DNA of 64,000 bases, taken from Gluconobacter sphaericus NBRC 12467 (GTDB lineage Bacteria > Pseudomonadota > Alphaproteobacteria > Acetobacterales > Acetobacteraceae). Both the position numbers and the translations under genes were made by a program. The stretch lies in NCBI RefSeq assembly GCF_006539125.1, contig NZ_BJMK01000002.1:1-64000 (forward strand), given 5' to 3'. The notes beneath the pieces were generated by a model. That model did no database searches and was not told the DNA's origin. It saw nothing but the letters and a program-made list of their open reading frames with translations. Below, one piece after another: positions 1-64,000 of this stretch. Within the stretch, counting starts at the first letter, position 1. The number at the start of each line of letters is the position of its first letter.

Positions 1-213
1 TGCGGCCTGCACAAGACGCCCTACAATTGTTGGAAACGCCGGGACGCCCTGAAAGAGAAAAATATAAACCCCTGCATGCTAGGGCGGAAATTTCGACGAA
101 AACCAGTCAAATACGACCAGAGAAAATATAAACGCCGTAATTTCATCGAAATTATGTTCGGCCGCCTTTTTTCAGCCATCTGCCTCGCATTAAACCTCAT
201 CTTTTGGCTATGA
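1..213 (+). pseudogene. IS5-family (IS427-like) transposase, C-terminal remnant
   Basis: Frame 1 is open from the window edge to a TGA at 211-213 and encodes the C-terminal third of an IS5-family DDE transposase. Visible motifs are the basic GRKFRRKPVKYDQRKYKRRN stretch, the IEIMFGRL segment that carries the family's catalytic Glu, and the hydrophobic end FSAICLALNLIFWL. In intact relatives FGRL is followed by about 17 residues (KDWRRVATRYDRC type) before FSAI. Here FGRL runs straight into FSAI, so an in-frame deletion has removed them. The 5' part lies outside the window, so it may be longer or equally decayed. It forms the left border of the capsule island. Confidence 0.82.
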
Positions 214-316
214 GGTTTGAGTCTAATAGAAATTATTTAAAAATATGAAATCAAAATTTTGCATAATCAAACCCTATATAGAATAATTTTCGATAATAAA
301 TATTGGTTTATATAAA

Positions 317-1519
317 CTAATTGAATAATTTAAAATCACAAACAGCATTCAAGGTCTTAAAAATACTATTTTCCCACGTAAATGGCTTCCAATAATTAAT
401 ACGCTGAATTTGATCTCTGCGACGTGCACTGTTCGTCGTGTAATCTAGAATGGCTTCTATCCAAGCAGGACCATCCAAAGGATCCAGATAATCTGCAATG
501 CCGGCTCCCACTTCTCGGAGCACGGGGATGTCGGAGCACAATACCGGTACACCAAAGGAAAAAGCTTCCGCGAGCGGTAATCCAAAACCTTCAGAGAAAG
601 TCGGAAACAGCAGAGCCCGACAATTTTTCAGGAGATGAATAACATCCTGATCCGGGAGTTCATTATACTCTAGGACGTGTCCTTTCAGAGAAGGGCAACG
701 ATCTAAAAGATCAACGATATTTTCATTTTCCCACCCTCGTTTGCCAATGACAACCAGAACAGGTGCTCTGTTTCCCAACTGTTCAGCCAGGCGACGCCAG
801 GCCTGCAATAATAGCAGGTGATTTTTCCGGGGCTCAATTGTGCTCAAGCAGACAAAATAAGGCCGTGAAGGACATGCCAGTGTTGGGGGCAGTAGGTCTT
901 CTTCTTTCTTTACATTAACACCCAGAGGAACCAGGCCAATAGGAAGCTGCCGAGAATGCTTTTCCATATAAGGCATGAAGGCATCGCGCACAGCATGCGA
1001 TGGAAAAATGATACCCGCTGCATAATCAAGAATGGTTTGTACCCGCACGGCGTGCCGGTTCGGTTCACCGGGACGCGCATATTCAGGGTATTCCAAAGGA
1101 ATAAGGTCATGCAGGATAGGCACAAATTTCGCGCCTGTACGCTTGAGAATATTTTTGATTACCCTGGGGCGCGTCAGATGATGATGAGACACCAAGATAT
1201 GAACCATATGGGGCTTTTTCGGGAGTGGAGAATAAAGGATTTTTCTCCTTATCTTTCTCTTTAGGCGTGATGCCGATGTAGAGACAGTAGAGCCCCCCCA
1301 TTTTGCAGCAAGCGCTTCGATCATCTCCTTAGCCAACGGTGTCGGAATACCGCCTGCAATTCCTACAGGATGCATGGCGCAGAAATAACTCTGTTCTCGT
1401 TTGTGTGTCAGAAGATACTGGGCATAGGACAGTTCGACCCGATCTATTCCTGTAGGAACAGCGTAATCTGCGCGCGCCAGAAGGCGGGAAATATCCAGAA
1501 GATACGAAATCGAGGCCAT
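317..1519 (-). CDS. Glycosyltransferase, group 1 (GT4-like)
   Basis: A 400-aa GT-B glycosyltransferase. The N-terminal half has the acceptor-domain segment VPILHDLIPLEYPEYARPGE seen in family 1/4 mannosyl- and related transferases. The C-terminal half has the donor-binding signature: STIEPRKNHLLLLQAW, then FPTFSEGFGLPLAEAFSFG with the EX7E-type glutamates. It lies 6 bp downstream of the KpsS-like gene and is probably the last gene of that three-gene operon, so it likely adds a sugar to the capsule or a surface glycan. No signal peptide or membrane segment is seen, consistent with cytoplasmic action. Donor and acceptor sugars cannot be told from sequence. Confidence 0.85.
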   Translation of the reverse strand: MASISYLLDISRLLARADYAVPTGIDRVELSYAQYLLTHKREQSYFCAMHPVGIAGGIPTPLAKEMIEALAAKWGGSTVSTSASRLKRKIRRKILYSPLPKKPHMVHILVSHHHLTRPRVIKNILKRTGAKFVPILHDLIPLEYPEYARPGEPNRHAVRVQTILDYAAGIIFPSHAVRDAFMPYMEKHSRQLPIGLVPLGVNVKKEEDLLPPTLACPSRPYFVCLSTIEPRKNHLLLLQAWRRLAEQLGNRAPVLVVIGKRGWENENIVDLLDRCPSLKGHVLEYNELPDQDVIHLLKNCRALLFPTFSEGFGLPLAEAFSFGVPVLCSDIPVLREVGAGIADYLDPLDGPAWIEAILDYTTNSARRRDQIQRINYWKPFTWENSIFKTLNAVCDFKLFN

Positions 1520-1525
1520 GTCAGT

Positions 1526-2896
1526 TCAAAAGCCTTCTACAATATCCGCCAACTTTGCTGACAGCGAAAGGATAGGACGCCTCATGCAGTCCCATGCGGC
1601 TACATTCGGCCCATTAGTCTTACAGGCTTCACGAAATTTGATGGGACAGTGTCTCTGAAGACGGTTGACCACTCCATCAACGAGCGTTTCAAGCCCTTCT
1701 TCAGAAAAAAAGCCTCCCGGAACCAGACAATATTCTATCAATACGCGCCGAAAAGCCATGAATATCTCAGGATCTGGACCTTTGGGAGATGTCCAGAATG
1801 TATCCAGACCATCCTGATGAGTAATTCCTGGAATATTATAAACGGCCTGCCCAAGCGTAATCACTGGAATATTTTCGGCAACCGCCAGCGTTCCTGTCGT
1901 ACTGTTGATGGTCACCACTCCTTGAGCGCCTCTGACCATCACCGCAATATCACCACGCTCGACATAACCCACACGTTGGATAACGCCATATTTTCTGGCA
2001 ATCCGACCGACTATACGGCGCCAGTCATAGATGCCGTTATCCAACGGATGCTCTTTGATGATAAGGCGCATATCCAAGGGGGCGGACGTCGCAAAGGAAG
2101 CGATAACCTGTTCGATCGCATCCTCAATGCCATTAAAGCCGGAATGCAGACGCACTTGCGCATCCGCATTCAGTTGAAGTGGAAACAGCATATAAGGCGC
2201 CTTGCTTGCCGACAGTCGACGAAGCACCTCTTCACTGCGCTGGATTGCAGCCTTGCGGTCAGAAAGCCTTCTGAGCCAACCTACCCCCTCGGTCAGCGGA
2301 TGCCAGGGGCGATGATTGGTCCAGTGAGGATAATGCCATCGGGACAAAATATCCGCAGTATTATACGCAATTCCTTCCATGGCTCGTCGGCGAAACGAAG
2401 ATGGCACCGGATAATGGGGCTCAGGCTCTGGCAGATGTGCGGCTTCGTTCAGGTAATATTCCGGATCCTGTGGCAGTTTGGAATGACCGTTAACCCCCCC
2501 CAGTTCCAGAGTAACCCAGTCTGGCCGCAGATAACCTTCTTCAAATACATGAACGGGCACATGCAGTTCGCGGCATAGTTCGAGTGCTGCGGCATGATGG
2601 GGACGACAGTCACCAAAAAGGAGAACATCCGTAATTTCGTTGCGGGCAATAAAATCCCGTAGATAGGCTGGCCATTCTTCCAGGGAGCGGCAGTAATCCG
2701 TAGCGTTCGGTAATCTCCAGAAAAGCCGGTCGCCGCCATTGAAATGGATTTTGTGAACGCCGTAACCTTCTTTCAGAAGTCCGCTGCCCACCCTTTCAAA
2801 GAAAGGGCCCATCAGTCCTTGAAGCAAAAGAAAACGTCGTGTTTCTAGCTTTGGTTCAGGAGTGGCACCCATCGAAATGTTCGGATCTAAAGTCAT
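1526..2896 (-). CDS. KpsS-like capsular polysaccharide glycosyltransferase
   Basis: A 456-aa protein of the capsule biosynthesis family (KpsS/LipB, Kdo-transferase type). Early motifs are LLQGLMGPFFERVGSGL, HFNGGDRLFW and LFGDCRPHHAAALELCRELHV, followed by the hallmark EEGYLRPDWVTLELGGVNGHS near residues 119-138. Further on is IIKEHPLDN, with the HP pair typical of the nucleotide-sugar site. Characterised KpsS adds Kdo to the lipid terminus of group 2 capsules; that role is inferred here. Its start overlaps the stop of the KpsC-like gene by 4 bp (ATGA), indicating translational coupling. Confidence 0.85.
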   Translation of the reverse strand: MTLDPNISMGATPEPKLETRRFLLLQGLMGPFFERVGSGLLKEGYGVHKIHFNGGDRLFWRLPNATDYCRSLEEWPAYLRDFIARNEITDVLLFGDCRPHHAAALELCRELHVPVHVFEEGYLRPDWVTLELGGVNGHSKLPQDPEYYLNEAAHLPEPEPHYPVPSSFRRRAMEGIAYNTADILSRWHYPHWTNHRPWHPLTEGVGWLRRLSDRKAAIQRSEEVLRRLSASKAPYMLFPLQLNADAQVRLHSGFNGIEDAIEQVIASFATSAPLDMRLIIKEHPLDNGIYDWRRIVGRIARKYGVIQRVGYVERGDIAVMVRGAQGVVTINSTTGTLAVAENIPVITLGQAVYNIPGITHQDGLDTFWTSPKGPDPEIFMAFRRVLIEYCLVPGGFFSEEGLETLVDGVVNRLQRHCPIKFREACKTNGPNVAAWDCMRRPILSLSAKLADIVEGF

Positions 2897-4599
2897 TTAC
2901 TCTTTCTTACAGACGATGACACCAGATGGGCCACATGCTTGTGTAGTCTTCCCTGCACCCTTCTAAGTTGAGTTACAAGACTGGGCTTCCATAACTCCGG
3001 CTGTGAAAGACGCTCAATCAGAATTTCAGGTCCGCATGGCAAAAGGGTGACCGGATCAAGGTAGCACGGATATAATATTAACGTAGCTGCCACGAGCTCT
3101 TCGAGTGAGAGCTGGCGGCCACGTCTGGCAAGGGGGGGGGCTACATCCTCTGTCAGCCCCCATCCCGCATAGAAGGGTTGCCCGTAAGTCACAACGGACC
3201 GCTTCCTCAACAGAGCTTCAAAACCCGCAAGCGACGTCATGGTGTGCACTTCGTCCACGCAGGAAATCAGGGCCGTCATGGAACCACCACGCTGTATTTC
3301 GTTCGCATAGAGAAGTACAATATCGTCAGGTACATGGCCTTTGCGATGTCCTGCATCCACGTCCGGATGAGGACGAAAAAGAATATATGCTTCGGGATTA
3401 CGTTGCCGCACGACTTTCAGCAGGGAAAGATTGTCCGCAATTTCCGAACAACCCAGACGAATCGAAAGGTCATCTCCCACCTGACCGGGAACAAGAAGAA
3501 TTCTCTTTCCTGCCGGGATATCCTGACAAAATCCGGTGGGGGGCGATGCACCGTATTTCGAGATATTCCGTTCGACCAGCACCTTCATCAGCGCTGTCGC
3601 GCGGACACGCAGGGTTTCCGTGAACTCTGTGCTGCTCAAAAGGCACTCGAGATCGCTGCAGCGTGAGGGATCAAAATAGATCCCCCGTTGATCCAGAACA
3701 ATGGAAGAGGGCGGAAGCAGATCACTGCCCAGGCCAATAGATCGGAGGAAACCGTCTTCCACCTTGGCAACAGGAATATTTGCTGCAGCCGCAAGCCTGA
3801 ACAGGCCCCGAGGCACGCGGCTAACCCAGACAGCGATGCCCCTGCTCCGTCTTTCTGCAGACAAAATCGCCGCAAAACTCCGGGAGCGGAAAACAACAGG
3901 GAGGCCAGAGCCTTCAAAAAACTGCCTGATCCGGCGACGCTTCCACCAGGCCATTCCTACACAGACGGCCAGTGAACGCTTTTGCAGCCACGCTCTTTTG
4001 GCATCAGAGACGATGTCCACCATCGTCACAAAATCAACCTGCTTCCCTGTAAACGGACTGGTCCATTTGATCCCTTCTGCCAGCCAGCTCATCGCCTGGC
4101 TTGTAGAGAAGCTTTCAAACGTATCCTGCGGGTTCAGGAGTTTTACGGGTCGACCATATACCACCCCCAGCAGCGTCAGGTCGTCTGGTTCGCTTCCCCA
4201 TACTGCTGCACAGCGGCTCAGAAGATCATGGGGCTCACTGGGATGGGAAAAAACTACATTTTCATGTCGGAATGCCGGTAGATCTTCACCCTCGGGCATA
4301 AGGACACAGATGGTCTGCCCTGAATATTTCTCCAAAATGGCCTGAACGATTTTCCGTGTCTGTTCCCAGTCATCACTGCCAGAAACAAGGTGATCGAATT
4401 GCCCTTTCCTAGGGTCGGCCGGCAGCCAGAAGGCACCACCGAGTTTTTCTGTCCGCAGCATCTGGACAAGAGCGGCATCAGTCGTTCTTTTCTCAGAAAA
4501 CGAACGCCAATCCCGAACCGGACGTCCTAGCGACGGAACATCCAGCGTCAATGGCGGGGGAATTCTCAGAAAGGTCATTAAAAAGCGGCCGACTTCCAA
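2893..4599 (-). CDS. KpsC-like capsular polysaccharide glycosyltransferase, one-module form
   Basis: A 568-aa protein of the KpsC/LipA family. Residues about 200-530 form one complete capsule-transferase module: VEDGFLRSIGLGSDLLPPSS, FRPHPDVDAGHRKG, then TMTSLAGFEALLRKR and VTYGQPFYAGWGLTED. Classical KpsC has two such modules in roughly 670 residues and builds the poly-Kdo linker. Here the first 170 residues lack a second recognisable set of motifs, so this looks like a single-module version. It is first in the minus-strand operon, with its promoter in the AT-rich 4600-4746 gap. No kpsMTED export genes are in the window. Confidence 0.82.
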   Translation of the reverse strand: MEVGRFLMTFLRIPPPLTLDVPSLGRPVRDWRSFSEKRTTDAALVQMLRTEKLGGAFWLPADPRKGQFDHLVSGSDDWEQTRKIVQAILEKYSGQTICVLMPEGEDLPAFRHENVVFSHPSEPHDLLSRCAAVWGSEPDDLTLLGVVYGRPVKLLNPQDTFESFSTSQAMSWLAEGIKWTSPFTGKQVDFVTMVDIVSDAKRAWLQKRSLAVCVGMAWWKRRRIRQFFEGSGLPVVFRSRSFAAILSAERRSRGIAVWVSRVPRGLFRLAAAANIPVAKVEDGFLRSIGLGSDLLPPSSIVLDQRGIYFDPSRCSDLECLLSSTEFTETLRVRATALMKVLVERNISKYGASPPTGFCQDIPAGKRILLVPGQVGDDLSIRLGCSEIADNLSLLKVVRQRNPEAYILFRPHPDVDAGHRKGHVPDDIVLLYANEIQRGGSMTALISCVDEVHTMTSLAGFEALLRKRSVVTYGQPFYAGWGLTEDVAPPLARRGRQLSLEELVAATLILYPCYLDPVTLLPCGPEILIERLSQPELWKPSLVTQLRRVQGRLHKHVAHLVSSSVRKSK

Positions 4600-4746
4600 A
4601 GATCAGGACGATGAATGATATGAAACCATCCAATAATATATCCTATGGAAAAAGAAAAATCTCTCAACGCATCTTGTGGAATAATGGTGACTATCACTAA
4701 GATGGAAGCCGGTAAGTTCTATCACACTTAAATGAAATAACAATAC

Positions 4747-6210
4747 GTGTCAGAATATTTTATTGTAACAATAAGTCTATTTTTATTTAATTTAATTATT
4801 GATTCTGTAAATTCATCGAAATTTCTGAGTTTTTCAAAATTAACCCCAAGAACTATTATTATATCAACCACATTCGGTTTTTTTCTTTTTCTGGTGGGAA
4901 GCCCTTGGCTTGCGTTCGCGCTTACCACGTTACTCACGTCCCTTTTAACCATGGCATCCATTTTAAAATGCCGGGTGCTGGGAGAACCCCTAATTTTCAG
5001 CGATCTCGCTGTCGCAGCATCCTTTCTGCGTTATCCACGATTTTATGTGGATGCCGTCCCTAAATTTCTTAGAATAATTATAATATTTGCAATCATTTGC
5101 GTTCCAGTGATGGTGTATTTTGTGATCAAGGCTGATTTGCCGCCCTATTCTCACCGGATAGGGATGATCATAATGATTTTATCTGGTTCGGTATTGGCTT
5201 TTTTGTGGAAAAAAAGTTGGTCAACTACATTGATGACTACTCCAGATCTTTTTTCTGATGTCAAAAATTATGGGTTAATTGCAACACTTTTCTTTTATTT
5301 CTTGCGCTGGCGCCGTGAAAGGCCCACTGCTCCTCTCAAAAAATCTTCTTCCTGTATCCCGCCGGATATAGAATTACTGATTATTATTCAGTGTGAGTCT
5401 TTTGCCGATCCGGTGTCTCTCAGTACTCAACACCCACTTCCTCCCTTAGCTAGCCTGAATCGTCTTCAGAAAGAGGAGGGCAATACAAGAACTGGACAAC
5501 TCGACGTGAGCGGATTTGGCGCCTACACAATGCGCACGGAATATGCCGTGCTGTTTGGGCAGGATGAGAAAAGTCTCGGGTTCCGATACTTTGACCCGTT
5601 CCTGACAGCGGATCGCAACATGTCTTATGCGCTACCCAACCGTCTCTCTTCTTTTTTCGAAGAAAGAATTTTTTTACACCCTCACGACCTGCGTTTTTAT
5701 AACAGAACTCAACTCATGCCCCGGATGGGATTTACAAAACTCATCTCTACGGAAGCATTTTCTGAAGACGATTTTTGCGGCTCCTATGTAGGAGATATCG
5801 CGCTCGGAAAGAAAATTAGTGAGATTATTGAAAAAACATCTCAAACAACCCAGATAATCTACGCTGTGACCATGGAAAACCATGGTCCCTGGAAGCCGGT
5901 CGATGGCATCGATTATAAAGACCCACTCGAAATCTACGATTTCCATGCCCGAAACAGCGATATTTTGCTCGATATGCTTGATCAGAAGCTTTCGGTATTA
6001 GGAAAAAAAGCTGTACTTGCATTCTTTGGGGATCATCGCCCCTCCATCCCAGGTTATAATTCACCAGAGGGAAGTAAATCCACGCCATTCGTTATAAAAA
6101 CATATCATTCATCGGCCGACTTTGATTTTCCCCAAGGAATTCACCTCACTCCAGCAGAGTTTTCCGAAAAAATAATCCGCTCTCTTGGAAAATCATTCAG
6201 GCCTTCATAA
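4747..6210 (+). CDS. LtaS/OpgB-like membrane phosphoglycerol (or related) transferase
   Basis: A 487-aa membrane protein of the alkaline-phosphatase/sulfatase superfamily. About four hydrophobic segments fill residues 1-160. The periplasmic catalytic domain has the metal-site motif IIQCESFADP, the nucleophile region FGAYTMRTEYAVLFG (the Thr is the probable nucleophile), TMENHGPW, and FFGDHRPS near the end. Relatives transfer phosphoglycerol or phosphoethanolamine from phospholipid to surface glycans. The start is GTG at 4747. The gene is clearly AT-richer than the rest of the window and is divergent from the KpsC-like operon, which suggests it was acquired with it. The substrate is inferred to be the island's polysaccharide. 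Confidence 0.75.
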   Translation: MSEYFIVTISLFLFNLIIDSVNSSKFLSFSKLTPRTIIISTTFGFFLFLVGSPWLAFALTTLLTSLLTMASILKCRVLGEPLIFSDLAVAASFLRYPRFYVDAVPKFLRIIIIFAIICVPVMVYFVIKADLPPYSHRIGMIIMILSGSVLAFLWKKSWSTTLMTTPDLFSDVKNYGLIATLFFYFLRWRRERPTAPLKKSSSCIPPDIELLIIIQCESFADPVSLSTQHPLPPLASLNRLQKEEGNTRTGQLDVSGFGAYTMRTEYAVLFGQDEKSLGFRYFDPFLTADRNMSYALPNRLSSFFEERIFLHPHDLRFYNRTQLMPRMGFTKLISTEAFSEDDFCGSYVGDIALGKKISEIIEKTSQTTQIIYAVTMENHGPWKPVDGIDYKDPLEIYDFHARNSDILLDMLDQKLSVLGKKAVLAFFGDHRPSIPGYNSPEGSKSTPFVIKTYHSSADFDFPQGIHLTPAEFSEKIIRSLGKSFRPS

Positions 6211-6597
6211 AGCAGAATGCATATTGATTGTTACTTGTCTTCCCGGGTACCATGATCTGACGTTATTTCAGGTACAGATAGAACGGGATGATCCCGAAAA
6301 TTGCCCAGTCGATCATCAAGGATGAACGGAACCTGATGGGCGAAGAGCGCGCCATGCTGGGCACGGCGCATTATGTCGCGGGTTTCATCCTCCTTCGGCG
6401 CTAGGCTCAGGCTTCATAGGCAGAACATAACGGTTGCAGGATGGTGGACTTGGAGGGATCGAAGAGCCGTTAATTGATGTGCCTTGGTTCTAATTTTTGG
6501 TTTTTGACGATTTGATTGACGGTTCTTTGGGGTGGTGTCGATGGGGTGGTGTCGATCTGTGTTTTGAGCAGATCCGGGAAGATCAACCGCTGCATGG
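6211..6597. other. Intergenic gap with degenerate sequence and a 38-codon ORF
   Basis: No clear gene is seen. A short plus-strand ORF at 6288-6404 encodes 38 residues beginning MIPKIAQSIIKDERNLMGEE; I do not recognise it and it may be a fragment. The stretch 6470-6597 lies immediately beyond the stop of the IS5-family remnant and is probably the decayed 3' end of that insertion sequence. A tandem of the 12-mer GGGGTGGTGTCG is visible near 6530-6556. Confidence 0.4.
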
Positions 6598-6686
6598 CTA
6601 GGTGCTCGCATTGACCCGTTCCGGAAAGAGGAAGCGACGCATATTGTAAACGATATTGGCTAGACCGATCCTCATGGTGGCCTGGG
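6598..6686 (-). pseudogene. IS5-family transposase, C-terminal remnant
   Basis: Reading leftwards from the hpnN-like stop codon, the minus strand encodes TQATMRIGLANIVYNMRRFL followed by FPERVNAST and a TAG at 6598-6600. The block RIGLANIVYNMRRFLF is the usual extreme C-terminus of an IS5-group transposase. Everything upstream of it in the element is missing, and the hpnN-like stop codon lies directly at the junction. A deletion or recombination therefore ended exactly at the 3' end of that gene. It marks the right border of the accessory island. Confidence 0.72.
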
Positions 6687-9275
6687 TCAGGCTTCGTCGA
6701 TCGGACGCTTGGGCAGCAGGGCCGGGACGAAGACCATCGTGCAGAGCAGCGTGCAGCCGAGCGACATCAGCAACAGCCGCCCCATGCTTGCCGTGCCCGG
6801 ATGGCCGGAGCTCGCCAGCGAGCCGAAAGCCGTGGCGGTCGTCAGGGCTGAAAACAGCACCGCCCTTGCCGTGGGAGAAGTCAGTGGTCCCTTCACGCCC
6901 TCACGCCAGTTCATGACAAAATAGATGTTGAACGACACACCCACACCCAGCAGTAGTGGCAGGGCGATGATGTTGGCGTAGTTCAGCGTCTCTGGCACCG
7001 TGACGACCAGAATGACCGTCAGCAGGGCGGACATCATCAGCGGCGCCATGACGAGGGCTGCATCCAGCAGGCGGCGCAGGACCACCAGCAGGATGATGGC
7101 AATCATGATGAGCGCACAGATGGCCGCAACAGTGAAGGCATGGACGATCGTGTTGGCGCTCTCTGTGATTTCCATCGCAGGGCCGGCGACGTTCGGATTG
7201 ACTGAGCGTAGCTCCTTGACGAAGCGGTGCAGCACCGGCGTTTCGGACATCTGACCTTTGGGATGGATGGTCAGACGGGCACGACCATCCGGCAGGACAT
7301 AGTCCTGACGCACATCCTGCGGGATGTTCTCCATCGTGACCGGCGTCGGCTGGAGCGCGGTACGCAGCATCGACAGTTCGTCTGGCAGGAAGCGCGTCAG
7401 GGACGTGCTCGCCTGAAGCAGCGTGCTGTCCTGAGCCGTCGAGAGTGTGTGTAGGGCCTGACGGATCTTTTCGAGTGGAGTGGGGAGCTGATCCTTCACG
7501 GCATCGAGCTTCTGCGCGGCCGTAACAGCAGCGGCGCGGATAGCCGCGGCGTCTGGTGCGGGTGCAGGATTGGCCACCGTGATGGTCGGCAGCAGGATGG
7601 AGGCCGTGTCCTCGATCATGGCCAGCTTGGTCTTCTGGTCATCGGGGACCAGAGCGCCGAGCCAGAGCACGTCATTTACGCTTGGCAGCTTCGAGAACGC
7701 TGCGGCCTGTCGGGCGGCTTCCGTCAGGTTCGGGGTCAGGACCTGTGCGCTGTAAGGCGTGGTGAGCGGGTTGGCTTCCAGCAAGTGCAGGGCGCGCATA
7801 CCCTCGGTATTCGGGTCTTTCGTGTGAAGCGGATCGGCGTCAAACTTCAGGAGTGGCATAAGGGCCAGCCCCACAATTCCCAGAAGCGCGAAGACGCCGA
7901 CAACCTTGTGGCGCTTGTGGCGCAGGAATGCATCGGCGGGAGCCATGAAGGCAAAACCCGGGGTACCATTGCCCAGTTTCGCATGGAAAATGGATAGCAG
8001 GGCCGGCAGCAGCGTCATGGTGCAGAAGAAGGCGATCAGCATGCCGAAGCCTGCGATCAAGCCGAGTTGCGCCACACCAATGAAGCTTGTGGGGTAGAAT
8101 GCCAGGAAGCCTGCGGCTGTCGCTAGGGCCGCGACAAGGATCTGTGCGCCGCTTTCCTGCCCCGTTAAGATGATGGCGTCATGCAGGGACGGGTGCGAGC
8201 CGTCCGGATTGCGCTGTCCGCGCAGGCGGACACTGTACTGAATGGCGAAATCAACCGCGATGCCAACGAACAAGATCGCGAAGGCCACCGAGATCAGGTT
8301 CAACTCACCCACCGCCAGAGCGGCAAAGCCGGTCGTCAGCAGCAGGCCGCTGATGAGGGTCAGCAGGATCGGAAGAATGACGCGCGGGGAGTGGACTGCA
8401 AGGATCAGCCACACGGCGACTAGAACCAGTGAAATGATGAGCCCCAGCACCATGCCATGTGCGACAGTGGAGAACTCCTCATCCGACAGCTTCACCTCGC
8501 CCGTGATGATGCCGGTGGCCTGCTTCGTCTTCACGAATTCAAGGTTGTTGATCGCCTGGCGCATGGCGGTCGTGGCGCCTTCGCCCGGCTGGAAGGAACT
8601 GTAGTCAAGTTTTGGCTGCGTGACGACGAACTCGTAGCGTGAGCCCAGTTCCGCCAGCTTGCCGATCAGAAGATTCTGCCAGGACATATCCTGCGGATGA
8701 CCGTCTGCGGCCTGTGTCAGGGAGGTTGCGAAGCCGTCCAGAGCGCCGTTAAAGCCGCTGGGGATGCCCTGACCGGCCTTGATGCCCTCACCGATCAGGC
8801 CCAGAGCGCCGAACAGGCCGCGTGCAGATGGATCGGCGGCGAGTGTGCCGAGGAAAGGCTGGGCAGAGACGATCGAATCCAGTAGCGGCTCCAGATCCTT
8901 CGTGTCGAGGAACAGGAAGCCGTGGCTGTTATAGAAGGCGTTGTCGCCGGGCAGGCTGACCGTCTTGAAATGCGTGTGGTCCTGACTGAGCGTCGCGGCG
9001 AGCTGTCGCGCCGCCATGCGTCCCTGTTCGGGAATGCGGCTGTCGAGGATGGCAACAAGCTGGTTGCTGTCCTGAGGGAACAGGCGCGTCAGCTCCATGC
9101 TCCGCTTTTTCCACGGCAGACTGTTGGCAAACATTTTGCTCGTGTCAGTGGTCACACTGATGCGTGTGACACTCAGGGCAACGCTGGCGGCGCAGAGCAG
9201 TGCGAACAGCGCCAGAACAAGGGGCGCACGACGCGCGCAGACGGCATTGAGCCGACCGGTCAGATCCGAAAACAT
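6687..9275 (-). CDS. hpnN: MMPL-family RND transporter, HpnN-like (hopanoid-associated)
   Basis: An 862-aa transporter with two copies of the MMPL fold. A TM follows residue 15, a large periplasmic loop carries TDTSKMFANSLPWKKRSMEL, five TMs lie around residues 280-450, and a second loop plus TM block ends at PKRPIDEA. Conserved features include FVGIAVDFAIQYSVRLRG in the first TM block and GVGVSFNIYFVMNWREG in the second. HpnN homologues move hopanoids to the outer membrane, which fits an acetic acid bacterium. I start at the ATG at 9275, preceded by AAGGG; a longer reading from 9362 would run into the divergent YigZ gene. No other hopanoid gene is adjacent. Confidence 0.82.
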   Translation of the reverse strand: MFSDLTGRLNAVCARRAPLVLALFALLCAASVALSVTRISVTTDTSKMFANSLPWKKRSMELTRLFPQDSNQLVAILDSRIPEQGRMAARQLAATLSQDHTHFKTVSLPGDNAFYNSHGFLFLDTKDLEPLLDSIVSAQPFLGTLAADPSARGLFGALGLIGEGIKAGQGIPSGFNGALDGFATSLTQAADGHPQDMSWQNLLIGKLAELGSRYEFVVTQPKLDYSSFQPGEGATTAMRQAINNLEFVKTKQATGIITGEVKLSDEEFSTVAHGMVLGLIISLVLVAVWLILAVHSPRVILPILLTLISGLLLTTGFAALAVGELNLISVAFAILFVGIAVDFAIQYSVRLRGQRNPDGSHPSLHDAIILTGQESGAQILVAALATAAGFLAFYPTSFIGVAQLGLIAGFGMLIAFFCTMTLLPALLSIFHAKLGNGTPGFAFMAPADAFLRHKRHKVVGVFALLGIVGLALMPLLKFDADPLHTKDPNTEGMRALHLLEANPLTTPYSAQVLTPNLTEAARQAAAFSKLPSVNDVLWLGALVPDDQKTKLAMIEDTASILLPTITVANPAPAPDAAAIRAAAVTAAQKLDAVKDQLPTPLEKIRQALHTLSTAQDSTLLQASTSLTRFLPDELSMLRTALQPTPVTMENIPQDVRQDYVLPDGRARLTIHPKGQMSETPVLHRFVKELRSVNPNVAGPAMEITESANTIVHAFTVAAICALIMIAIILLVVLRRLLDAALVMAPLMMSALLTVILVVTVPETLNYANIIALPLLLGVGVSFNIYFVMNWREGVKGPLTSPTARAVLFSALTTATAFGSLASSGHPGTASMGRLLLMSLGCTLLCTMVFVPALLPKRPIDEA

Positions 9276-9355
9276 GGGGCCTACCCTTAACAGAACGGGC
9301 AGCGTTTCCCTACCCCACCCTGACATTTCAGCGATCCTGATGCAGAAGGAAAGCC

Positions 9356-9943
9356 ATGACATGGACTTTGCCCGGCCTCGCGACCTACGAAAGTGTGATT
9401 AAGAACAGTGTTTTCCGGGCTTCCGCAGCTCCTGTGGAAGACGAAGCCGCCGCCATGGCCTTCTTTCGCGAAGTGGCTGTTCTCGATGCGACCCATAATT
9501 GCTGGGCCTTCAAAACCGGTCAGCGTTTCCGGTGCAGCGATGACGGAGAGCCGGGGGGCACGGCGGGGCGGCCTATTCTGTCTGCCATCGAAGGGCAGGA
9601 TTTCGACAATGTCATGATCGTGGTCACGCGTTGGTATGGCGGCGTGCAGCTCGGGGCCGGGGGGCTTGTCCGGGCCTATGGAGGCGCGGCGTCGGCCTGT
9701 CTGCGGGAAGCGGGCCGGATCGAGCGGATTGAAACCGCAAAGCTGCGGTTTCACTGTCCGTTTTCCAGCTTTGCGATGGTGGAATCGAAGATCGAGAGTT
9801 GGCGTGCGGCGCGTCTGGAATGTGATTTCGATGGGGAAGGCGCCTGGATAACGCTCGCTGTGCCTGTCGAAGAAGTGGACGCTATCACAGACTGGCTGCG
9901 GGATCTGACGCGTGGGCAGATGGACATCACGCAGCCTGATTAA
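9356..9943 (+). CDS. YigZ/IMPACT family protein
   Basis: A 195-aa protein of the UPF0029/IMPACT family. The N-terminal domain holds the signature RFRCSDDGEPGGTAGRPIL followed by NVMIVVTRWYGGVQLGAGGL and VRAYGGAA. The last 65 residues form the small ferredoxin-like DUF1949-type domain. IMPACT-type proteins act in translation-related stress in eukaryotes; the bacterial role is poorly defined. It is transcribed divergently from the hpnN-like gene with only about 80 bp between the starts, and appears monocistronic, followed by an AT-rich gap. Length is normal for the family. Confidence 0.88.
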   Translation: MTWTLPGLATYESVIKNSVFRASAAPVEDEAAAMAFFREVAVLDATHNCWAFKTGQRFRCSDDGEPGGTAGRPILSAIEGQDFDNVMIVVTRWYGGVQLGAGGLVRAYGGAASACLREAGRIERIETAKLRFHCPFSSFAMVESKIESWRAARLECDFDGEGAWITLAVPVEEVDAITDWLRDLTRGQMDITQPD

Positions 9944-10042
9944 GAACTAAAATAAATAGTATAAATTATTTAAAACCATTATGATTGATGTTTTTATGGC
10001 TCTGTCTAATGTTTTGCGAACCCCGTTAGGAGTTTTCAGGGC

Positions 10043-11734
10043 ATGCCACGTCATCGTTCATACCGGAGCCGGTTCCTTCTTGCCCTGATGGTGCTTGAAG
10101 TCTGCGTACCGTGTATGGCTGTGGCGGCTCAGTCCTCGTCATCTGCCATGTCAGTGACGCAGACGCCTGTCCCGCAGACGGAGGAATGGATCCATGTTCC
10201 GTCCACGGAACGTCCGCCCATCCAGAACTATCCTCATGCCGGTGTCGTGGGGCAGCCGCGCCGTGTCGTGGCCAGCCAGAACCACGCGCCACAGGGACGG
10301 CAGGGCCCGTGGGGCGCGTTCAGCTATGGTAACGGAGAATCATCGGGCTTTGGGCCGGTGGGTCGTTATGGTGTGGCGCCCTGGGCGGAAGACTGGAGCT
10401 TTCTGCGGGACAAAAGCCGACGTGATGATCCGTTCGATCCGCTCAAGTTTATCGCCCTGAATGATGCAAAGACGATCTGGCTGTCCTTTTCCGGCGAGAC
10501 GCGGCTGCGTAACTGGTACGAAGAGACGCCTTTTCTGGGAAAGAAAGGCGGCAGTAATTCCGGCCGTTTCGGCGTCAGGAACCTGTATGGCGCGGATCTG
10601 CATTTAGGTGAACATGTCCGGCTGTTCGGTCAGCTCATCAATGCTGATGCGGCTGGCTGGAAGGGGTTTGGATACAACACGACGTATCGCAAGCGGCTGG
10701 ATCTTCAGCAGGCTTTCATCGAGTTCAAGGGCAAGCTGGCCGGTGCCCGGACCGGCTTCATGTTTGGCCGTCAGCAGTTCCTCGATGCGCCGTCGTATGT
10801 TTTGTATAACCGCGAAACGCCCAATGTGCCGCTATCGTGGAATGGTGGCCGGATTTATGCAATCTGGCCCAATATTCGCGTGGATGCATTCGATTTTGTC
10901 CAGACCAAAACGGACGCGACACTAATGTTTCACGATACGGAAGATGATAACACGCGCCTGTATGGCGGCGACATCACGGCCTTGGTGCCGCAGTTCTCGA
11001 TCGGTAGTGAGACGGTCCACTCGTTTCTGGACATCTTCTATTACGGATACCGCTATGGCGGCAGCCTGTCAGTCGTACCGCTCGCATCGGGCTCTCTGAA
11101 GGGGACGTCCTCACGTGGGAATGTGGGTTTCCGCTGGTACGGCACCGCTGCGTCCTTCGAATATTCGTTTGGCGGGCTTTATCAGGACGGGACGTTCCAG
11201 AAATCCGGGAGCGAGCACAAGAGTGCCGTTCAGGCCTATTCGGTCAATACGATCGTGGGATACCGCCATACGCCCTCGCCTCTCCATCCGTTCATCGGCG
11301 TGCAGGCTGATCTGTATTCCGGTGGCGCCAACGGAACGGACGGCCCGGTCCAGACCTATATGGCGCCCTTTAATCCTCAGACGAATTATCTGGACACCAC
11401 AACCTATATCCAGCCGTCCAATCTCGTCAGTGTTTCACCTGTTTTCAGAGTTACGCCCTGGAAAGGTTTTGCGAGTATTCAGTTCAAGGTGCCGTTTATG
11501 TGGCGTGAGAACGCGGACGGTGCGATCTGGAACTCGTCCGGCCCATATACATTCTCGAAAACCTATCACGGCGGCTATATCGGTGTGGTGCCACAGGCGT
11601 CCCTCAAGCTCCAGCTCAACCGGCACCTGACCTGGCAGATCTATGGTGCACGTTTCATGGCCTCGAATGGGCTTCACGCGGCGGGCGGCAAAAGTGGAAG
11701 CTATGCGCAGTCCAATGTCGTGTTCCGGTTCTGA
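10043..11734 (+). CDS. Alginate-export-family outer-membrane porin
   Basis: A 563-aa protein with a signal peptide (basic start, hydrophobic core, cleavage near AVAAQS at about residue 30). A Pro/Gln-rich linker covers residues 35-110, and a beta-barrel fills the rest, ending in the outer-membrane Phe (SNVVFRF). Barrel motifs of the alginate-export family include SFSGETRLRNWYEE, LDLQQAFIEFKG, RTGFMFGRQQFLDAPSYV and the long alternating strands after it. In acetic acid bacteria such proteins are general solute porins more often than true alginate exporters; the substrate is unknown. An AT-rich promoter region lies at 9944-10042. It converges on the glycosyltransferase gene, 6 bp away. Confidence 0.8.
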   Translation: MPRHRSYRSRFLLALMVLEVCVPCMAVAAQSSSSAMSVTQTPVPQTEEWIHVPSTERPPIQNYPHAGVVGQPRRVVASQNHAPQGRQGPWGAFSYGNGESSGFGPVGRYGVAPWAEDWSFLRDKSRRDDPFDPLKFIALNDAKTIWLSFSGETRLRNWYEETPFLGKKGGSNSGRFGVRNLYGADLHLGEHVRLFGQLINADAAGWKGFGYNTTYRKRLDLQQAFIEFKGKLAGARTGFMFGRQQFLDAPSYVLYNRETPNVPLSWNGGRIYAIWPNIRVDAFDFVQTKTDATLMFHDTEDDNTRLYGGDITALVPQFSIGSETVHSFLDIFYYGYRYGGSLSVVPLASGSLKGTSSRGNVGFRWYGTAASFEYSFGGLYQDGTFQKSGSEHKSAVQAYSVNTIVGYRHTPSPLHPFIGVQADLYSGGANGTDGPVQTYMAPFNPQTNYLDTTTYIQPSNLVSVSPVFRVTPWKGFASIQFKVPFMWRENADGAIWNSSGPYTFSKTYHGGYIGVVPQASLKLQLNRHLTWQIYGARFMASNGLHAAGGKSGSYAQSNVVFRF

Positions 11735-11740
11735 GGCGTC

Positions 11741-13705
11741 TTAGTTCAGGACGGGCGGGTCAGATTCTGTTGCCGGAAAGATCGCTGGCAGGATGGGGGA
11801 AAGGGCGGCGATAACGGCCTGTTCCGAGAAACGGGTTTTCAGGAGCCGTCGTCCAGCCCGGACCTGTTTTCGGCCTGTTGTAGGGTCTAGAAAATTGGCA
11901 ATCCGTTCTGCGAAGTCGGAGGGCGTATCTGCGATGGTAGTGCGCCATGTCGGGCTGGCCGGGTCCACCAGACCTTCGGCCGCGATCGGGGTCATGACGA
12001 CGGGCAGCCCGATGGCCCAGGATTCAAGCACCTTGCCCTTGATCCCGGCACCGAAACGAAGCGGCGCCACACAGACGGAAACGTCGGCCAAAGCGTCCTG
12101 AAGGTTCGGAACGATGCCCATGATCTCCACATCTTCCGCCGACAGCGTATGGACGGCATGGGGCATGGCACTTCCGATCAGGCGGCAGCGCAGGCCTGGA
12201 ATGACCTGGCGTAGGCGCGGCATGATCGTCAGGACGAGCCATTTTGCTGCGTCCAGATTGGGATCATGGGCGAAATGCCCCACGAAGGCGATGACGGGAG
12301 ATTCTGGCGGTCGACGCCGTCGGGAAGAGACCGGCACGGCCCAGGGCACGACATGGACATTGGCCGTGGGCACGGTCCGTGAGAGGCGCTGCGCCTCGAT
12401 GGCAGAATGCGTCAGAACAAAATCCGCCAGCCAGGCGCACATGTTTTCCCGGACTTCCAGACGGCTGGCGAACCGGTCGAGTTCGGGCCGGGATTCGACA
12501 GCGGCCTGACGGTGCAGACGCAGGGAGGCCAGATCGGCCACGCTCCAGATCAGTGTGGCAGTCGGTGCGAAGGCGCGGATCAGGGCGGAATAGCTTTCCG
12601 CATTGTTGAGGCGGTGCAGATAGACCACCTCAAGCCCGCTTCCGAGTTGCCGGAGCGCTTCTTCCGGACACGGAAAGACAGGCGGCATCAGACATTCGAT
12701 GCCTTGCTGCTCCAGCCGCATGCGGTCCTTTTCGTCCGGAGAGAGGCGGGAAGCCATGAAGCAGCACCGGTAACCGAGATTCCGGATAGTATGGATATGG
12801 GACAGGATTGCGACCGAACCGGCATCCCGCTCGGGATCGGGAGCGCGGTCATCAATGAAGAGGGCGACGGGACGTGGGGCGATCGTCTGCGCCGGATCGG
12901 TGTTGTCTGCTTCCGTGAGGTGAAGACGCTGTGCCTGCCGGACCTCTTCGCGCTCACGTATCGCTGTCAATTCTGCGGCGTCCCGTATCCTGAGGCGCTC
13001 GGCTTCGTTTACGAGGAATGTCAGGGCGTCCGCCCGTTCCCGTGGCGCATCCAGTCCGCGCAAAATACCGGAAAAATGGGTTTTCAGATCCGCAGACAGG
13101 CTGGCTGTGCCCGGGATTGTGAAGGGTGTGCCGAAACGCTCCTCGCCATGTCGGAGTTCGATTACGTGATCCGTTAGCGGATCGATCGGGGATGAAAACA
13201 CATGATGGAAACCATGCCGTCCTGTTCCAAAACCTGCGTCCCGCAGGTCCGCACGGAAACGGTTGGCGGCGATGCGTCCGGCGGGTTGTCCGTCCACCCG
13301 GACCGTCAGCCAGACGGTCCGGTCCAGGCAGACCTCATCCCGAACCCACCCTGCAATGTGATACCGATCCGCCACGTCGAACGCGCCCACCAGCGATGAG
13401 GGCAGGGGCGGGATGCGGACCGGCGAACCGGTCAGTGGGCGGCCTTCCCGTGTATCGGTGAATTCGACCAGCGCGCCTTCATGCGGTAGCGGAACCGGCC
13501 AGACTTTCTGAAAGGCGTGGTTTCCGTGCCATTCCTCGCCGTGCAGATCGGCCCTGAAATGATCAGCATCGACTTCGTCCACCAGTTCGCCGTCAACATG
13601 GACCTGAATACGGACCGGCATGTCCGGACACGCTGGTTCGAGGGCCCATCCGGCAAACTGGTCGCGGTTACAGACATCGACATAGCCGACAAGGGAGACG
13701 GTCAA
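11741..13705 (-). CDS. Glycosyltransferase with two N-terminal beta-sandwich-like repeats
   Basis: A 654-aa protein. Residues 1-200 are two related blocks of roughly 95 residues. Each carries GYVDVCNRDQFAGWALE- or GAFDVADRYHIAGWVRD-type starts, then VRVDGQ..G and a NRFRADL/DHFRADL motif. Residues about 270-640 are a GT-B glycosyltransferase: ALFIDDRAPDPERDAGS, AFVGHFAHDPNLDAAKW, and RFGAGIKGKVLESWAIGLPV as the donor site. It lies 20 bp downstream of the AIDA-repeat/Hint gene and is probably co-transcribed with it. The repeats may bind the glycan or protein acceptor; that is inference. No signal peptide is seen. Confidence 0.8.
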   Translation of the reverse strand: MTVSLVGYVDVCNRDQFAGWALEPACPDMPVRIQVHVDGELVDEVDADHFRADLHGEEWHGNHAFQKVWPVPLPHEGALVEFTDTREGRPLTGSPVRIPPLPSSLVGAFDVADRYHIAGWVRDEVCLDRTVWLTVRVDGQPAGRIAANRFRADLRDAGFGTGRHGFHHVFSSPIDPLTDHVIELRHGEERFGTPFTIPGTASLSADLKTHFSGILRGLDAPRERADALTFLVNEAERLRIRDAAELTAIREREEVRQAQRLHLTEADNTDPAQTIAPRPVALFIDDRAPDPERDAGSVAILSHIHTIRNLGYRCCFMASRLSPDEKDRMRLEQQGIECLMPPVFPCPEEALRQLGSGLEVVYLHRLNNAESYSALIRAFAPTATLIWSVADLASLRLHRQAAVESRPELDRFASRLEVRENMCAWLADFVLTHSAIEAQRLSRTVPTANVHVVPWAVPVSSRRRRPPESPVIAFVGHFAHDPNLDAAKWLVLTIMPRLRQVIPGLRCRLIGSAMPHAVHTLSAEDVEIMGIVPNLQDALADVSVCVAPLRFGAGIKGKVLESWAIGLPVVMTPIAAEGLVDPASPTWRTTIADTPSDFAERIANFLDPTTGRKQVRAGRRLLKTRFSEQAVIAALSPILPAIFPATESDPPVLN

Positions 13706-13725
13706 GGTGCAGGGTTTCCTAAGGT

Positions 13726-15537
13726 TCAGGCCGCTGCGCCGGTCGGAGCCCTATCGTCATGGGCTGGAGCAGAAGAACAGAGACGGCGGTGGATGGCTTC
13801 CAGTTCGCCCCCCCCTTCGAGGCGGGGAGCACAGTACCGGGGCGTCCGGTCTGGCGCGTCAGGGTAAAGGGTCCTGTACTCTCCGGCATTGTGGAACATG
13901 CCACGCGATCCATCGTCGAGAAAACTTTCAGATGGCGCGCCTTCTGCCAGCAGAAGATCATGGCTTTCAAGTTCGATATGAATGTAGCGGATCGTCTCCG
14001 GACGTTCGATCTGGATAATCGATGTGCCGTTCACGAGATGAAGAGCGGGGACCAGGAACCCGTCGATGAACATGGCATGCAGAGGGGAGATCATCAGGTC
14101 CCGTCGGGGCAGCCCGTTCGTTAGGGCTCCGGCCCGGATCAGGATCGGCAGGACGTCGCGGTTGCCATAGGCGAAGAGGGGATCATAGGCGCGGCGCCCG
14201 ATCCAGTGTACCGGGCGGATCTGACCATCCGCAGTCAGGACGGGATCGCCGATTTCCAGATCTTCCACCGGTCGCTCCCCGTCCGGCGTCGCAATCAGGG
14301 TTCCGGGGCAGTAACAGGGCGTTCCGAAACCCATTTCGAGGTAATTTCCAGATGCCGCACGCGTGAAGTAGAGCGGGGATGTGAAATCTCCTGCGATTTC
14401 CACCTCTTCGATGACCGTCCCGGCGGATAACACTTCCAGCATGGCCTGGGGCGTGTCTCCCGACTGCACGGTTTCGGGTACAACCGTGCCGGAGACGTTG
14501 GAATATGAGTTGTCTACTCCAGCGAAAACGAAGGCTGCCCCGGTTTCGACCTGTACCGGGTTCTCAATAGTGGTCCCGCTCTCAATGGAAATCGTGCCAC
14601 CGTTGTTGACCGAGATGTCGGAAAGGGTGCTTCCGCTGAGAGCCGAGACTTCGCCGCCGCTTGAAATGGCCACTGTACTGGCGGAGCCGCCGACAATCAG
14701 GATGCCGTTATCTTCGACTGTAACGTTGTAGGTTGCACCATTGACGATCTGTTCGCCGAAACACGGAACGGTTGCCGTCGTAAAAGGCCAGTTTTGCTGG
14801 ACGACCTGAATGGAAGTTCCATCCAGGGTTGTATCGGTGGCTGTAGCGCCGCTTTGAATGGTGGAAAAACCGCCGCCATTGATTGTCGTGCCGCTGATAG
14901 AACCGCCGCTTTCCACCGTCTGGATGGCTGAGGCATAGCTTCTTGAATTTACTATATCGAGCGGGGAGAGAGGGTCCCCGCTGGTGACGAAAGGAGTTCC
15001 TGTCAGGATCGTCCCCTGTGCGGAGCCTCCAGCCTCAATGATCTGTTCCGCCTGACGTGGGCCAGACATAACCGGATACTGTGTGAAGTAATCGTAGTCT
15101 GCCGAAATCGTTGTATCGATCGCCATACCACCCGACTGGACAATCTGGGTGCCCTGATGGGCGCTCTGCGAGATCTGGTCCGGAGCGCCTTCGACCAAGG
15201 TATGCAGCGCTGAGCCGGAGACTAGTTCTGTTCCGCCCACAACCGTCGCAGAAAATACAGTTGCACCATTCTCTATAAGGGCAATGCGGTTGTTGCCGAT
15301 CGACAAGTTTTGAATGGTGCCACCGCTGGTAATAGCTGCTCCCGTGACGGAAACCGTTGTGACTTCCCGACCGTCCGTTAGGCTGACACTGTTGACGGCC
15401 CCTTCAATGGTCGCTGTTCCGCCGTCCTGAACAAGGATGGATGTTATCGAAGTGTCGGTGGGAAAGGTGGCGGACTGTCCACTGCTGATGGTTTGCTGGG
15501 TGCTACTGCTTGCTGAATAATCATTAGACGCCATCAT
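13726..15537 (-). CDS. AIDA-like repeat protein with C-terminal Hint domain
   Basis: A 603-aa protein. Residues 1-395 are strand-loop-strand repeats of the autotransporter-passenger type, about 20 residues each, rich in Ser/Thr/Gly. Examples are VESGGSISGTTINGGGFSTI and IQSGATATDTTLDG. Residues about 408-545 are a Hint (hedgehog/intein, Hint_2) domain beginning CYCPGTLIATPDGERPVEDL, with ILIRAGALTNGLPRRDLMIS and PLHAMFIDGFLVPA further on. The first Cys is in the splice/cleavage position. There is no classical signal peptide and no beta-barrel translocator, so secretion would need another route (type I or unknown). Self-cleavage to release or tether the passenger is inferred, not shown. Confidence 0.78.
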   Translation of the reverse strand: MMASNDYSASSSTQQTISSGQSATFPTDTSITSILVQDGGTATIEGAVNSVSLTDGREVTTVSVTGAAITSGGTIQNLSIGNNRIALIENGATVFSATVVGGTELVSGSALHTLVEGAPDQISQSAHQGTQIVQSGGMAIDTTISADYDYFTQYPVMSGPRQAEQIIEAGGSAQGTILTGTPFVTSGDPLSPLDIVNSRSYASAIQTVESGGSISGTTINGGGFSTIQSGATATDTTLDGTSIQVVQQNWPFTTATVPCFGEQIVNGATYNVTVEDNGILIVGGSASTVAISSGGEVSALSGSTLSDISVNNGGTISIESGTTIENPVQVETGAAFVFAGVDNSYSNVSGTVVPETVQSGDTPQAMLEVLSAGTVIEEVEIAGDFTSPLYFTRAASGNYLEMGFGTPCYCPGTLIATPDGERPVEDLEIGDPVLTADGQIRPVHWIGRRAYDPLFAYGNRDVLPILIRAGALTNGLPRRDLMISPLHAMFIDGFLVPALHLVNGTSIIQIERPETIRYIHIELESHDLLLAEGAPSESFLDDGSRGMFHNAGEYRTLYPDAPDRTPRYCAPRLEGGGELEAIHRRLCSSAPAHDDRAPTGAAA

Positions 15538-15713
15538 GAGGATCCCGCCGGAATTTTAGAGGGTCTCCGGAAGTATTCCCATGAAAGATGATACGGGAGT
15601 TTTACTCAAGAGACGCAGAATATACGCAAATATATCCTGAGAGACTTTGTGAGTGTCGAAAATAAAACGTTAAAAACTCGTCTTTAAGCACAGGAAAAGC
15701 AAAAATTTGTGCG

Positions 15714-17126
15714 TTATGTGTCTTTGTCGGCAAACAGTCCGACCAGGTCCGTCAGATGTCCGATCTCACGCAGTTTCAGTCCTGCGGGTGGTTTGACCCG
15801 GGCTGAGGCTGCCGAAACGCGTCGGGGCAGGATTGCTTCGCCAAAGCCCAGTTTGGCCACTTCCTTCAGGCGTAGATCGGCCTGACTGACCTGTCGGATC
15901 TCACCCGACAGGCCCACCTCGCCAAAATAGGCGGCGTTGGGGGATGTGGGTGTGCCCGTGGCTGCGGAGACAAGTGCCGCCGCCACAGCCATATCAGCCG
16001 CTGGTTCGTTGACCCGCAGCCCGCCGGCGATGTTGAGATAGACATCCATATTGGCGAGTTTGAGCCCGCAGCGGGAATCGAGCACGGCCAGAAGCATGTT
16101 CAGTCGTGAGGTGTCCCAGCCCACAACCGCACGGCGGGGTGCGCCATCGCCTGCTTTTGGTGACAGCAGAGCCTGAATCTCCAGCAGGACGGGGCGCGTA
16201 CCTTCCAGCCCGGCAAACACGGCTGACCCCGCGATATTGCCGCGTCGTTCCGCGAGGAATAGCGCAGACGGGTTGGGGACTTCGGTCAGGCCGATATCGG
16301 TCATGGCAAAGACGCCGATCTCGTCCGTCGCGCCGAAGCGGTTCTTGGCCGCGCGCAGGATGCGGAACTGATGTCCGCGGTCGCCTTCGAAATACATGAC
16401 CGCATCGACCATGTGTTCCAGCACGCGTGGCCCTGCGAGGGACCCTTCTTTCGTAACGTGCCCGATCAGGATCAGTGCGAAGCCGAGCGTTTTGGCCAGT
16501 CGGATCAGCTCAAACGCACTCGCCCGGACCTGTGAGACCGAACCCGGAGAGCTTTCCACGCTTTCCAGCCACATCGTCTGGATGGAGTCGATCACCACGA
16601 CCGTATGGGCCCTGTCCTGCTCAAGTGAGCCCACAATCTCGCCGACATTGATCGAAGCCGCGAGATCCAGCGAGTCCAGCATTTTCGGGTCGCGGTCCAG
16701 CCCTAGTCGCTGGGCGCGTATGCGGATCTGGTCCACCGATTCTTCGCCCGAGACATACAGGACGCGATGCCCCGACCGCGCCAGAGCGCAGGTCGTCTGG
16801 AGCATCAGCGTGGACTTGCCGATGCCCGGGTCACCACCAACCAGCACAACGGAAGCCGGGACGAGACCGCCGCCCAAAACACGGTCCAGTTCGGCAATGC
16901 TGGTCGTGATGCGCGGGGGCGGACGGGTTTCGCCATCCAGCCGGACTGTCTGGAGACGCCCGGAACTTAGTTTTCCGGTTTTGCGGGCCGTGGGTTCAAC
17001 CGTTTCCTCGACCAGCGTGTTCCACTCACCGCAGGCTTCGCATCGGCCATTCCATTTCGGATAGGTGGCGCCACAGTTCTGGCAGACATATCGCGTGGTC
17101 GGCTTTTTGGCCAAGGCAGATCTCAC
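15714..17126 (-). CDS. radA: DNA repair protein RadA
   Basis: A 470-aa protein of normal RadA length. An N-terminal zinc finger has Cys15, Cys18, Cys29 and Cys32. The RecA-like ATPase has Walker A GGDPGIGKST at about 97-106 and a Walker B VVVIDSIQTMW. The RadA-specific KNRFG motif (AAKNRFGATDEIGVFAM) follows, then a Lon-protease-like C-terminal domain. RadA processes recombination intermediates by promoting branch migration. The start is GTG at 17126. It is followed by about 175 bp of AT-richer intergenic DNA holding the promoter of the upstream-lying surface protein gene. Confidence 0.95.
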   Translation of the reverse strand: MRSALAKKPTTRYVCQNCGATYPKWNGRCEACGEWNTLVEETVEPTARKTGKLSSGRLQTVRLDGETRPPPRITTSIAELDRVLGGGLVPASVVLVGGDPGIGKSTLMLQTTCALARSGHRVLYVSGEESVDQIRIRAQRLGLDRDPKMLDSLDLAASINVGEIVGSLEQDRAHTVVVIDSIQTMWLESVESSPGSVSQVRASAFELIRLAKTLGFALILIGHVTKEGSLAGPRVLEHMVDAVMYFEGDRGHQFRILRAAKNRFGATDEIGVFAMTDIGLTEVPNPSALFLAERRGNIAGSAVFAGLEGTRPVLLEIQALLSPKAGDGAPRRAVVGWDTSRLNMLLAVLDSRCGLKLANMDVYLNIAGGLRVNEPAADMAVAAALVSAATGTPTSPNAAYFGEVGLSGEIRQVSQADLRLKEVAKLGFGEAILPRRVSAASARVKPPAGLKLREIGHLTDLVGLFADKDT

Positions 17127-17181
17127 TTTGCAGGCAGGAACGGAGCACCCCCCGATATAGGGAGCGCCTAGATGTTGATCC

Positions 17182-17224
17182 AGAAGGGATCAAGATCCCT
17201 GCCGACTCCGGGTAGATCCCGGAT
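17182..17224. repeat. Extragenic palindromic repeat, copy 1
   Basis: Two adjacent imperfect palindromes, AGGGATCAAGATCCCTGCCG then CTCCGGGTAGATCCCGGA, lie between radA and the mlaFE operon. The same unit recurs at about 58439-58480 (AGGGATCGAGATCCCTGCCG then GTCCGGGCAGAGCCCGGA), so it is a dispersed intergenic element. It may act as a terminator for either neighbour. Confidence 0.7.
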
Positions 17225-17226
17225 GC

Positions 17227-17433
17227 CTACTTGCCGGTCCGCAGGATCAGGCGTGCCAGAATGCGGGACACCATGATGATGAGCAGAAAGCCCAGTAGCT
17301 GGATCAGCATGTTCGGATGAGCTGGCGGGTTACGGAACATGATGAACAGCAGTGGCAGGGCGATCAGATAGCTCAGCCCGATGCGCTTCCAGACGATAGG
17401 ATCGGTTTTTGGGAAACGGGGCAGGAGGCTCAT
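17227..17433 (-). CDS. Small inner-membrane protein, unknown
   Basis: A 68-aa protein with two hydrophobic segments, about residues 19-34 (IGLSYLIALPLLFIMF) and 43-62 (LIQLLGFLLIIMVSRILARL). Its ATG overlaps the stop of the mlaF-like ATPase by 4 bp, so it is translated from the mlaEF transcript as the third gene. At this place many Mla operons have the MCE-domain protein MlaD; this protein has no MCE domain. I do not recognise a family. A role as a small accessory subunit of the transporter is a guess from position. Confidence 0.6.
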   Translation of the reverse strand: MSLLPRFPKTDPIVWKRIGLSYLIALPLLFIMFRNPPAHPNMLIQLLGFLLIIMVSRILARLILRTGK

Positions 17434-18230
17434 TTGCGCAGCTCCATGGTGATGGGGCCTTCGCGTCGGCCATGGGTGAATTGATCGACCATGGCATTGC
17501 CGGAATTCATGAGTTCGGAGGCGTCCCCCTGCCAGATCAGCTGTCCGCGATAGAGCATGGCCGCACGGTTCCCGATCCGCTGGGCCGAGGCCATGTCATG
17601 GGTGATGGCAATGGCGGTGGAGCCGAGCTTCTGTACGCAGTCCACGATCAGCCCGTCGATGACGGCGCCCATAATCGGGTCCAGCCCGGTCGTGGGCTCG
17701 TCGAAGAACATGATGTTGGGATTGCCCGCAATGGCGCGGGCCAGACCAACACGCTTCTGCATGCCCCCCGAAAGTTCGGATGGGCTCAGATCGCCAACGG
17801 ACGGGTCCAGCCCGACCTGTTTGAGCAGGTCACCAGCCATCTGGAGCGCCTGCGCGCGGGACGGGGGGGCGCCGCTGCGGTCGGAATGTTTGGCTCGGAT
17901 GCCGAAAGCCACGTTCTCGCCGACGCTCATGCTGTCGAACAGGGCAGCGTTCTGGAACAGCATCCCGATCTGCCGGCGCAGGGCGTCCTGCCGGGAGCGC
18001 GAAGCCGTCAGGAGGTTTTCACCATCGATCTCGATGCTACCGGCGTCAGGTTCGATCAGGCCGAGGATGCAGCGCAGCAGGACGGATTTGCCGGAGCCGG
18101 ACCCGCCAATGATGACCATGGACGTGCCGGCCTCGACATCGAGGTCCACGCCATCGAGCACGATCTTGGAGCCGAAAGCCTTGTGCAGGCCCCGGATGCG
18201 GATCTTAGGAGTGCTTAGGGGAGTGCTCAT
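17430..18230 (-). CDS. mlaF: MlaF-type ABC transporter ATP-binding protein
   Basis: A 266-aa ATPase of the MlaF/Ttg2A group. It has Walker A GGSGSGKSVLL at about 42-52, signature LSPSELSGGMQKRVGLARAI, and Walker B NIMFFDEPTTGLDP. The signature with GGMQKRVGLARA is characteristic of Mla-type rather than sugar ABC ATPases. It powers phospholipid transport between inner and outer membranes with the MlaE permease. It overlaps mlaE upstream (4 bp) and the small membrane protein downstream (4 bp). The periplasmic MlaC and MCE partner MlaD are not in the window. Confidence 0.9.
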   Translation of the reverse strand: MSTPLSTPKIRIRGLHKAFGSKIVLDGVDLDVEAGTSMVIIGGSGSGKSVLLRCILGLIEPDAGSIEIDGENLLTASRSRQDALRRQIGMLFQNAALFDSMSVGENVAFGIRAKHSDRSGAPPSRAQALQMAGDLLKQVGLDPSVGDLSPSELSGGMQKRVGLARAIAGNPNIMFFDEPTTGLDPIMGAVIDGLIVDCVQKLGSTAIAITHDMASAQRIGNRAAMLYRGQLIWQGDASELMNSGNAMVDQFTHGRREGPITMELRK

Positions 18231-19012
18231 TGTGAGAAGAACAGGTCCGTCAGGAGATAATCGAACAGCAGCAGCAGGATGGATGCGCCCACAACAGCGG
18301 CTGTCGTGGCCGAGCCTACGCCCTCTGCGCCTCCCCGGCTGTTATAGCCGTTGTAGCAACCCAGAAGCGCGATCAGAAATCCGAACACTGCCGCTTTGAC
18401 GAGGCCCACGACGACATCCATCGTCTTCAGCGAGTCCAGCGTGGCCGTGATGTAAGTCGAGGGCGAGAAGCCGAGCTTGGCCACCGAGACTGTGAAACCG
18501 CCCATCACGCCCAGAATATCTGCCACCAGCACAAGACAGGGAAGCGCGAGCGTCCCAGCCAGAAGGCGCGGCGTCACGAGATATTTCATCGGATCGGTGG
18601 ACAGCGTGGTGAGCGCGTCGATCTGGTCGGTCACGCGCATGGTGCCGATCTGCGCAGACATAGCCGCGCCCACGCGTCCGGCGACCATCAGCCCGGCCAG
18701 AACCGGGCCAAGCTCGCGGGTCACGGCCAGGACGACGATCCCGGCAATGGCGCTTTGAATGTGATACTGCCCGAAGCCCACATAGGACTGAAGCGCGATC
18801 ACTGCCCCCGAAAACAGGGCGGTGAGGGCTACGACGGGCAGGGAGAAGAACCCCGTCTCGATCAGGCTGGAGAAGAAAATCCGCCAATAAAAGGGCGGTC
18901 GCACCAGATGTGACAGAGCCTCCAGCGCGAACAGGGCGAGAGCACCTGCCTGCTTGATAAGGCCGAGAGCGGCACGGCCAAGGGCCGCTATGGGGTCAAG
19001 AACGGCATTCAC
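18227..19012 (-). CDS. mlaE: MlaE-type ABC transporter permease
   Basis: A 261-aa permease of the MlaE/Ttg2B family. About five to six TMs are seen. The conserved core is GAVIALQSYVGFGQYHIQ, then AVTRELGPVLAGLMVAGRVG with AAMSAQIGTMRVTDQIDAL, the family fingerprint, and GCYNGYNSRGGAEGVGSATT near the end. It is first in a minus-strand operon with mlaF and a 68-aa membrane protein. Its role is the membrane channel of a retrograde phospholipid transporter that maintains outer-membrane asymmetry. Confidence 0.92.
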   Translation of the reverse strand: MNAVLDPIAALGRAALGLIKQAGALALFALEALSHLVRPPFYWRIFFSSLIETGFFSLPVVALTALFSGAVIALQSYVGFGQYHIQSAIAGIVVLAVTRELGPVLAGLMVAGRVGAAMSAQIGTMRVTDQIDALTTLSTDPMKYLVTPRLLAGTLALPCLVLVADILGVMGGFTVSVAKLGFSPSTYITATLDSLKTMDVVVGLVKAAVFGFLIALLGCYNGYNSRGGAEGVGSATTAAVVGASILLLLFDYLLTDLFFSQ

Positions 19013-19083
19013 CCTTCAGCCCCTACCCTGCCAGCATCCTGACGTCAAAGTTTCCGTCGTTCGCATCCTCTGCCCCGGGTGGT

Positions 19084-20451
19084 TCAGGCGCGGCGTCCGT
19101 CAGCCCGCTCAAGGTCCCGGAATTGTCTTTCCAGACTGAAATCGGGTGATGTGACGAATTGCTCCATCAGACCGAGCCGGCGTTCCATCCGGACCAGTCG
19201 GTCCTGAAGCCGTGCCAGCGGATGACCCGGCGGCACGGAGCGGGAGAAGTCCTCGGCCTGTTCCGGTTTCTGGCGGCGGAAACCCGTCACGGTATCACGC
19301 ACCACGGTCGTGGCGGTGGCAGCCGGAGTGTTCCGCCAGCCGGTGCGGTGCAGGGACCAGCTTCGCATGCCTTCGGCATATCCTGCGGCAGCTTTGTCCA
19401 GAGCGCTCCTGAACGGCAGGACGCCTGTTCGGCGATAGCGCCGGAAGAGACGCACGGCCCAGACGGTCAGGGCAATTTTCAGCAGAAGCCCGATCAGTCC
19501 GTGGCCGCCGAAGTGATGCCGGGTATGGACAGAGGATTCGGAATCCTCATCCGAATTCCCGAGCTGAATATGGAAGCTGTTAAAGACCTTTCGCGCCGTA
19601 TCGGACAGGATCGCCGATGAATCGGGTGTTGTTGAGGTCGTGATCCGTGCGCCCGTGCTTTCGGTAACGGAGATTGTGCCGGAACCGAGCGGGCGCTTCT
19701 TCAGCGTCTCGCTCACTTTCTGAAGCGTGATGTCACCGCTGCCCATGAGCGTCACATCTGCATCGCGCGTGCGGGTGTTCAGTACGATGTCGGACGAGCC
19801 ATAATCCCGGACTGTCAGGACATCCGTATCGCCCTGGCCGATCCGGATGTCGCCCGAGGACATGGCTGTCAGGTTCGCACTGGTGGCGGTGATGCTGTCG
19901 ATATGCAGGTCACCACTGGCAAGGTTCTGTACGGTCAGCCGACCCGTGACGTGTCGGATTGAGACCGTTCCCGAACCTTCCATGTTCAGGGTCAGACCAA
20001 CGGCCTGATCGACTTCCAAATCGCCTCGTCCTGTGACGGCCGTCACCTCACCATTGACGCCGCTGATGCGATACGTCGTCAGGTTATTCCGGGGAGACAG
20101 GATTTCGATACCGGTCTGGGCCGGGACCATGATGACGGCATTGTCCTGTGTTGAGCAGTCCTGTGCGGATGTCGTGAAGGTCAACCGGTCGCCGTGCTTA
20201 TTCAGGCGGCCGCTTCCCGAAACGATATGGGTGTCTTCTCCACCCACGACGGACATGCGGTCCAGGCATGTCGCGGGAATCACAAGTGTTCCGGAAGCCG
20301 TCAACGGAGCTTGCAGTGAAGGCGGCACGGGGGGAGTAGGGGGCTGCGGTGCCATGATCGCCGGCTCTGCGCGAGCCGAGCCCGGAAGGGCTGCGATGCC
20401 GCATCCCAGAAGCGCAATCAGGGCAAGACGTGCAGGCAGAGGCTGGCGCAT
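19084..20451 (-). CDS. Toast-rack (DUF2807-like) membrane protein with PspC-like C-terminal tail
   Basis: A 455-aa protein. It has a signal peptide (cleavage near GSARA, residue 28) and a beta-solenoid-like periplasmic domain with repeated SGDI units at about 100-290 (LASGDLHIDSI, MSSGDIRIGQG, YGSSDIVLNT, MGSGDITLQ). One TM lies at about 320-340 (IGLLLKIALTVWAVRLF), with a cytoplasmic part after it. The last 45 residues are coiled-coil-like and end MEQFVTSPDFSLERQFRDL. This closely resembles the end of E. coli PspC (MERYVTSDTFTLRSRFRQL). The PspC TM domain itself is absent. It is last in the pspA-pspB operon and probably replaces PspC as envelope sensor. Confidence 0.75.
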   Translation of the reverse strand: MRQPLPARLALIALLGCGIAALPGSARAEPAIMAPQPPTPPVPPSLQAPLTASGTLVIPATCLDRMSVVGGEDTHIVSGSGRLNKHGDRLTFTTSAQDCSTQDNAVIMVPAQTGIEILSPRNNLTTYRISGVNGEVTAVTGRGDLEVDQAVGLTLNMEGSGTVSIRHVTGRLTVQNLASGDLHIDSITATSANLTAMSSGDIRIGQGDTDVLTVRDYGSSDIVLNTRTRDADVTLMGSGDITLQKVSETLKKRPLGSGTISVTESTGARITTSTTPDSSAILSDTARKVFNSFHIQLGNSDEDSESSVHTRHHFGGHGLIGLLLKIALTVWAVRLFRRYRRTGVLPFRSALDKAAAGYAEGMRSWSLHRTGWRNTPAATATTVVRDTVTGFRRQKPEQAEDFSRSVPPGHPLARLQDRLVRMERRLGLMEQFVTSPDFSLERQFRDLERADGRRA

Positions 20452-20454
20452 GTC

Positions 20455-21768
20455 TTATTCTCCCTGTGAGTGGTTTCCGGCAGCCGGGGGCGTGACCGTT
20501 GCGGGGTTTGCCGGTGCTGGAGTGACCAGTGTCGGGGTTGCAGGCGCCGGGGTGGTGGGAGCTGGCGTGCTTTCAGGCGCGGGCGTGATGATCGGCTTTG
20601 CAGGCGTTTTGCTGTCCTGTGGCGCAGGTGACGTCTGGGGGGCGGTTGGCGATGCGGTCTGCGGTGCCGTGATCGGCGTGGATGCACTGGCGGATGTTGT
20701 AGGCGTCGCCGTAACGGGCGTGTTTGCGGCTGGGGAAGTTACAACCGGTGCGTTGTCTGACTGCGCGGCTTTCGCGGAAGGCGTGACGATGGGGGCCTGT
20801 GGTACGGTCGGGCTTTCAGGTGCGGACGGCACCGTCGGTGCGGGGATCGGTGCAGGCGCCGGCACGATTGGTGCAGGGACAGTTGCGGTCGCTTCCGTTC
20901 TCGTTGCAGGAGCCTGAACCGGAGTGGACGGCAGGGGAGCAGGTGTCGTGGGGACAGGTAGTGGAGCAGGGGGCGGTGATGTCGGGCGATAGATTACGCC
21001 GTTCTGTGCGCCGACACGTACGGTGCCTTTGCCCGAGCGTACCATCGGTCCGGAAACCGTTTCGATATTGACCTCACCCGTCCCGTTGGCCGCGACGGTC
21101 GCAACAGTTGCATGACCCAGAATGGTGGCGCTTGCCTGATCGGCCGTCACCAGAGTCAGGGCGTCAATGCTGCTGCCGGAAAGAGTCATGGCCGCATTCT
21201 GAGTTAGCTGCGCCGAAAGGGCCGTGAGTTGCACGGTGTCGGCCGTCAGGGTCGAGGTTCCCGACGCCACGATCTGCGCTGCGCGTTCCAGTGACTTGAT
21301 ATGGACGCTGGAGGCCCCCTGCATGTTCAGGTCCAGCGACTGAGTGTCCTCAATGTCCATGGTCGTGGAATCGAGGCTGGCATCCAGGGAAGCGAGCGTT
21401 CCCGTGATGACGAAATGCGTGTCGTGGCTGTCATGGATGGTCAGGCCGGTGTTGGGAGAAATGCTGATCGTCAGCTTTCCGTTCGGCGCGCAGGCTTTTG
21501 TTGCAATGGAAATGCGGCTCTGCGCCTCTTCCTTGCCGGTGTGCATTGCGACCTGGGTCATGCTGCTTGAATCAAGGGTCGCCCCGTCCTTCATGGCGGG
21601 ATCGACCACGACCCTGACCTGTCCGGTGCAGGGAACGGACAGGTCCAGGTCTTCTCCGGACAGGGTCATCCGTGCGGCATGAGCCGCCGGCGCCAGCAGG
21701 GCCACTCCCGCCAGCAGGACCAGAAGCACCGGGCGGGGGGTGGAAAAGAAGACGGGGCGGCGTGTCAT
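20455..21768 (-). CDS. Secreted toast-rack (DUF2807-like) protein with Pro/Thr/Ala-rich tail
   Basis: A 437-aa protein with a signal peptide (cleavage near PAAHA, residue 31). Residues about 35-255 form an adhesin-like beta-solenoid domain with SGTSTLTADTV and NGTGEVNIETVSG units. Residues about 265-437 are a low-complexity Pro/Ala/Thr tail. No TM follows, so the protein should be periplasmic or secreted; the tail could span peptidoglycan. Its start overlaps the pspB stop by 4 bp and its stop lies 3 bp before the next toast-rack gene, so it is part of the psp operon. Function is unknown; toast-rack domains are known partners of Psp systems. Confidence 0.7.
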   Translation of the reverse strand: MTRRPVFFSTPRPVLLVLLAGVALLAPAAHAARMTLSGEDLDLSVPCTGQVRVVVDPAMKDGATLDSSSMTQVAMHTGKEEAQSRISIATKACAPNGKLTISISPNTGLTIHDSHDTHFVITGTLASLDASLDSTTMDIEDTQSLDLNMQGASSVHIKSLERAAQIVASGTSTLTADTVQLTALSAQLTQNAAMTLSGSSIDALTLVTADQASATILGHATVATVAANGTGEVNIETVSGPMVRSGKGTVRVGAQNGVIYRPTSPPPAPLPVPTTPAPLPSTPVQAPATRTEATATVPAPIVPAPAPIPAPTVPSAPESPTVPQAPIVTPSAKAAQSDNAPVVTSPAANTPVTATPTTSASASTPITAPQTASPTAPQTSPAPQDSKTPAKPIITPAPESTPAPTTPAPATPTLVTPAPANPATVTPPAAGNHSQGE

Positions 21769-22004
21769 CGTGCGTTCCTTGCTCTCCAGCCCGGGATATC
21801 CTCATCGAGGATACGTTCGAGCTGGTCGATCCTTTCTTCCAGACGCGTAGCATGCGCTTCGGCCTGTGTCAGGGCGGCCTGAAGCGTGGGATCGGGCTGG
21901 CTGGCGCGATCGGACTGGCGCGTCGTGTGCTTGACCATGCTGGTTACCGACCACGCGATGATGGCGATGATGGGGATGAGAAGCGCCAGATTGTCCGAAC
22001 TCAT
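21765..22004 (-). CDS. pspB: PspB-like envelope stress membrane protein
   Basis: A 79-aa protein with one N-terminal TM (LALLIPIIAIIAWSVTSMV, about 6-24). A charged coiled-coil follows, with LTQAEAHATRLEERIDQLER and ILDEDIPGWR, matching PspB, whose C-terminus has the same DxxxPxWR ending. PspB with PspC senses envelope stress and relieves PspA inhibition of PspF. It lies 30 bp downstream of pspA and overlaps the next gene by 4 bp. Confidence 0.85.
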   Translation of the reverse strand: MSSDNLALLIPIIAIIAWSVTSMVKHTTRQSDRASQPDPTLQAALTQAEAHATRLEERIDQLERILDEDIPGWRARNAR

Positions 22005-22034
22005 GCCGTGGGCCTTTCCTGTCTGGTGCGGGGA

Positions 22035-22718
22035 TCAGACTGCATTTTTCTTTTCGGCAACACGGCGCTTGAGGGCTTCGAACTCGTTTTCCACGACAGC
22101 ATCGGTTTCAAGTGCTGCGAGTTCCTCCTGAAGTGTCGGGTGTCCCGTGCGGCGGCCCAGATCATACGCTTCGGCCTTGCCTTCCAGTTCATCAAGAGCG
22201 CGTTCCACCTGATCGAATCGGTTCAGCGTGTCGTCGATGCGGGTGTCATAGAGCTTCTCGCGGGTTTTCAGGCGGCCCTGTGCGGTCCGTGCGCGGATGG
22301 AGAGTGCCTTTTCGCGGGATTTGGCATCCGCAAGCTTGGCTTGCAGCTTGGAGATGTCATCGTTCTGCTGGTCCAGCCCGTCGGAAATCTGGGCGATCTG
22401 CTGCTCCAGTGCCTCGCGGGACTGTTCGACGCTGTGACGGGCAGCGAGGGCGGCTTTCGCCAGATCGTCACGACCTCGCTCGATGGCGAGGCCGGCTTTG
22501 CGGTGCCACTCGTCTTCTTCGTGCATCATGGTGCGGACGCGACGCTCAAGCTGCTTACGTTCGGCGATCGTCCGGACGGCCTGACTGCGGACTTCGACCA
22601 GCGTGTCTTCCATTTCCTGAATGACCAGGCGGATCATTTTCTGCGGGTCTTCGGCGGTGGCGAGAATCGCATTGAGATTAGAGTTCACGATATCAGCGAG
22701 GCGAGAGAAAATACCCAT
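22035..22718 (-). CDS. pspA: Phage shock protein PspA
   Basis: A 227-aa PspA/IM30-family protein. It begins MGIFSRLADIVNSNLNAILA, with amphipathic helix 0 followed by the conserved EDPQKMIRLVIQEMEDTLVE. The rest is almost wholly coiled-coil (for example REKLYDTRIDDTLNRFDQVE). It binds the inner face of the cytoplasmic membrane under stress and inhibits PspF when not stressed. It is first in a minus-strand operon with pspB and the two toast-rack genes. The pspF gene is divergent, with 98 bp between starts. I searched this gap for a sigma-54 GG/GC promoter and saw no convincing one. Confidence 0.93.
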   Translation of the reverse strand: MGIFSRLADIVNSNLNAILATAEDPQKMIRLVIQEMEDTLVEVRSQAVRTIAERKQLERRVRTMMHEEDEWHRKAGLAIERGRDDLAKAALAARHSVEQSREALEQQIAQISDGLDQQNDDISKLQAKLADAKSREKALSIRARTAQGRLKTREKLYDTRIDDTLNRFDQVERALDELEGKAEAYDLGRRTGHPTLQEELAALETDAVVENEFEALKRRVAEKKNAV

Positions 22719-22816
22719 GATGCTTTCCTTCCTGTGAGAGAGACTTAGGACAGAATGCCTGCCCTTGTCAGCGATGCTGTTTTGAGAGTGTTATGAACTG
22801 AAGATCGAAACAGGGC

Positions 22817-23884
22817 GTGAGAGACCAGAAAATGGCGAGAAGCACCGATATGGATGAGGTGCCGACCCCGATCGGGCGGGCTCCGGCATTTCTGGAGATG
22901 CTGGATCAGGTCTCCAGACTTGCGCCCCTGAAACGCCCGGTTCTCGTGATCGGCGAGCGCGGGACGGGCAAAGAACTGGTAGCCGCGCGTCTGGCCCTGT
23001 TGTCGGACCGCTGGGACCGACCGCTGGTGAAGCTTAACTGTGCGGCCCTGCCTGAGGCGCTTTTGGATAGTGAACTGTTCGGCCATGAGGCGGGTGCTTT
23101 TACAGGCGCGCAGAAGCGCCGCCTTTCCCGCTTCGAGCGGGCGGATGGGGGAACGATGTTTCTCGATGAGATCGGCACCGCGTCCCAGGCTGTGCAGGAA
23201 AAGCTGCTGCGAGTGATCGAGTATGGCAGTTTCGAGCGTGTGGGGGGCAGCGAAACCATCCGTGTGGACGTGCGGCTGATTGGGGCGACCAATGCCGATC
23301 TGCCAGTCATGGCGCAGGAAGGGCGCTTTCGGGCGGATTTGCTGGATCGGCTGGCATTCGATGTCGTGAATATTCCACCGCTGCGCGCTCGTCCGGAGGA
23401 TATCCCGCTGCTCGCCGGACACTTTGCCACCCGCATGAGCGCAGAACTGGGGCGAAAGGTTTTTGCGGGCTTTACGAACCGGGCGCTGGCGCGTTTGCAG
23501 GCGTATGACTGGCCGGGCAATGTGCGCGAGCTGCGTAACGTGGTCGAGCGTAGTGTTTATCGGATGGACCGTCCGGAAAAGGCGCTGGACGAGATTGTAC
23601 TGGATCCGTTTGTGACGCCGGACTGGCTGGGCATGGCCGCTCCGGCTGCTGTTCCTGCGGTAAGTGTGGGCACAGGCGAGGTGCTGACATTTCCGCGGGA
23701 TTTCGGGGCGGATGTCCGGGCGCATGAACGCAGTCTTCTGGAAGCCGCCCTGCGCGAGGCGCAGTTCAGTCAGCGGCGCGCGGCCGAGCTGCTCGGTCTG
23801 ACCTACTACCAGTTCCGCCATCATCTGCGACTGCACGGTCTGGCGGACAAGGAAGCCCGCAAGGCGCTGGGTGCAAAAGGGTGA
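22817..23884 (+). CDS. pspF: PspF, sigma-54-dependent activator of the psp operon
   Basis: A 355-aa protein that lacks a regulatory N-terminal domain, as in PspF. The AAA+ domain has Walker A GERGTGKE at about 46-53, the sigma-54 contact loop GAFTGA at about 93-98, Walker B GGTMFLDEIG, and the arginine-finger region FRADLLDRLAFDVV. A Fis-type HTH at the C-terminus (FSQRRAAELLGLTYYQFRHH) is close to E. coli PspF. The start is GTG at 22817 or ATG at 22832. It is divergent from pspA, the usual arrangement. The target sigma-54 promoter could not be placed. Confidence 0.93.
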   Translation: MRDQKMARSTDMDEVPTPIGRAPAFLEMLDQVSRLAPLKRPVLVIGERGTGKELVAARLALLSDRWDRPLVKLNCAALPEALLDSELFGHEAGAFTGAQKRRLSRFERADGGTMFLDEIGTASQAVQEKLLRVIEYGSFERVGGSETIRVDVRLIGATNADLPVMAQEGRFRADLLDRLAFDVVNIPPLRARPEDIPLLAGHFATRMSAELGRKVFAGFTNRALARLQAYDWPGNVRELRNVVERSVYRMDRPEKALDEIVLDPFVTPDWLGMAAPAAVPAVSVGTGEVLTFPRDFGADVRAHERSLLEAALREAQFSQRRAAELLGLTYYQFRHHLRLHGLADKEARKALGAKG

Positions 23885-24147
23885 GAGCATGTCCATGGAA
23901 TTCCATGATGCATAAATCATGCCAGATTGCGTTCAGAGGGATTTTCAGGTTTTCGAAACGGTGTCTCGTAGAGGCTATAATGGCGAATTGTGCTATTATG
24001 TGGTGCGTGGAGCTATTTTTCCTTGAGGAGGCTGTGTCTGTGTCGGCATTGACAGATTTTTAACCGTCTCCCTATAGCCTTCCAGACAGTCGCATCCCGT
24101 ATTTTCGGGGATGTTGCGTCAGGTTTCTGTCCAGATATCGAGGTTCC
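23885..24147 (+). promoter_or_regulatory. Gap with TATAAT box and Shine-Dalgarno-led mini-ORF
   Basis: No gene is seen. A perfect TATAAT is present at 23976-23981 without a good -35 partner. At 24026-24031 there is a strong AGGAGG followed by a 9-codon ORF (GTG at 24034, TAA at 24061-24063). It could be a promoter and leader for the methyltransferase gene that starts at 24148. Confidence 0.3.
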
Positions 24148-25173
24148 GTGCCAGAAATTTTCCGCAAACGTCAGACGGCCCTGCGGCGCGGCATTGATTT
24201 CACTCAGGCCCGCTGCCTGGAAATCGGGGCGCTGACGACGCCGGTTCTGACGCGGGAAGAGTGTCAGGTTCTTTATGCGGACCGGGTCGATACGGAAGGA
24301 CTGCTGCGTCAGTTCGCGTGGGACCCGGCTGTGACCCCTGACAATCTGGCTCCGGTAGATATCGTCTGGCTTGATCGTCCTCTGAAGGACTGTGTGGATG
24401 GATCGTTTGATCTGATCGTGGCGTCTCATGTGGGCGAGCATGTTCCGGATTTGATCGGCTGGCTGGCCGAGGCCTCCGAAGTATTGTCGGCGGAGGGCGA
24501 AATTCGCCTGATGCTGCCCGATGCCCGTTTTTCTTTTGATGCGCTGCGGCCACCGACCCGGCTGGCAGATCTGCTGGTTGCATGGCTTCAGAAGCGGCGT
24601 ACGCCGGATGCACGTGACATTCTCGATTTCGCGCTGAATAAGGTGCGCGATTCCGAGGTGCAATGTCAGGATTTTTACGAGGGGCTGAGTGCGCCCGGTG
24701 ACATGACGGCGCAGTTTTCCTTTGAGGAGGCGCTGGACTGGGTGCGTCCTGCGCTGGCTAATCCGTCACATTATGTGGATGTGCATTGCTGGGTGTTCAC
24801 CCCGCGCCATCTTGCGGAACTGATGATTCCGCTGGTGCGGAACAATGTGCTGGATCTGGCCTGCGCGGGGTTTGAGGATACGGCGCCACCGGGGTTTGAA
24901 TTCGGAGTGTTTTTTCGGGTTGAGCCGGATGTCCGCCTGCGTGTGGAAAGTTGGGAGCGCATGGCGCGCGAGGTGGCGGATCCGCTGCCAGGATCTGCGG
25001 CGGCCCGGCAGAGGGAAGTGGAGCCGATAGAAGTGTCTCGTGTTTTACGTGATGAATCCCCTCTGGACGGTTCGAGCTGGAGGGAGCGTCTGAGGGGTCT
25101 TTCGGGAATGACTCGACTAAAGCAGTTCGCGGCCTGGCGATATACTGCGCCTCTACGGCGGAGATTTCGCTGA
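24148..25173 (+). CDS. SAM-dependent methyltransferase-like protein
   Basis: A 341-aa cytoplasmic protein. Residues about 20-130 resemble a class I SAM-methyltransferase core. LEIGALTTPVLTREECQVLY takes the motif I place, VDGSFDLIVASHVGEHVPDL is the SFDLVxxxHVLEH-like motif, and LSAEGEIRLMLPD follows. Similar proteins sit in surface polysaccharide clusters of acetic acid bacteria, often next to glycosyltransferases; here it is alone. The C-terminal 180 residues are not recognised. The start is GTG with GAGG 5 bp upstream. The substrate is unknown, and a binding-only role cannot be excluded. Confidence 0.65.
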   Translation: MPEIFRKRQTALRRGIDFTQARCLEIGALTTPVLTREECQVLYADRVDTEGLLRQFAWDPAVTPDNLAPVDIVWLDRPLKDCVDGSFDLIVASHVGEHVPDLIGWLAEASEVLSAEGEIRLMLPDARFSFDALRPPTRLADLLVAWLQKRRTPDARDILDFALNKVRDSEVQCQDFYEGLSAPGDMTAQFSFEEALDWVRPALANPSHYVDVHCWVFTPRHLAELMIPLVRNNVLDLACAGFEDTAPPGFEFGVFFRVEPDVRLRVESWERMAREVADPLPGSAAARQREVEPIEVSRVLRDESPLDGSSWRERLRGLSGMTRLKQFAAWRYTAPLRRRFR

Positions 25174-25316
25174 AAAGACGTGCGTTCAGCGCGACGTAAC
25201 AACTAAACAAAAAAGTTATATCAAACAAAATAGTTTATTTTTATGAATGATGCGCCTATGTCTCGGGCGTGCCGTGCAACTGGCATGACTGATCTGGACA
25301 CGGTTAGGTGCAGTAC

Positions 25317-25997
25317 ATGCCTCTCTTGCAGACGGAATTGGATCACCTTCGCCAACTCCCGGAAGAGCAGGTCCTGAAGGAGACTCTGGATCTGCTGCGG
25401 GGGCGTGTGGCCGTCATTTCGTCTTTCGGGGCGGAGTCGGCTGTTCTGCTGGATCTTGTGGCGCAGATTGATCCTTCGGTTCCGGTCTTCTTTTTGGATA
25501 CGAAGCGGCATTTCCCGGAAACGCTGGATTATCGTGATAGGCTTTCCCGAAGGCTTGGTCTTTCGGACGTGAGAAGTCTCGCGCCTACCCCCAAAGAACT
25601 GCATGATCGCGATCCACAGGATCAGCTCGCAGATTTCGACCCGGATGCGTGCTGTGCGTTGCGCAAGGTTGAGCCGCTGGATCTGGTGCTGCCGGATTTC
25701 GATGTCTGGATCACGGGGCGCAAGCGCAGTCAGTCCGCGACGCGGGCCGCGCTGCCGCTGGTTGATCCGCAGCCTGATGGCAGTGTGAAGCTCAACCCGC
25801 TTGCGGGGTGGGGGCCGGCGCAGATTGAGGCGCAGATGCGGCGCCGGGATCTGCCGCGGCATCCCCTGGTTGCAAAAGGTTACACCTCGATCGGTTGTGC
25901 TCCGTGCACAAGGGCGGTCAAGGATGGTGAAGATGGACGGGCGGGCCGGTGGGCCGGTCTGGCCAAGACGGAATGCGGCATTCACAGGCCGGCATGA
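25317..25997 (+). CDS. cysH: Assimilatory adenylylsulfate (APS) reductase, [4Fe-4S] type
   Basis: A 226-aa CysH-family reductase giving sulfite from activated sulfate. The PP-loop region SSFGAESAVLLDL lies at about 35-47, and FFLDTKRHFPETL follows. The iron-sulfur cysteines are Cys112-Cys113 (ACCALRKVEPL) and Cys194/Cys197 (SIGCAPCTRAV), which are present in APS reductases and absent from PAPS reductases. The catalytic KTECGIH ends the protein. I chose ATG at 25317 because AGG lies 8 bp upstream; a GTG at 25308 is the alternative. It is first gene of cysH-cysD-cysNC. The AT-rich 25195-25250 stretch is the likely promoter region. Confidence 0.92.
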   Translation: MPLLQTELDHLRQLPEEQVLKETLDLLRGRVAVISSFGAESAVLLDLVAQIDPSVPVFFLDTKRHFPETLDYRDRLSRRLGLSDVRSLAPTPKELHDRDPQDQLADFDPDACCALRKVEPLDLVLPDFDVWITGRKRSQSATRAALPLVDPQPDGSVKLNPLAGWGPAQIEAQMRRRDLPRHPLVAKGYTSIGCAPCTRAVKDGEDGRAGRWAGLAKTECGIHRPA

Positions 25998-26011
25998 CTA
26001 CGGAGCGGATA

Positions 26012-26872
26012 ATGACGCAGACACCGATCCTGTCGCGGGATCAGTCCACCACCACAAGCTTGGCGCAACCACGCATCATGGATGATCTGGACCAGCTTGA
26101 GGCCCAGAGCATTTTCATCTTGCGCGAGGCCTATCGCAAGCTGAAGCCCCTGTCCCTGCTGTGGTCGCTGGGCAAGGACAGCAATGTGATGGTGTGGCTG
26201 GCGCGCAAGGCGTTCATGGGGCGTGTGCCGTTCCCGGTCATGCATGTCGATACCGAGAAAAAATTCCCGGAAATGTATGCGTTCCGCGACGAATATACGA
26301 AGAAATGGGATCTCGACCTGCTTCTGGGCTACTGCCCGCCGGTTGAGGAAATTGATCCGTCGCTTCCGCCTGCTGCCCGGTCTGCTGCGCGCAAGACGGC
26401 TGGTTTGGCTGCGATGATCGAGAAGCACAAGCTGCGGGGCGTTATTGCGGGTATCCGTCGTGACGAACAGGCGACGCGGGCGAAGGAGCGTGTGTTCAGT
26501 CCGCGCGGTGCCGGGCATCGCTGGGACGTGCGCAATCAGCCGCCGGAGTTCTGGGACCAGTATGCGACGCCGTATGAAGACGGCATGCATATCCGTGTCC
26601 ATCCGCTGTTGTCGTGGCGTGAGATTGACATCTGGCGCTACATCGAGCGCGAGAACATTCCGCTGGTGGACCTGTATTTTGCCAAGAACGGCAAGCGGTA
26701 TCGTTCGCTGGGCGATCAGGACATTACATTCCCCGTAGAGAGCAATGCATCTACGGTGGCGGAAGTGATTGCCGAACTGGAAACCAGCCGGACGTCCGAG
26801 CGTGCGGGGCGTGCGATGGATCATGAATCCGAAGATGTGTTCGAGCGTCTGCGTGTGGCGGGGTATCTGTGA
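26012..26872 (+). CDS. cysD: Sulfate adenylyltransferase subunit 2
   Basis: The small ATP-sulfurylase subunit, 286 aa, which adenylylates sulfate to APS together with CysN. Motifs are [18 protein letters not shown], then the PP-loop [59 protein letters not shown] and [17 protein letters not shown]. The start at 26012 has GGAG 6 bp upstream; an earlier ATG at 25994 overlaps the cysH stop and would add 6 residues. It overlaps cysNC by 4 bp. Confidence 0.95.
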
Positions 26873-28755
26873 CAATGGGCGACAATATCGTGACCGGACA
26901 GTATTCTGAGACCCATCGTGCTGCGGCAACGCCCATCGTCATCGTCGGGCATGTCGATCACGGTAAGTCCTCGCTGATCGGGCGTCTGCTGTATGACACG
27001 GACAGCCTTCAGGACGGCAAGCTGGCGCAGATCGTCGAGAGCAGCCGCAAGCGTGGTCTGGCGGTGGAGTGGAGCTTCCTGCTCGATTCCCTTCAGATCG
27101 AGCGTGATCAGGGCGTGACGGTTGATTCCACGCGGATTCCGTTCCGTCTGGGATCGCGGGAATTCGTGATCGTCGATGCGCCGGGCCATCGCCAGTTCCT
27201 GCGCAACATGATTACCGGGGCCGCCGATGCAGAAGCGGCTGTGCTGGTTGTCGATGCCAAGGAAGGCGCGCAGGAGCAGACGCGGCGTCATGCGATGCTG
27301 CTGCGTCTGATCGGCATCCGGCATGTGATTGTGCTGCTCAACAAGTCCGATCTGCTGGATTTTGACGAGGCGAAGATCGTCAAGGTCGAGTCCGACGTGC
27401 GCCAGCTTCTGGGCCGTCTGGAAATCGAGGTTGAGGCTGTTGTTCCTGCGTCTGCACGCGATGGCGATAACATCGCCAGCCGTTCCGAGCGGGCGCTTTG
27501 GTACAAGGGACCGACGCTGGTGGAGGCTCTGGCCAATGTGCCGCCGCCGGCATCGCGCGCTGCGTTGCCGTTCCGGATGCCGGTGCAGGATGTCTATCGC
27601 TTTGACGGTGTGCGCTATGTGGCGGGGCGGATCGAGCGCGGCACGGTGCGGGCGGGCGACCGTCTGGCCATCGGGGCGCAGGGGCAGGTTGCGACTGTGG
27701 CGGAAGTTTGCCGCTGGCATGCGCCGGAACTTCCGGTTGCAGGTGCGGGCGAGTCCATTGCGCTGCGTCTGGAGCCGGATCTGGTGCCAGACCGGGGCGA
27801 TCTGCTGTTCCCGGCGGATGACAAGGCTGCTGCGCCGGAGCGTTCGGCCCGGATTCGCACGCGCCTGTTCTGGCTGCGCGGCGAGCCGCTGCGGGTGGGT
27901 GAGAGCTTTACGCTGCGTCTGGCGACGGCCGAGCATGATGTGACGGTGGCGTCCATTGATGCCGTGGTCGATCTGGAAGATTTAACCCTGCGTGAAGGCG
28001 ACAGCGTGCCGCCAGATGGGTTTGCGGAAATCACTCTGGCAGCGTCCCATGCCGTGCTGTTCGATCCGTTCGCGCCGGGCTTTGGCGACGGGCGTGGCGT
28101 TCTGGTGGATCGTTACCAGCGCATCGTTGGTGGCGCGCCGCTGATTGGTCCGGCTGAACTGGCGGACGGCGCACATGCCATTCATCCGACAGCCAGCCGT
28201 GTGTCTGCGGCCCGTCAGGTCCAGACGCGAGGCCATAAGAGCGGTGTGTTCTGGCTGACGGGGCTGCCGGGGTCTGGCAAGAGTACGGTGGCGCGGGCGG
28301 CTGAACTGGCGCTTTCGGAACAGGCGATCAACGCGACCGTTCTGGATGGGGACACGCTGCGGGCCGGGCTGTGCAGCGATCTTGGATTCTCGCTGGAAGA
28401 CCGTCGCGAAAACATCCGTCGTGCGGCGCATGTGGCGAAGATTCTGGCCGAGAGCGGACAGGTCGTGATCGTGGCGCTGGTGTCTCCGCTTGAAGCTGAC
28501 CGGGCGCAGGCACGGCAGATCGTGGGCGAGAACTTCCATGAAGTCTTCGTCGATACACCGCTGGAGACCTGCGAAAAGCGGGACCCCAAAGGGTTGTATG
28601 CAGCGGCGCGTTCGGGAAAAATCCCGGAGTTTACGGGCGTTTCAGCGCCTTATGAGGCACCGGTATCGCCGGAACTGCGTCTGCCTGCGGACCGTCCGGA
28701 GCAGGAGGCCATCAACACCCTGACGGCGTTTATCCTGCGGATCGTTCAGCCGTAA
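26869..28755 (+). CDS. cysNC: Bifunctional sulfate adenylyltransferase subunit 1 / APS kinase
   Basis: A 628-aa fusion. Residues about 20-430 are the CysN GTPase with [26 protein letters not shown] and NKSD boxes and two beta-barrel domains. Residues about 455-628 are the CysC APS kinase with Walker [10 protein letters not shown] at 464-472, then [31 protein letters not shown] and [11 protein letters not shown]. It makes APS and phosphorylates it to PAPS. The neighbouring CysH has APS-reductase cysteines, so the kinase may serve other PAPS needs. The start GTG (26869) overlaps the cysD stop. A rho-independent terminator follows. Confidence 0.95.
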
Positions 28756-28785
28756 GACAGGATTTCCCGACGGCAATAACGTCAG

Positions 28786-28817
28786 AACCCCCTTTCTGTA
28801 TGGGAAGGGGGTTTTTT
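28786..28817 (+). terminator. Rho-independent terminator of the cys operon
   Basis: Perfect stem AACCCCCTT / AAGGGGGTT around a short loop, followed by a run of T (GTTTTTTC), 30 bp after the cysNC stop. Confidence 0.9.
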
Positions 28818-28853
28818 CATGTCTGCCGTCTCAGGGCTGTGCCGGATCGCACA

Positions 28854-28867
28854 CGAGAAATTTCTCG
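28854..28867. promoter_or_regulatory. Candidate operator palindrome upstream of sugar porter
   Basis: A perfect 14-bp palindrome CGAGAAATTTCTCG, followed 16 bp later by an inverted repeat GTAAC-N9-GTTAC (28883-28901). Both lie in the AT-rich leader between the cys terminator and the sugar porter start. No regulator gene is adjacent, so the binding protein is unknown. Confidence 0.4.
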
Positions 28868-28979
28868 ATAAAAACGAAAATTGTAACTTTTGTGATGTTA
28901 CTTTCCTGTTGTGGAGCGTTAACGTAGGCAGATTGTCTCACGAATAATAGTCTGCGGCTTCGCGGTGGAAGGTTTCACG

Positions 28980-30386
28980 ATGCAGAACGGGAACGCGCAC
29001 GGACGGTTGAGCGGAAATGCCCTGACGAATTTCATTGCGACCATTTCGGCAACGGGCGGGCTGTTGTTCGGGTATGATACTGGCATCATCTCTTCTGCCC
29101 TGCTCCAGCTTCGCAACCAGTTTCATCTGGATACGCTTGGGGCGGAAATCGTGACATCGGCCATCATCCTGGGAGCGTTGATCGGATGCCTGGGGGCCGG
29201 GAGTATCTCCGATCGGATCGGGCGCCGGCGTACGGTTATGATCGCGGCGGCACTGTTCCTTCTGGGGACAGTGGTTGTTTCCTCGGCGCAAAGTGTGGCT
29301 GTTCTGATTATTGCCCGTCTGATCCTCGGTCTGGCCATTGGCGCGGCGTCGCAGATCGTTCCGATCTATATCGCGGAAGTCTCGCCGCCAGAACGTCGGG
29401 GACGGCTTGTTGTTGGTTTTCAGCTGGCGGTGGTTTTTGGTATCACGAGTTCTTTCGTGACTGGCTATCTGCTGCGGGATTCGAGTTGGCGGCTGATGTT
29501 CGGGATCGGGATGCTGCCTGCGCTGATCCTGTTCGTGGGCATGGCGTTCCTGCCCAACAGCCCGCGATGGCTGGCTCTTAACGGACAGATCGAAGAAGCA
29601 AGGGTAGTTCTGCGGCGGGTGCGTCTGTCCGATGAGGCGGCGGACCGGGAGCTTGAGGAAATTATTGAAAACCACGATGTGCAGGCGCCGTGGTCCGAAC
29701 TGGCGAAGCCCTGGGTGCGGCCTGCGCTGACGGCCTCTGTGGGTATTGCGCTCCTGTGTCAGTTTACGGGCATCAATGCCGTCATGTATTATGCGCCGAC
29801 GATTTTTGCCGATGCCGGTTTCGGGCAGGATTCCGCCCTGCTGACCTCTGTGGCCGTTGGTGTGGGCATGGTTTTTGCGACAGTATTCGGGGGTTGGGCC
29901 GTCGATACCTGGGGGCGGCGGACGCTGCTTCTGCGGATGTTGCCAGGGGCCGTAGTGGCGCTTGCGGTTCTGGGGACGACGTTTGCGATGCATCTGACCG
30001 GCGGGATCGGGGCATGGATCACGGTTGCAGCCGTCATGGCCTATACCATTTTTAATACGGGTAGTCTGTCGGTCGCCATCTGGTTGGTTGGGGCGGAAGT
30101 CTATCCACTGTCCTGTCGGGGCAAGGGTATGAGTCTTGTAGCCGGAAGCCATTGGGGGGCGGATCTGTTGATTTCCCTGTCTACGCTGTCACTCGTGCAG
30201 ATGCTGGGCGCGGGGTGGACGTTCTGGCTGTTTGCGGGAGTCAATGCTTTCGCGTTTTGGTTCGTGCTGCGTTACGTGCCCGAGACCAAAGGCCAGTCCC
30301 TTGAGGAATTGGAGCGGCGGCTGCGCAACGGGACGTTTGCGCCGGTGGATCGTGCGGTGGCCCGGTCCGAAGCCCAGGCCCGGTAA
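28980..30386 (+). CDS. Sugar porter family MFS transporter
   Basis: A 468-aa, 12-TM permease of the sugar porter family. It has GGLLFGYDTGIISSALLQL in TM1, the DRIGRRR loop after TM2, PIYIAEVSPPERRGRLVVGF after TM4-5, PNSPRWLALNG in the centre, QFTGINAVMYYAPTIF in TM7, and PETKGQSLEELERRL at the C-terminus. It imports a hexose, pentose or polyol by proton symport; the exact substrate is not readable. I use the ATG at 28980 (GGAAGG 7 bp upstream) rather than a GTG at 28965. Its 3' end converges on ugd, 9 bp apart. Confidence 0.93.
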   Translation: MQNGNAHGRLSGNALTNFIATISATGGLLFGYDTGIISSALLQLRNQFHLDTLGAEIVTSAIILGALIGCLGAGSISDRIGRRRTVMIAAALFLLGTVVVSSAQSVAVLIIARLILGLAIGAASQIVPIYIAEVSPPERRGRLVVGFQLAVVFGITSSFVTGYLLRDSSWRLMFGIGMLPALILFVGMAFLPNSPRWLALNGQIEEARVVLRRVRLSDEAADRELEEIIENHDVQAPWSELAKPWVRPALTASVGIALLCQFTGINAVMYYAPTIFADAGFGQDSALLTSVAVGVGMVFATVFGGWAVDTWGRRTLLLRMLPGAVVALAVLGTTFAMHLTGGIGAWITVAAVMAYTIFNTGSLSVAIWLVGAEVYPLSCRGKGMSLVAGSHWGADLLISLSTLSLVQMLGAGWTFWLFAGVNAFAFWFVLRYVPETKGQSLEELERRLRNGTFAPVDRAVARSEAQAR

Positions 30387-30395
30387 GGTACGCTC

Positions 30396-31721
30396 TCAGG
30401 GGCGCCCGATCGAACGGTAATCGAACCCGACCTCGCGCATGAGGTCGGGGCTCCAGATGTTGCGCAGATCTGCGATGGCGTTGCCGCGCATGGCACTTCG
30501 CAGGCGTGCCGGGTCGAGAGCGCGGAACATGTTCCATTCCGTCAGGACGACAACGATGTCGGCGTCCTGTGCGGCGGCCAGAGCGTCCTCGCAGTAGCGT
30601 ACGCCTTCCGGCAGGAGCGCGCGGGCCGCGTCCATCCCTTCGGGATCGAAGACCTGAAGAGTAGCACCTGCTTCATGCAGGCAAGCCAGAATGGGCAGGG
30701 ACGCTGCTTCGCGCATATCATCCGTGTCGGGCTTGAACGTCAGGCCGAGGATGCCGACGGTCTTGCCTTCAAGGCTTCCGCCCGCCTGCGCAATGATACG
30801 TTCGGCCATCCCCGTTTTGCGGGCTTCGTTGATAGAGACTGTGGCTTCCACGAGTTTTGTGGGGGCACCGGCGTCCTGGGCGATGGCGGTCAGGGCGCGG
30901 GTGTCCTTGGGAAAGCAGGAACCACCATAGCCCGGTCCGGGGCTGAGGAAACGGCTGCCGATCCGCTGGTCGAGGCCCATGCCGCGCGCGACGTCATGGA
31001 TGTTGCCGCCGACTTTCTCGCATAGATCGGCCATTTCGTTGATGAAGGTGACCTTCATTGCGAGGAAGGCATTGGCGGCGTATTTGGTCAGTTCAGCAGT
31101 TTCCAGATCCGTCAGGACGATCGGGGCCTGAATGGCTGTGAGCGGGCGGTAGAGCTGTTCGATCAGGCTTTGCGCGCGGGTCCCGCCATCCGGGCCTGAG
31201 CGGTCGATGCCGACGATGACCCGGTCCGGGCGCATGAAATCGTCGATCGCGTTACCTTCGCGGAGGAACTCCGGATTGGAGGCGACGTCGAAGATCAGGT
31301 CCGGCCTTGTCTGACGCAGGATACGGGCGACTTCGCGGCCTGTGCCGACGGGTACGGTAGATTTCGTAACGACCAGAAGATCCGTTCTGGCAGCACGGGC
31401 AATCTCCTCGGCTGCGGCGTAGACATAGGTCAGGTCGGCATGACCATCGCCGCGTCGCGTCGGGGTGCCGACGGCGATGAAGACGGCATCAGCGTCACTC
31501 ATGGCGGCGCCGAGATCGTCCCCGAATGTCAGGCGACCGGCGTCGACATTGCTGCTGACGAGAGTGTCCAGCCCCGGTTCATAGATGGGGATGCGACCGG
31601 CATTGAGGGCCTCAAGCTTTTTTGGGTCCCGCTCCACGATGGTGACGTCGGCTCCGAACTCGGCGAAGCAGGCGCCTGAGACAAGACCGACATATCCGCC
31701 ACCGACCATTGCAATACGCAT
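30396..31721 (-). CDS. ugd: UDP-glucose 6-dehydrogenase
   Basis: A 441-aa enzyme that oxidises UDP-glucose to UDP-glucuronate in two NAD-dependent steps. The N-terminal Rossmann motif is MVGGGYVGLVSGACFAEFG, and EPGLDTLVSSN and VAVGTPTRRGDGHADL-type substrate contacts follow. ELTKYAANAFLAMKVTFINE is the family block. The catalytic Cys is in GPGYGGSCFPKDTRAL, and GLTFKPDTDDMREA is in the C-terminal domain. UDP-glucuronate would feed surface polysaccharides, possibly those of the capsule genes at the start of the window. It appears monocistronic. Confidence 0.95.
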   Translation of the reverse strand: MRIAMVGGGYVGLVSGACFAEFGADVTIVERDPKKLEALNAGRIPIYEPGLDTLVSSNVDAGRLTFGDDLGAAMSDADAVFIAVGTPTRRGDGHADLTYVYAAAEEIARAARTDLLVVTKSTVPVGTGREVARILRQTRPDLIFDVASNPEFLREGNAIDDFMRPDRVIVGIDRSGPDGGTRAQSLIEQLYRPLTAIQAPIVLTDLETAELTKYAANAFLAMKVTFINEMADLCEKVGGNIHDVARGMGLDQRIGSRFLSPGPGYGGSCFPKDTRALTAIAQDAGAPTKLVEATVSINEARKTGMAERIIAQAGGSLEGKTVGILGLTFKPDTDDMREAASLPILACLHEAGATLQVFDPEGMDAARALLPEGVRYCEDALAAAQDADIVVVLTEWNMFRALDPARLRSAMRGNAIADLRNIWSPDLMREVGFDYRSIGRP

Positions 31722-31796
31722 ATCTGGACCCTCTTCTTACGGTGCGACGTGCATAGCCGGGGGCTGGGTGGGGTGCAAATTCTGTGGCCTCAATGG

Positions 31797-33764
31797 CTAG
31801 CGTGTAGGGCGTGCGCAGGCGTTGGAGGCTGCGAAACCCTGCAAAGCGGGAGGAAGGTTCGTAACCTCGTTTGAATCCGCGAGCATGTTCCGGCCGGCCT
31901 TCGACCATTTTGCGAGGGAAAGGACCGGTGCATCAAAACGACCACTGACGCGGACAGGAACGTCCAGGGCAAAGAAACTGGTCGAGAAGGGGCGGCTGGC
32001 AAAGACGAGATCAAGCCATTTGCGGTTGAGATCGAAGTCCGCCTTGGCCGCGATGGTACCAGCGCCCGTGCGCAGACGCAGGGGTACGACGACACCGACC
32101 CCCTGATGCATCTGTAGGACGCCAAGCAGGCAGGTGATGGGGGTGACGCCCTTGGCGTGTCGGAAAAGGAGGCGAAGATCCATCGAGGCGGCCTCGACGA
32201 TCTCACGCGCGATTTCGCCCTTTTCCATGCTGACGGCTGCGGTGAGGTCGGCGCGGCTCATGGCTTCGTTAAGGGTGTGGACGTTGTGTGCGCTGGCGAT
32301 AATGCGAAAGCTCAGGCTACCACTGACCGGCACGGGAGCAAGGCCTGCAACGCGACGCAGGCGGTCGATGTTGCCATGGGTCAGGGCGATTTCAGCAGCG
32401 ATGCGGGAGGATTTCCCGTCGGCTTCGATATGTCCGTTGGCACTGAGTGAGGCACCAACATACCCGAGGCGCAGGACAGGAATGTCGATGCGGTTGGGGA
32501 TCTGGGACGCCTGGATCATCAGGTTTGCGAAGTCGAGCTTGTTATAGACCAGTTGATGGGCCGTGAGGTCGAAATGGACCAGTGGGTCGGGATCGGGCGG
32601 CGTCAGGAGCATCAGGTCCGCGTGGAGCGTGGACGGACTTTTCTTGCTGCCTTTTGAGCCTGAGGGCGCGAGGATTGGCATCAGGCCGTTGATGTCGAGG
32701 CGGCCAAAACCGATTTTGGCTGTTACGTCATCGGGTTTGCCGTGGCTGCCTTCGACAAGCGCAAAGTCGCCGTTTTCCATCGTGCTGGTCTGGATGGTGC
32801 CGTTCGCCTTTCGGAAATGCCAGTCATTGCCGGAATGGCTGAAATCGCCGGACAGGGTCAGTTTGACCGGGGCATGATCGCCTTTGATTCCGGCGACGCT
32901 GAACAGCGTGTCGGATGTGGGTGTGGTGACGGTGGTGTGGCCTTCGACGCCGTCAAAATTTGTCGGGTCTGTCAGGGTGCCGGTGAAGTCCGAGGTCATG
33001 TCACCGGATGTGACATGGGCCTTGGTGCCGTAGGGGCGCTGTGGTGTTTTGCGGAGGTCGCGGATCGGCTCCATTTCGGCAGAAATCGCGATCGGGGTGT
33101 CATTATAGGCGCCGTTCAACGTCATGGTGAGGGGGCTCGTGTCGCTGGTTGACGCGAGTTCGACCTTCCCGAGTGTGGTCTTGTAGGACGCGCCATTGGC
33201 CGAACGGTAGGTCACATCACTGTCGAGAATCGTGATGTTGCGCAGGCCTGGGGCGTTGCTTAGATCAGGCGGTGCGTCCGCTTTGGCCTGTTGTTCAGGC
33301 GTGAGCGGGGGGCGCGGGTCGTTCTGATGGGGGCCGAAGCGCCAGTTGGGCAGATGTGCCGGTGTGCGTTCGAACAGACCCGAGAACTTCGAGATGACGA
33401 TATTGCGGGTCTCGGGTGGTCCCCAGATCAGGGAGGTCAGGCGCACTTGTGCGCTGAGATGGCCGAGCGTCATCATTTGCGGGCGGGTGCCACTGGCGAT
33501 GTTGGCGACGGAGATGTCGTTGGCGTCGATGGTCAGCCATGTGCCCGGATGGACGTGCAGGGCGCCGATATGGACGGGGCGGTCCAGTTTCTTTTCCAGC
33601 TTCGCGGTAGCGAAAGCGGCAAGGTCCTTGTGATCGATCCAGATCCATCCTGCGCCGAACAGGGCTAGAAGAAGAACGGTAAGGGACAGGATGGAAACCA
33701 GAAACCAGCGCAGCAAGAGACTGTCTTTCAGGACGTTTTCAGTGAGGCTGGATAATACCGGCAA
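31797..33764 (-). CDS. AsmA-family protein
   Basis: A 655-aa protein with one N-terminal TM (FLVSILSLTVLLLALFGAGW, about 20-39) and a long periplasmic part. The chorein-like N-terminal motif is LDRPVHIGALHVHPGTWLTI, and the C-terminal AsmA region has HLPNWRFGPH and SFRIIASAHNVHTLNEAMS. AsmA-like proteins bridge the periplasm and are implicated in phospholipid transport to the outer membrane. The only in-frame start near the 5' end is TTG (33762-33764), with no good ribosome site, so the true start is uncertain. Confidence 0.85.
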   Translation of the reverse strand: MPVLSSLTENVLKDSLLLRWFLVSILSLTVLLLALFGAGWIWIDHKDLAAFATAKLEKKLDRPVHIGALHVHPGTWLTIDANDISVANIASGTRPQMMTLGHLSAQVRLTSLIWGPPETRNIVISKFSGLFERTPAHLPNWRFGPHQNDPRPPLTPEQQAKADAPPDLSNAPGLRNITILDSDVTYRSANGASYKTTLGKVELASTSDTSPLTMTLNGAYNDTPIAISAEMEPIRDLRKTPQRPYGTKAHVTSGDMTSDFTGTLTDPTNFDGVEGHTTVTTPTSDTLFSVAGIKGDHAPVKLTLSGDFSHSGNDWHFRKANGTIQTSTMENGDFALVEGSHGKPDDVTAKIGFGRLDINGLMPILAPSGSKGSKKSPSTLHADLMLLTPPDPDPLVHFDLTAHQLVYNKLDFANLMIQASQIPNRIDIPVLRLGYVGASLSANGHIEADGKSSRIAAEIALTHGNIDRLRRVAGLAPVPVSGSLSFRIIASAHNVHTLNEAMSRADLTAAVSMEKGEIAREIVEAASMDLRLLFRHAKGVTPITCLLGVLQMHQGVGVVVPLRLRTGAGTIAAKADFDLNRKWLDLVFASRPFSTSFFALDVPVRVSGRFDAPVLSLAKWSKAGRNMLADSNEVTNLPPALQGFAASNACARPTR

Positions 33765-33908
33765 ATTTCATGAAAACGAAGCATCTTAGAATAGGCTGCG
33801 GTGATCAAAAAAATATTAGAAATATACTGGGAATTGGCCTGATTTTTCAGCAAATACACAAAATATTAAATAGAAAATTATGTCACTTTATATCTCTCTA
33901 GCACAGAA

Positions 33909-33941
33909 GAGGATCACCCTATGCGAAGTAGGATGACCCTC
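33909..33941 (-). terminator. Hairpin terminator after the porin gene
   Basis: Read on the minus strand, GAGGGTCATCCTA pairs with TAGGGTGATCCTC (two G-T pairs) around a 7-nt loop, 9 bp after the porin stop codon. The T-run behind it is short (CTTCTGT), so termination may be partial. Confidence 0.6.
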
Positions 33942-33950
33942 GGTGTGTGT

Positions 33951-35672
33951 TTAGTTGAAAGGCATATAACGGAATGAGAGGAAGACCATGTTGTCGTCGG
34001 TATGTGGTGTTCCACCAACGCCAGAGAAGGCTTCGACATAAGTGTATGAGTATTGGGCGCCTACACGGACAGTGCCGTAATTTCCTTTGAAGGCATTATA
34101 CCAGAAGCCGGTTGTGGCCTGTGCGACGGTACGAACGTTTCCACTGGCAGCGCAGAGTGAGGAGAGTTCTGTATTGCAGCCCGACATGTTGTACAGTGGA
34201 TTGCCGTAGCCATATGCCTTGCCATTTACGTTATAGGCTGCGCGCGATCTGACGGTTTCGGCACCTACATAACCATAGAGTGTAAGAGCTTTGACTGGGT
34301 TTCCGTAGAGACCGAGCAGAACATTTGCTTCTGGCAGCGGGTGAGGCGACCCGTTCTGGTTAAAGCTGTAATCAGGGATGTTGCTGGTGCCGTATCGGCC
34401 GATCCCGATCCCAACCAGCCCTGATGCCTGGAAGTAGAGTTTGTCTTTGATGAGTGGGAGCAACAGTGCGCCACCGCCACCGCCGGCAACTGAAGTATGG
34501 CTTTGTCCACCGCCGAGAACGCTGGTGCGGTCATGAAGGAAGCGCATGACGCCGGTGACTTCGTAGTGACCCCAGCCAGGATCGGCAGCAAATTTGGTGA
34601 CGATATCTGGGGCAACATCGGTTGCGTAGTAGGTGTCTGGATTATTCACATTGGCGCCGGACTCTTTGTAAGTCACGGTTGTTCCGGTCGGCTCATAAGG
34701 CGTTCCTGTGGGAACTGCGGAAGGGTTTTCGATGGAAAGACCGATATGGTAGCGGCTGTTATCAAATCCTTTGACGATGCGGACCTGACTGTTTCGTGTC
34801 CAGTTAAAGCCAGGAACGTACTGGGCTTCAATTGAAAGTGGGATCTGCTCGTCGCGCGCGGACATGCCTTTGTTAAACATGGTGATGAGGGACCAGTTCT
34901 GGCCGCCCAAAATCTGCAGATCGTCAGCCTGATCCTTCAGCTCGCCATAAAACAGGCGGGCGCGCAGGACGTACGAGTTCGACTGACGTGAATTGGAAGC
35001 AGAGCCGGCGCCCTGGAAGTCGGTTTCGACGTAGGCATCGGCTTCGAGCTTGGAGGTGATTTTACCTTCTACCAAAGCTGCCAGACGGCTCTGACGCTCG
35101 CTCTGATGGAATTCGTTCATGTGATAGGCTGCGTTGTTGCCCCATGGGATCGCATTGAAGCCTGTGGAGATATCGGAGGCTGTGTTGCGAGAACGGAACA
35201 TCGTTGCGGCCTCAGCGAAGCCACCCAGAGTGATGCGTACACCGCCAACCTGGATTTGACCGCGGCGCAGGGGGCCATACAGGCTGGAATGGGCCGGTGG
35301 GGTGCCGGTGATTTGGCCGTATGGTGTGCTGGCCGTCTGTGGCGGAGCCAGCATTGAGGCGATGGTTATGCCGCCCGTGTGGATCTTGGAATCTGACTGG
35401 GGACGGCCAATCATTTTACTGCGCTGGCCATACGGATTGTTTTCGGCTTCTTCCCGCTGATGGGCGAGAACGGCGCGCGCGCGCTTCACTTCTTCAGCAT
35501 GTTCTTTCTTCATGCTGGTGAGCTGGGCCTGCATGGCCTGGATCTGCCGTTCCATGATCTGCATCTGGTCGGCGGCCCGGGCATGGCCACACAGCGGAAG
35601 AAGTGAAACCAGGGTTGTTGTGGCCAAAAGGGCCCTGGGGAGAGCTGTGGTCCGGCGGAAAGAAAAAACCAT
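33951..35672 (-). CDS. Porin with N-terminal coiled coil, probable phosphate-starvation porin
   Basis: A 573-aa outer-membrane protein. The signal peptide ends near GHARA (residue 33). A coiled coil of about 40 residues follows (QMQIMERQIQAMQAQLTSMK), as in DcaP-type trimeric porins. The rest is a beta-barrel ending in a Phe-containing strand (VFLSFRYMPFN). A Pho-box array lies about 80 bp upstream on the same strand. It is divergent from pstS, so it likely admits phosphate or organophosphates under phosphate limitation. That function is inferred from regulation and context; the barrel sequence alone gives only 'porin'. Confidence 0.8.
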   Translation of the reverse strand: MVFSFRRTTALPRALLATTTLVSLLPLCGHARAADQMQIMERQIQAMQAQLTSMKKEHAEEVKRARAVLAHQREEAENNPYGQRSKMIGRPQSDSKIHTGGITIASMLAPPQTASTPYGQITGTPPAHSSLYGPLRRGQIQVGGVRITLGGFAEAATMFRSRNTASDISTGFNAIPWGNNAAYHMNEFHQSERQSRLAALVEGKITSKLEADAYVETDFQGAGSASNSRQSNSYVLRARLFYGELKDQADDLQILGGQNWSLITMFNKGMSARDEQIPLSIEAQYVPGFNWTRNSQVRIVKGFDNSRYHIGLSIENPSAVPTGTPYEPTGTTVTYKESGANVNNPDTYYATDVAPDIVTKFAADPGWGHYEVTGVMRFLHDRTSVLGGGQSHTSVAGGGGGALLLPLIKDKLYFQASGLVGIGIGRYGTSNIPDYSFNQNGSPHPLPEANVLLGLYGNPVKALTLYGYVGAETVRSRAAYNVNGKAYGYGNPLYNMSGCNTELSSLCAASGNVRTVAQATTGFWYNAFKGNYGTVRVGAQYSYTYVEAFSGVGGTPHTDDNMVFLSFRYMPFN

Positions 35673-35750
35673 TGCTGCGGTGCGTCCTTCTGGGGAGGGC
35701 GTGTGTTCCGCAGTTCAGGTATCTGATTCGCTTTTCGAAATAATGGGAAG

Positions 35751-35783
35751 GTTTCATGACAGGGGTGTGACAGTTTGATGACA
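35751..35783 (-). promoter_or_regulatory. Pho box (three 11-bp repeats) of the porin gene
   Basis: On the minus strand three exact 11-bp units are in register: TGTCATCAAAC, TGTCACACCCC, TGTCATGAAAC. This matches the PhoB-binding consensus CTGTCAT plus a 4-bp spacer. The array lies 79 bp upstream of the porin start codon. Confidence 0.8.
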
Positions 35784-35914
35784 CAAAAGGCGAAAAGCCC
35801 CGGAAAACAGGGAGTTCCGTTTTTCGCATTTCAGTTTTGTTGCGCAAGGGGCGGCCGTAGGAACCTTACGAAGGGAGGGGTGTGACATTTCGGCACTTGG
35901 GGGCGTGCGGAGGT

Positions 35915-35931
35915 TGTCATGAAACTATCAT
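35915..35931 (+). promoter_or_regulatory. Pho box of pstS
   Basis: Two PhoB half-sites in 11-bp register, TGTCAT at 35915-35920 and TATCAT at 35926-35931 (TTGTCATGAAACTATCAT), 74 bp upstream of the pstS start. The sequence is close to the TGTCATGAAAC unit of the divergent porin array. Confidence 0.72.
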
Positions 35932-36004
35932 GGAGGTCCCACTGTTTCTGTATCCGCGCCGGCGTTACTAAGGGGCAGTTTTCACGCCCCACTAAGGGAT
36001 TCCC

Positions 36005-37033
36005 ATGATCAAGAGCAGAGCTCCGCTATTCGGTCTTCTCGTCGCCACGGCCCTTGGCGCTGTTGCCATGACCCCGTTCGTGTCGTCGGCGCAGGCTGCG
36101 GACATCACGGGCGCAGGATCCAGCTTCGCCGCACCGATCTATGGTGCGTGGGGCACGGCGGCCAAGAGCCAGGCCGGTATCTCCGTGAATTACCAGAGTG
36201 TGGGCTCCAGCGCTGGCCAGGATCAGGTGATCGCCCGTACCGTCGATTTCGGCGCGTCCGACAAGCCGATGAGCGGTGAGCGTCTGTCCAAGGAAAAGCT
36301 GTACCAGTTCCCGACCGTCATGAGCGGCATTGTGGTTGTGGCGAACGTGCCGGGTCTGGCCCCGGGTCAGCTCCGTCTTGATGGCCCGACGCTGGCTGCG
36401 CTGTATGACGGCGAAATCACGACCTGGGATGACGACCGTATCAAGGCCCTGAACCCGGGGCTGAAGCTGCCGGACACGGATGTCGCGCCGATCCACCGTG
36501 CTGATGGTTCGGGCACGAGCTACGTCTTCACGTCCTATTTGTCGCAGGTTTCCCCGACCTGGAAGCAGAAGCTCGGGGCCGGCACGTCCATCGCATGGCC
36601 GGGTGGTGCGGGTGCGCGTGGTAATGACGGCATTGCCGCCATGGTGCGTCAGACCGAGGGTGGCATCGGCTACGTTGAGTATGCCTATGCCGCGCAGAAC
36701 CACCTGAACATCGCCAAGATGAAGAATCACAGCGGTGCTTTCGTTGCTCCGACGCTGGCCAGCTTCACCGAAGCCGCCAAAGCCGCTGATTGGGTTCACG
36801 CGGATCACTATGCCGTGAACCTGCTGGACACGGATGGTGCGTCCTCCTGGCCGATCGTGACGGCAACGTTCGTTCTGGTGCCGGTTGATGCGGCCCAGAA
36901 AGAGGCCGGCAAGGCTGTTCGTGATTTCTTCGCTTGGGGGTTCCAGCACGGTGACGCGGATAATGCCCGCCTCGACTATGTCGGTCTGCCGCAGACAGTG
37001 AAGACGGACATTCTGGCTAACTGGCCGAAGTAA
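36005..37033 (+). CDS. pstS: Phosphate ABC transporter substrate-binding protein PstS
   Basis: A 342-aa periplasmic phosphate-binding protein. The signal peptide ends at SSAQAA (about residue 31). Phosphate-site motifs are ITGAGSSFAAPIYGAW, VDFGASDKPMSGERL, HRADGSGTSYVFTSYLS and GGIGYVEYAYA, which hold the GAGSSF, ASDxP and GSGT ligands. pstCAB and phoU are not adjacent, and a terminator follows directly, so the gene is monocistronic and the permease must be elsewhere. Expression is probably PhoB-dependent, from the box at 35915-35931. Confidence 0.94.
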   Translation: MIKSRAPLFGLLVATALGAVAMTPFVSSAQAADITGAGSSFAAPIYGAWGTAAKSQAGISVNYQSVGSSAGQDQVIARTVDFGASDKPMSGERLSKEKLYQFPTVMSGIVVVANVPGLAPGQLRLDGPTLAALYDGEITTWDDDRIKALNPGLKLPDTDVAPIHRADGSGTSYVFTSYLSQVSPTWKQKLGAGTSIAWPGGAGARGNDGIAAMVRQTEGGIGYVEYAYAAQNHLNIAKMKNHSGAFVAPTLASFTEAAKAADWVHADHYAVNLLDTDGASSWPIVTATFVLVPVDAAQKEAGKAVRDFFAWGFQHGDADNARLDYVGLPQTVKTDILANWPK

Positions 37034-37113
37034 GGTCTGCGCTCATGTCCGGAATGAGGCGTGGCGCCTGAATTCGGGGCTGGTCAGTCCGGACAAAAAG
37101 GCGTTGAGTATGG

Positions 37114-37147
37114 AAACGGGCTTCTCCAGCAGGGGGAGCCCGTTTTC
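37114..37147 (+). terminator. Rho-independent terminator of pstS
   Basis: Stem AAACGGGCT / AGCCCGTTT with an extended inner stem (TCTCC / GGGGG-type pairing) followed by TTTTC, 80 bp after the pstS stop codon. Confidence 0.82.
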
Positions 37148-37179
37148 GGTTTTCTGCTCTGTCCAGTCATGGTGCCTGC

Positions 37180-38427
37180 GTGTCCGTTACGTCGCTGTCC
37201 AAAGAGACCTCTCCCTCGGGGATGAATGCCCTCACCCGTGTGCTGATCGGTCTGATCTTTATTCTTGGGCCCGTTTCGACAGACATGTATCTTCCAGCCT
37301 TTCCGGAACTGGAGCACGATCTGGGGCACGGGGCAGGATCGGCGCAGCTGACACTGACTGCGTGGCTGGCGGGGCTGGCGATCGGACAGTTCACCCTGGG
37401 GCCACTCTGTGACCGCTATGGGCGCAAGCTACCGCTTCTGTACGGGTTGGTAGTGTATGCCCTCGCTTCGGTCGGGCTGGCCCTGACGACCAGTTTCCAT
37501 ATGTTCTGTGTGCTGCGTTTCGTGGCGGCTTTGGGAGGGGCGATCAGTTCGGTGGCGCCGCGGGCGATGGTGCGTGATGTGGCAACCGGAGCGGCGGGTG
37601 TGAAGCTCATGTCGCAGCTTATGCTGATTTTCGGGCTGGGGCCGCTACTGGCGCCCTCGATCGGCAGTTTCCTGCTGGATCTGGGGAGCTGGCGGCTGAT
37701 TTTCTGGGCGAATGTTGTCTTTGGTGTCGTGATGTTCCTCTGCACGCTGTTCCTGCTGCCGGAAACGCTACCGAGGGAGCGGCGTTTTGCTCTGCCGGTC
37801 AGCGGCATGGTGGCGCGTTACCGGGACCTGTCGCGGGAGCCGCTGTTTTGCTCTGCGGTGATGGTCGTGAGCTTTGGGACGTTCACGATGTTTGCTTACC
37901 TGTCCAACGCCCCGGCGCTGTTCGAGAACATTCTGCATTTCTCGCCGCATCTGTTTGCCATTTTCTTTGGGCTGAACGGGGTCGGCTTCATTCTGGGATC
38001 GCAGATCAATGCGCGGCTGGCCAACCGGTTCCTGTTCACGCGGGTGATGGAAATCGGGATGCTGTCGGTGCTGGTGTTCTGCGTTCTGGCCGTGGTGGTG
38101 TGTATGAGTGGGCTGGCAGGGCCAAAAGATCCATGGATCCTGTGCGCGCTGATCTGGTGCACGACATTTTCACTGGGCTTCATCGGGCCGAACGCGGGCA
38201 TTTTGGCCCTGACGCATCACGGGCATCAGGCGGGCGCGGCTTCGGCGTTGATGGGAACGATGAACTGGACAATCGCCGGTCTGGCGGGAGTCATGATGTC
38301 GTGTCTGCCGACGCACTGGGTTGGGTCGACATCGATCGGCATGCTGGTCGGGATCAGCTGTTGCTGGCTGTGCGATCTGTGGCGCCGCCGGCTGGATCCG
38401 GAATCCTATCTCTCTGTCCGACACTGA
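37180..38427 (+). CDS. Bcr/CflA-type MFS multidrug efflux transporter
   Basis: A 415-aa, 12-TM DHA1-family exporter. Motif FILGPVSTDMYLPAFPELEH in TM1 is diagnostic for Bcr/CflA. GPLCDRYGRKLPLLYGL is the loop after TM2, and RAMVRDVATG follows TM4. TM5 has the drug:proton antiporter segment LIFGLGPLLAPSIGSFLLDL with SWRLIFWANVVFG. It starts at GTG 37180, just behind the pstS terminator, and ends near a hairpin at 38461. Drug substrates cannot be predicted. Confidence 0.9.
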   Translation: MSVTSLSKETSPSGMNALTRVLIGLIFILGPVSTDMYLPAFPELEHDLGHGAGSAQLTLTAWLAGLAIGQFTLGPLCDRYGRKLPLLYGLVVYALASVGLALTTSFHMFCVLRFVAALGGAISSVAPRAMVRDVATGAAGVKLMSQLMLIFGLGPLLAPSIGSFLLDLGSWRLIFWANVVFGVVMFLCTLFLLPETLPRERRFALPVSGMVARYRDLSREPLFCSAVMVVSFGTFTMFAYLSNAPALFENILHFSPHLFAIFFGLNGVGFILGSQINARLANRFLFTRVMEIGMLSVLVFCVLAVVVCMSGLAGPKDPWILCALIWCTTFSLGFIGPNAGILALTHHGHQAGAASALMGTMNWTIAGLAGVMMSCLPTHWVGSTSIGMLVGISCCWLCDLWRRRLDPESYLSVRH

Positions 38428-38460
38428 GCGCAGTCTGTGTCAGCCGGGAGAAGGAAAAGC

Positions 38461-38492
38461 GGGACGCCCGGCACTAAGGCCGGGCCAGTCCC
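38461..38492 (-). terminator. Hairpin between convergent genes
   Basis: GGGACGCCCGGC / GCCGGGCCAGTCCC pair with one bulge around a 5-nt loop. On the minus strand it is followed by GCTTTTCC, so it best serves the 45-aa membrane protein gene; it may also stop plus-strand transcription from the efflux gene. Confidence 0.65.
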
Positions 38493-38505
38493 GAGATAAC
38501 TGGAA

Positions 38506-38643
38506 TCAGCTCTCGGAAACGCGGTCGGAAGCAACCGTAGCAATCATCAGCGCGCCGATCATCGGAACGAAGGCAACCATCGAGAACTGTGCGAGCAGGC
38601 TGGTGGGAAGGCCGATCAGGTGGATCAGGGTCATGGAAGTCAT
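38506..38643 (-). CDS. Small 45-aa membrane protein, unknown
   Basis: Forty-five codons from ATG (38641-38643) to TGA (38506-38508). The translation starts MTSMTLIHLIGLPTSLLAQF and has a hydrophobic segment SMVAFVPMIGALMIATVA before a charged end (SDRVSES). GGAG lies 8 bp upstream of the ATG and a hairpin terminator follows the stop, which supports a real gene. No family is recognised; a single-TM regulatory peptide is plausible. Confidence 0.55.
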   Translation of the reverse strand: MTSMTLIHLIGLPTSLLAQFSMVAFVPMIGALMIATVASDRVSES

Positions 38644-38925
38644 CTGGAAAATCTCCGTGTGGTTCTGTTTGCCGTTTTGCGGCGTGCAGCGGGAGAAACT
38701 CCAGAATCGGGGGCTGAAGCAACAAATACAGATGCGGGGTCAGCCCTGCATTCCGTGCATAAATGTCTTTTAAACTTTTGCCATCTTTGCAGCAGCGCCG
38801 TTTTTGTTCCAGTCGGTCGATTATTTCGCTTTTGTTAAAGTAAAACGGGAGAGGCTTACAGATCAGGATTTCTTGCGGGAAAGAGTACTGTTCTGGGTTG
38901 TTTTTGAAATAAAATTGCGCGAAGG

Positions 38926-39423
38926 CTATTCCGCGTCGAGGCTCAGATCGGCGTCGCGACGCAGCCCGTGCCAGCTCAGCAGGGTGTCGGCGAGAAAGAA
39001 CATTAGCGATCCGACGGTGCATGCCAGAGCTATGCCAAAAAGTGCGAGCAGCCATGCTGACGTCGAGGCGTCCCGGATCGAGCCGACAAACAGCGCCATG
39101 GCTGCGCCGCAGGTCGAGGCGCCGCCAATGGCGTTTAGGAGAATCGCGACATCCAGCACAAAGACGCGGCGGTGCAGGCGGGTCTGCTGATTGCGGAGGC
39201 GCTCAGGAGTGTTGAGCGGATCTGCCGGTGTATCATCTGTAGCGGGTGTGCTGAGCTTTTTGCGAACGTCTTCCAGGTGGTCGGCGACGCGGGTGAGGCG
39301 TGTGTTGAAGACGTTGATGAGCGTGCCGATCCCGGACAGCATGAAGACGGGCGTAAGCGCGACTTGAATGAGGTGTGCGGCGCTGTCGACGGGATCGGGA
39401 TCGTAGGAAATTGGGAAAGCCAT
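38926..39423 (-). CDS. DUF2721 membrane protein
   Basis: A 165-aa protein with three TMs and the DUF2721 pattern. HLIQVALTPVFMLSGIGTLI leads into NVFNTRLTRVADHLEDVR. RRVFVLDVAILLNAIGGAST and ACTVGSLMFFLADTLLSWHG form the later TMs. Function is unknown for the family. It is transcribed divergently from the creatininase gene. The 282 bp between its stop and the small protein gene hold no gene that I can support. Confidence 0.85.
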   Translation of the reverse strand: MAFPISYDPDPVDSAAHLIQVALTPVFMLSGIGTLINVFNTRLTRVADHLEDVRKKLSTPATDDTPADPLNTPERLRNQQTRLHRRVFVLDVAILLNAIGGASTCGAAMALFVGSIRDASTSAWLLALFGIALACTVGSLMFFLADTLLSWHGLRRDADLSLDAE

Positions 39424-39545
39424 AGTGTCTTATACTGCATGATCTGGTTGCGGAAAGACGCAAGATCCGGAAAAGGCGCCTCTGGCAAAAGGGGGGACAG
39501 ATGGAGTAGGGAAAGACAACCATTACAAGAGATCTCCCGGCCCTG

Positions 39546-40403
39546 ATGCTGTTTCTCCGTCGCCTGCCCTGTCGTGTTGCGTTGTTATGCGTAGGGATGG
39601 GGTTGTCTGTCCCGGCGGCCCAGGCGCAGGACGTGCTGGAAGTGCCGCCGCATTGCAGCGGTCTGGCGCTTCAGGCCGAATTCGCCTGCCGGAGCTGGAC
39701 TGAGGTGGCGCAGGATGTGAGGGCGGGGACGGATACAGTCATTATCCCCGTGGGCGGGACCGAGCAGAGCGGCCCTTACATGGCGGTCGGCAAGCATAAT
39801 GTGCGGGCGCAGGTGCTGGCGGATGCGATTGCGGTTCAGGCCGGGCACACGCTGGTGGCGCCTGTTGTGGCCTATGTGCCGGAGGGCTCGACGAGTCCGC
39901 GCACGTCTCACATGAAGTTTCCTGGCACGATTTCCGTGCCACCGGCCATATTCGAGGGGCTGCTCAAAGGCGCTGCTGAGAGTTTTCGCGTTCAGGGTTT
40001 CCGGCGAATTGTGCTGCTGGGCGATCATGGCGGATACCAGTCTTTCATGGGGCAGGTGGCGCAGGAGTTGAACCGGGCCTGGAAGGGGCAGGCCGCCGTG
40101 CTTTATGTGCGTGATTATTATGAAGTCGTTCCCCACCAGTATGCTGATGCCCTGCGCGCGCAGGGCCATGCGGCTGAAGTGGGGCTTCATGCGGAGCTGA
40201 GCGATACGTCGCTGATGCTGGCGGTTGATCCGTCGCTTGTGCGTCAGGATGCATTGCGCGCAGCTCCGAAACCGGGTGTGGCTGAGGGCGTCTATGGTGG
40301 CGATCCACGGCGTGCATCGGCTGGGCTCGGCCGGATCGGCACGGAGATGCAGATCCGGACCGCGGTTGCGGCAATCCAGTCTTTCCAAAGGAGCCATCCA
40401 TGA
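39546..40403 (+). CDS. Periplasmic creatininase-family protein
   Basis: A 285-aa protein with a signal peptide (cleavage near VPAAQAQ, residue 28), so it acts outside the cytoplasm, unlike creatininase itself. The fold motifs are IIPVGGTEQSGPYMAVGKHN, LLGDHGGYQSFMGQVAQ and VGLHAELSDTSLML. In creatininase the first motif reads EQHGPH...TD; here the metal-ligand His and Asp positions read Ser and His, which marks a separate subfamily. It is coupled (ATGA overlap) to a beta-propeller gene. It probably hydrolyses an amide bond in a small molecule or peptide; the substrate is unknown. Confidence 0.82.
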   Translation: MLFLRRLPCRVALLCVGMGLSVPAAQAQDVLEVPPHCSGLALQAEFACRSWTEVAQDVRAGTDTVIIPVGGTEQSGPYMAVGKHNVRAQVLADAIAVQAGHTLVAPVVAYVPEGSTSPRTSHMKFPGTISVPPAIFEGLLKGAAESFRVQGFRRIVLLGDHGGYQSFMGQVAQELNRAWKGQAAVLYVRDYYEVVPHQYADALRAQGHAAEVGLHAELSDTSLMLAVDPSLVRQDALRAAPKPGVAEGVYGGDPRRASAGLGRIGTEMQIRTAVAAIQSFQRSHP

Positions 40404-41638
40404 CATTTAAGACTCCGCTTCTGGTGGCGACAACGCTGCTGGGAGCCACCCTGGGAACTGCCGTAGCCCATGCGCAGGAATACTCTCCGAGCGCGCCGAT
40501 GGTGCCGGTCCCTGCCGATGCCTCCGCGCCTGTTGCGGCATCAGCGCCGGTTGCTGCGTCCGGTATCCAGACAATCCCGGGCATGCCGCCGGTCATTGAT
40601 CCGAAGAATATCTATAGTGAGACGACACCGTCCCATATATCGCCTGCGATCGCCCATGATCCGGCCCGTGTTTATGTGCCGAACCTGCGCGGGGACAGCG
40701 TTTCCGTCATTGATCCGGCGTCTTTTCAGGTCGTGGACACGTTCCCGGTCGGACATTCGCCGCAGCATGTTGTGCCGTCCTGGGATTTGCGGACGCTGTG
40801 GGTGACGAATAACAGCGAAGGCCGTCCGGACGGGTCGCTCACGCCGATCAATCCGGCGACGGCCAAGCCGGGCCCGTCCATTGCCGTTGATGATCCGTAC
40901 AACATGTATTTCACGCCGGACGGGAAATACGCGATCACGGTGGCCGAGGCTCACAAGCGTCTGGACTTCCGCGATCCGCATACGATGGAGCTGAAGGGCT
41001 CGGTCGAAACGCCGGAATGCAAGGGTGTCAATCACGCCGATTTCTCCATTGACGGCAAGTACGCGATCTTCACCTGCGAGTTCGGCGGTTATGTCGCCAA
41101 GGTCGATACGGTGAACCTGAAGATGATCGGGATGCTGAAGCTGTCCAAGGGCGGGATGCCGCAGGACATTCTGACGGCGCCGGATGGTCACAAGTTCTAT
41201 GTCGCGGACATGATGGCGGACGGCGTGTTCGTTGTGGACGGCGACTCTTTCAAGGAAACCGGCTTCATCCCGACGGGTATCGGTACGCATGGCCTGTATC
41301 CGAGCCGCGATGGCAAGGTGATGTATGTCGCAAATCGTGGATCACATCGCATTCATGGTCCGAAGCACGGGCCGGGCGGGGTGTCGATTGTCGATTTTGC
41401 GACGGACAAGGTCGTCAAAACCTGGATGATCCCAGGTGGCGGTAGCCCGGACATGGGCAATGTCAGTGCGGACGGCAAACTGCTGTGGTTGTCAGGACGG
41501 TTTGATGACGTGGTCTATGCGATCGACACTGATACGGGGGCGATGCGCAAGATCCCGGTCGGTGCGGAGCCGCATGGCCTGACGGTATGGCCGCAGCCGG
41601 GACGTTATAGCGTCGGCCATACAGGCATCTTGCGATAA
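40400..41638 (+). CDS. Periplasmic YncE-like (YVTN) beta-propeller protein
   Basis: A 412-aa protein with a signal peptide (cleavage near AVAHAQ, residue 25) and an Ala/Pro linker. It has about seven YVTN-type blades: RVYVPNLRGDSVSVID, TLWVTNNSEG, KYAITVAEAHKRLDF, KFYVADMMADGVFVVD, VMYVANRGSHRI, and a last LLWLSGRFDDVVYAID. Propellers of this type bind ligands or quinoprotein partners. Its start overlaps the creatininase stop by 4 bp, so the two are made together. A strong terminator follows. Function is unknown. Confidence 0.85.
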   Translation: MTFKTPLLVATTLLGATLGTAVAHAQEYSPSAPMVPVPADASAPVAASAPVAASGIQTIPGMPPVIDPKNIYSETTPSHISPAIAHDPARVYVPNLRGDSVSVIDPASFQVVDTFPVGHSPQHVVPSWDLRTLWVTNNSEGRPDGSLTPINPATAKPGPSIAVDDPYNMYFTPDGKYAITVAEAHKRLDFRDPHTMELKGSVETPECKGVNHADFSIDGKYAIFTCEFGGYVAKVDTVNLKMIGMLKLSKGGMPQDILTAPDGHKFYVADMMADGVFVVDGDSFKETGFIPTGIGTHGLYPSRDGKVMYVANRGSHRIHGPKHGPGGVSIVDFATDKVVKTWMIPGGGSPDMGNVSADGKLLWLSGRFDDVVYAIDTDTGAMRKIPVGAEPHGLTVWPQPGRYSVGHTGILR

Positions 41639-41664
41639 GGTCCGAGGAATTGAGGGATCGAAAG

Positions 41665-41696
41665 AGGGAGGCAGATATTTCTGTCTCCCTTTTTTA
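41665..41696 (+). terminator. Rho-independent terminator after the beta-propeller gene
   Basis: Stem AGGGAGGCAGA / TCTGTCTCCCT with a short loop and a TTTTTT run, 27 bp after the stop codon. Confidence 0.88.
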
Positions 41697-41827
41697 TTGG
41701 CTGTGGCTCTACAAGGAGTTGGGTCGGCAGACGTCGAGGGTCTGTATGGCGACTTTTCCGAATTCCTGATGGCGTGCTTGCCACCGGAGATGCGGCTGTC
41801 TGAACAGCTGCTCTGGTGTTGGGCGCT

Positions 41828-42061
41828 TTATGGCTTGTTGGCGCTGGAAGATTTTCTAGAAAAAAGGCGATCAATCGCGGGGCCGATAAAATAGCCGATG
41901 ATCCCGGTGATCAGGACGGAGGGCCAGGCCCATCCGGCATAATCCTTGAAGAAATCCTGATTTTCCAGATAGGTCATGACAGCGATGTCGATCAGGACGA
42001 GGGTCCATAATGTCGTGGACAGGAAAGGCTGGAGCCATGCGTGGCGGATTGTACGGGTCAT
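41828..42061 (-). CDS. Small two-TM membrane protein, unknown
   Basis: A 77-aa protein with hydrophobic segments at about 14-30 (STTLWTLVLIDIAVMTY) and 44-64 (WAWPSVLITGIIGYFIGPAI), and a basic C-terminus. It begins 13 bp after the stop of the 103-aa membrane protein gene, so the two likely form an operon. I do not recognise a family. The stretch 41697-41827 between the terminator and its stop holds nothing that I can support. Confidence 0.6.
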   Translation of the reverse strand: MTRTIRHAWLQPFLSTTLWTLVLIDIAVMTYLENQDFFKDYAGWAWPSVLITGIIGYFIGPAIDRLFSRKSSSANKP

Positions 42062-42074
42062 GTGCCTCTCCTGA

Positions 42075-42386
42075 TTACGAGATCGAGACGTGGAAGACGA
42101 AGATCATCCCACAGATGAACGCCCCAAGCAGAGGAAGCCAGCAGGTATGCAGGTGGTTGTGGTCGTCCATGTAGGAATAGGCGAGTGCTAACGCGACATA
42201 GACATGCGCGAACACCAGCCCGAGGACCATGCCGATGAACCGCTTTTTCAGGACCTGTTCTTCCTGACGGTTCTTTTCGGCCAGGACGGTCGGGTTTGGG
42301 CGCTCCGTCGGAGTTTCGGCGGAAGGGGCCACGGTCGTCTTCTGGGTGGGGTCGGACGATTCCGATGAGACCAGGGCAAGAGACAT
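42075..42386 (-). CDS. Small two-TM membrane protein, unknown
   Basis: A 103-aa protein from ATG at 42386, chosen for AAGGA 8 bp upstream; in-frame ATG at 42404 is the alternative. A polar Ser/Thr/Pro-rich start of about 45 residues leads to RFIGMVLGLVFAHVYVALAL and WLPLLGAFICGMIFVFHV. A His-rich loop (MDDHNHLHTC) lies between the two TMs and might bind metal. No family is recognised. It is first in a two-gene minus-strand unit. Confidence 0.6.
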   Translation of the reverse strand: MSLALVSSESSDPTQKTTVAPSAETPTERPNPTVLAEKNRQEEQVLKKRFIGMVLGLVFAHVYVALALAYSYMDDHNHLHTCWLPLLGAFICGMIFVFHVSIS

Positions 42387-42611
42387 CGCTGGATTCCTTG
42401 GCATGATCCTCGCCGATCGGCGGGCGATGCGGGGCCACGGAGAGAGCGGGCCGGGAAATCGTCTGCGGGGAACCGGGAGGGGGGTTCTCGATAATGTGGG
42501 GGCAGAATGAGCCTCTCTGCACACCAATGCAAGACTTTATTTAATTGATTAACAATTATGTGGAAGCGTACCGGAAAGTGAAACCGGCCCCTGAACGGGG
42601 CCGGTCTGAAA

Positions 42612-45110
42612 TCACCCCGGGGTGCTGCCGTCAGGCTTGCCGTTATCCTGCGCGGTTTCCGGTGCAGGCTTCCGGGCTGGTGGCTTCGGTGGGGTGGGGG
42701 CGTCGTTAGCTGGGGCGGGCAGGGCCACGTCTGCGGTAATGCGCATGGCATTGCCCGGCGGTGTCGTGAAGTAGGACGTGCCGGTGTAGAACTTGACGTT
42801 CTCCGCGGCGAGCAGGTTGGTGATGCGGCGGTAGAACTCGCGCTTGACCTTCCATTTCATCATCGGAGTCGTGCGGAAGCTGCCAAGGAGCGTGGCGCCC
42901 CCGCTGTCGCTGTTGTCCACGCCCAGGTCGTTGTAATCCGACAGGATCATGGGACCAAAGACCGGGTCGTCGCGCATTTCCTTTAGCGTTTTCGCCATGA
43001 TGGCCGTCACGCGGGGCAGATTCTCGGAAAGATCAAGCTGCTGTTTGACGATGACCTGATTGTAGCCGCGCGCCGTGTTGGCGATCGAGGAGACGGAGGA
43101 GAACGGGATGATGTGAAGGTCGCCGTTGATGTCGCGGACTTTCACTGTGCGGATCGAGAGGTTTTCCACCGTTCCCGAGACGCCGCCGGTCGTCACCCAG
43201 TCACCGACCTGAATGGCATCTTCGACGAGCATGAAGAAGCCCGTGATGAAGTCCTTGACGAGGCTCTGCGAACCGAAGGCGATGGCGGCACCCATGATGC
43301 CTGCGCCGGTGAGCAACGGGGTGACGTTGATGCCGATCTGCGAGAGTGTCGTGACCGCGACGATGATGATGATGATGGCTAGAAGGACGGTGCGGATGAT
43401 GGGTAGGACTGTGCGCAGGCGGGTTGCGCGCGACATCTGGTCCGACTTCTCGAAGCGGGTGAGCTGCTGGCTGAGGAAGGCGTTGAAGATTTCCCAGATC
43501 GCAACGGCCACACTGAGGGCGACCAGCATCGTTATGATGGCGTCGAGCAGATGGCGGCCGACGGCGTTGTATATGAAGAAGCCGAAAGTGGGCAGGCCCC
43601 ACGTCTCGGTCATGGCGACCAATGTCAGGAACAGGATGGTGCCGGTCAGGATCTTGCGGGCGAAGGGATAGTAACGGTCGGCGCGTTTCTGAAGATCGGG
43701 GAAGCGATCGGTCAGGGCCGGGTTGATGCGGAAAAGGCGGTCCTGAAGCCCGTAGGCCAGTACAGCCACCAGACGGGAGGCGACGAGGATGCCGATGGTG
43801 ATGCCGGTGGTGTCGAGGATCCAGCGATAGCCACCGGGCAGATGCGCGGCCCAGACGATCCAGAGGGAAGCATCCAGGAACATGGCCGGGACCCACCACA
43901 GCCGTGTGACGGCGACGATGAAGGTCCACATTGCGGTGTCGGGAACGGCGCGGGGCTGAAGTGCGCGGCTGACGAGGTGCCGGATGCGCCAGATGAAGAT
44001 GGCGATCAGGATGTGTTCGATCAGGATTACGCCGCGGATCATGGCGCCCGTGCCGCGTGGCGAGAGATTGAACTGGCTGCCCAGCGTGGACAGGCAGAAG
44101 ACGATGGCGGGTGCTGCGACCAGCACGTTCCACCAGCGGGTCAGTAGAAAGGCCGTTGCATCTGTTGCGGGCAGCAGGCGGATGGTGGGGGAACGGGGGG
44201 CGAAGCCTGTTTCGACAAACAGATACAGGCAGCGGGCGGCAGCGTAGCAGTTGGCGAGCGTCGTGATGACGTTATCCGTTTTCTCGCTCCAGGGCAGTAC
44301 CAGAACTGCGAGATAGGCAATGGCCAGAAAGGCCAGAACCGGAATGGCCTTCAGTGCGAAATGCCCCAGTGCGTAAGGGACGCGGGAGAGGAAGCGCAGG
44401 GTCTCGACCTGTCGCCGCTGGTCTGCGGCGCGGGTCTGGCTGGAACCGTCAACGATGGGCTCCTGCGGGGTGTTTTCCTCGGTTTCGAGCGCGTGGCGCT
44501 GCTCACGGTTTTCGGCGTTCTGTGTGAGCTGGAGAAGAGGTTTGTGCAGGCTGAGCGCAACAATGCGTTCTAGCACTAGACCGCAGACCATGATTACGAG
44601 GCCTCCAGCGAAGGCATGGAGAATCGTGGTGCGGGTGTCGGGGGAGGCGAGTGTCGTACGCGCCCAGTGGCCGACGATGCCGAGATTGCTGAACAGACCG
44701 AGGAAGTTATGCAGATAGCCCAGCGCCTGAAGGCGGATGCTGCTCAGGCCGGTATGGATATCGGGTGGGACTTCGGCGACGGTCTTGGCGGGGGCCGCTT
44801 TGGCAGGTGTGGTTTTTGTGGCGGGTGCGGCCGCAGTATCGGGGGTCGCCGCGGGGGTTTCAACCTGAAGGCCGCGGGCCATCAGGGAGAGGGTGTGGGT
44901 GAAGGCGTCTCGTTCCTTCGGGTTGTTCAGGACGTTGAGGAGCTGCTGTGCTTCCTGCTGGTTTAGAGGGGCGGTTGGGGTGGTGTCGGCCGCCTGGGCC
45001 GGGAACAGCGTCAGGATGCCGAGGAGCAGGAAGAGGAAGATGCCGGGGACGGCGCGTCCAGTTCGTGTGTGGGACGATGGAGACTGATCGGGACGGGGTA
45101 TCGACGGCAT
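42612..45110 (-). CDS. MscS-family mechanosensitive channel, YbiO-like
   Basis: An 832-aa channel. The signal peptide (FLFLLLGILTLFPAQA) ends near residue 42. A periplasmic domain is followed by about ten TMs, then the MscS core with pore helix GAGIMGAAIAFGSQSLVKDF and beta domain VEDAIQVGDWVTTGGVSGTV. DINGDLHIIPFSSVSSIANT follows, a segment close to E. coli YbiO. A Pro-rich tail ends the protein. It opens on membrane tension to release solutes at hypo-osmotic shock. I start at ATG 45110 because the signal peptide begins there; an upstream extension to 45239 lacks features. Confidence 0.88.
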   Translation of the reverse strand: MPSIPRPDQSPSSHTRTGRAVPGIFLFLLLGILTLFPAQAADTTPTAPLNQQEAQQLLNVLNNPKERDAFTHTLSLMARGLQVETPAATPDTAAAPATKTTPAKAAPAKTVAEVPPDIHTGLSSIRLQALGYLHNFLGLFSNLGIVGHWARTTLASPDTRTTILHAFAGGLVIMVCGLVLERIVALSLHKPLLQLTQNAENREQRHALETEENTPQEPIVDGSSQTRAADQRRQVETLRFLSRVPYALGHFALKAIPVLAFLAIAYLAVLVLPWSEKTDNVITTLANCYAAARCLYLFVETGFAPRSPTIRLLPATDATAFLLTRWWNVLVAAPAIVFCLSTLGSQFNLSPRGTGAMIRGVILIEHILIAIFIWRIRHLVSRALQPRAVPDTAMWTFIVAVTRLWWVPAMFLDASLWIVWAAHLPGGYRWILDTTGITIGILVASRLVAVLAYGLQDRLFRINPALTDRFPDLQKRADRYYPFARKILTGTILFLTLVAMTETWGLPTFGFFIYNAVGRHLLDAIITMLVALSVAVAIWEIFNAFLSQQLTRFEKSDQMSRATRLRTVLPIIRTVLLAIIIIIVAVTTLSQIGINVTPLLTGAGIMGAAIAFGSQSLVKDFITGFFMLVEDAIQVGDWVTTGGVSGTVENLSIRTVKVRDINGDLHIIPFSSVSSIANTARGYNQVIVKQQLDLSENLPRVTAIMAKTLKEMRDDPVFGPMILSDYNDLGVDNSDSGGATLLGSFRTTPMMKWKVKREFYRRITNLLAAENVKFYTGTSYFTTPPGNAMRITADVALPAPANDAPTPPKPPARKPAPETAQDNGKPDGSTPG

Positions 45111-45248
45111 CGGTCTGATGAGTCCTTGCAAATTACGCGGTCGGTCGCGCGGTCTGTCGTCCGCACAGGGTGGTCCGCCTGGGGCGGTCTGGTGCTGTAA
45201 ACATGGCACAGGGCGGCGGCTCTGTCCTACCCTCATCATGCGGGTAGC

Positions 45249-45638
45249 CTATTCGGATGTGGAGGGTTCGTGCTGTGCGAGCCGGTCGAGGGCGTCGGCG
45301 TTACGGATGGCCCAGTGATAGAGAAGTTCGACGGGCTCCACGAAGGTCTGTCCGAGTTCCGTTAGGCTGTAATCGACATGGGGGGGCATAATCTGCCGGA
45401 CGTTGCGACGGATGAGGCCCTGCGCTTCAAGATCACGAAGAGTCTGGGTCATCATTTTTTTCGATAGATCGGGGATGCTGCGCTGGAGCTTTCCGGGGCG
45501 TGCCGTACCGCCCAGAAGATGTAGTGTGTGCAGAATCATGGTGGTCCATTTGCCGCTGAAAAGCCTCAGAATTCGGCGCGGCGCACAATCTTCGGCGAAG
45601 GGTGCCTGACGGTAGTGATCGGGCAGTGGCGGGGTCAT
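45249..45638 (-). CDS. HxlR-family transcriptional regulator
   Basis: A 129-aa winged-helix regulator. The motifs are CAPRRILRLFSGKWTTMILHTL, then GTARPGKLQRSIPDLSKKMM with TQTLRDLEAQGLIRRNV and PPHVDYSLTELGQTFVEPVE. The Cys at the family position (EDCAPRR) may be redox-sensing, as in some HxlR/QorR members. It is divergent from a short-chain reductase gene. A 35-bp inverted repeat starts 7 bp upstream of its start, so autoregulation and control of the reductase are likely. Confidence 0.9.
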   Translation of the reverse strand: MTPPLPDHYRQAPFAEDCAPRRILRLFSGKWTTMILHTLHLLGGTARPGKLQRSIPDLSKKMMTQTLRDLEAQGLIRRNVRQIMPPHVDYSLTELGQTFVEPVELLYHWAIRNADALDRLAQHEPSTSE

Positions 45639-45644
45639 GGAGTG

Positions 45645-45679
45645 GGCACCTTCTGGTCACCAGGGCACGAAAAGGTGCC
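45645..45679. promoter_or_regulatory. Candidate HxlR operator
   Basis: Perfect 8-bp arms GGCACCTT (45645-45652) and AAGGTGCC (45672-45679) flank an inner CTGGT-C-ACCAG palindrome. It lies between the divergent HxlR and reductase genes, where HxlR regulators normally bind. Confidence 0.55.
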
Positions 45680-45747
45680 GTCTGGCGGAAATGCGGATGG
45701 TCTTCCAGATGTGGAACAGACCCTGTTTTCTGCAAAGGAAAAATCCC

Positions 45748-46845
45748 ATGACATCTTCTGTTCCTGCCTCTGCCGGAACTTCGGCCCGGATTGCGTTGGT
45801 CGTCGGGGCGACCGGTATTGTTGGCCAGAACATTGCGGCGCGTCTCGTGGCCGAAGGCTGGACCGTGCATGGTCTTGCGCGGAGGCCGCGTCATGATATG
45901 GCGGGCGTGCTGCCGGTTGAGGCCGATCTGCTGGATCTGCCGACGCTGACGCATGCGCTGCGGGATCTGCGGCCGAGCCATGTGTTTTTCTGCTCCTGGC
46001 TGCGTCAGGAGACGGAGGAAGAAAACTGCCGCGTGAATTCCGCGATGATCCGCAATGTGTTCGCTGCTCTGCCGGAGCCGGGGCTTTTGGTTCATGCGGC
46101 GCTGACGACGGGCATGAAGCATTATCTTGGTCCGTTCGAGTCCTATGCGTCCGGCGAGCCGCCGGTGACGCCGTTTCGCGAAGACGCGCCCCGGCTGGAC
46201 CTGTTGAATTTTTATTATGATCAGGAAGACGCGCTTTATGAAGCCGCTGCCCAGCACGGGTTTTCGTGGAGTGTGCATCGTCCGCATACGGTGATCGGCT
46301 ATGCGGTTGGTAATGCGATGAACATGGGCAGCACGTTGGCGGTCTATGCGACGATCTGCCGCGAGACCGGGCGGCCTTTCGTCTTTCCGGGATCTCCCGT
46401 GCAGTGGAATGCCCTGACGGATCTGACCGATGCGCGGCAACTGGCGCGGCAGCTTTTCTGGGCTTCGACCGAGGCCGGGGGACGGAATCAGGCGTTCAAT
46501 ATCGTGAACGGGGATGTGTTTCGCTGGAAATGGCTCTGGCCGCGTCTGGCGGAATGGTTCGGAATCGAGGCTGCGCCGTATCCCGGCCATGCGACGTCCC
46601 TTGAAGAGACGCTGGCGGGGGATGCGGAACTCTGGGAACGGATTGCCACGAAATACGGGCTTGCGGAAAGCCGAATCGAACGGCTGGCTTCGGCCTGGCA
46701 TACGGATGCTGATCTGGGTCGGCCGGTCGAATGTGTGACGGATATCAGCAAAAGCCGCCTCGCGGGGTTTACGGGATATCAGTACACGCCGGACTCTTTC
46801 ACCGATCTGTTTACGCGCCTGCGGGCTGAGAAGCTGATCCCGTAA
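45748..46845 (+). CDS. PRISE-like extended SDR oxidoreductase
   Basis: A 365-aa NAD(P)-dependent reductase. The N-terminal Rossmann motif is VVGATGIVGQNIAARLVAEG, followed by VHGLARRP. The catalytic region has ALTTGMKHYLGPFESY and FYYDQEDALYEAA, in which the PRISE-type (progesterone 5-beta-reductase/iridoid synthase) active-site Lys and Tyr would lie. SVHRPHTVIGYAVGNAMNMG follows. Such bacterial enzymes reduce enones. The ATG at 45748 follows AAAGGA at 8-bp spacing. It is probably controlled by the divergent HxlR regulator, which fits a response to reactive electrophiles. Confidence 0.82.
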   Translation: MTSSVPASAGTSARIALVVGATGIVGQNIAARLVAEGWTVHGLARRPRHDMAGVLPVEADLLDLPTLTHALRDLRPSHVFFCSWLRQETEEENCRVNSAMIRNVFAALPEPGLLVHAALTTGMKHYLGPFESYASGEPPVTPFREDAPRLDLLNFYYDQEDALYEAAAQHGFSWSVHRPHTVIGYAVGNAMNMGSTLAVYATICRETGRPFVFPGSPVQWNALTDLTDARQLARQLFWASTEAGGRNQAFNIVNGDVFRWKWLWPRLAEWFGIEAAPYPGHATSLEETLAGDAELWERIATKYGLAESRIERLASAWHTDADLGRPVECVTDISKSRLAGFTGYQYTPDSFTDLFTRLRAEKLIP

Positions 46846-46962
46846 TATGGGGTTTGCAGGGCCTTGCGGTTTCACGACCGGAAGAGTCCTGCTTTTCGTT
46901 TCAGTCAGTGATATGATGAAGGCTGTCTTCTGAAAACGTGGAATGAGCCTGTCTTGCATCGA

Positions 46963-49056
46963 ATGTTCAGCATGTCGGCCCTGCTCCTGGCAGGGGTTCT
47001 GGGTCTGGGTTCCGTCTCTGCACGGGCGGCCGAAAGTGCGCCTGTTGCGTCCGCGAACGATACCGCGACGCTTGTCACGGATCGCGATGCGGTCGGGCCG
47101 GACCAGCATCTGCGTGTTGGGCTGCGGCTTCAGCTCAAGCCAGGCTGGCATACCTACTGGATCAATCCGGGCGATGCCGGGGACACGCCAACGCTGGATG
47201 TGACGGCTGAGGGCGGTGCGACGGGCAAGGGGGGGGCGATCCACTGGCCAGTGCCGGTGCGGATCAGTGAGGGCGGCCTTATGTCCTACGCTTATATTAA
47301 CGAAGTGACGCTGCCGGAGGATCTGGTTCTCAAGGGCTCCAGCGGGACGACACTTCACGCTCATGCGGAATGGCTTGCTTGTGCGCAGGTCTGTATTCCT
47401 GAAAGTGGTGATTTCACGCTGACGCTTCCGGCTTCCACGGCCGATGTGTCGGAAGGCGGGGCGCAGGCGAGCCTGTTCCGCAAAGCGGAAGCTGCCATGC
47501 CGGTGGCGTCGCCGTTTCCGGCCAGCGTGTCGGGCGGCGGCGTGTTGACCCTTTCGGGCAAGGGGCTGTCTGCGGCGTCCGTGTCGCAGGCATGGTTCCT
47601 GCCGCAGGATGGGGGTGTGATTGATCAGGTGGCGGAACAGCCGCTGCATGTCTCTGACGGCCAGTTGACGCTCGGACTGAAGTTTCTGAAATCAGCGCAT
47701 CGGGACAAGCCGTTGCTGGGCGTGGTCGTGCTCAAGGATGCGGCGGGGCAGGAAAGCCCGTTGCAGATTGAGGCGCGTCCGGTCGGGGGAGCGGCTTCGG
47801 CCCCGGGGCAGGCCCCTGGTCAGGAGGTGCCGACGGGCGCGGGCTGGCTGCGGGTTCTGTTGTTTGCTTTTGTGGGCGGTCTGATCCTGAACCTGATGCC
47901 GTGTGTGTTCCCGGTTCTCGCGATGAAGGCGCTGTCTCTGGCGAAGATGGGCGGTGCCGGACGGGGGGCACAGCTTCAGAGCGCGCTGTTTTACACGCTG
48001 GGCGTGACGGGAGCGTTCGCGGCGCTAGGCATTGTCATGATCGGGCTGCGTCTGGCCGGGTCTGCGGCAGGCTGGGGCTTTCAGTTCCAGTCGCCGGGAT
48101 TTGTGGTCGGCGTGTGCTGGCTGCTGTTCCTGATGGGGCTGAACCTGCTTGGTGTGTTTGAAGTCAGCGCCGGGCGTCTGGGTCAGGTGCAGACGGGCGG
48201 CGGTCGGAGCGGGGACATGATGACGGGCCTGCTGGCGGTTATTGTGGCGACGCCCTGCACGGCGCCGTTCATGGGCGTTGCCATTGCCGGGGCTCTGGGT
48301 GGGCCGCCGGTGATGGGGGTTCTGGTGTTCCTGTCGATGGGGCTTGGGCTGGCATTTCCGTATATTCTCGTGGCCGGTGTTCCGGGTGTGGCATCGCGGA
48401 TGCCGAAGCCGGGGGCCTGGATGGGTATTCTCAAGCAGGTTCTGGCGTTTCCGCTGTTTGCGACCTGTGTATGGCTGCTCTGGGTTGCGGCAATCCAGCG
48501 GGGCGTGACGTTTGTGGCACTGACGGCCGGGGGCGTTGTATTTCTGGGGTTTGCGGGCTGGATTTACGGTGTTGGGCAGCGTCGGTCCATGCTGGAGGGC
48601 GGCCGTGGGACGGTAGCGTTCTGCCGGATCGTGGCTGTGCTGTGTGTTGTGGTTTGTGGGGCCGCGCTGGCGCAGGGGCTGCGGGCCGCGCCTGCTCCTG
48701 TGGTTACGGGCGCTTCGGGGGCCGGGATCGAGCCGTTCTCGGAGGCGCGTCTGGCCGAGCTTCGGGAGCAGGGCAAGCCGGTGTTCATCGACATGACGGC
48801 GTCATGGTGCATTACCTGCATGGTTAATGAGCGTGTGGCGCTGGATGTGCCGTCCGTTCAGCAGGCGTTCCGGGACCGAAAGATCGTGTTTCTCAAGGGG
48901 GATTGGACGAACCGCAATGCGGCGATCGGTGCGTTCCTCAAGGCGCATGGGCGCGATGGTGTGCCGTTCTATATCTATTATGCGCCGCATCAGGATGGCG
49001 TTGTGCTGCCGCAGATCCTGACGCCGGGCATCGTGCTTTCGACGATCGGAAAATGA
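46963..49056 (+). CDS. DsbD/ScsB-like thiol:disulfide interchange protein
   Basis: A 697-aa protein. After a signal peptide comes a periplasmic DsbD-alpha-like domain with WHTYWINPGDAGDTP and CAQVCIPESGDF (paired Cys). About eight TMs follow, with the redox Cys motifs NLMPCVFPVLAMKALSL and VIVATPCTAPFMGVAIAG. A C-terminal thioredoxin-like domain has the active site ASWCITCMVNERVAL. It passes electrons from cytoplasmic thioredoxin to the periplasm. The start is ATG at 46963 or 46972; TTG at 46954 is less likely. A small secreted protein gene follows within 40 bp. Confidence 0.9.
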   Translation: MFSMSALLLAGVLGLGSVSARAAESAPVASANDTATLVTDRDAVGPDQHLRVGLRLQLKPGWHTYWINPGDAGDTPTLDVTAEGGATGKGGAIHWPVPVRISEGGLMSYAYINEVTLPEDLVLKGSSGTTLHAHAEWLACAQVCIPESGDFTLTLPASTADVSEGGAQASLFRKAEAAMPVASPFPASVSGGGVLTLSGKGLSAASVSQAWFLPQDGGVIDQVAEQPLHVSDGQLTLGLKFLKSAHRDKPLLGVVVLKDAAGQESPLQIEARPVGGAASAPGQAPGQEVPTGAGWLRVLLFAFVGGLILNLMPCVFPVLAMKALSLAKMGGAGRGAQLQSALFYTLGVTGAFAALGIVMIGLRLAGSAAGWGFQFQSPGFVVGVCWLLFLMGLNLLGVFEVSAGRLGQVQTGGGRSGDMMTGLLAVIVATPCTAPFMGVAIAGALGGPPVMGVLVFLSMGLGLAFPYILVAGVPGVASRMPKPGAWMGILKQVLAFPLFATCVWLLWVAAIQRGVTFVALTAGGVVFLGFAGWIYGVGQRRSMLEGGRGTVAFCRIVAVLCVVVCGAALAQGLRAAPAPVVTGASGAGIEPFSEARLAELREQGKPVFIDMTASWCITCMVNERVALDVPSVQQAFRDRKIVFLKGDWTNRNAAIGAFLKAHGRDGVPFYIYYAPHQDGVVLPQILTPGIVLSTIGK

Positions 49057-49092
49057 TGTCAGGGCAATGAGACAGGCTCGGGAGGAATGGTC

Positions 49093-49479
49093 ATGAAAGC
49101 ATGGGTGTTTCTTCCGGGACTGTTTCTGACTGCGCTGATGCCTGTCCTTGGTGTGGCGCAGATTCCTCCGACAAATCCGTTCAATGCCGTGAAGATCCTG
49201 CCCGGAAACCCGTTCGGGACGCAGGGCGCGGGAGGTTCGGGGACGGGCGAAGAAATTCGCGTTATGGGACATCGCCGGGCGCCACCGGTTTTTTTCGCCT
49301 CCCCGATCGTGACGCGCTATTTTGAAGACGGCCATACTGAGAGCCGGGTTACCCTTTGGAAGGGTATGACGGCTCATCTGAAATTTGGACGGGATCTGGA
49401 TCATGATCCCGTCACAGGCACCAATACGTCGCGGTTTGGCGAGGCCTATGGAATGTCCTCGCCGTTGTTGCCGCGATAG
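49093..49479 (+). CDS. Small secreted protein, unknown
   Basis: A 128-aa protein with a signal peptide (FLPGLFLTALMPVLGVAQ). The mature part has NPFNAVKILPGNPFGTQGAG and RYFEDGHTESRVTLWKGMTA. I start at ATG 49093 because GGAGG lies 7 bp upstream. It sits 36 bp after the DsbD-like gene and may be in the same operon. It has no Cys in the mature part, so it is not an obvious DsbD substrate. No family is recognised. Confidence 0.6.
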   Translation: MKAWVFLPGLFLTALMPVLGVAQIPPTNPFNAVKILPGNPFGTQGAGGSGTGEEIRVMGHRRAPPVFFASPIVTRYFEDGHTESRVTLWKGMTAHLKFGRDLDHDPVTGTNTSRFGEAYGMSSPLLPR

Positions 49480-49484
49480 GGGGG

Positions 49485-50015
49485 TCAGCGGCCCGTGTTG
49501 CGCGGATCGTCTTGCGGATTGACGTAGGCCATGCTGAACGGCCCCATTCCTGAAACCTGAAGCACGGCCCCTTGGCGTCCTGCCTTAATGGCGTGGGGCA
49601 CGTTGACCGGCAGATGGACGAAGCCGCCCGGTCCAAGCGTGCGCTGCTGCGTCGCGTCGATGTTCTGTCCCACGAAATGCTGGATATTGCCGCTGATGAC
49701 AGTCAGCATTTCATCCAGATTATGGGTGTGGGGCGGGATGAATGATCCGGCGGGCATCATGACGCGCAGGGTGAATGGGCCTGGCTTGCTGGTGTCGCCG
49801 GTCAGGACGGCCATTTTTGTTCCATGCGGGAACATGACAGGAGCGGGTTGCCATTTCACTGCATCGGAGCTCGGAATGATGGTGACGGCGGACTGGTCTG
49901 GTGCGGTTTCCGTCGGAACCGGGGCGCTGTGCGCGAGCGGTGTCACAATGAGCGTTGTGCAGAGTAGCAGGGTTGAGCTGGCGAAATGCTTTTTTGAAAT
50001 ATTGCCGGGGGGCAT
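49485..50015 (-). CDS. Secreted cupin-domain protein
   Basis: A 176-aa protein with a signal peptide (STLLLCTTLIVTPLAHSAP). A single cupin_2 domain follows, with metal-site motifs PAGSFIPPHTHNLDEMLTVI (His, His, Glu) and PVNVPHAIKAG (His). Such periplasmic cupins bind metal or small ligands; some are dioxygenases or isomerases, but nothing here fixes a reaction. It is convergent with the small secreted protein gene, 5 bp apart, and lies 113 bp beyond the TonB receptor's stop. Confidence 0.85.
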   Translation of the reverse strand: MPPGNISKKHFASSTLLLCTTLIVTPLAHSAPVPTETAPDQSAVTIIPSSDAVKWQPAPVMFPHGTKMAVLTGDTSKPGPFTLRVMMPAGSFIPPHTHNLDEMLTVISGNIQHFVGQNIDATQQRTLGPGGFVHLPVNVPHAIKAGRQGAVLQVSGMGPFSMAYVNPQDDPRNTGR

Positions 50016-50128
50016 GGGGGTCTTCTCCGTTTCTTAAAGGCGTATGCGTGCCGTCTTGCGGCAACGCACTGGAGGAGAGGCGGTTTGGAATGCAGGGACA
50101 GGAACCGGTGTCTTCCTGTCCCGTAGGA

Positions 50129-52456
50129 TCAGAAGGCGGTGGAGACCGTTCCGGTCATGGTGAAGCGCGGGGCGACCATGAAGGAGTTTCCGTAGCCGGT
50201 ATAGGACGCCATGTTGCCGCTGTAGACCGTGCTCGGGTCCTTGGCGCTGTAAACCGCGCCCATGGCGCCGGTGCGAACGACGGAGCCTGTGAGGTTCGTG
50301 AAGTTCAGGCGGAATGTTGGGGACTGCGCGAACATGAACGGCTTGAAGTGATAGCCCATCGAGAGCGTGTCGGTGACGTAGCCCGGAATGCGCTGGTCGC
50401 CGGCGATGCTGACGGATTGCGGGCCGGTATAGTGGACCGAACCATTCGCGAAGAAGCCCTTATAGGTGTACGTCAGGCCGAAATTCGCAATGACATGCGG
50501 GGCCATGACGGCCTGCGTGCCTTTGGAGTGCAGCATCGTGTTCAGATACGGATCGAAGACGTTGCTGTCCTGGGTGGCGTGAAGGTATTCGACCGAAGCG
50601 TACGGGCTGAAGCCATGGATGGGGCGTGCCGCGACCATCACGTCAAATCCGCGCATTTGCTGGCTGCCAATATTGAACGGCTTGTAGCTGTTCATGCCCA
50701 CATACTGGTCCACGATGCGGTTCGTGACGTTGTAGTTGAAGAAGGCGACGTCCGCGATGATATGGTCGTCGTGGTAGCGGTAGCCGAGTTCTTCCTTGAT
50801 GGAATACTGGTTTTTGGGGATCGCAACACTGGTATACAGCCAGCCGAGATCGACAGCGCTGGGCTGACGGTAGTCGCCTTCGACGTTCAGGTAGATCTGG
50901 CTGTTGTTATTGATGCGATAGCCGATTGAAAGCTGCGGCAGCGGTGCGGTGCGGTTGGCTTCCTGACGGCCGTAATAGTCCTTGTTCCAGATGTTTGTCA
51001 TGACGAATTTGAAGCCGGCGTCCACCGTCAGGTGGTCGTTGAAATATTTGGCGGTGTCATGCACGAATAGTGAGTGGATTTCGTAACCGGCCGTCTGTTT
51101 GTCGCCAGCTGAAACTTGGTACGCGGCCCAGTTGGGGCTTGGTGCGTTGCCGTCCGCCATCTGGTAGCTGGTGGGGTAGGACTGGATCGTCTGGGTGTTT
51201 TCATACCAGTAGCCGACCGAGAACGTGTTGTGACGGTCGATCTCCCAGTTGAGTTTCGCAACCGTTCCGACCGAGCGGTATTCGTTCTGCAGGAAGTAGC
51301 TGGTCAGACCGCGTGTGGCGCCGCTTGAATCGGTTGTGGTGCCATCAGGCGACGCGTCCCAGCCTTGTCCGAAGCTGAAATAGGGATGGATATCGAGCGA
51401 CAGGCGCGAAGGTAGCGCGATATGGACCGGAGCCGAGATGAAGATCTGGTTCCAGTGATCGTTGTTGTTGCCCCAATAGTTGTTGCTCTTACGATCATCC
51501 GTTCGGCCATAGCCCTGACCGGTGTGTTTGTAGCGGAAGAACTGGTCAGAGGTGGGGTAGTTGTCGATGATGAAATCGGCCGAATTCCAGGACAGGAAGA
51601 ACTTGGCGTTGGAGCCGTTCTTCCAGTCTTTCTGCAGGCCGAAATCGATATGTTTGCGCTGGTTGATGCCAGCGCCCATCCACGACCGGGCATGCGTGTT
51701 GGAGAACGAGAAATAGCCGCGGACGCCGCTATGTCCGATCTCGCCGGATTCGAGGCGGATGAACTCGCGCGACAGGTTGTTGGTGCCATAGGAGAAGTCG
51801 ATCAGGCCGCCGCGTTTCTGCGACGGGGTGCGGGTTTCCTCGGCCATGACGCCCCCGGCTGCCGACATGACGGGAAGGTCCGTTGCGGAGGAACCTGGCG
51901 TGACGCTGACGCTCTCGAGGTTCTCGGAATCGACGTTTTCGCTCAGATATTTGGCAGCGGCCGCCGGGGCACCGTCCACCATCAGTCCCATATCCAGATC
52001 GGTCAGGCCGCGGGACTGGATCTGTCCTCCCTCCATGCCTGACGAATCCGGTGTCGTAACATTGAGGCTGGGCAGGTTCTGGATCAGATCAAGCGCCGTG
52101 CTGGTCGGCGCGCGCATGTTGATGAATTCCTTAGTGACGGTCTGCACGGCGTGTGGCGCGGTTTCGACGCGCATCATGCCGCCACCACCGTTCAGGGCGC
52201 GGCGCGAGGACGTGACGGAGACTGTTTCGGCAGCGGAGGCATTGAGTGCATGCGGACGCGGTGCGGCTGCGGGCCGGGCTTGGGGTGCGGTGTTGCGGGC
52301 CGTGCTGCGGACGGGAGCATGATGACGCGAAATGGGGTGCTTCGTGGTCTGTGCGGCGCGTGCGTCCGTGCCGAATGCAACAAGGGCGCTGCCGGCAAGG
52401 CAGGTTACTGCAAGAAGCTGGCGTCGATAGTCCGGTGACCAACGATTGTCTTTCAT
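50129..52456 (-). CDS. TonB-dependent outer-membrane receptor
   Basis: A 775-aa receptor. The signal peptide ends near TDARAA (residue 35). A Pro/Ala/His-rich linker leads to a plug domain (ALDLIQNLPSLNVTTPDSSG, IQSRGLTDLDMGLMVDGAP), then a 22-strand-type barrel ending in Phe (MTGTVSTAF). The start at 52456 has AGGAG 9 bp upstream. A LysR regulator follows 173 bp upstream on the same strand and the purine cluster lies beyond it, so purines or a siderophore are both possible substrates. No iron-uptake genes are nearby. Confidence 0.87.
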   Translation of the reverse strand: MKDNRWSPDYRRQLLAVTCLAGSALVAFGTDARAAQTTKHPISRHHAPVRSTARNTAPQARPAAAPRPHALNASAAETVSVTSSRRALNGGGGMMRVETAPHAVQTVTKEFINMRAPTSTALDLIQNLPSLNVTTPDSSGMEGGQIQSRGLTDLDMGLMVDGAPAAAAKYLSENVDSENLESVSVTPGSSATDLPVMSAAGGVMAEETRTPSQKRGGLIDFSYGTNNLSREFIRLESGEIGHSGVRGYFSFSNTHARSWMGAGINQRKHIDFGLQKDWKNGSNAKFFLSWNSADFIIDNYPTSDQFFRYKHTGQGYGRTDDRKSNNYWGNNNDHWNQIFISAPVHIALPSRLSLDIHPYFSFGQGWDASPDGTTTDSSGATRGLTSYFLQNEYRSVGTVAKLNWEIDRHNTFSVGYWYENTQTIQSYPTSYQMADGNAPSPNWAAYQVSAGDKQTAGYEIHSLFVHDTAKYFNDHLTVDAGFKFVMTNIWNKDYYGRQEANRTAPLPQLSIGYRINNNSQIYLNVEGDYRQPSAVDLGWLYTSVAIPKNQYSIKEELGYRYHDDHIIADVAFFNYNVTNRIVDQYVGMNSYKPFNIGSQQMRGFDVMVAARPIHGFSPYASVEYLHATQDSNVFDPYLNTMLHSKGTQAVMAPHVIANFGLTYTYKGFFANGSVHYTGPQSVSIAGDQRIPGYVTDTLSMGYHFKPFMFAQSPTFRLNFTNLTGSVVRTGAMGAVYSAKDPSTVYSGNMASYTGYGNSFMVAPRFTMTGTVSTAF

Positions 52457-52629
52457 GCTGCCGGGCTCCTGTCGAAATAAAAGGTTCACTTTGAAAACGG
52501 TATTTATTCGACATTTGGATGTAAAACGGACGTCCTATCCGCACCAAAGATAAAATGTAGGGCAAGCCATTGCCGTTTTTAGGGTGGTGCAAAAATGTTA
52601 CAGTCTGTGTGTCCCAATAGACGTAGGGC

Positions 52630-53553
52630 TCAGGGAGCGGGCTGGGACTGGTTCAGGGGGGACAGGAACTCTTTTTCTAGTTCGGAAATCACCAGCCGTG
52701 CAGCGCCTGAAAGCTGGCGAGAATGGTCCACGCACAGGGCAAGTGTCAGTGGAGGGAGATCGTGGTTGGAAATCGGGATGAAAGCCAGCTCCCCGCGCGT
52801 AACTTCTTCCATGACGTCGAGCGCACTGAGGATTCCGAGGCCGACGCCTTCGCGGACCAGAGACTTGATCATCTGGATATTGTCGGAGGATGCGGCGGCG
52901 TGAATGTCGAGATTGCTGTCGATCTGAAGAATTTCGATCTGGCGGTGCAGGGCGAGCGGGGGCTCGGGCATGATCATGGGATAATTCATCGCCAGACTGA
53001 AACGGGCGTTTTTGCGTTCGGCGACGGGATGCTTCGGTTGGCAGACGAAACCGAGCGGAAAGTCCTTGTGCGCGCGGACCAGAAGACCGCGGGCATGGGT
53101 CGGGTTCAGCAGCAGAGCGAGATCGACCGAACCGCCAATCAGGGTGTCCTGGATGCGGCTGTTGTCAAGGACATGGGTGCAGATGGTAATGCCGGGATGG
53201 GTCGTGCGCATGGCGCGGAGCAGGCGGGGTAGGAAGCCGCGGGTCAGGGCGTCAGGGACCGCGATATCCACCTGTCCCCGACGCAGGCCGCGCATGTCTT
53301 CGATCTGGACGCACATATTGGTCAGGTCCCGCGACCACTGTTTGCCGTGCGCATAAAGCAGTTCGCCGGTTGCCGTAAGGCGCAGGCCGGTGGGCAGACG
53401 CTCGAACAGCGGTGTGCCGAGGGATTCCTCGCCCTGAAGGATCTGCCGGTCGATGGCGGAGGCGGCGATGCGCAGATGTTCGGAGGCGCGACGGATGGAA
53501 CCGTGCTGGGCGACGGCGAGGAAGTAGCGCAGGAAGCGTGAGAAGACAGGCAT
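52630..53553 (-). CDS. LysR-family transcriptional regulator
   Basis: A 307-aa LysR-type regulator. The winged HTH is at about 5-65 (FLAVAQHGSIRRASEHLRIA, then LGTPLFERLPTGLRLTATGE), and the effector-binding domain is at about 90-295. It is divergent from the urate-hydroxylase-like gene with 174 bp between starts, the usual LysR arrangement. It probably controls the purine cluster in response to urate or a breakdown product. It also lies 140 bp before the TonB receptor gene on the same strand and could affect that too. Confidence 0.9.
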   Translation of the reverse strand: MPVFSRFLRYFLAVAQHGSIRRASEHLRIAASAIDRQILQGEESLGTPLFERLPTGLRLTATGELLYAHGKQWSRDLTNMCVQIEDMRGLRRGQVDIAVPDALTRGFLPRLLRAMRTTHPGITICTHVLDNSRIQDTLIGGSVDLALLLNPTHARGLLVRAHKDFPLGFVCQPKHPVAERKNARFSLAMNYPMIMPEPPLALHRQIEILQIDSNLDIHAAASSDNIQMIKSLVREGVGLGILSALDVMEEVTRGELAFIPISNHDLPPLTLALCVDHSRQLSGAARLVISELEKEFLSPLNQSQPAP

Positions 53554-53727
53554 GGAAGAACTGCTCTCTTTTTGCGAACGGGAGGAGCGTTTTTATGGAG
53601 TATACGACCTTGAGGCGGTGTGAAACTATCCCGGCCGACAGGTAGCCTGTCGCTTTTGTTGCGGAAAGACACTCCGGCACCCACTGGAGACTGCCCTGTC
53701 CGTGCCGGTTTTTTGAGGTTTGACCAC

Positions 53728-55188
53728 ATGACATCCACTGTTTCTCTCGTCGATGCTCCGGCTATGGAAGCTTTGGCTGCACTTTCGGGGCGCGTGCGGG
53801 AGGATCTGGCGAAAATTCGTTATGCGACGGGTAACTGGAGCCTGACGCAGGACCGGGACGGGGAGTCGGTTCTGGATGTGGCGATCATCGGTGCGGGGCA
53901 GGGGGGCATTACGTCGTGCTTCGGTCTGCGGCGGCAGGGTGTGACCAATGTGCAGGTCTTTGAAAAAGCGGCGAAAGGTGGCGAAGGCCCGTGGGTGACG
54001 TTTGCGCGCATGATCACGCTGCGCACGCCCCGGCACGTCACGGGGCCGGATCTGGGCATTCCCAGCCTTACGCCGCAATCCTGGTTCGAGGCGCGGTATG
54101 GGGCGAAGGCCTGGGAAGATCTGGACAAGATTTCCCGCCATGACTGGCAGGCTTATCTGGACTGGGTGCGGCAGACGCTCGACATCCCGGTCGTGAACGA
54201 TCAGGAGCTTGCGCATGTCGGCTGGGACGAGGGGCTGCTGCGGCTGACATTCCGCAATGCGGCCGGTCAGGAAACGGTGCGTCTGGCGCGGCGGATGGTG
54301 CTGGCGACGGGTATCGACGGCGGCGGGACATGGCATGTGCCGTCCTTTATTTCCAAGACGCTGCCGAAATCCGTTTATGCCCATACGCATGAAGACATTG
54401 ATTTCGACGCGCTGAAGGGCAAGCGGATCGGTGTTCTGGGGGCCGGGGCTTCCGCGTTCGATAATGCGGCGACGGCGCTGGAAAAGGGCGCGGGGCGCGT
54501 GGATCTGTGCCTGCGTCGGGCGAAAATCCCCGCTATCAATCCGTATCGTTGGATGGAAAATGCGGGCTTTCTCGCGCATTTCTCGGAACTGCCGGACCTG
54601 ACGCGCTGGCGTTTCATGCGGCAGATTTACAGCCTGAACCAGCCGCCGCCGCAGGACACGTTCTGGCGCTGCCGCCGTCATGAGAACTTCGCTTTCCATC
54701 CTGGAACGCCCTGGACGGCAACGCGGATGGACGGCGACGAGATCGTGGTGACGACGCCGCAGGGCGAGATGCGCTTCGATTTCCTGATTATCGGGACGGG
54801 GTTCACGATTGATCTTTCACAGCGTCCGGAAACGCGGGATTTTGCCTCTTCGGTGATGCTGTGGCGTGATCATTTCACGCCGCCTGCCGGGGAAGACAGT
54901 GCGCTTCTGGGGAGCCATCCTTATTTGGGGGCGCGGTTCCAGTTCCTGCCGAAAGACGCGTCCGATCCCAAGGCGCCGATGCTGGCGGCGATCTACAATT
55001 TCACGTTCGGCGCCATGCCGAGCATGGGGCTTTCGGGGGCGTCCATCAGCGGGATGCGCTTTGGCGTGGAGAAGCTGGCGCGGGGTATTGCGCGGGATCT
55101 GTTTGTCGAGGACGGCGACAGGCATCTGGCGAGCCTTCTGGCCTATGACACGGAAGAACTCATCAGTCTCGATCCGCCGGTGCTTTGA
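53728..55188 (+). CDS. FAD/NAD(P)-binding oxidoreductase, probable urate hydroxylase (HpyO type)
   Basis: A 486-aa flavoprotein. The FAD-binding Rossmann motif is VAIIGAGQGGITSCFGLRRQ (about 50-69), and a second NAD(P)-type motif is RIGVLGAGASAFDNAATALE. MVLATGIDGGG and LIIGTGFTIDL are the usual ATG motifs of this class. It lies first in an operon with puuE, uraD and uraH, and no cofactor-free uricase or HpxO is present. The step it should catalyse is urate to 5-hydroxyisourate, as for the non-homologous flavoprotein HpyO described in Xanthomonas. Assignment is by context and class, not measured similarity. GAGG lies 9 bp before the ATG. Confidence 0.7.
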   Translation: MTSTVSLVDAPAMEALAALSGRVREDLAKIRYATGNWSLTQDRDGESVLDVAIIGAGQGGITSCFGLRRQGVTNVQVFEKAAKGGEGPWVTFARMITLRTPRHVTGPDLGIPSLTPQSWFEARYGAKAWEDLDKISRHDWQAYLDWVRQTLDIPVVNDQELAHVGWDEGLLRLTFRNAAGQETVRLARRMVLATGIDGGGTWHVPSFISKTLPKSVYAHTHEDIDFDALKGKRIGVLGAGASAFDNAATALEKGAGRVDLCLRRAKIPAINPYRWMENAGFLAHFSELPDLTRWRFMRQIYSLNQPPPQDTFWRCRRHENFAFHPGTPWTATRMDGDEIVVTTPQGEMRFDFLIIGTGFTIDLSQRPETRDFASSVMLWRDHFTPPAGEDSALLGSHPYLGARFQFLPKDASDPKAPMLAAIYNFTFGAMPSMGLSGASISGMRFGVEKLARGIARDLFVEDGDRHLASLLAYDTEELISLDPPVL

Positions 55189-55202
55189 GAAGGGAAACGC
55201 CC

Positions 55203-56102
55203 ATGACGCAGGACAGCTACCCGCGGGACATGATCGGCTATGGCCGTACGCCGCCGGATCCGAAATGGCCGAATGGCGCGCGCATCGCCGTGCAGTTCGT
55301 CATCAATTACGAGGAAGGGGCGGAAAATTCGGTTCTGCATGGGGATGCGGGATCGGAAGCATTCCTGTCCGAAATGGTGGGCACGAAATCCATCATTGGC
55401 GCGCGCTGTGCGCAGATGGAGAGCCTGTACGAATATGGCAGCCGGGCCGGGTTCTGGCGGCTGCGGCGTCTGTTCGATGACGCCGGGATGCCGGTGACGG
55501 TGTTTGGTGTGGCGAAGGCGCTGGCCCGTAATCCGGATGCGGTGGCAGCCATGAAGGAGAGCGGCTGGGAGATTGCGTCCCACGGGCTGCGCTGGATTGA
55601 TTATCAGGATTTCCCCGAGGACGTGGAGCGGGCGCATATCCGCGAGGCGATTGCGCTGCATACCGAAGTGACGGGGGAGCGGCCGCTGGGCTGGTATCAG
55701 GGGCGTACGAGCCCGAACACGGCGCGTCTGGTCGCGGAGGAAGGCGGGTTTGTTTATGACGCCGATTCCTATGCGGATGACCTGCCGTATTATGACCACA
55801 CCCATGGCCGGGCGCAACTGATCGTGCCCTATACGCTGGATGCGAACGACATGAAGTTTGCCGCGCTGAACGGGTTTACGGAAGGCGAGCAGTTCTTCAC
55901 CTATCTGCGTGATGCGTTTGACATGCTGTATCGCGAAGGCGGCCGGATGATGTCGATCGGGCTGCATTGCCGTCTGGCGGGCAAGCCGGCGCGGGCGCTG
56001 GGGCTGATGAAATTTCTGGAGCATATCCGCAAGCATGAGGATGTGTGGGTGACGACGCGGCTGGATATCGCGCGGCACTGGCAGTCTGTGCATCCGGCAT
56101 GA
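55203..56102 (+). CDS. puuE: Allantoinase PuuE
   Basis: A 299-aa polysaccharide-deacetylase-fold allantoinase that opens allantoin to allantoate without a metal. Motifs are DMIGYGRTPPDPKWPNGARI, QFVINYEEGAENSVLHGD, GWEIASHGLRWIDYQDFP and GWYQGRTSPNTARLV, all typical of PuuE. The start at 55203 follows AAGGGAAA; it is 14 bp after the flavoprotein stop. The stop overlaps the uraD start by 4 bp. Confidence 0.95.
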   Translation: MTQDSYPRDMIGYGRTPPDPKWPNGARIAVQFVINYEEGAENSVLHGDAGSEAFLSEMVGTKSIIGARCAQMESLYEYGSRAGFWRLRRLFDDAGMPVTVFGVAKALARNPDAVAAMKESGWEIASHGLRWIDYQDFPEDVERAHIREAIALHTEVTGERPLGWYQGRTSPNTARLVAEEGGFVYDADSYADDLPYYDHTHGRAQLIVPYTLDANDMKFAALNGFTEGEQFFTYLRDAFDMLYREGGRMMSIGLHCRLAGKPARALGLMKFLEHIRKHEDVWVTTRLDIARHWQSVHPA

Positions 56103-56623
56103 AGATTTCTGACGTCAATGCACTGTCGGCCGAGGCGTTTGTTGCCCGGTTCGGTGGGCTTTACGAACATTCGCCCTGGGTGGCGGAAGGGGCGCTGAAG
56201 GCACGGCCTTTTGCGGATGTGGATGCGATGCTGTCTGTGTTTGCACAGGGTGTGCGCTCTGCGGGGGCGGAGGCACAGCTTGCATTGGTGCGAGCGCATC
56301 CGGAACTGGGGCATCGAGCCGGGATTGATCCGGATCTGACGGAACATTCCGCCTCGGAACAGGCTTCGGCCGGACTGGATCGTCTGACGCCTGCGGAATA
56401 TGAGCGGTTCCGGAGGCTGAATGACGCATATCGCGCGCGGTTTTCCATGCCGTTCGTGATCTGCGTGCGCAAGGTCGCTGCACCCGGAAAAGCTGCGAAA
56501 ACCGTGATTATGGATGAAATGGAGCGCCGTCTGGCTGGCACTCCCGAACAGGAACTGACCGAGGCGCTGACGCAGATTGATGCGATTGCGGGGCTTCGTC
56601 TGAAAGATCTGGTGACGGCATGA
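56099..56623 (+). CDS. uraD: 2-oxo-4-hydroxy-4-carboxy-5-ureidoimidazoline decarboxylase
   Basis: A 174-aa OHCU decarboxylase that converts OHCU to S-allantoin. Motifs are FVARFGGLYEHSPWVAEGAL, LVRAHPELGHRAG (catalytic His), TPAEYERFRRLNDAYRARFS and MPFVICVRK. It overlaps puuE upstream and uraH downstream by 4 bp each, giving a tightly coupled operon. Confidence 0.95.
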   Translation: MKISDVNALSAEAFVARFGGLYEHSPWVAEGALKARPFADVDAMLSVFAQGVRSAGAEAQLALVRAHPELGHRAGIDPDLTEHSASEQASAGLDRLTPAEYERFRRLNDAYRARFSMPFVICVRKVAAPGKAAKTVIMDEMERRLAGTPEQELTEALTQIDAIAGLRLKDLVTA

Positions 56624-56952
56624 GTTCTCTGTCCACGCATGTTCTCGATACGGTGTCTGGCAAGCCTGCCGCGGGTGTGAGCCTGCGTCTGTTGCAGGGG
56701 GATCGGGTTCTGTTTGAAGGCCAGACCAATGCGGACGGGCGTTGCCCGGAACTGCGGGATGTTGCAGTTTCGAAAGGGACGTATTGTCTGGAATTCCGGA
56801 TTGGCGATTACTTCCGCAAAGGGGGGCAGGTTCTGTCTGATCCGCCGTTTCTGGATGTGGTGCCGATCGTGTTCGGGCTGGCGGCGGAGGCCCATGCGCA
56901 TGTGCCGCTGCTGGCGGCGCCGTTCGGATATTCCACCTATCGCGGAAGCTGA
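56620..56952 (+). CDS. uraH: 5-hydroxyisourate hydrolase
   Basis: A 110-aa transthyretin-like protein that hydrolyses 5-hydroxyisourate to OHCU. Motifs are STHVLDTVSGKPAAGVSLRL (catalytic His near the start), GRCPEL, YCLEFRIGDYF and the diagnostic C-terminus YSTYRGS. No signal peptide is present, so it is cytoplasmic. Start overlaps the uraD stop by 4 bp. Confidence 0.96.
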   Translation: MSSLSTHVLDTVSGKPAAGVSLRLLQGDRVLFEGQTNADGRCPELRDVAVSKGTYCLEFRIGDYFRKGGQVLSDPPFLDVVPIVFGLAAEAHAHVPLLAAPFGYSTYRGS

Positions 56953-56961
56953 GGGCTTTTC

Positions 56962-58365
56962 ATGACTGCCGAGAACGCCGCGATGACCGGTCTGCATCCC
57001 GTTGACGAGAAACTGCCGGTCTGGCGGCTTGGGGCCTATGGGTTGCAGCATGTGCTGGCGTTTTATTCGGCGGCGGTCATTGTCCCGATCCTTGTGGCGG
57101 GGGCGCTGCATCTGCCGCGCGAGACGCTGATCCATCTGATTGATGCGGATCTGTTCACCTGTGGGATTGCTTCGCTGCTTCAGGCGGTGGGGTTCGGTCC
57201 GGTCGGAGTTCGGTTGCCGCTGTTGCAGGGCGTGACGTTCACTGCCGTGGGGCCGATGATTGCCATTGGCTCTGCTGTGGGCGGCGGAACGCCGGGGTTG
57301 TTGTCCATTTACGGGTCGGTCATCGTGGCGGGGTTTGTGACGTTGCTGATGGCGCGGCATTTCGCCGGACTGGTGCGGTTTTTCCCACCGGTCGTGACGG
57401 GGTCCATCATTCTCATTATCGGTCTGGCGCTGTTGCCGGTGGCGGCGAATGATATTGTCTCGGGGGCCAGCCCGTCCGTGATGCAGGACCATGTTCCGTT
57501 GCGGAGCATCTGGTACGGGCTGGGGACACTGGCGTCCATTCTGGTGATCCAGCGGCTGTTTCGCGGGTTTATTGCCACGATTGCCGTGCTGATCGGACTT
57601 GTGCTGGGAACGCTGGTGGCGTGGGTTCTGGGGGATGCGAATTTCGGGGAGGTGTCGTCCGCGCCGCTCCTGTCCATCACGCATCCGTTCTATTTCGGGA
57701 TGCCGACGTTTCATCCGGTTTCGATCCTGTCGATGGTGATCGTCATGACGATTTCCATGATCGAGACGATCGGGAACGTCTATGCGACCGGCGAAATAGT
57801 GGACAAGCCGATCACGTCCGAAGACATCGCCCGCACGCTTCGGGCCGATGGGATCGCGACCATGCTCGGTGGTGTACTTAACTCGTTTCCCTATACGTGC
57901 TTTGCCGAAAATGTCGGTCTGGTGCGGATGACGGCTGTGAAGAGCCGCTGGGTTGTGGCGGCTGCCGCGGTCATCATGATGATGTTGGGCTGTCTGCCGC
58001 GTCTGGGTGCGCTGGTGGCTGCGGTGCCGCTACCGGTTCTGGGTGGGGCGGCGCTGGCGATGTTCGCAACTGTGGCCGTGGTCGGTGTGCAGACGCTCTC
58101 GCGGGTGGATTTCAACCGGCAGAGTAACGTGATTATCGTGGGGACCAGCATCGGGCTGAGTATGCTGGCGACGGCGCAACCGCATATTTCCGATACGTTT
58201 CCGATGTGGGCAAAGATTGTCTTTGGAAGCGGGATTACGCTTGGATCGCTGTCGGCGATTTCGCTGCATCTGATTTTTAATGTGAAGCGGACAATTCATG
58301 AGGCGGCTCATGCGATGGATGTGCCGCGTGAGTCGTTGATTGATGAGCGTATCCGCGAAGGGTAA
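56962..58365 (+). CDS. NCS2 nucleobase:cation symporter (xanthine/urate permease type)
   Basis: A 467-aa permease with about 14 TMs of the NAT/NCS2 family. Signature segments are AYGLQHVLAFYSAAVIVPIL, LLQGVTFTAVGPMIAIGSAV, VTGSIILIIGLALLPVAAND and YTCFAENVGLVRMTAVKSRW. It starts 9 bp after uraH and is the last gene of the operon. It probably imports urate or xanthine by proton symport; the operon context favours urate or xanthine over uracil. Confidence 0.9.
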   Translation: MTAENAAMTGLHPVDEKLPVWRLGAYGLQHVLAFYSAAVIVPILVAGALHLPRETLIHLIDADLFTCGIASLLQAVGFGPVGVRLPLLQGVTFTAVGPMIAIGSAVGGGTPGLLSIYGSVIVAGFVTLLMARHFAGLVRFFPPVVTGSIILIIGLALLPVAANDIVSGASPSVMQDHVPLRSIWYGLGTLASILVIQRLFRGFIATIAVLIGLVLGTLVAWVLGDANFGEVSSAPLLSITHPFYFGMPTFHPVSILSMVIVMTISMIETIGNVYATGEIVDKPITSEDIARTLRADGIATMLGGVLNSFPYTCFAENVGLVRMTAVKSRWVVAAAAVIMMMLGCLPRLGALVAAVPLPVLGGAALAMFATVAVVGVQTLSRVDFNRQSNVIIVGTSIGLSMLATAQPHISDTFPMWAKIVFGSGITLGSLSAISLHLIFNVKRTIHEAAHAMDVPRESLIDERIREG

Positions 58366-58369
58366 GACT

Positions 58370-58482
58370 CAGGGCTCCGCCCTGAAACCCGCCAAAGGCC
58401 GGGGGGCTTTGGAAACCGATTCATCATAAGAAAGGGTGCAGGGATCGAGATCCCTGCCGGGTCCGGGCAGAGCCCGGATTGT
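58370..58482. repeat. Extragenic palindromic repeat, copy 2 (with terminator-like stems)
   Basis: A row of palindromes: CAGGGC-N3-GCCCTG at 58370-58384, CCAAAG...CTTTGG at 58392-58412, and AGGGATCGAGATCCCTGCCG plus GTCCGGGCAGAGCCCGGA at about 58440-58480. The last pair matches the unit at 17182-17224. The first hairpin lies 5 bp after the permease stop and may end the purine transcript. Confidence 0.7.
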
Positions 58483-58486
58483 CACG

Positions 58487-59467
58487 TCAGAATCCCGTTT
58501 GGGCGGAAAAATAGAAACCCGTCTGATTTTTATACGTCGCAATCGTTCCCAGCGACACATAGGCTAGTGTGACGTTCAGGTGTTTGTTGATGAAATAGCT
58601 GGTGTAGACGTCGAACCAGTTGCTTTCGTCGGTGAAGCGCTGGTTGCGCGGTTTGGTGCGGTATTCGACGCCGACGACCAGACCGGGAATGAAAGACGGC
58701 AGATAGCCGAGTGAGCCTTCGAACTGGGCGTGATAGTTGTTGTCCTTGTCGCCGCCGAAACCGAGAATGCCCCACTGGTTGCCTTTGGTGAAGCGGACGG
58801 TGGTGTCGATCAGAATGCCGATTTTCGGAAACAGCTTGGTCACGGCGAGATAGGCATCTCCACCATCCGTATGCATTGAGCCGACTTCGTGAATGACTTT
58901 GCCGTCACTGTCATGCTTGTACATGCCTCCGATGGCGACCTGTGGGATCAGGGTGTTGTCCGCGACATGACCGAAGAGGCGGACCTTTGCACCTGCGACG
59001 TCGAGATCGAACTGGTAGCCATTGCCGATACCGAGTTTTGCTCCGGTGCCGCGGGTCTGGAAGAAGTTGTGGGTGTATGAAATTTCGACGCGGTCAAAGA
59101 AGCCCATTGAGGCGCCGACATTCTGGTCCCAGTAGTTGGTGAGGTTCACGTAGCTGTAGTGCAGGGCCATGCCGGCGCTCTTGTTGGAACCATAGCCGCT
59201 GATTGTGGCCCAGCTTGCGATGCCGCCGCCGCTTGCACCTTCGAGCGAAGAAAGGCCGCTGGTTCCAAGCGCGCGCTGTCCGTCAAAGAGGGTGCGGAAC
59301 ATGGACCGTCCGCTGCTGTTTCCGTCGTTGCCCAGCGTGACCTGAGGGGGGGTGTTGGTGGTAGTGGCTTTGGCGTCCTGTCCCGTGATGAGGTAGCCGA
59401 GGGACAGGAGGGCTGTCATAGACGTCAGGATACGGAAGAACTGAGCAGCGGTGAGGAAACGGTGCAT
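58487..59467 (-). CDS. DUF3034 outer-membrane protein
   Basis: A 326-aa protein with a signal peptide (ILTSMTALLSLGYLITGQDAKA) and a beta-barrel of about 12 strands ending in Phe (FSAQTGF). The DUF3034 pattern is SSLEGASGGGIASWATISGY and GFFDRVEISYTHNFFQTRG. DUF3034 proteins have no assigned substrate; next to a purine permease and guanine deaminase it may pass nucleobases. I start at 59467, where the signal peptide begins, not further upstream. Confidence 0.8.
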   Translation of the reverse strand: MHRFLTAAQFFRILTSMTALLSLGYLITGQDAKATTTNTPPQVTLGNDGNSSGRSMFRTLFDGQRALGTSGLSSLEGASGGGIASWATISGYGSNKSAGMALHYSYVNLTNYWDQNVGASMGFFDRVEISYTHNFFQTRGTGAKLGIGNGYQFDLDVAGAKVRLFGHVADNTLIPQVAIGGMYKHDSDGKVIHEVGSMHTDGGDAYLAVTKLFPKIGILIDTTVRFTKGNQWGILGFGGDKDNNYHAQFEGSLGYLPSFIPGLVVGVEYRTKPRNQRFTDESNWFDVYTSYFINKHLNVTLAYVSLGTIATYKNQTGFYFSAQTGF

Positions 59468-59657
59468 GATTCCTGCTTTTAAGTCGCGCGCCTGAAGAGG
59501 AGCTGGAGTATTTCCGCAGATGAAATACCTCTTGTTGTATTTACTTCTGCGAGACTGAAAAATAATTAAGACAACTCTAGAATTCAAAAATTTGTCCGTG
59601 TCAAAGAAAAACGGCACTCAGTGCCATTTTTTGAATTTGATGTGTGTTCCTTTGGCT

Positions 59658-60974
59658 TCAGACAGTGCTGCGTTTGTGCAGGAGTTCACCGGCGACATAG
59701 GTAGCGGCGATACTGCGATCGTCCCCAAGCATGGTCAGGGCGAAGAGGCGGTCGGCGAGGGTTTCGGCGGTTTGGGCGCGGATTCGTCCAAGTGGCGTGG
59801 CAGCCGGATCAAAAACGCACAGATCGGCATAGAGACCAGGCCTGATGCTGCCGATCCGGTTTTCGAGGCCAAGGGATTGCGCACCGCCGGCTGTGGCTAA
59901 CCAGAGCCCCTGTGCGGGATGGAGTTTCGTCTGAAGTCCCTGCGCGACCTTGTAGGCGTCGGACAGGACCTGAAGCAGGGACAGGGTAGGCCCGGCGCCG
60001 ATATCGCTTCCGATCCCGACATGGACGCGGCGTTCAGGATTGAGAGCTTTGAAGAGCGGGAATGACCCGCTGCCAAGGAACTGGTTTGAGCCAGGGCAGT
60101 GCGCGATGGAGCAACCTGTGTCGTGGCAGCGTTGGAAATCGGCTTCTTCGGCGTGGACGGCATGGGCGAGGATGGCGCGGGGGCGCAGGAGACCAGCCTT
60201 GTCGTACACGTCAAGATAGGAGCTTCGGTCGGGAAAAAGTTCGCGAACCCAGGCAATTTCCGAACGGTTTTCCAGCAGGTGGGTCTGCATGAACAGATCG
60301 GGTTTCGTGGCGAGAAGGGCGCCTGCGAGATCGAGCTGTTCAGGGGTGCTGGTGGGGGCGAAGCGGGGGGTGACGGCGTAAAGCTGGCGTCCGCGATTGT
60401 GCCACCGCGCGATGAGGTCTGCGGACTGGTCATAGCCGCTCTGGGCTGTGTCGCGCAGGTTTTCCGGGGCGTTGCGGTCCATCAGAACCTTGCCTGCGAT
60501 CATGCAGGTATTGAGGCGCTCGGATTCCTCGAAGAAGGCGTCCACGGACTGGGGATGGACCGTGCAGTACACGGCGGCCGTCGTGGTGCCGACGCGCAGG
60601 AGTTCGTTCAGGAACTGCCGGGCAACAGTGCGGGCATAGGTGATGTCGGCGTAGCGGGCTTCGGCGGGAAAGACGTAGTTTTCCAGCCATTGCAGAAGCT
60701 GTTCGCCATAGGAGGCGATGACCGGGAGCTGTGGGTAATGGACATGGGTGTCTATCATGCCTGCGGAAATTAGCATGTCGGGGTAGTGGTCTACGGCGCC
60801 CCCGGCGGGGATGGTGTCGCGCAGCCTGTCCCAGGAGCCGGCTGCGGTGATGAGCCCGTTTTGGGTCAGGATCAGGCCATCGGGCTCATGGTGCAGGGCG
60901 TCCATGGGATCGGTGGTGAACGGATCGGCATGGAAGGTCAGGAAGGGGCCACGGATGGCTCGGATTTGGGTCAT
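59658..60974 (-). CDS. guaD: Guanine deaminase
   Basis: A 438-aa amidohydrolase that deaminates guanine to xanthine. Metal and substrate motifs are GMIDTHVHYPQLPVIASYGE, FMQTHLLENRSEIAWVRELF, AHAVHAEE, IAHCPGSNQFLGSGSFPLFK and VGIGSDIGAGPTLSLLQVLS. The H(V)H pair and the late Asp are all present. It starts about 150 bp from the divergent heptosyltransferase gene. Xanthine from this enzyme needs xanthine dehydrogenase (not in the window) before the urate operon can act. Confidence 0.94.
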   Translation of the reverse strand: MTQIRAIRGPFLTFHADPFTTDPMDALHHEPDGLILTQNGLITAAGSWDRLRDTIPAGGAVDHYPDMLISAGMIDTHVHYPQLPVIASYGEQLLQWLENYVFPAEARYADITYARTVARQFLNELLRVGTTTAAVYCTVHPQSVDAFFEESERLNTCMIAGKVLMDRNAPENLRDTAQSGYDQSADLIARWHNRGRQLYAVTPRFAPTSTPEQLDLAGALLATKPDLFMQTHLLENRSEIAWVRELFPDRSSYLDVYDKAGLLRPRAILAHAVHAEEADFQRCHDTGCSIAHCPGSNQFLGSGSFPLFKALNPERRVHVGIGSDIGAGPTLSLLQVLSDAYKVAQGLQTKLHPAQGLWLATAGGAQSLGLENRIGSIRPGLYADLCVFDPAATPLGRIRAQTAETLADRLFALTMLGDDRSIAATYVAGELLHKRSTV

Positions 60975-61128
60975 ACGGGTATCTTACGCAGGGACTTCGG
61001 TGCGTGGAACGTGTTTGTGGAGCTGGGGTGCGCTGGCATTGGCAGTCGATGCGGGGCAGGTTTATAGTATTGACAGGAAGAACCGGCTCCTGGCGCGTTC
61101 TTCAGCATGAGCTCTGGAGTATCCGCAA

Positions 61129-62490
61129 ATGATGCCAAATGATTCTGTTTCGCCGACTGTTGCACTGGATGTGACGGATTCCGGTACGGGCGGTGATGAT
61201 GGTTCAGCGTCTCCGGCGTCTGGCAGCAGCGGAGGGTCTTATCTTGCCCCTCCGCGTGTCCCGGTTCTGGAGGGCGCGCGGGGTGTGCGGTTCGATTTCA
61301 ATGATGGCGCGCGTGTCATGGTGCCCTCTCTGGAGCGCGATGGTGTGCCGTCGGGTTCGCAATGGCATGTGCGGCTTTCGGACCATTTAACCGGGAATGT
61401 GCTGTTCGATGCGCGCCTCAAGGGCGGCACGGTGGCGTCCACCAAGAAGTTTTTTGTACCGTTTCGAGTGGATGTCTGGCTGGAGCAGCCGGGCGAGACG
61501 CCGGAGCAGGTGCTGCATCATGATTTAGCGCTGTCGGGGCGGCCGGTTCTGGTGCAACTTCCGGTCGGAACGCTGGGGGATACGCTAGCCTGGCTTCCTG
61601 CGGTGCGACGTCTGGCACAGGAGAGCGGTGCGCAGGTGACGTGCTCGGTCTCCGAAGCGATTTTGCCGCTTGTGATGGGCGCTAATCCGGAATTGACGCT
61701 CGTTGGGCATGACCGCTTGAAGGCGGAGCCGGATTTCACGGCGCGGTTCTATGCGAGTTACAATATCGGGCTATTTTTCGCGGATAAGGAGTATACCCGC
61801 CAGCCGACGGATTTCCGTCATGTCGGGCTGCACCGAACAGCGGCTTACATCCTTGGCGTAGATCCCTGGAACGATGCACCACCGGGAATCACTATTCCCG
61901 ATGGCGAGAGACCGCCCGTTGCGGAGCCGTATGTAGTCATCGCCACGCAGGCCAGTACGCAGTGCAAGTACTGGAATAATCCTGGTGGCTGGCATGAGGT
62001 GATCGCGTTTCTGAAAAAAGCGGGTTATCGCGTTATTTGTATTGATCAGAAACCGTATCATGGCACCGGTTACGTCTATAACCATATCCCGCACGGGGCC
62101 GAGGATCAGACTGGAAGCCGCCCGCTGGCCGAGCGCGCCCGCTGGCTGAAACATGCGAAATTCTTCATTGGGCTGTCGAGCGGGCTGGCCTGGCTGGCAC
62201 ACGCGGCGGGTACGCCGGTGGTGATGATTTCAGGGTTCACGCATCCGGACAACGAGTTCGCCACGCCTTACCGGGTCATCAACTGGCACACCTGTAATTC
62301 ATGCTGGAATGACCCGGCGTTCCAGTTCGACCACAAGGACTTCTTGTGGTGCCCGCGCCACAAGGGCACGGACCGGCAGTTCGAGTGCTCGCGATTGATT
62401 ACCGGGACGCAGGTCATTCATACCATCAGACGGTTGATGACGGATCGGGGGCTTGCGGGCGCGGAGCATGGCGCGCCCGTTTCTGTATAA
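61129..62490 (+). CDS. BAHT-type autotransporter heptosyltransferase
   Basis: A 453-aa glycosyltransferase of the bacterial autotransporter heptosyltransferase group (TibC/Aah type). A Ser/Gly-rich start of about 40 residues precedes a beta domain, then a GT9-like fold: PVGTLGDTLAWLPAVRRLAQ, SYNIGLFFADKEYTRQPTDF with RHVGLHRTAAYILG, and FIGLSSGLAWLAHAAGTPVV. Four Cys in WHTCNSCWNDPAFQF, FLWCPRHKG and FECSRL match the iron-binding site of TibC. It adds heptose to Ser in strand-loop-strand repeats. An AIDA-like repeat protein at 13726-15537 is a possible substrate. No autotransporter gene is adjacent. Confidence 0.88.
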   Translation: MMPNDSVSPTVALDVTDSGTGGDDGSASPASGSSGGSYLAPPRVPVLEGARGVRFDFNDGARVMVPSLERDGVPSGSQWHVRLSDHLTGNVLFDARLKGGTVASTKKFFVPFRVDVWLEQPGETPEQVLHHDLALSGRPVLVQLPVGTLGDTLAWLPAVRRLAQESGAQVTCSVSEAILPLVMGANPELTLVGHDRLKAEPDFTARFYASYNIGLFFADKEYTRQPTDFRHVGLHRTAAYILGVDPWNDAPPGITIPDGERPPVAEPYVVIATQASTQCKYWNNPGGWHEVIAFLKKAGYRVICIDQKPYHGTGYVYNHIPHGAEDQTGSRPLAERARWLKHAKFFIGLSSGLAWLAHAAGTPVVMISGFTHPDNEFATPYRVINWHTCNSCWNDPAFQFDHKDFLWCPRHKGTDRQFECSRLITGTQVIHTIRRLMTDRGLAGAEHGAPVSV

Positions 62491-62722
62491 GCAGGGCTTC
62501 AATCAGGGCGCAGACATAGATCACCAGACTGAGCTTCATCACGGGCAGGATGCGATGGCCGGGGGCATAGATCGTGGGGGAAAGGGGCCTGTCAGGTAAG
62601 GTCACGGTGAACGCGCCCAGAAGGAAAAATACGACATAGGCGTTCATCCAGGCTGTCGCGATCACTAGAAAGATGATGAACGAGCCGTTCCGTAGGATTG
62701 TTGTCTTAAAAGCGGCAGGCAT
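62426..62722 (-). CDS. Small membrane protein, unknown
   Basis: A 98-aa protein with a hydrophobic segment at about 12-38 (GSFIIFLVIATAWMNAYVVF) and another at about 63-79 (LSLVIYVCALIEALLIQ). A basic, Pro-rich tail follows. Its last 65 bp overlap the 3' end of the heptosyltransferase gene on the opposite strand, where the tail's low complexity may simply reflect that gene. I do not recognise a family. Confidence 0.5.
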   Translation of the reverse strand: MPAAFKTTILRNGSFIIFLVIATAWMNAYVVFFLLGAFTVTLPDRPLSPTIYAPGHRILPVMKLSLVIYVCALIEALLIQKRARHAPRPQAPDPSSTV

Positions 62723-62896
62723 GGGAAATTCTGTACAAGCTCTGTCCTGAAATGATGTTCAGGTGAATGGTCGCTCCTGGTATCATGCCAGCAGGCTTTT
62801 TTGGCGGCTCCGGTAAAGCCGGATCGGTTGTGAAAGGCATTAGCCTCTGTATGGAAGTTTCGTGCGGTATCGGGTCTTTCTTGATGCCGGTAGAGG

Positions 62897-63076
62897 ATGG
62901 AGAATTCTTTTTCTCCGTCTTCTAGAGTGAGGATCAAAGTGGCCTTTTCGTCGGACCATGCACCTGAATGGAGTCTGGCGAAAACCGCAATGGTGTTTCA
63001 TGGATTTGCAGAGCTGTTTCGGGCATTGGGGCTGTATGCTGTCCATCATGCCTTTCGGATATGGAAGAAAGGTTAG
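62897..63076 (+). CDS. Possible 59-aa ORF in the gap before trhO
   Basis: The 468-bp stretch 62723-63190 has no clear gene. The best plus-strand candidate is this ORF of 59 codons starting MENSFSPSSRVRIKVAFSSD and ending in a basic aromatic HHAFRIWKKG. Its ribosome site is poor, with GAGG directly before the ATG, and no family is recognised. No terminator or tRNA was seen in the gap. Confidence 0.25.
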   Translation: MENSFSPSSRVRIKVAFSSDHAPEWSLAKTAMVFHGFAELFRALGLYAVHHAFRIWKKG

Positions 63077-63190
63077 GGCCCTGCGATGAAGCGGGGCTGG
63101 CATGACGGCTTTGGCCCTGATATCTGCGGGGTTGTCTTTTTCATCCGATCGCGGCTGTGTCTGCGATCCCGGTAGCCGGATGCCTGCCCC

Positions 63191-64000
63191 ATGTCCGATA
63201 CTTTTGAACCGATCCGCATTGTCGCGCTGTATCATTTCACGCCGTTCGAAGCTCCGGCCGCATTGCGCGGGCCGTTGCTTGAGTTGTGTGAAAAGGAAGG
63301 GATCAAGGGAATCCTGCTTCTTGCGCGCGAGGGGATCAACGGGACAATTGCCGGGACGGATGAAGGCATGGAGCGCGTGATGGCATATATTCGTGCGCTG
63401 CCGGGCTGTGCGGATCTGGAGAGTAAGGACTCGCGGGCTCCGGAATTGCCATTTCGTCGCATGAAGGTGCGTCTGAAAAAGGAAATCGTTACGATGGGGG
63501 AGCCGGATATTGACCCGCGTCAGGGCGTGGGACGGTATGTGGCGCCAGAGGACTGGAACGCGCTGATTTCGGACCCGGATACGATCCTGATCGATACGCG
63601 CAATGATTATGAAGTGGCGATCGGGACGTTCAAAGGCGCGGAAGATCCCAAGACGAAATCATTCCGCGAATTCCCCGAATGGTTCCGCAAACGTCGGCAG
63701 GAACTCGAAGCGAAAGGCCGACTACCGAAGATTGCCATGTTCTGCACGGGCGGTATCCGCTGCGAAAAATCAACGTCCTTTGCACGGGCGGAGGGGGTGG
63801 ATGAGGTCTATCACCTTAAGGGCGGTATCCTTAAATATCTGGAGACCATTCCGGAAGAGGAGAGCCTTTGGGAGGGTGAGTGCTTCGTGTTCGACCAGCG
63901 TGTGTCGGTAAAGCATGGGCTGGAGATCGGAACGCATGATGTCTGCCACGCCTGTCGTCGGCCGCTGAATGAAAAGGACAAGGCTTCGCTACTGTTTGTG
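63191..64000 (+). CDS. trhO: tRNA uridine(34) hydroxylase TrhO, truncated by window end
   Basis: An open frame of 270 codons from ATG 63191 runs to the window edge without a stop. It is a rhodanese-family protein of the TrhO/YceA type, which makes 5-hydroxyuridine at tRNA position 34. N-terminal motif is [14 protein letters not shown], then [16 protein letters not shown], the rhodanese core [19 protein letters not shown], the catalytic Cys in [27 protein letters not shown], and the C-terminal zinc-like [13 protein letters not shown]. About 30-50 residues are probably missing. Confidence 0.93.

Follow-up and report, generated by a model that had tools for sequence, protein, structure and literature searches.

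PspC of E. coli and Yersinia (TIGR02978, PF04024) is encoded with pspA, pspB and pspF, and in the on state it binds PspA through its C-terminal cytoplasmic domain (PMC5596341). Among three fragments of E. coli PspC, residues 40–119 alone interacted with PspA; the leucine zipper was needed for this interaction and for induction, and the determinants for PspB binding lay in the membrane part, residues 40–68 (PMC3068692). The same paper draws the PspC end as periplasmic and proposes two topologies; both the signal sensed by PspC and the membrane side of its tail have been debated. The title of a 2016 study cited in PMC5596341 states that the cytoplasmic domains of PspB and PspC interact, silencing the response.

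Ravi et al. (2024; PMC11237479) reported that Toastrack proteins replace PspC in some Alphaproteobacteria, and their pspFAB loci with multiple Toastracks (e.g., ANQ40502.1) are of the same kind as the locus analyzed here. They inferred that Toastrack is intracellular, whereas the DUF4097 domain of LiaG has been termed extracellular (PMC9239133), and the literature is therefore split on the membrane side of this domain. The protein described below resembles E. coli and Yersinia PspC in its C-terminal tail, its end motif and its operon partners, whereas a signal peptide, a toast-rack and a single helix replace the PspC N-domain. It also resembles PspC-Toastrack fusions and LiaF/LiaG-type proteins in joining a toast-rack to a Psp membrane module. 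However, in Ravi et al. the Toastrack is C-terminal to the membrane domain, whereas the present protein has it near the N-terminus, following a signal peptide, with the predicted cytoplasmic tail last. The PspC tail on a Toastrack protein, its predicted periplasmic topology and the change in PspB are not described in the consulted portions of PMC11237479. As far as our searches of the open-access literature reach, the tail, topology, matching PspB and promoter position appear to be new, whereas toast-racks replacing PspC were already known (PMC11237479). These searches returned no relevant title on Psp in Gluconobacter or acetic acid bacteria, tied DUF2807 to phage shock in Ravi et al. only, and found none joining pspF with an excludon.

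The window, the whole 64,000-nucleotide stretch analyzed, comes from contig 2, and the genome (3.06 Mb, completeness 99.92) contains rpoN alongside pspA, pspB and pspF. The gene order on its minus strand is pspA (22035..22718; TIGR02977, 285.4 bits), an LDED-type pspB (21765..22004; TIGR02976, 80.9 bits), ORF3 (20455..21768; 437 aa), the fusion gene for a toast-rack protein with a PspC-type tail (19084..20451; 455 aa, identified by profile matches), an adjoining mlaE-family permease gene (18227..19012; PF02405, 250 bits; TIGR00056, 237.6 bits, above cut-off) and an mlaF-like ABC ATPase gene (17430..18230; NF008809, E 3e-50, below its cut-off, with TIGR01186 scoring slightly higher). Divergent from these is pspF (22817..23884, plus strand; TIGR02974, 504.7 bits), in which GAFTGA is present. 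An earlier note on this DNA had placed the fusion gene fourth in a pspA-pspB operon lacking pspC, and both points hold. The pspB gene and ORF3 overlap by 4 bases. The ORF3 product is a toast-rack relative with a signal peptide and a Pro-rich end; its DUF2807 match (E 0.26) is below cut-off, it cross-matches toast-rack proteins in phmmer, and no second hydrophobic segment was called in it. The operon is shared by G. oxydans, G. aidae and G. potus, whose fusion proteins are 88–91% identical to that of the window. Genes like mlaE and mlaF lie 3' of the fusion gene in the window (17430..19012), in seven other full operons, in genome G022 and in the loci of these three species (L151–L153), and such neighbors would tie the Psp module to lipid transport.

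The signal peptide, toast-rack, single transmembrane helix and C-terminal coil described in the earlier note were all found in the 455-residue ORF. The signal peptide spans residues 1–28 (20368..20451, minus strand), with a hydrophobic segment at 4–22 and an ARA site read by eye. The toast-rack, a predicted beta-solenoid at residues 51–290 (19582..20301, minus strand), was delimited with Pfam, AF2 and phmmer: it matched DUF2807 at 34.2 bits (cut-off 24.2) and Toastrack DUF4097 at 24.7 bits (cut-off 22.9), and phmmer against structures retrieved 3pet (E 5.1e-4) and 3jx8 (E 0.0054). A Foldseek search gave weak matches, with 3jx8, 4opw and 3pet in the first 11 rows at E 0.04–0.83. NCBIfam LiaG also matched the fusion protein (P0001) weakly, below cut-off (E 3.9e-4). 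In the AF2 model, built on an alignment of four near-identical sequences, strands run from 53 to 272, with pLDDT of 80–96 (blocks of ten) for residues 141–270 and 42–48 for the tail.

The hydrophobicity call and AF2 gave a single transmembrane helix at residues 317–338 (19438..19503, minus strand), and the 15 residues that follow it carry a net charge of +5. Next comes a weakly constrained, presumably cytoplasmic linker, residues 339–405 (19237..19437, minus strand). Among 15 relatives examined, a helix was called ahead of the tail in 14, with a net charge between +1 and +6 after it, and none was called in the remaining one; in two of the 14 (L063 and L071 5889) the positive charge after the helix does not exceed that before it. 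By the positive-inside rule, the toast-rack would be periplasmic and the tail cytoplasmic. The protein can be regarded as a natural experiment, as a signal peptide followed by one helix and a conserved tail argues for a cytoplasmic tail, and its topology bears on the published inference of an intracellular Toastrack.

The PspC-type tail, residues 406–450 (19102..19236, minus strand), consists of a coil and VTSPDF..FRDL, and was delimited by profiles and dN/dS. The earlier note had likened it to the end of E. coli PspC, quoting that end correctly, and had called for a profile comparison, which gave a match. With NCBIfam PspC TIGR02978, residues 395–447 aligned to profile positions 69–121 of 121 (E 1.6e-6), the 28 bits falling far short of the whole-protein cut-off of 104 bits; a second PspC model, NF007973, matched at E 6.6e-4, and both models matched the tail only. 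We also built a profile from 16 PspC tails (15 from the family and that of E. coli), including no toast-rack protein. Against this profile the fusion ORF scored 51.8 bits (E 4e-15), versus 6.5 for the next best of 1630 six-frame segments of the window, and its last 60 residues scored 56.6 bits versus 22.4 for the best of 20,000 shuffles. When the profile was instead built on 51 PspC tails taken from beyond the family, the window's protein scored 46.1 bits and the full set of 17 fusion proteins 29.6–50.4 bits. In an alignment of 29 tails, R24, E29 and L39 do not vary, and V32, T33, F37 and F43 hardly do (positions counted in the first row). The quoted tail motif is present as the earlier note had it, but not at the very end of the protein, since eight residues (ERADGRRA) come after it. 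Comparison of the window with the three Gluconobacter species gave dN/dS values of 0, 0.034 and 0.021 for the tail, 0.13–0.20 for the toast-rack and 0.33–0.48 for the linker, and the tail is the most constrained region of the fusion protein.

Judged on these sequence comparisons, the tail is homologous to the end of PspC. The tail does contain a coil, and coils draw weak matches, so it might be a mere oligomerization coil whose likeness to PspC reflects convergence of charged helices; we consider this very improbable. The match extends over the VTSxxFxL..FRxL end motif of PspC as well, the real tail far exceeds its shuffles and has dN/dS of 0–0.034, and PspB of the same operon, itself a coil protein, obtained 4.9 bits with the PspC-tail profile. 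Convergence is disfavored by the shuffles and the end motif. Another proposal, that the tail is better named a PspB-type domain and that the PspC tail may itself be a divergent PspB, follows the description of PspC as "fused to a divergent C-terminal PspB" in Ravi et al. (PMC11237479). The window's PspB (P0003) weakly matches the PspC models (E 0.012 and 0.088), and among three single-TM hybrids compared with profiles, two matched PspB as well as PspC. The fusion protein, however, carries the PspC end motif and matches two PspC models and no PspB model up to E 10, a range in which HMMER filters drop most matches above about 0.1. We regard the PspB-type naming as improbable, and it alters the name more than the mechanism.

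The two-helix membrane domain of PspC is missing from the fusion protein, as the earlier note had said: PF04024, the PspC N-domain, was absent from its Pfam matches up to E 10. A pspC gene elsewhere in the genome was ruled out, as PF04024 had no match there at E≤0.001 or at E≤1. An N-domain profile gave at most 1.4 bits for all 17 fusion proteins, versus 31–96 bits for 19 family PspCs, most of which were part of the seed of that profile, and the eight genomes with a full fusion operon had no PspC N-domain above cut-off. The conserved fusion of a PspC tail to a toast-rack is real, and it probably replaces PspC.

To place the fusion in the family, we surveyed 150 genomes, the window's own included, searching for fusion proteins at E≤0.001, which gives a lower bound. 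At least 17 fusion proteins occur in at least 14 genomes, and several related genera of acetic acid bacteria share the swap of PspC for the fusion. ANQ40502.1 may also come from an acetic acid bacterium. A convincing PspB and a PspC or toast-rack tail occur in the same 30 of the 150 genomes, with weak matches in long frames (G021; G028 and G113) left out of this count. Eleven genomes (G023, G034, G057, G058, G081, G096, G103, G133, G134, G143, G146) have pspABC with no toast-rack gene seen in the stretches read (Type I). Five (G001, G056, G071, G086, G132) have pspABC plus a tail-less toast-rack gene (Type II); these resemble the window in having a toast-rack gene in the psp operon but differ in that PspC is complete and the toast-rack protein has no tail, an N-terminal hydrophobic segment being called in three of the five. 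The window's operon type (Type III) was found in eight genomes (G000, G008, G025, G037, G048, G079, G085, G149), three of which (G008, G085, G149) encode two tail-bearing toast-racks each. G022 has the Type III genes minus pspA and pspF. In three genomes (Type IV: G043, G049, G080) the pspB-fusion pair lies on a different contig from the pspABC locus; the G049 fusion gene is broken by consecutive N letters, read as X, and its C-terminal frame alone was used. Only the pspB-fusion pair was found in G128 and G145 (completeness 85 and 66). A 28-row tree of PspA+PspF grouped the Type III genomes in one clade (98/100) and the Type IV genomes in a second (100/100).

Outside the family, the tail profile matched 57 of 385 genomes of the class and 87 of 398 of the phylum. 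Apart from the window's own, matches above 45 bits sit in frames of at most 259 aa. In 54 loci (L097–L150), 51 of 57 tail matches lie in frames with a PspC N-domain, and the other six lie in frames of 74–182 aa, too short for the fusion architecture. For matches without a locus, 11 further places were read (G188, G480, G413, G496, G263 and six second matches), and G322, G417 and G744 were fetched again. No toast-rack-tail fusion was found outside the family among the loci and further places read.

PspB differs with its partner. The motif after the PspB coil is LDED in all 14 PspBs beside a fusion and in none of the 21 beside a PspC (the 21 include E. coli, two rows of G096 and G058 with its identical copy G134); each of the three Type IV genomes has a PspB with LDED and another that lacks it. 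In a PspB tree of 32 rows, built without the two G096 rows and without G134, whose row equals that of G058, and with the G132 PspB trimmed by 45 aa, the 14 fusion-side PspBs made up one side of a branch (93/98); with both long G096 rows kept, two changes were needed instead of one. Duplication of pspB within G043, G049 and G080 was rejected: a tree joining both of their PspBs had a p-AU of 0.005, the group for this test having been picked after an earlier PspB tree had been viewed. Because of the LDED split, the tree branch and the presence of one PspB of each kind in the Type IV genomes, pspB and the fusion gene appear to behave as a module standing where pspB and pspC stood. The contrast between LDED and LDAE points to candidate residues for partner choice. 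The tail of PspC itself is weak in the Type IV genomes (17.0, 18.7 and 26.6 bits), where the fusion tail is intact (43.0–44.1 bits), and the N-domains of these PspCs are weak too (31–47 bits), as if PspC had been released from its job. This is suggestive only, because G096, which has no fusion, also has a weak PspC tail (21.8 bits), and as G043, G049 and G080 form one clade, they represent at most one event. As a separate observation, the PspB membrane segment (window 21765..22004; L151–L153) is quite unlike in G. aidae and G. potus compared with the window and G. oxydans, and the last 42 PspB residues differ by about one residue.

We consider that the fusion protein functionally replaces PspC, with the periplasmic toast-rack as sensor, and give this reading a probability of roughly two in three. 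The tail homology, domain order, absent N-domain, tail constraint and co-occurrence with a distinct PspB type were computed here. The protein would present a periplasmic toast-rack and one inner-membrane helix, its cytoplasmic end being the partner-binding tail of PspC. By analogy with PspC, the tail would be held with PspB at rest; a signal meeting the toast-rack would free the tail to bind PspA, and PspA bound in this way would release PspF. Binding of PspB and PspA by the tail is extrapolated from work on PspC, and the sensing and its coupling to PspA/PspF are likewise proposed. The PspB contact in the membrane part of E. coli PspC would speak against tail-PspB pairing as the sole contact. 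Such a protein would offer a soluble periplasmic domain for ligand searches and would separate the sensor from the output arm.

We counted several points against the replacement of PspC: G022 retains pspB and the fusion but has neither pspA nor rpoN, Type III loci have no sigma-54-type site ahead of pspA, the AF2 pLDDT of the tail is low, L063 and L071 5889 show the charge pattern noted above, and the PspC tail of G096 is weak. The first of these touches on a different proposal, in which PspB and the toast-rack protein form a PspA-independent envelope-maintenance complex, perhaps with an MlaE/F-type transporter, and the tail anchors PspB without signaling to PspF. This is consistent with the mlaE- and mlaF-like genes 3' of the fusion in the window, seven other full operons, G022 and the three named Gluconobacter loci, and with the five genomes that have the pspB-fusion pair and no pspA in the stretch read. 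G022 (completeness 100) has pspB, ORF3 and the fusion, with no match to pspA or rpoN and no pspF in the stretch read. However, the end of its tail is degenerate (SRGSDR versus FRDLDR elsewhere; 32.9 bits), as if contact with PspA had been lost together with pspA, although this is one case, and the eight full operons keep pspA and pspF in genomes that keep rpoN. We therefore hold an envelope complex of this kind to be unlikely. In G022 the FRDL end is lost and the VTS-like part remains, which in this one case would fit PspA touching the last helix in the preferred replacement of PspC.

A sigma-54 -24/-12-type site found by pattern match, TGGCATGATTTATGCA (23909..23924, minus strand), agrees at 9 of 11 letters with what we take to be the consensus, sits 24 bp past the pspF stop and is oriented into pspF. 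Upstream of it, the dyad ATAGCACAATTCGCCAT (23980..23996, minus strand; 9 of 10 arm letters) is a candidate activator site. TGGCAY-N6-TGC was found 15–35 bp past the pspF stop on the pspA strand in all 11 Type III loci and in none of 23 other loci with sequence at that place; the 11 loci (the window, seven other survey genomes and the three named species; L062, L064, L065, L067, L069, L071, L074 and L151–L153 besides the window) are related and not independent, and the position was noticed in a genome-wide pattern list and tested afterwards. Shuffle p-values per locus were 0 to 0.057. A single match means little, because the counts are near the controls: the exact 16-letter pattern occurs 35 times in the eight Type III genomes versus 23 for the reversed pattern, and the 15-letter pattern with up to two mismatches occurs 62 times in the window versus 75.5 expected. 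The case for a putative promoter rests on the shared position past the pspF stop. Dyads like ATGGC-N7-GCCAT lie 47–94 bp upstream of the site, with at least 8 of 10 arm letters in 10 of the 11 loci (7 in L074), and accompany the loci's own sigma-54-type site in 7 of 12 Type I/II loci; the dyad consensus was drawn from some of the sequences later scored, which makes the p-values flattering.

Ten of the 11 Type I loci, two of the five Type II loci and E. coli carry TGGCAY-N6-TGY 32–69 bp ahead of pspA, and one of three Type IV loci has a sigma-54-type site 272 bp away. No strict-rule site lies within 220 bp ahead of pspA in Type III, two poor matches excepted; within 130 bp the best agreement is 6–7 of 11 consensus letters, no better than shuffles, and between pspF and pspA of the window the best within 130 bp is 6 of 11, equalled by every shuffle. 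Several Type III loci share, by eye, a TGACA-like box near −50, so pspA may be served by a separate promoter. A search of window positions 22600..24150 for terminator-like patterns gave none, and an RNA starting from the site past the pspF stop would run antisense along the whole of pspF before it could reach pspA. It is conceivable, although we advance this tentatively and find it somewhat doubtful, that the PspC tail is a plug-in output module, transferred together with a matching PspB to a solenoid sensor in the periplasm, and that a PspF-dependent promoter beyond pspF adds an excludon-like self-limiting switch. If so, activation of the operon would transcribe the whole of pspF antisense, and the sensor and feedback would have been rewired together.

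Other features were observed in the same searches. Two genomes of the window's genus, G054 and G131, had no PspA, PspB, PspC or rpoN match, so sigma-54 appears to be absent along with the psp system. The window also encodes a 603-aa protein (13726..15537) that contains a Hint_2 domain and weakly matches a model of the AIDA autotransporter stalk. Small proteins of 70–99 aa that have a PspC-type end and show, by eye, a single hydrophobic stretch were seen at L155 5326–5568 and L166 4816–5052, and further ones at L158 4475–4687, L159 4436–4660, L160–L163 and L167. Two of these lie in psp operons, with no pspA in the other stretches read; of the three compared with profiles, one matched PspC only and the other two matched PspB as well.
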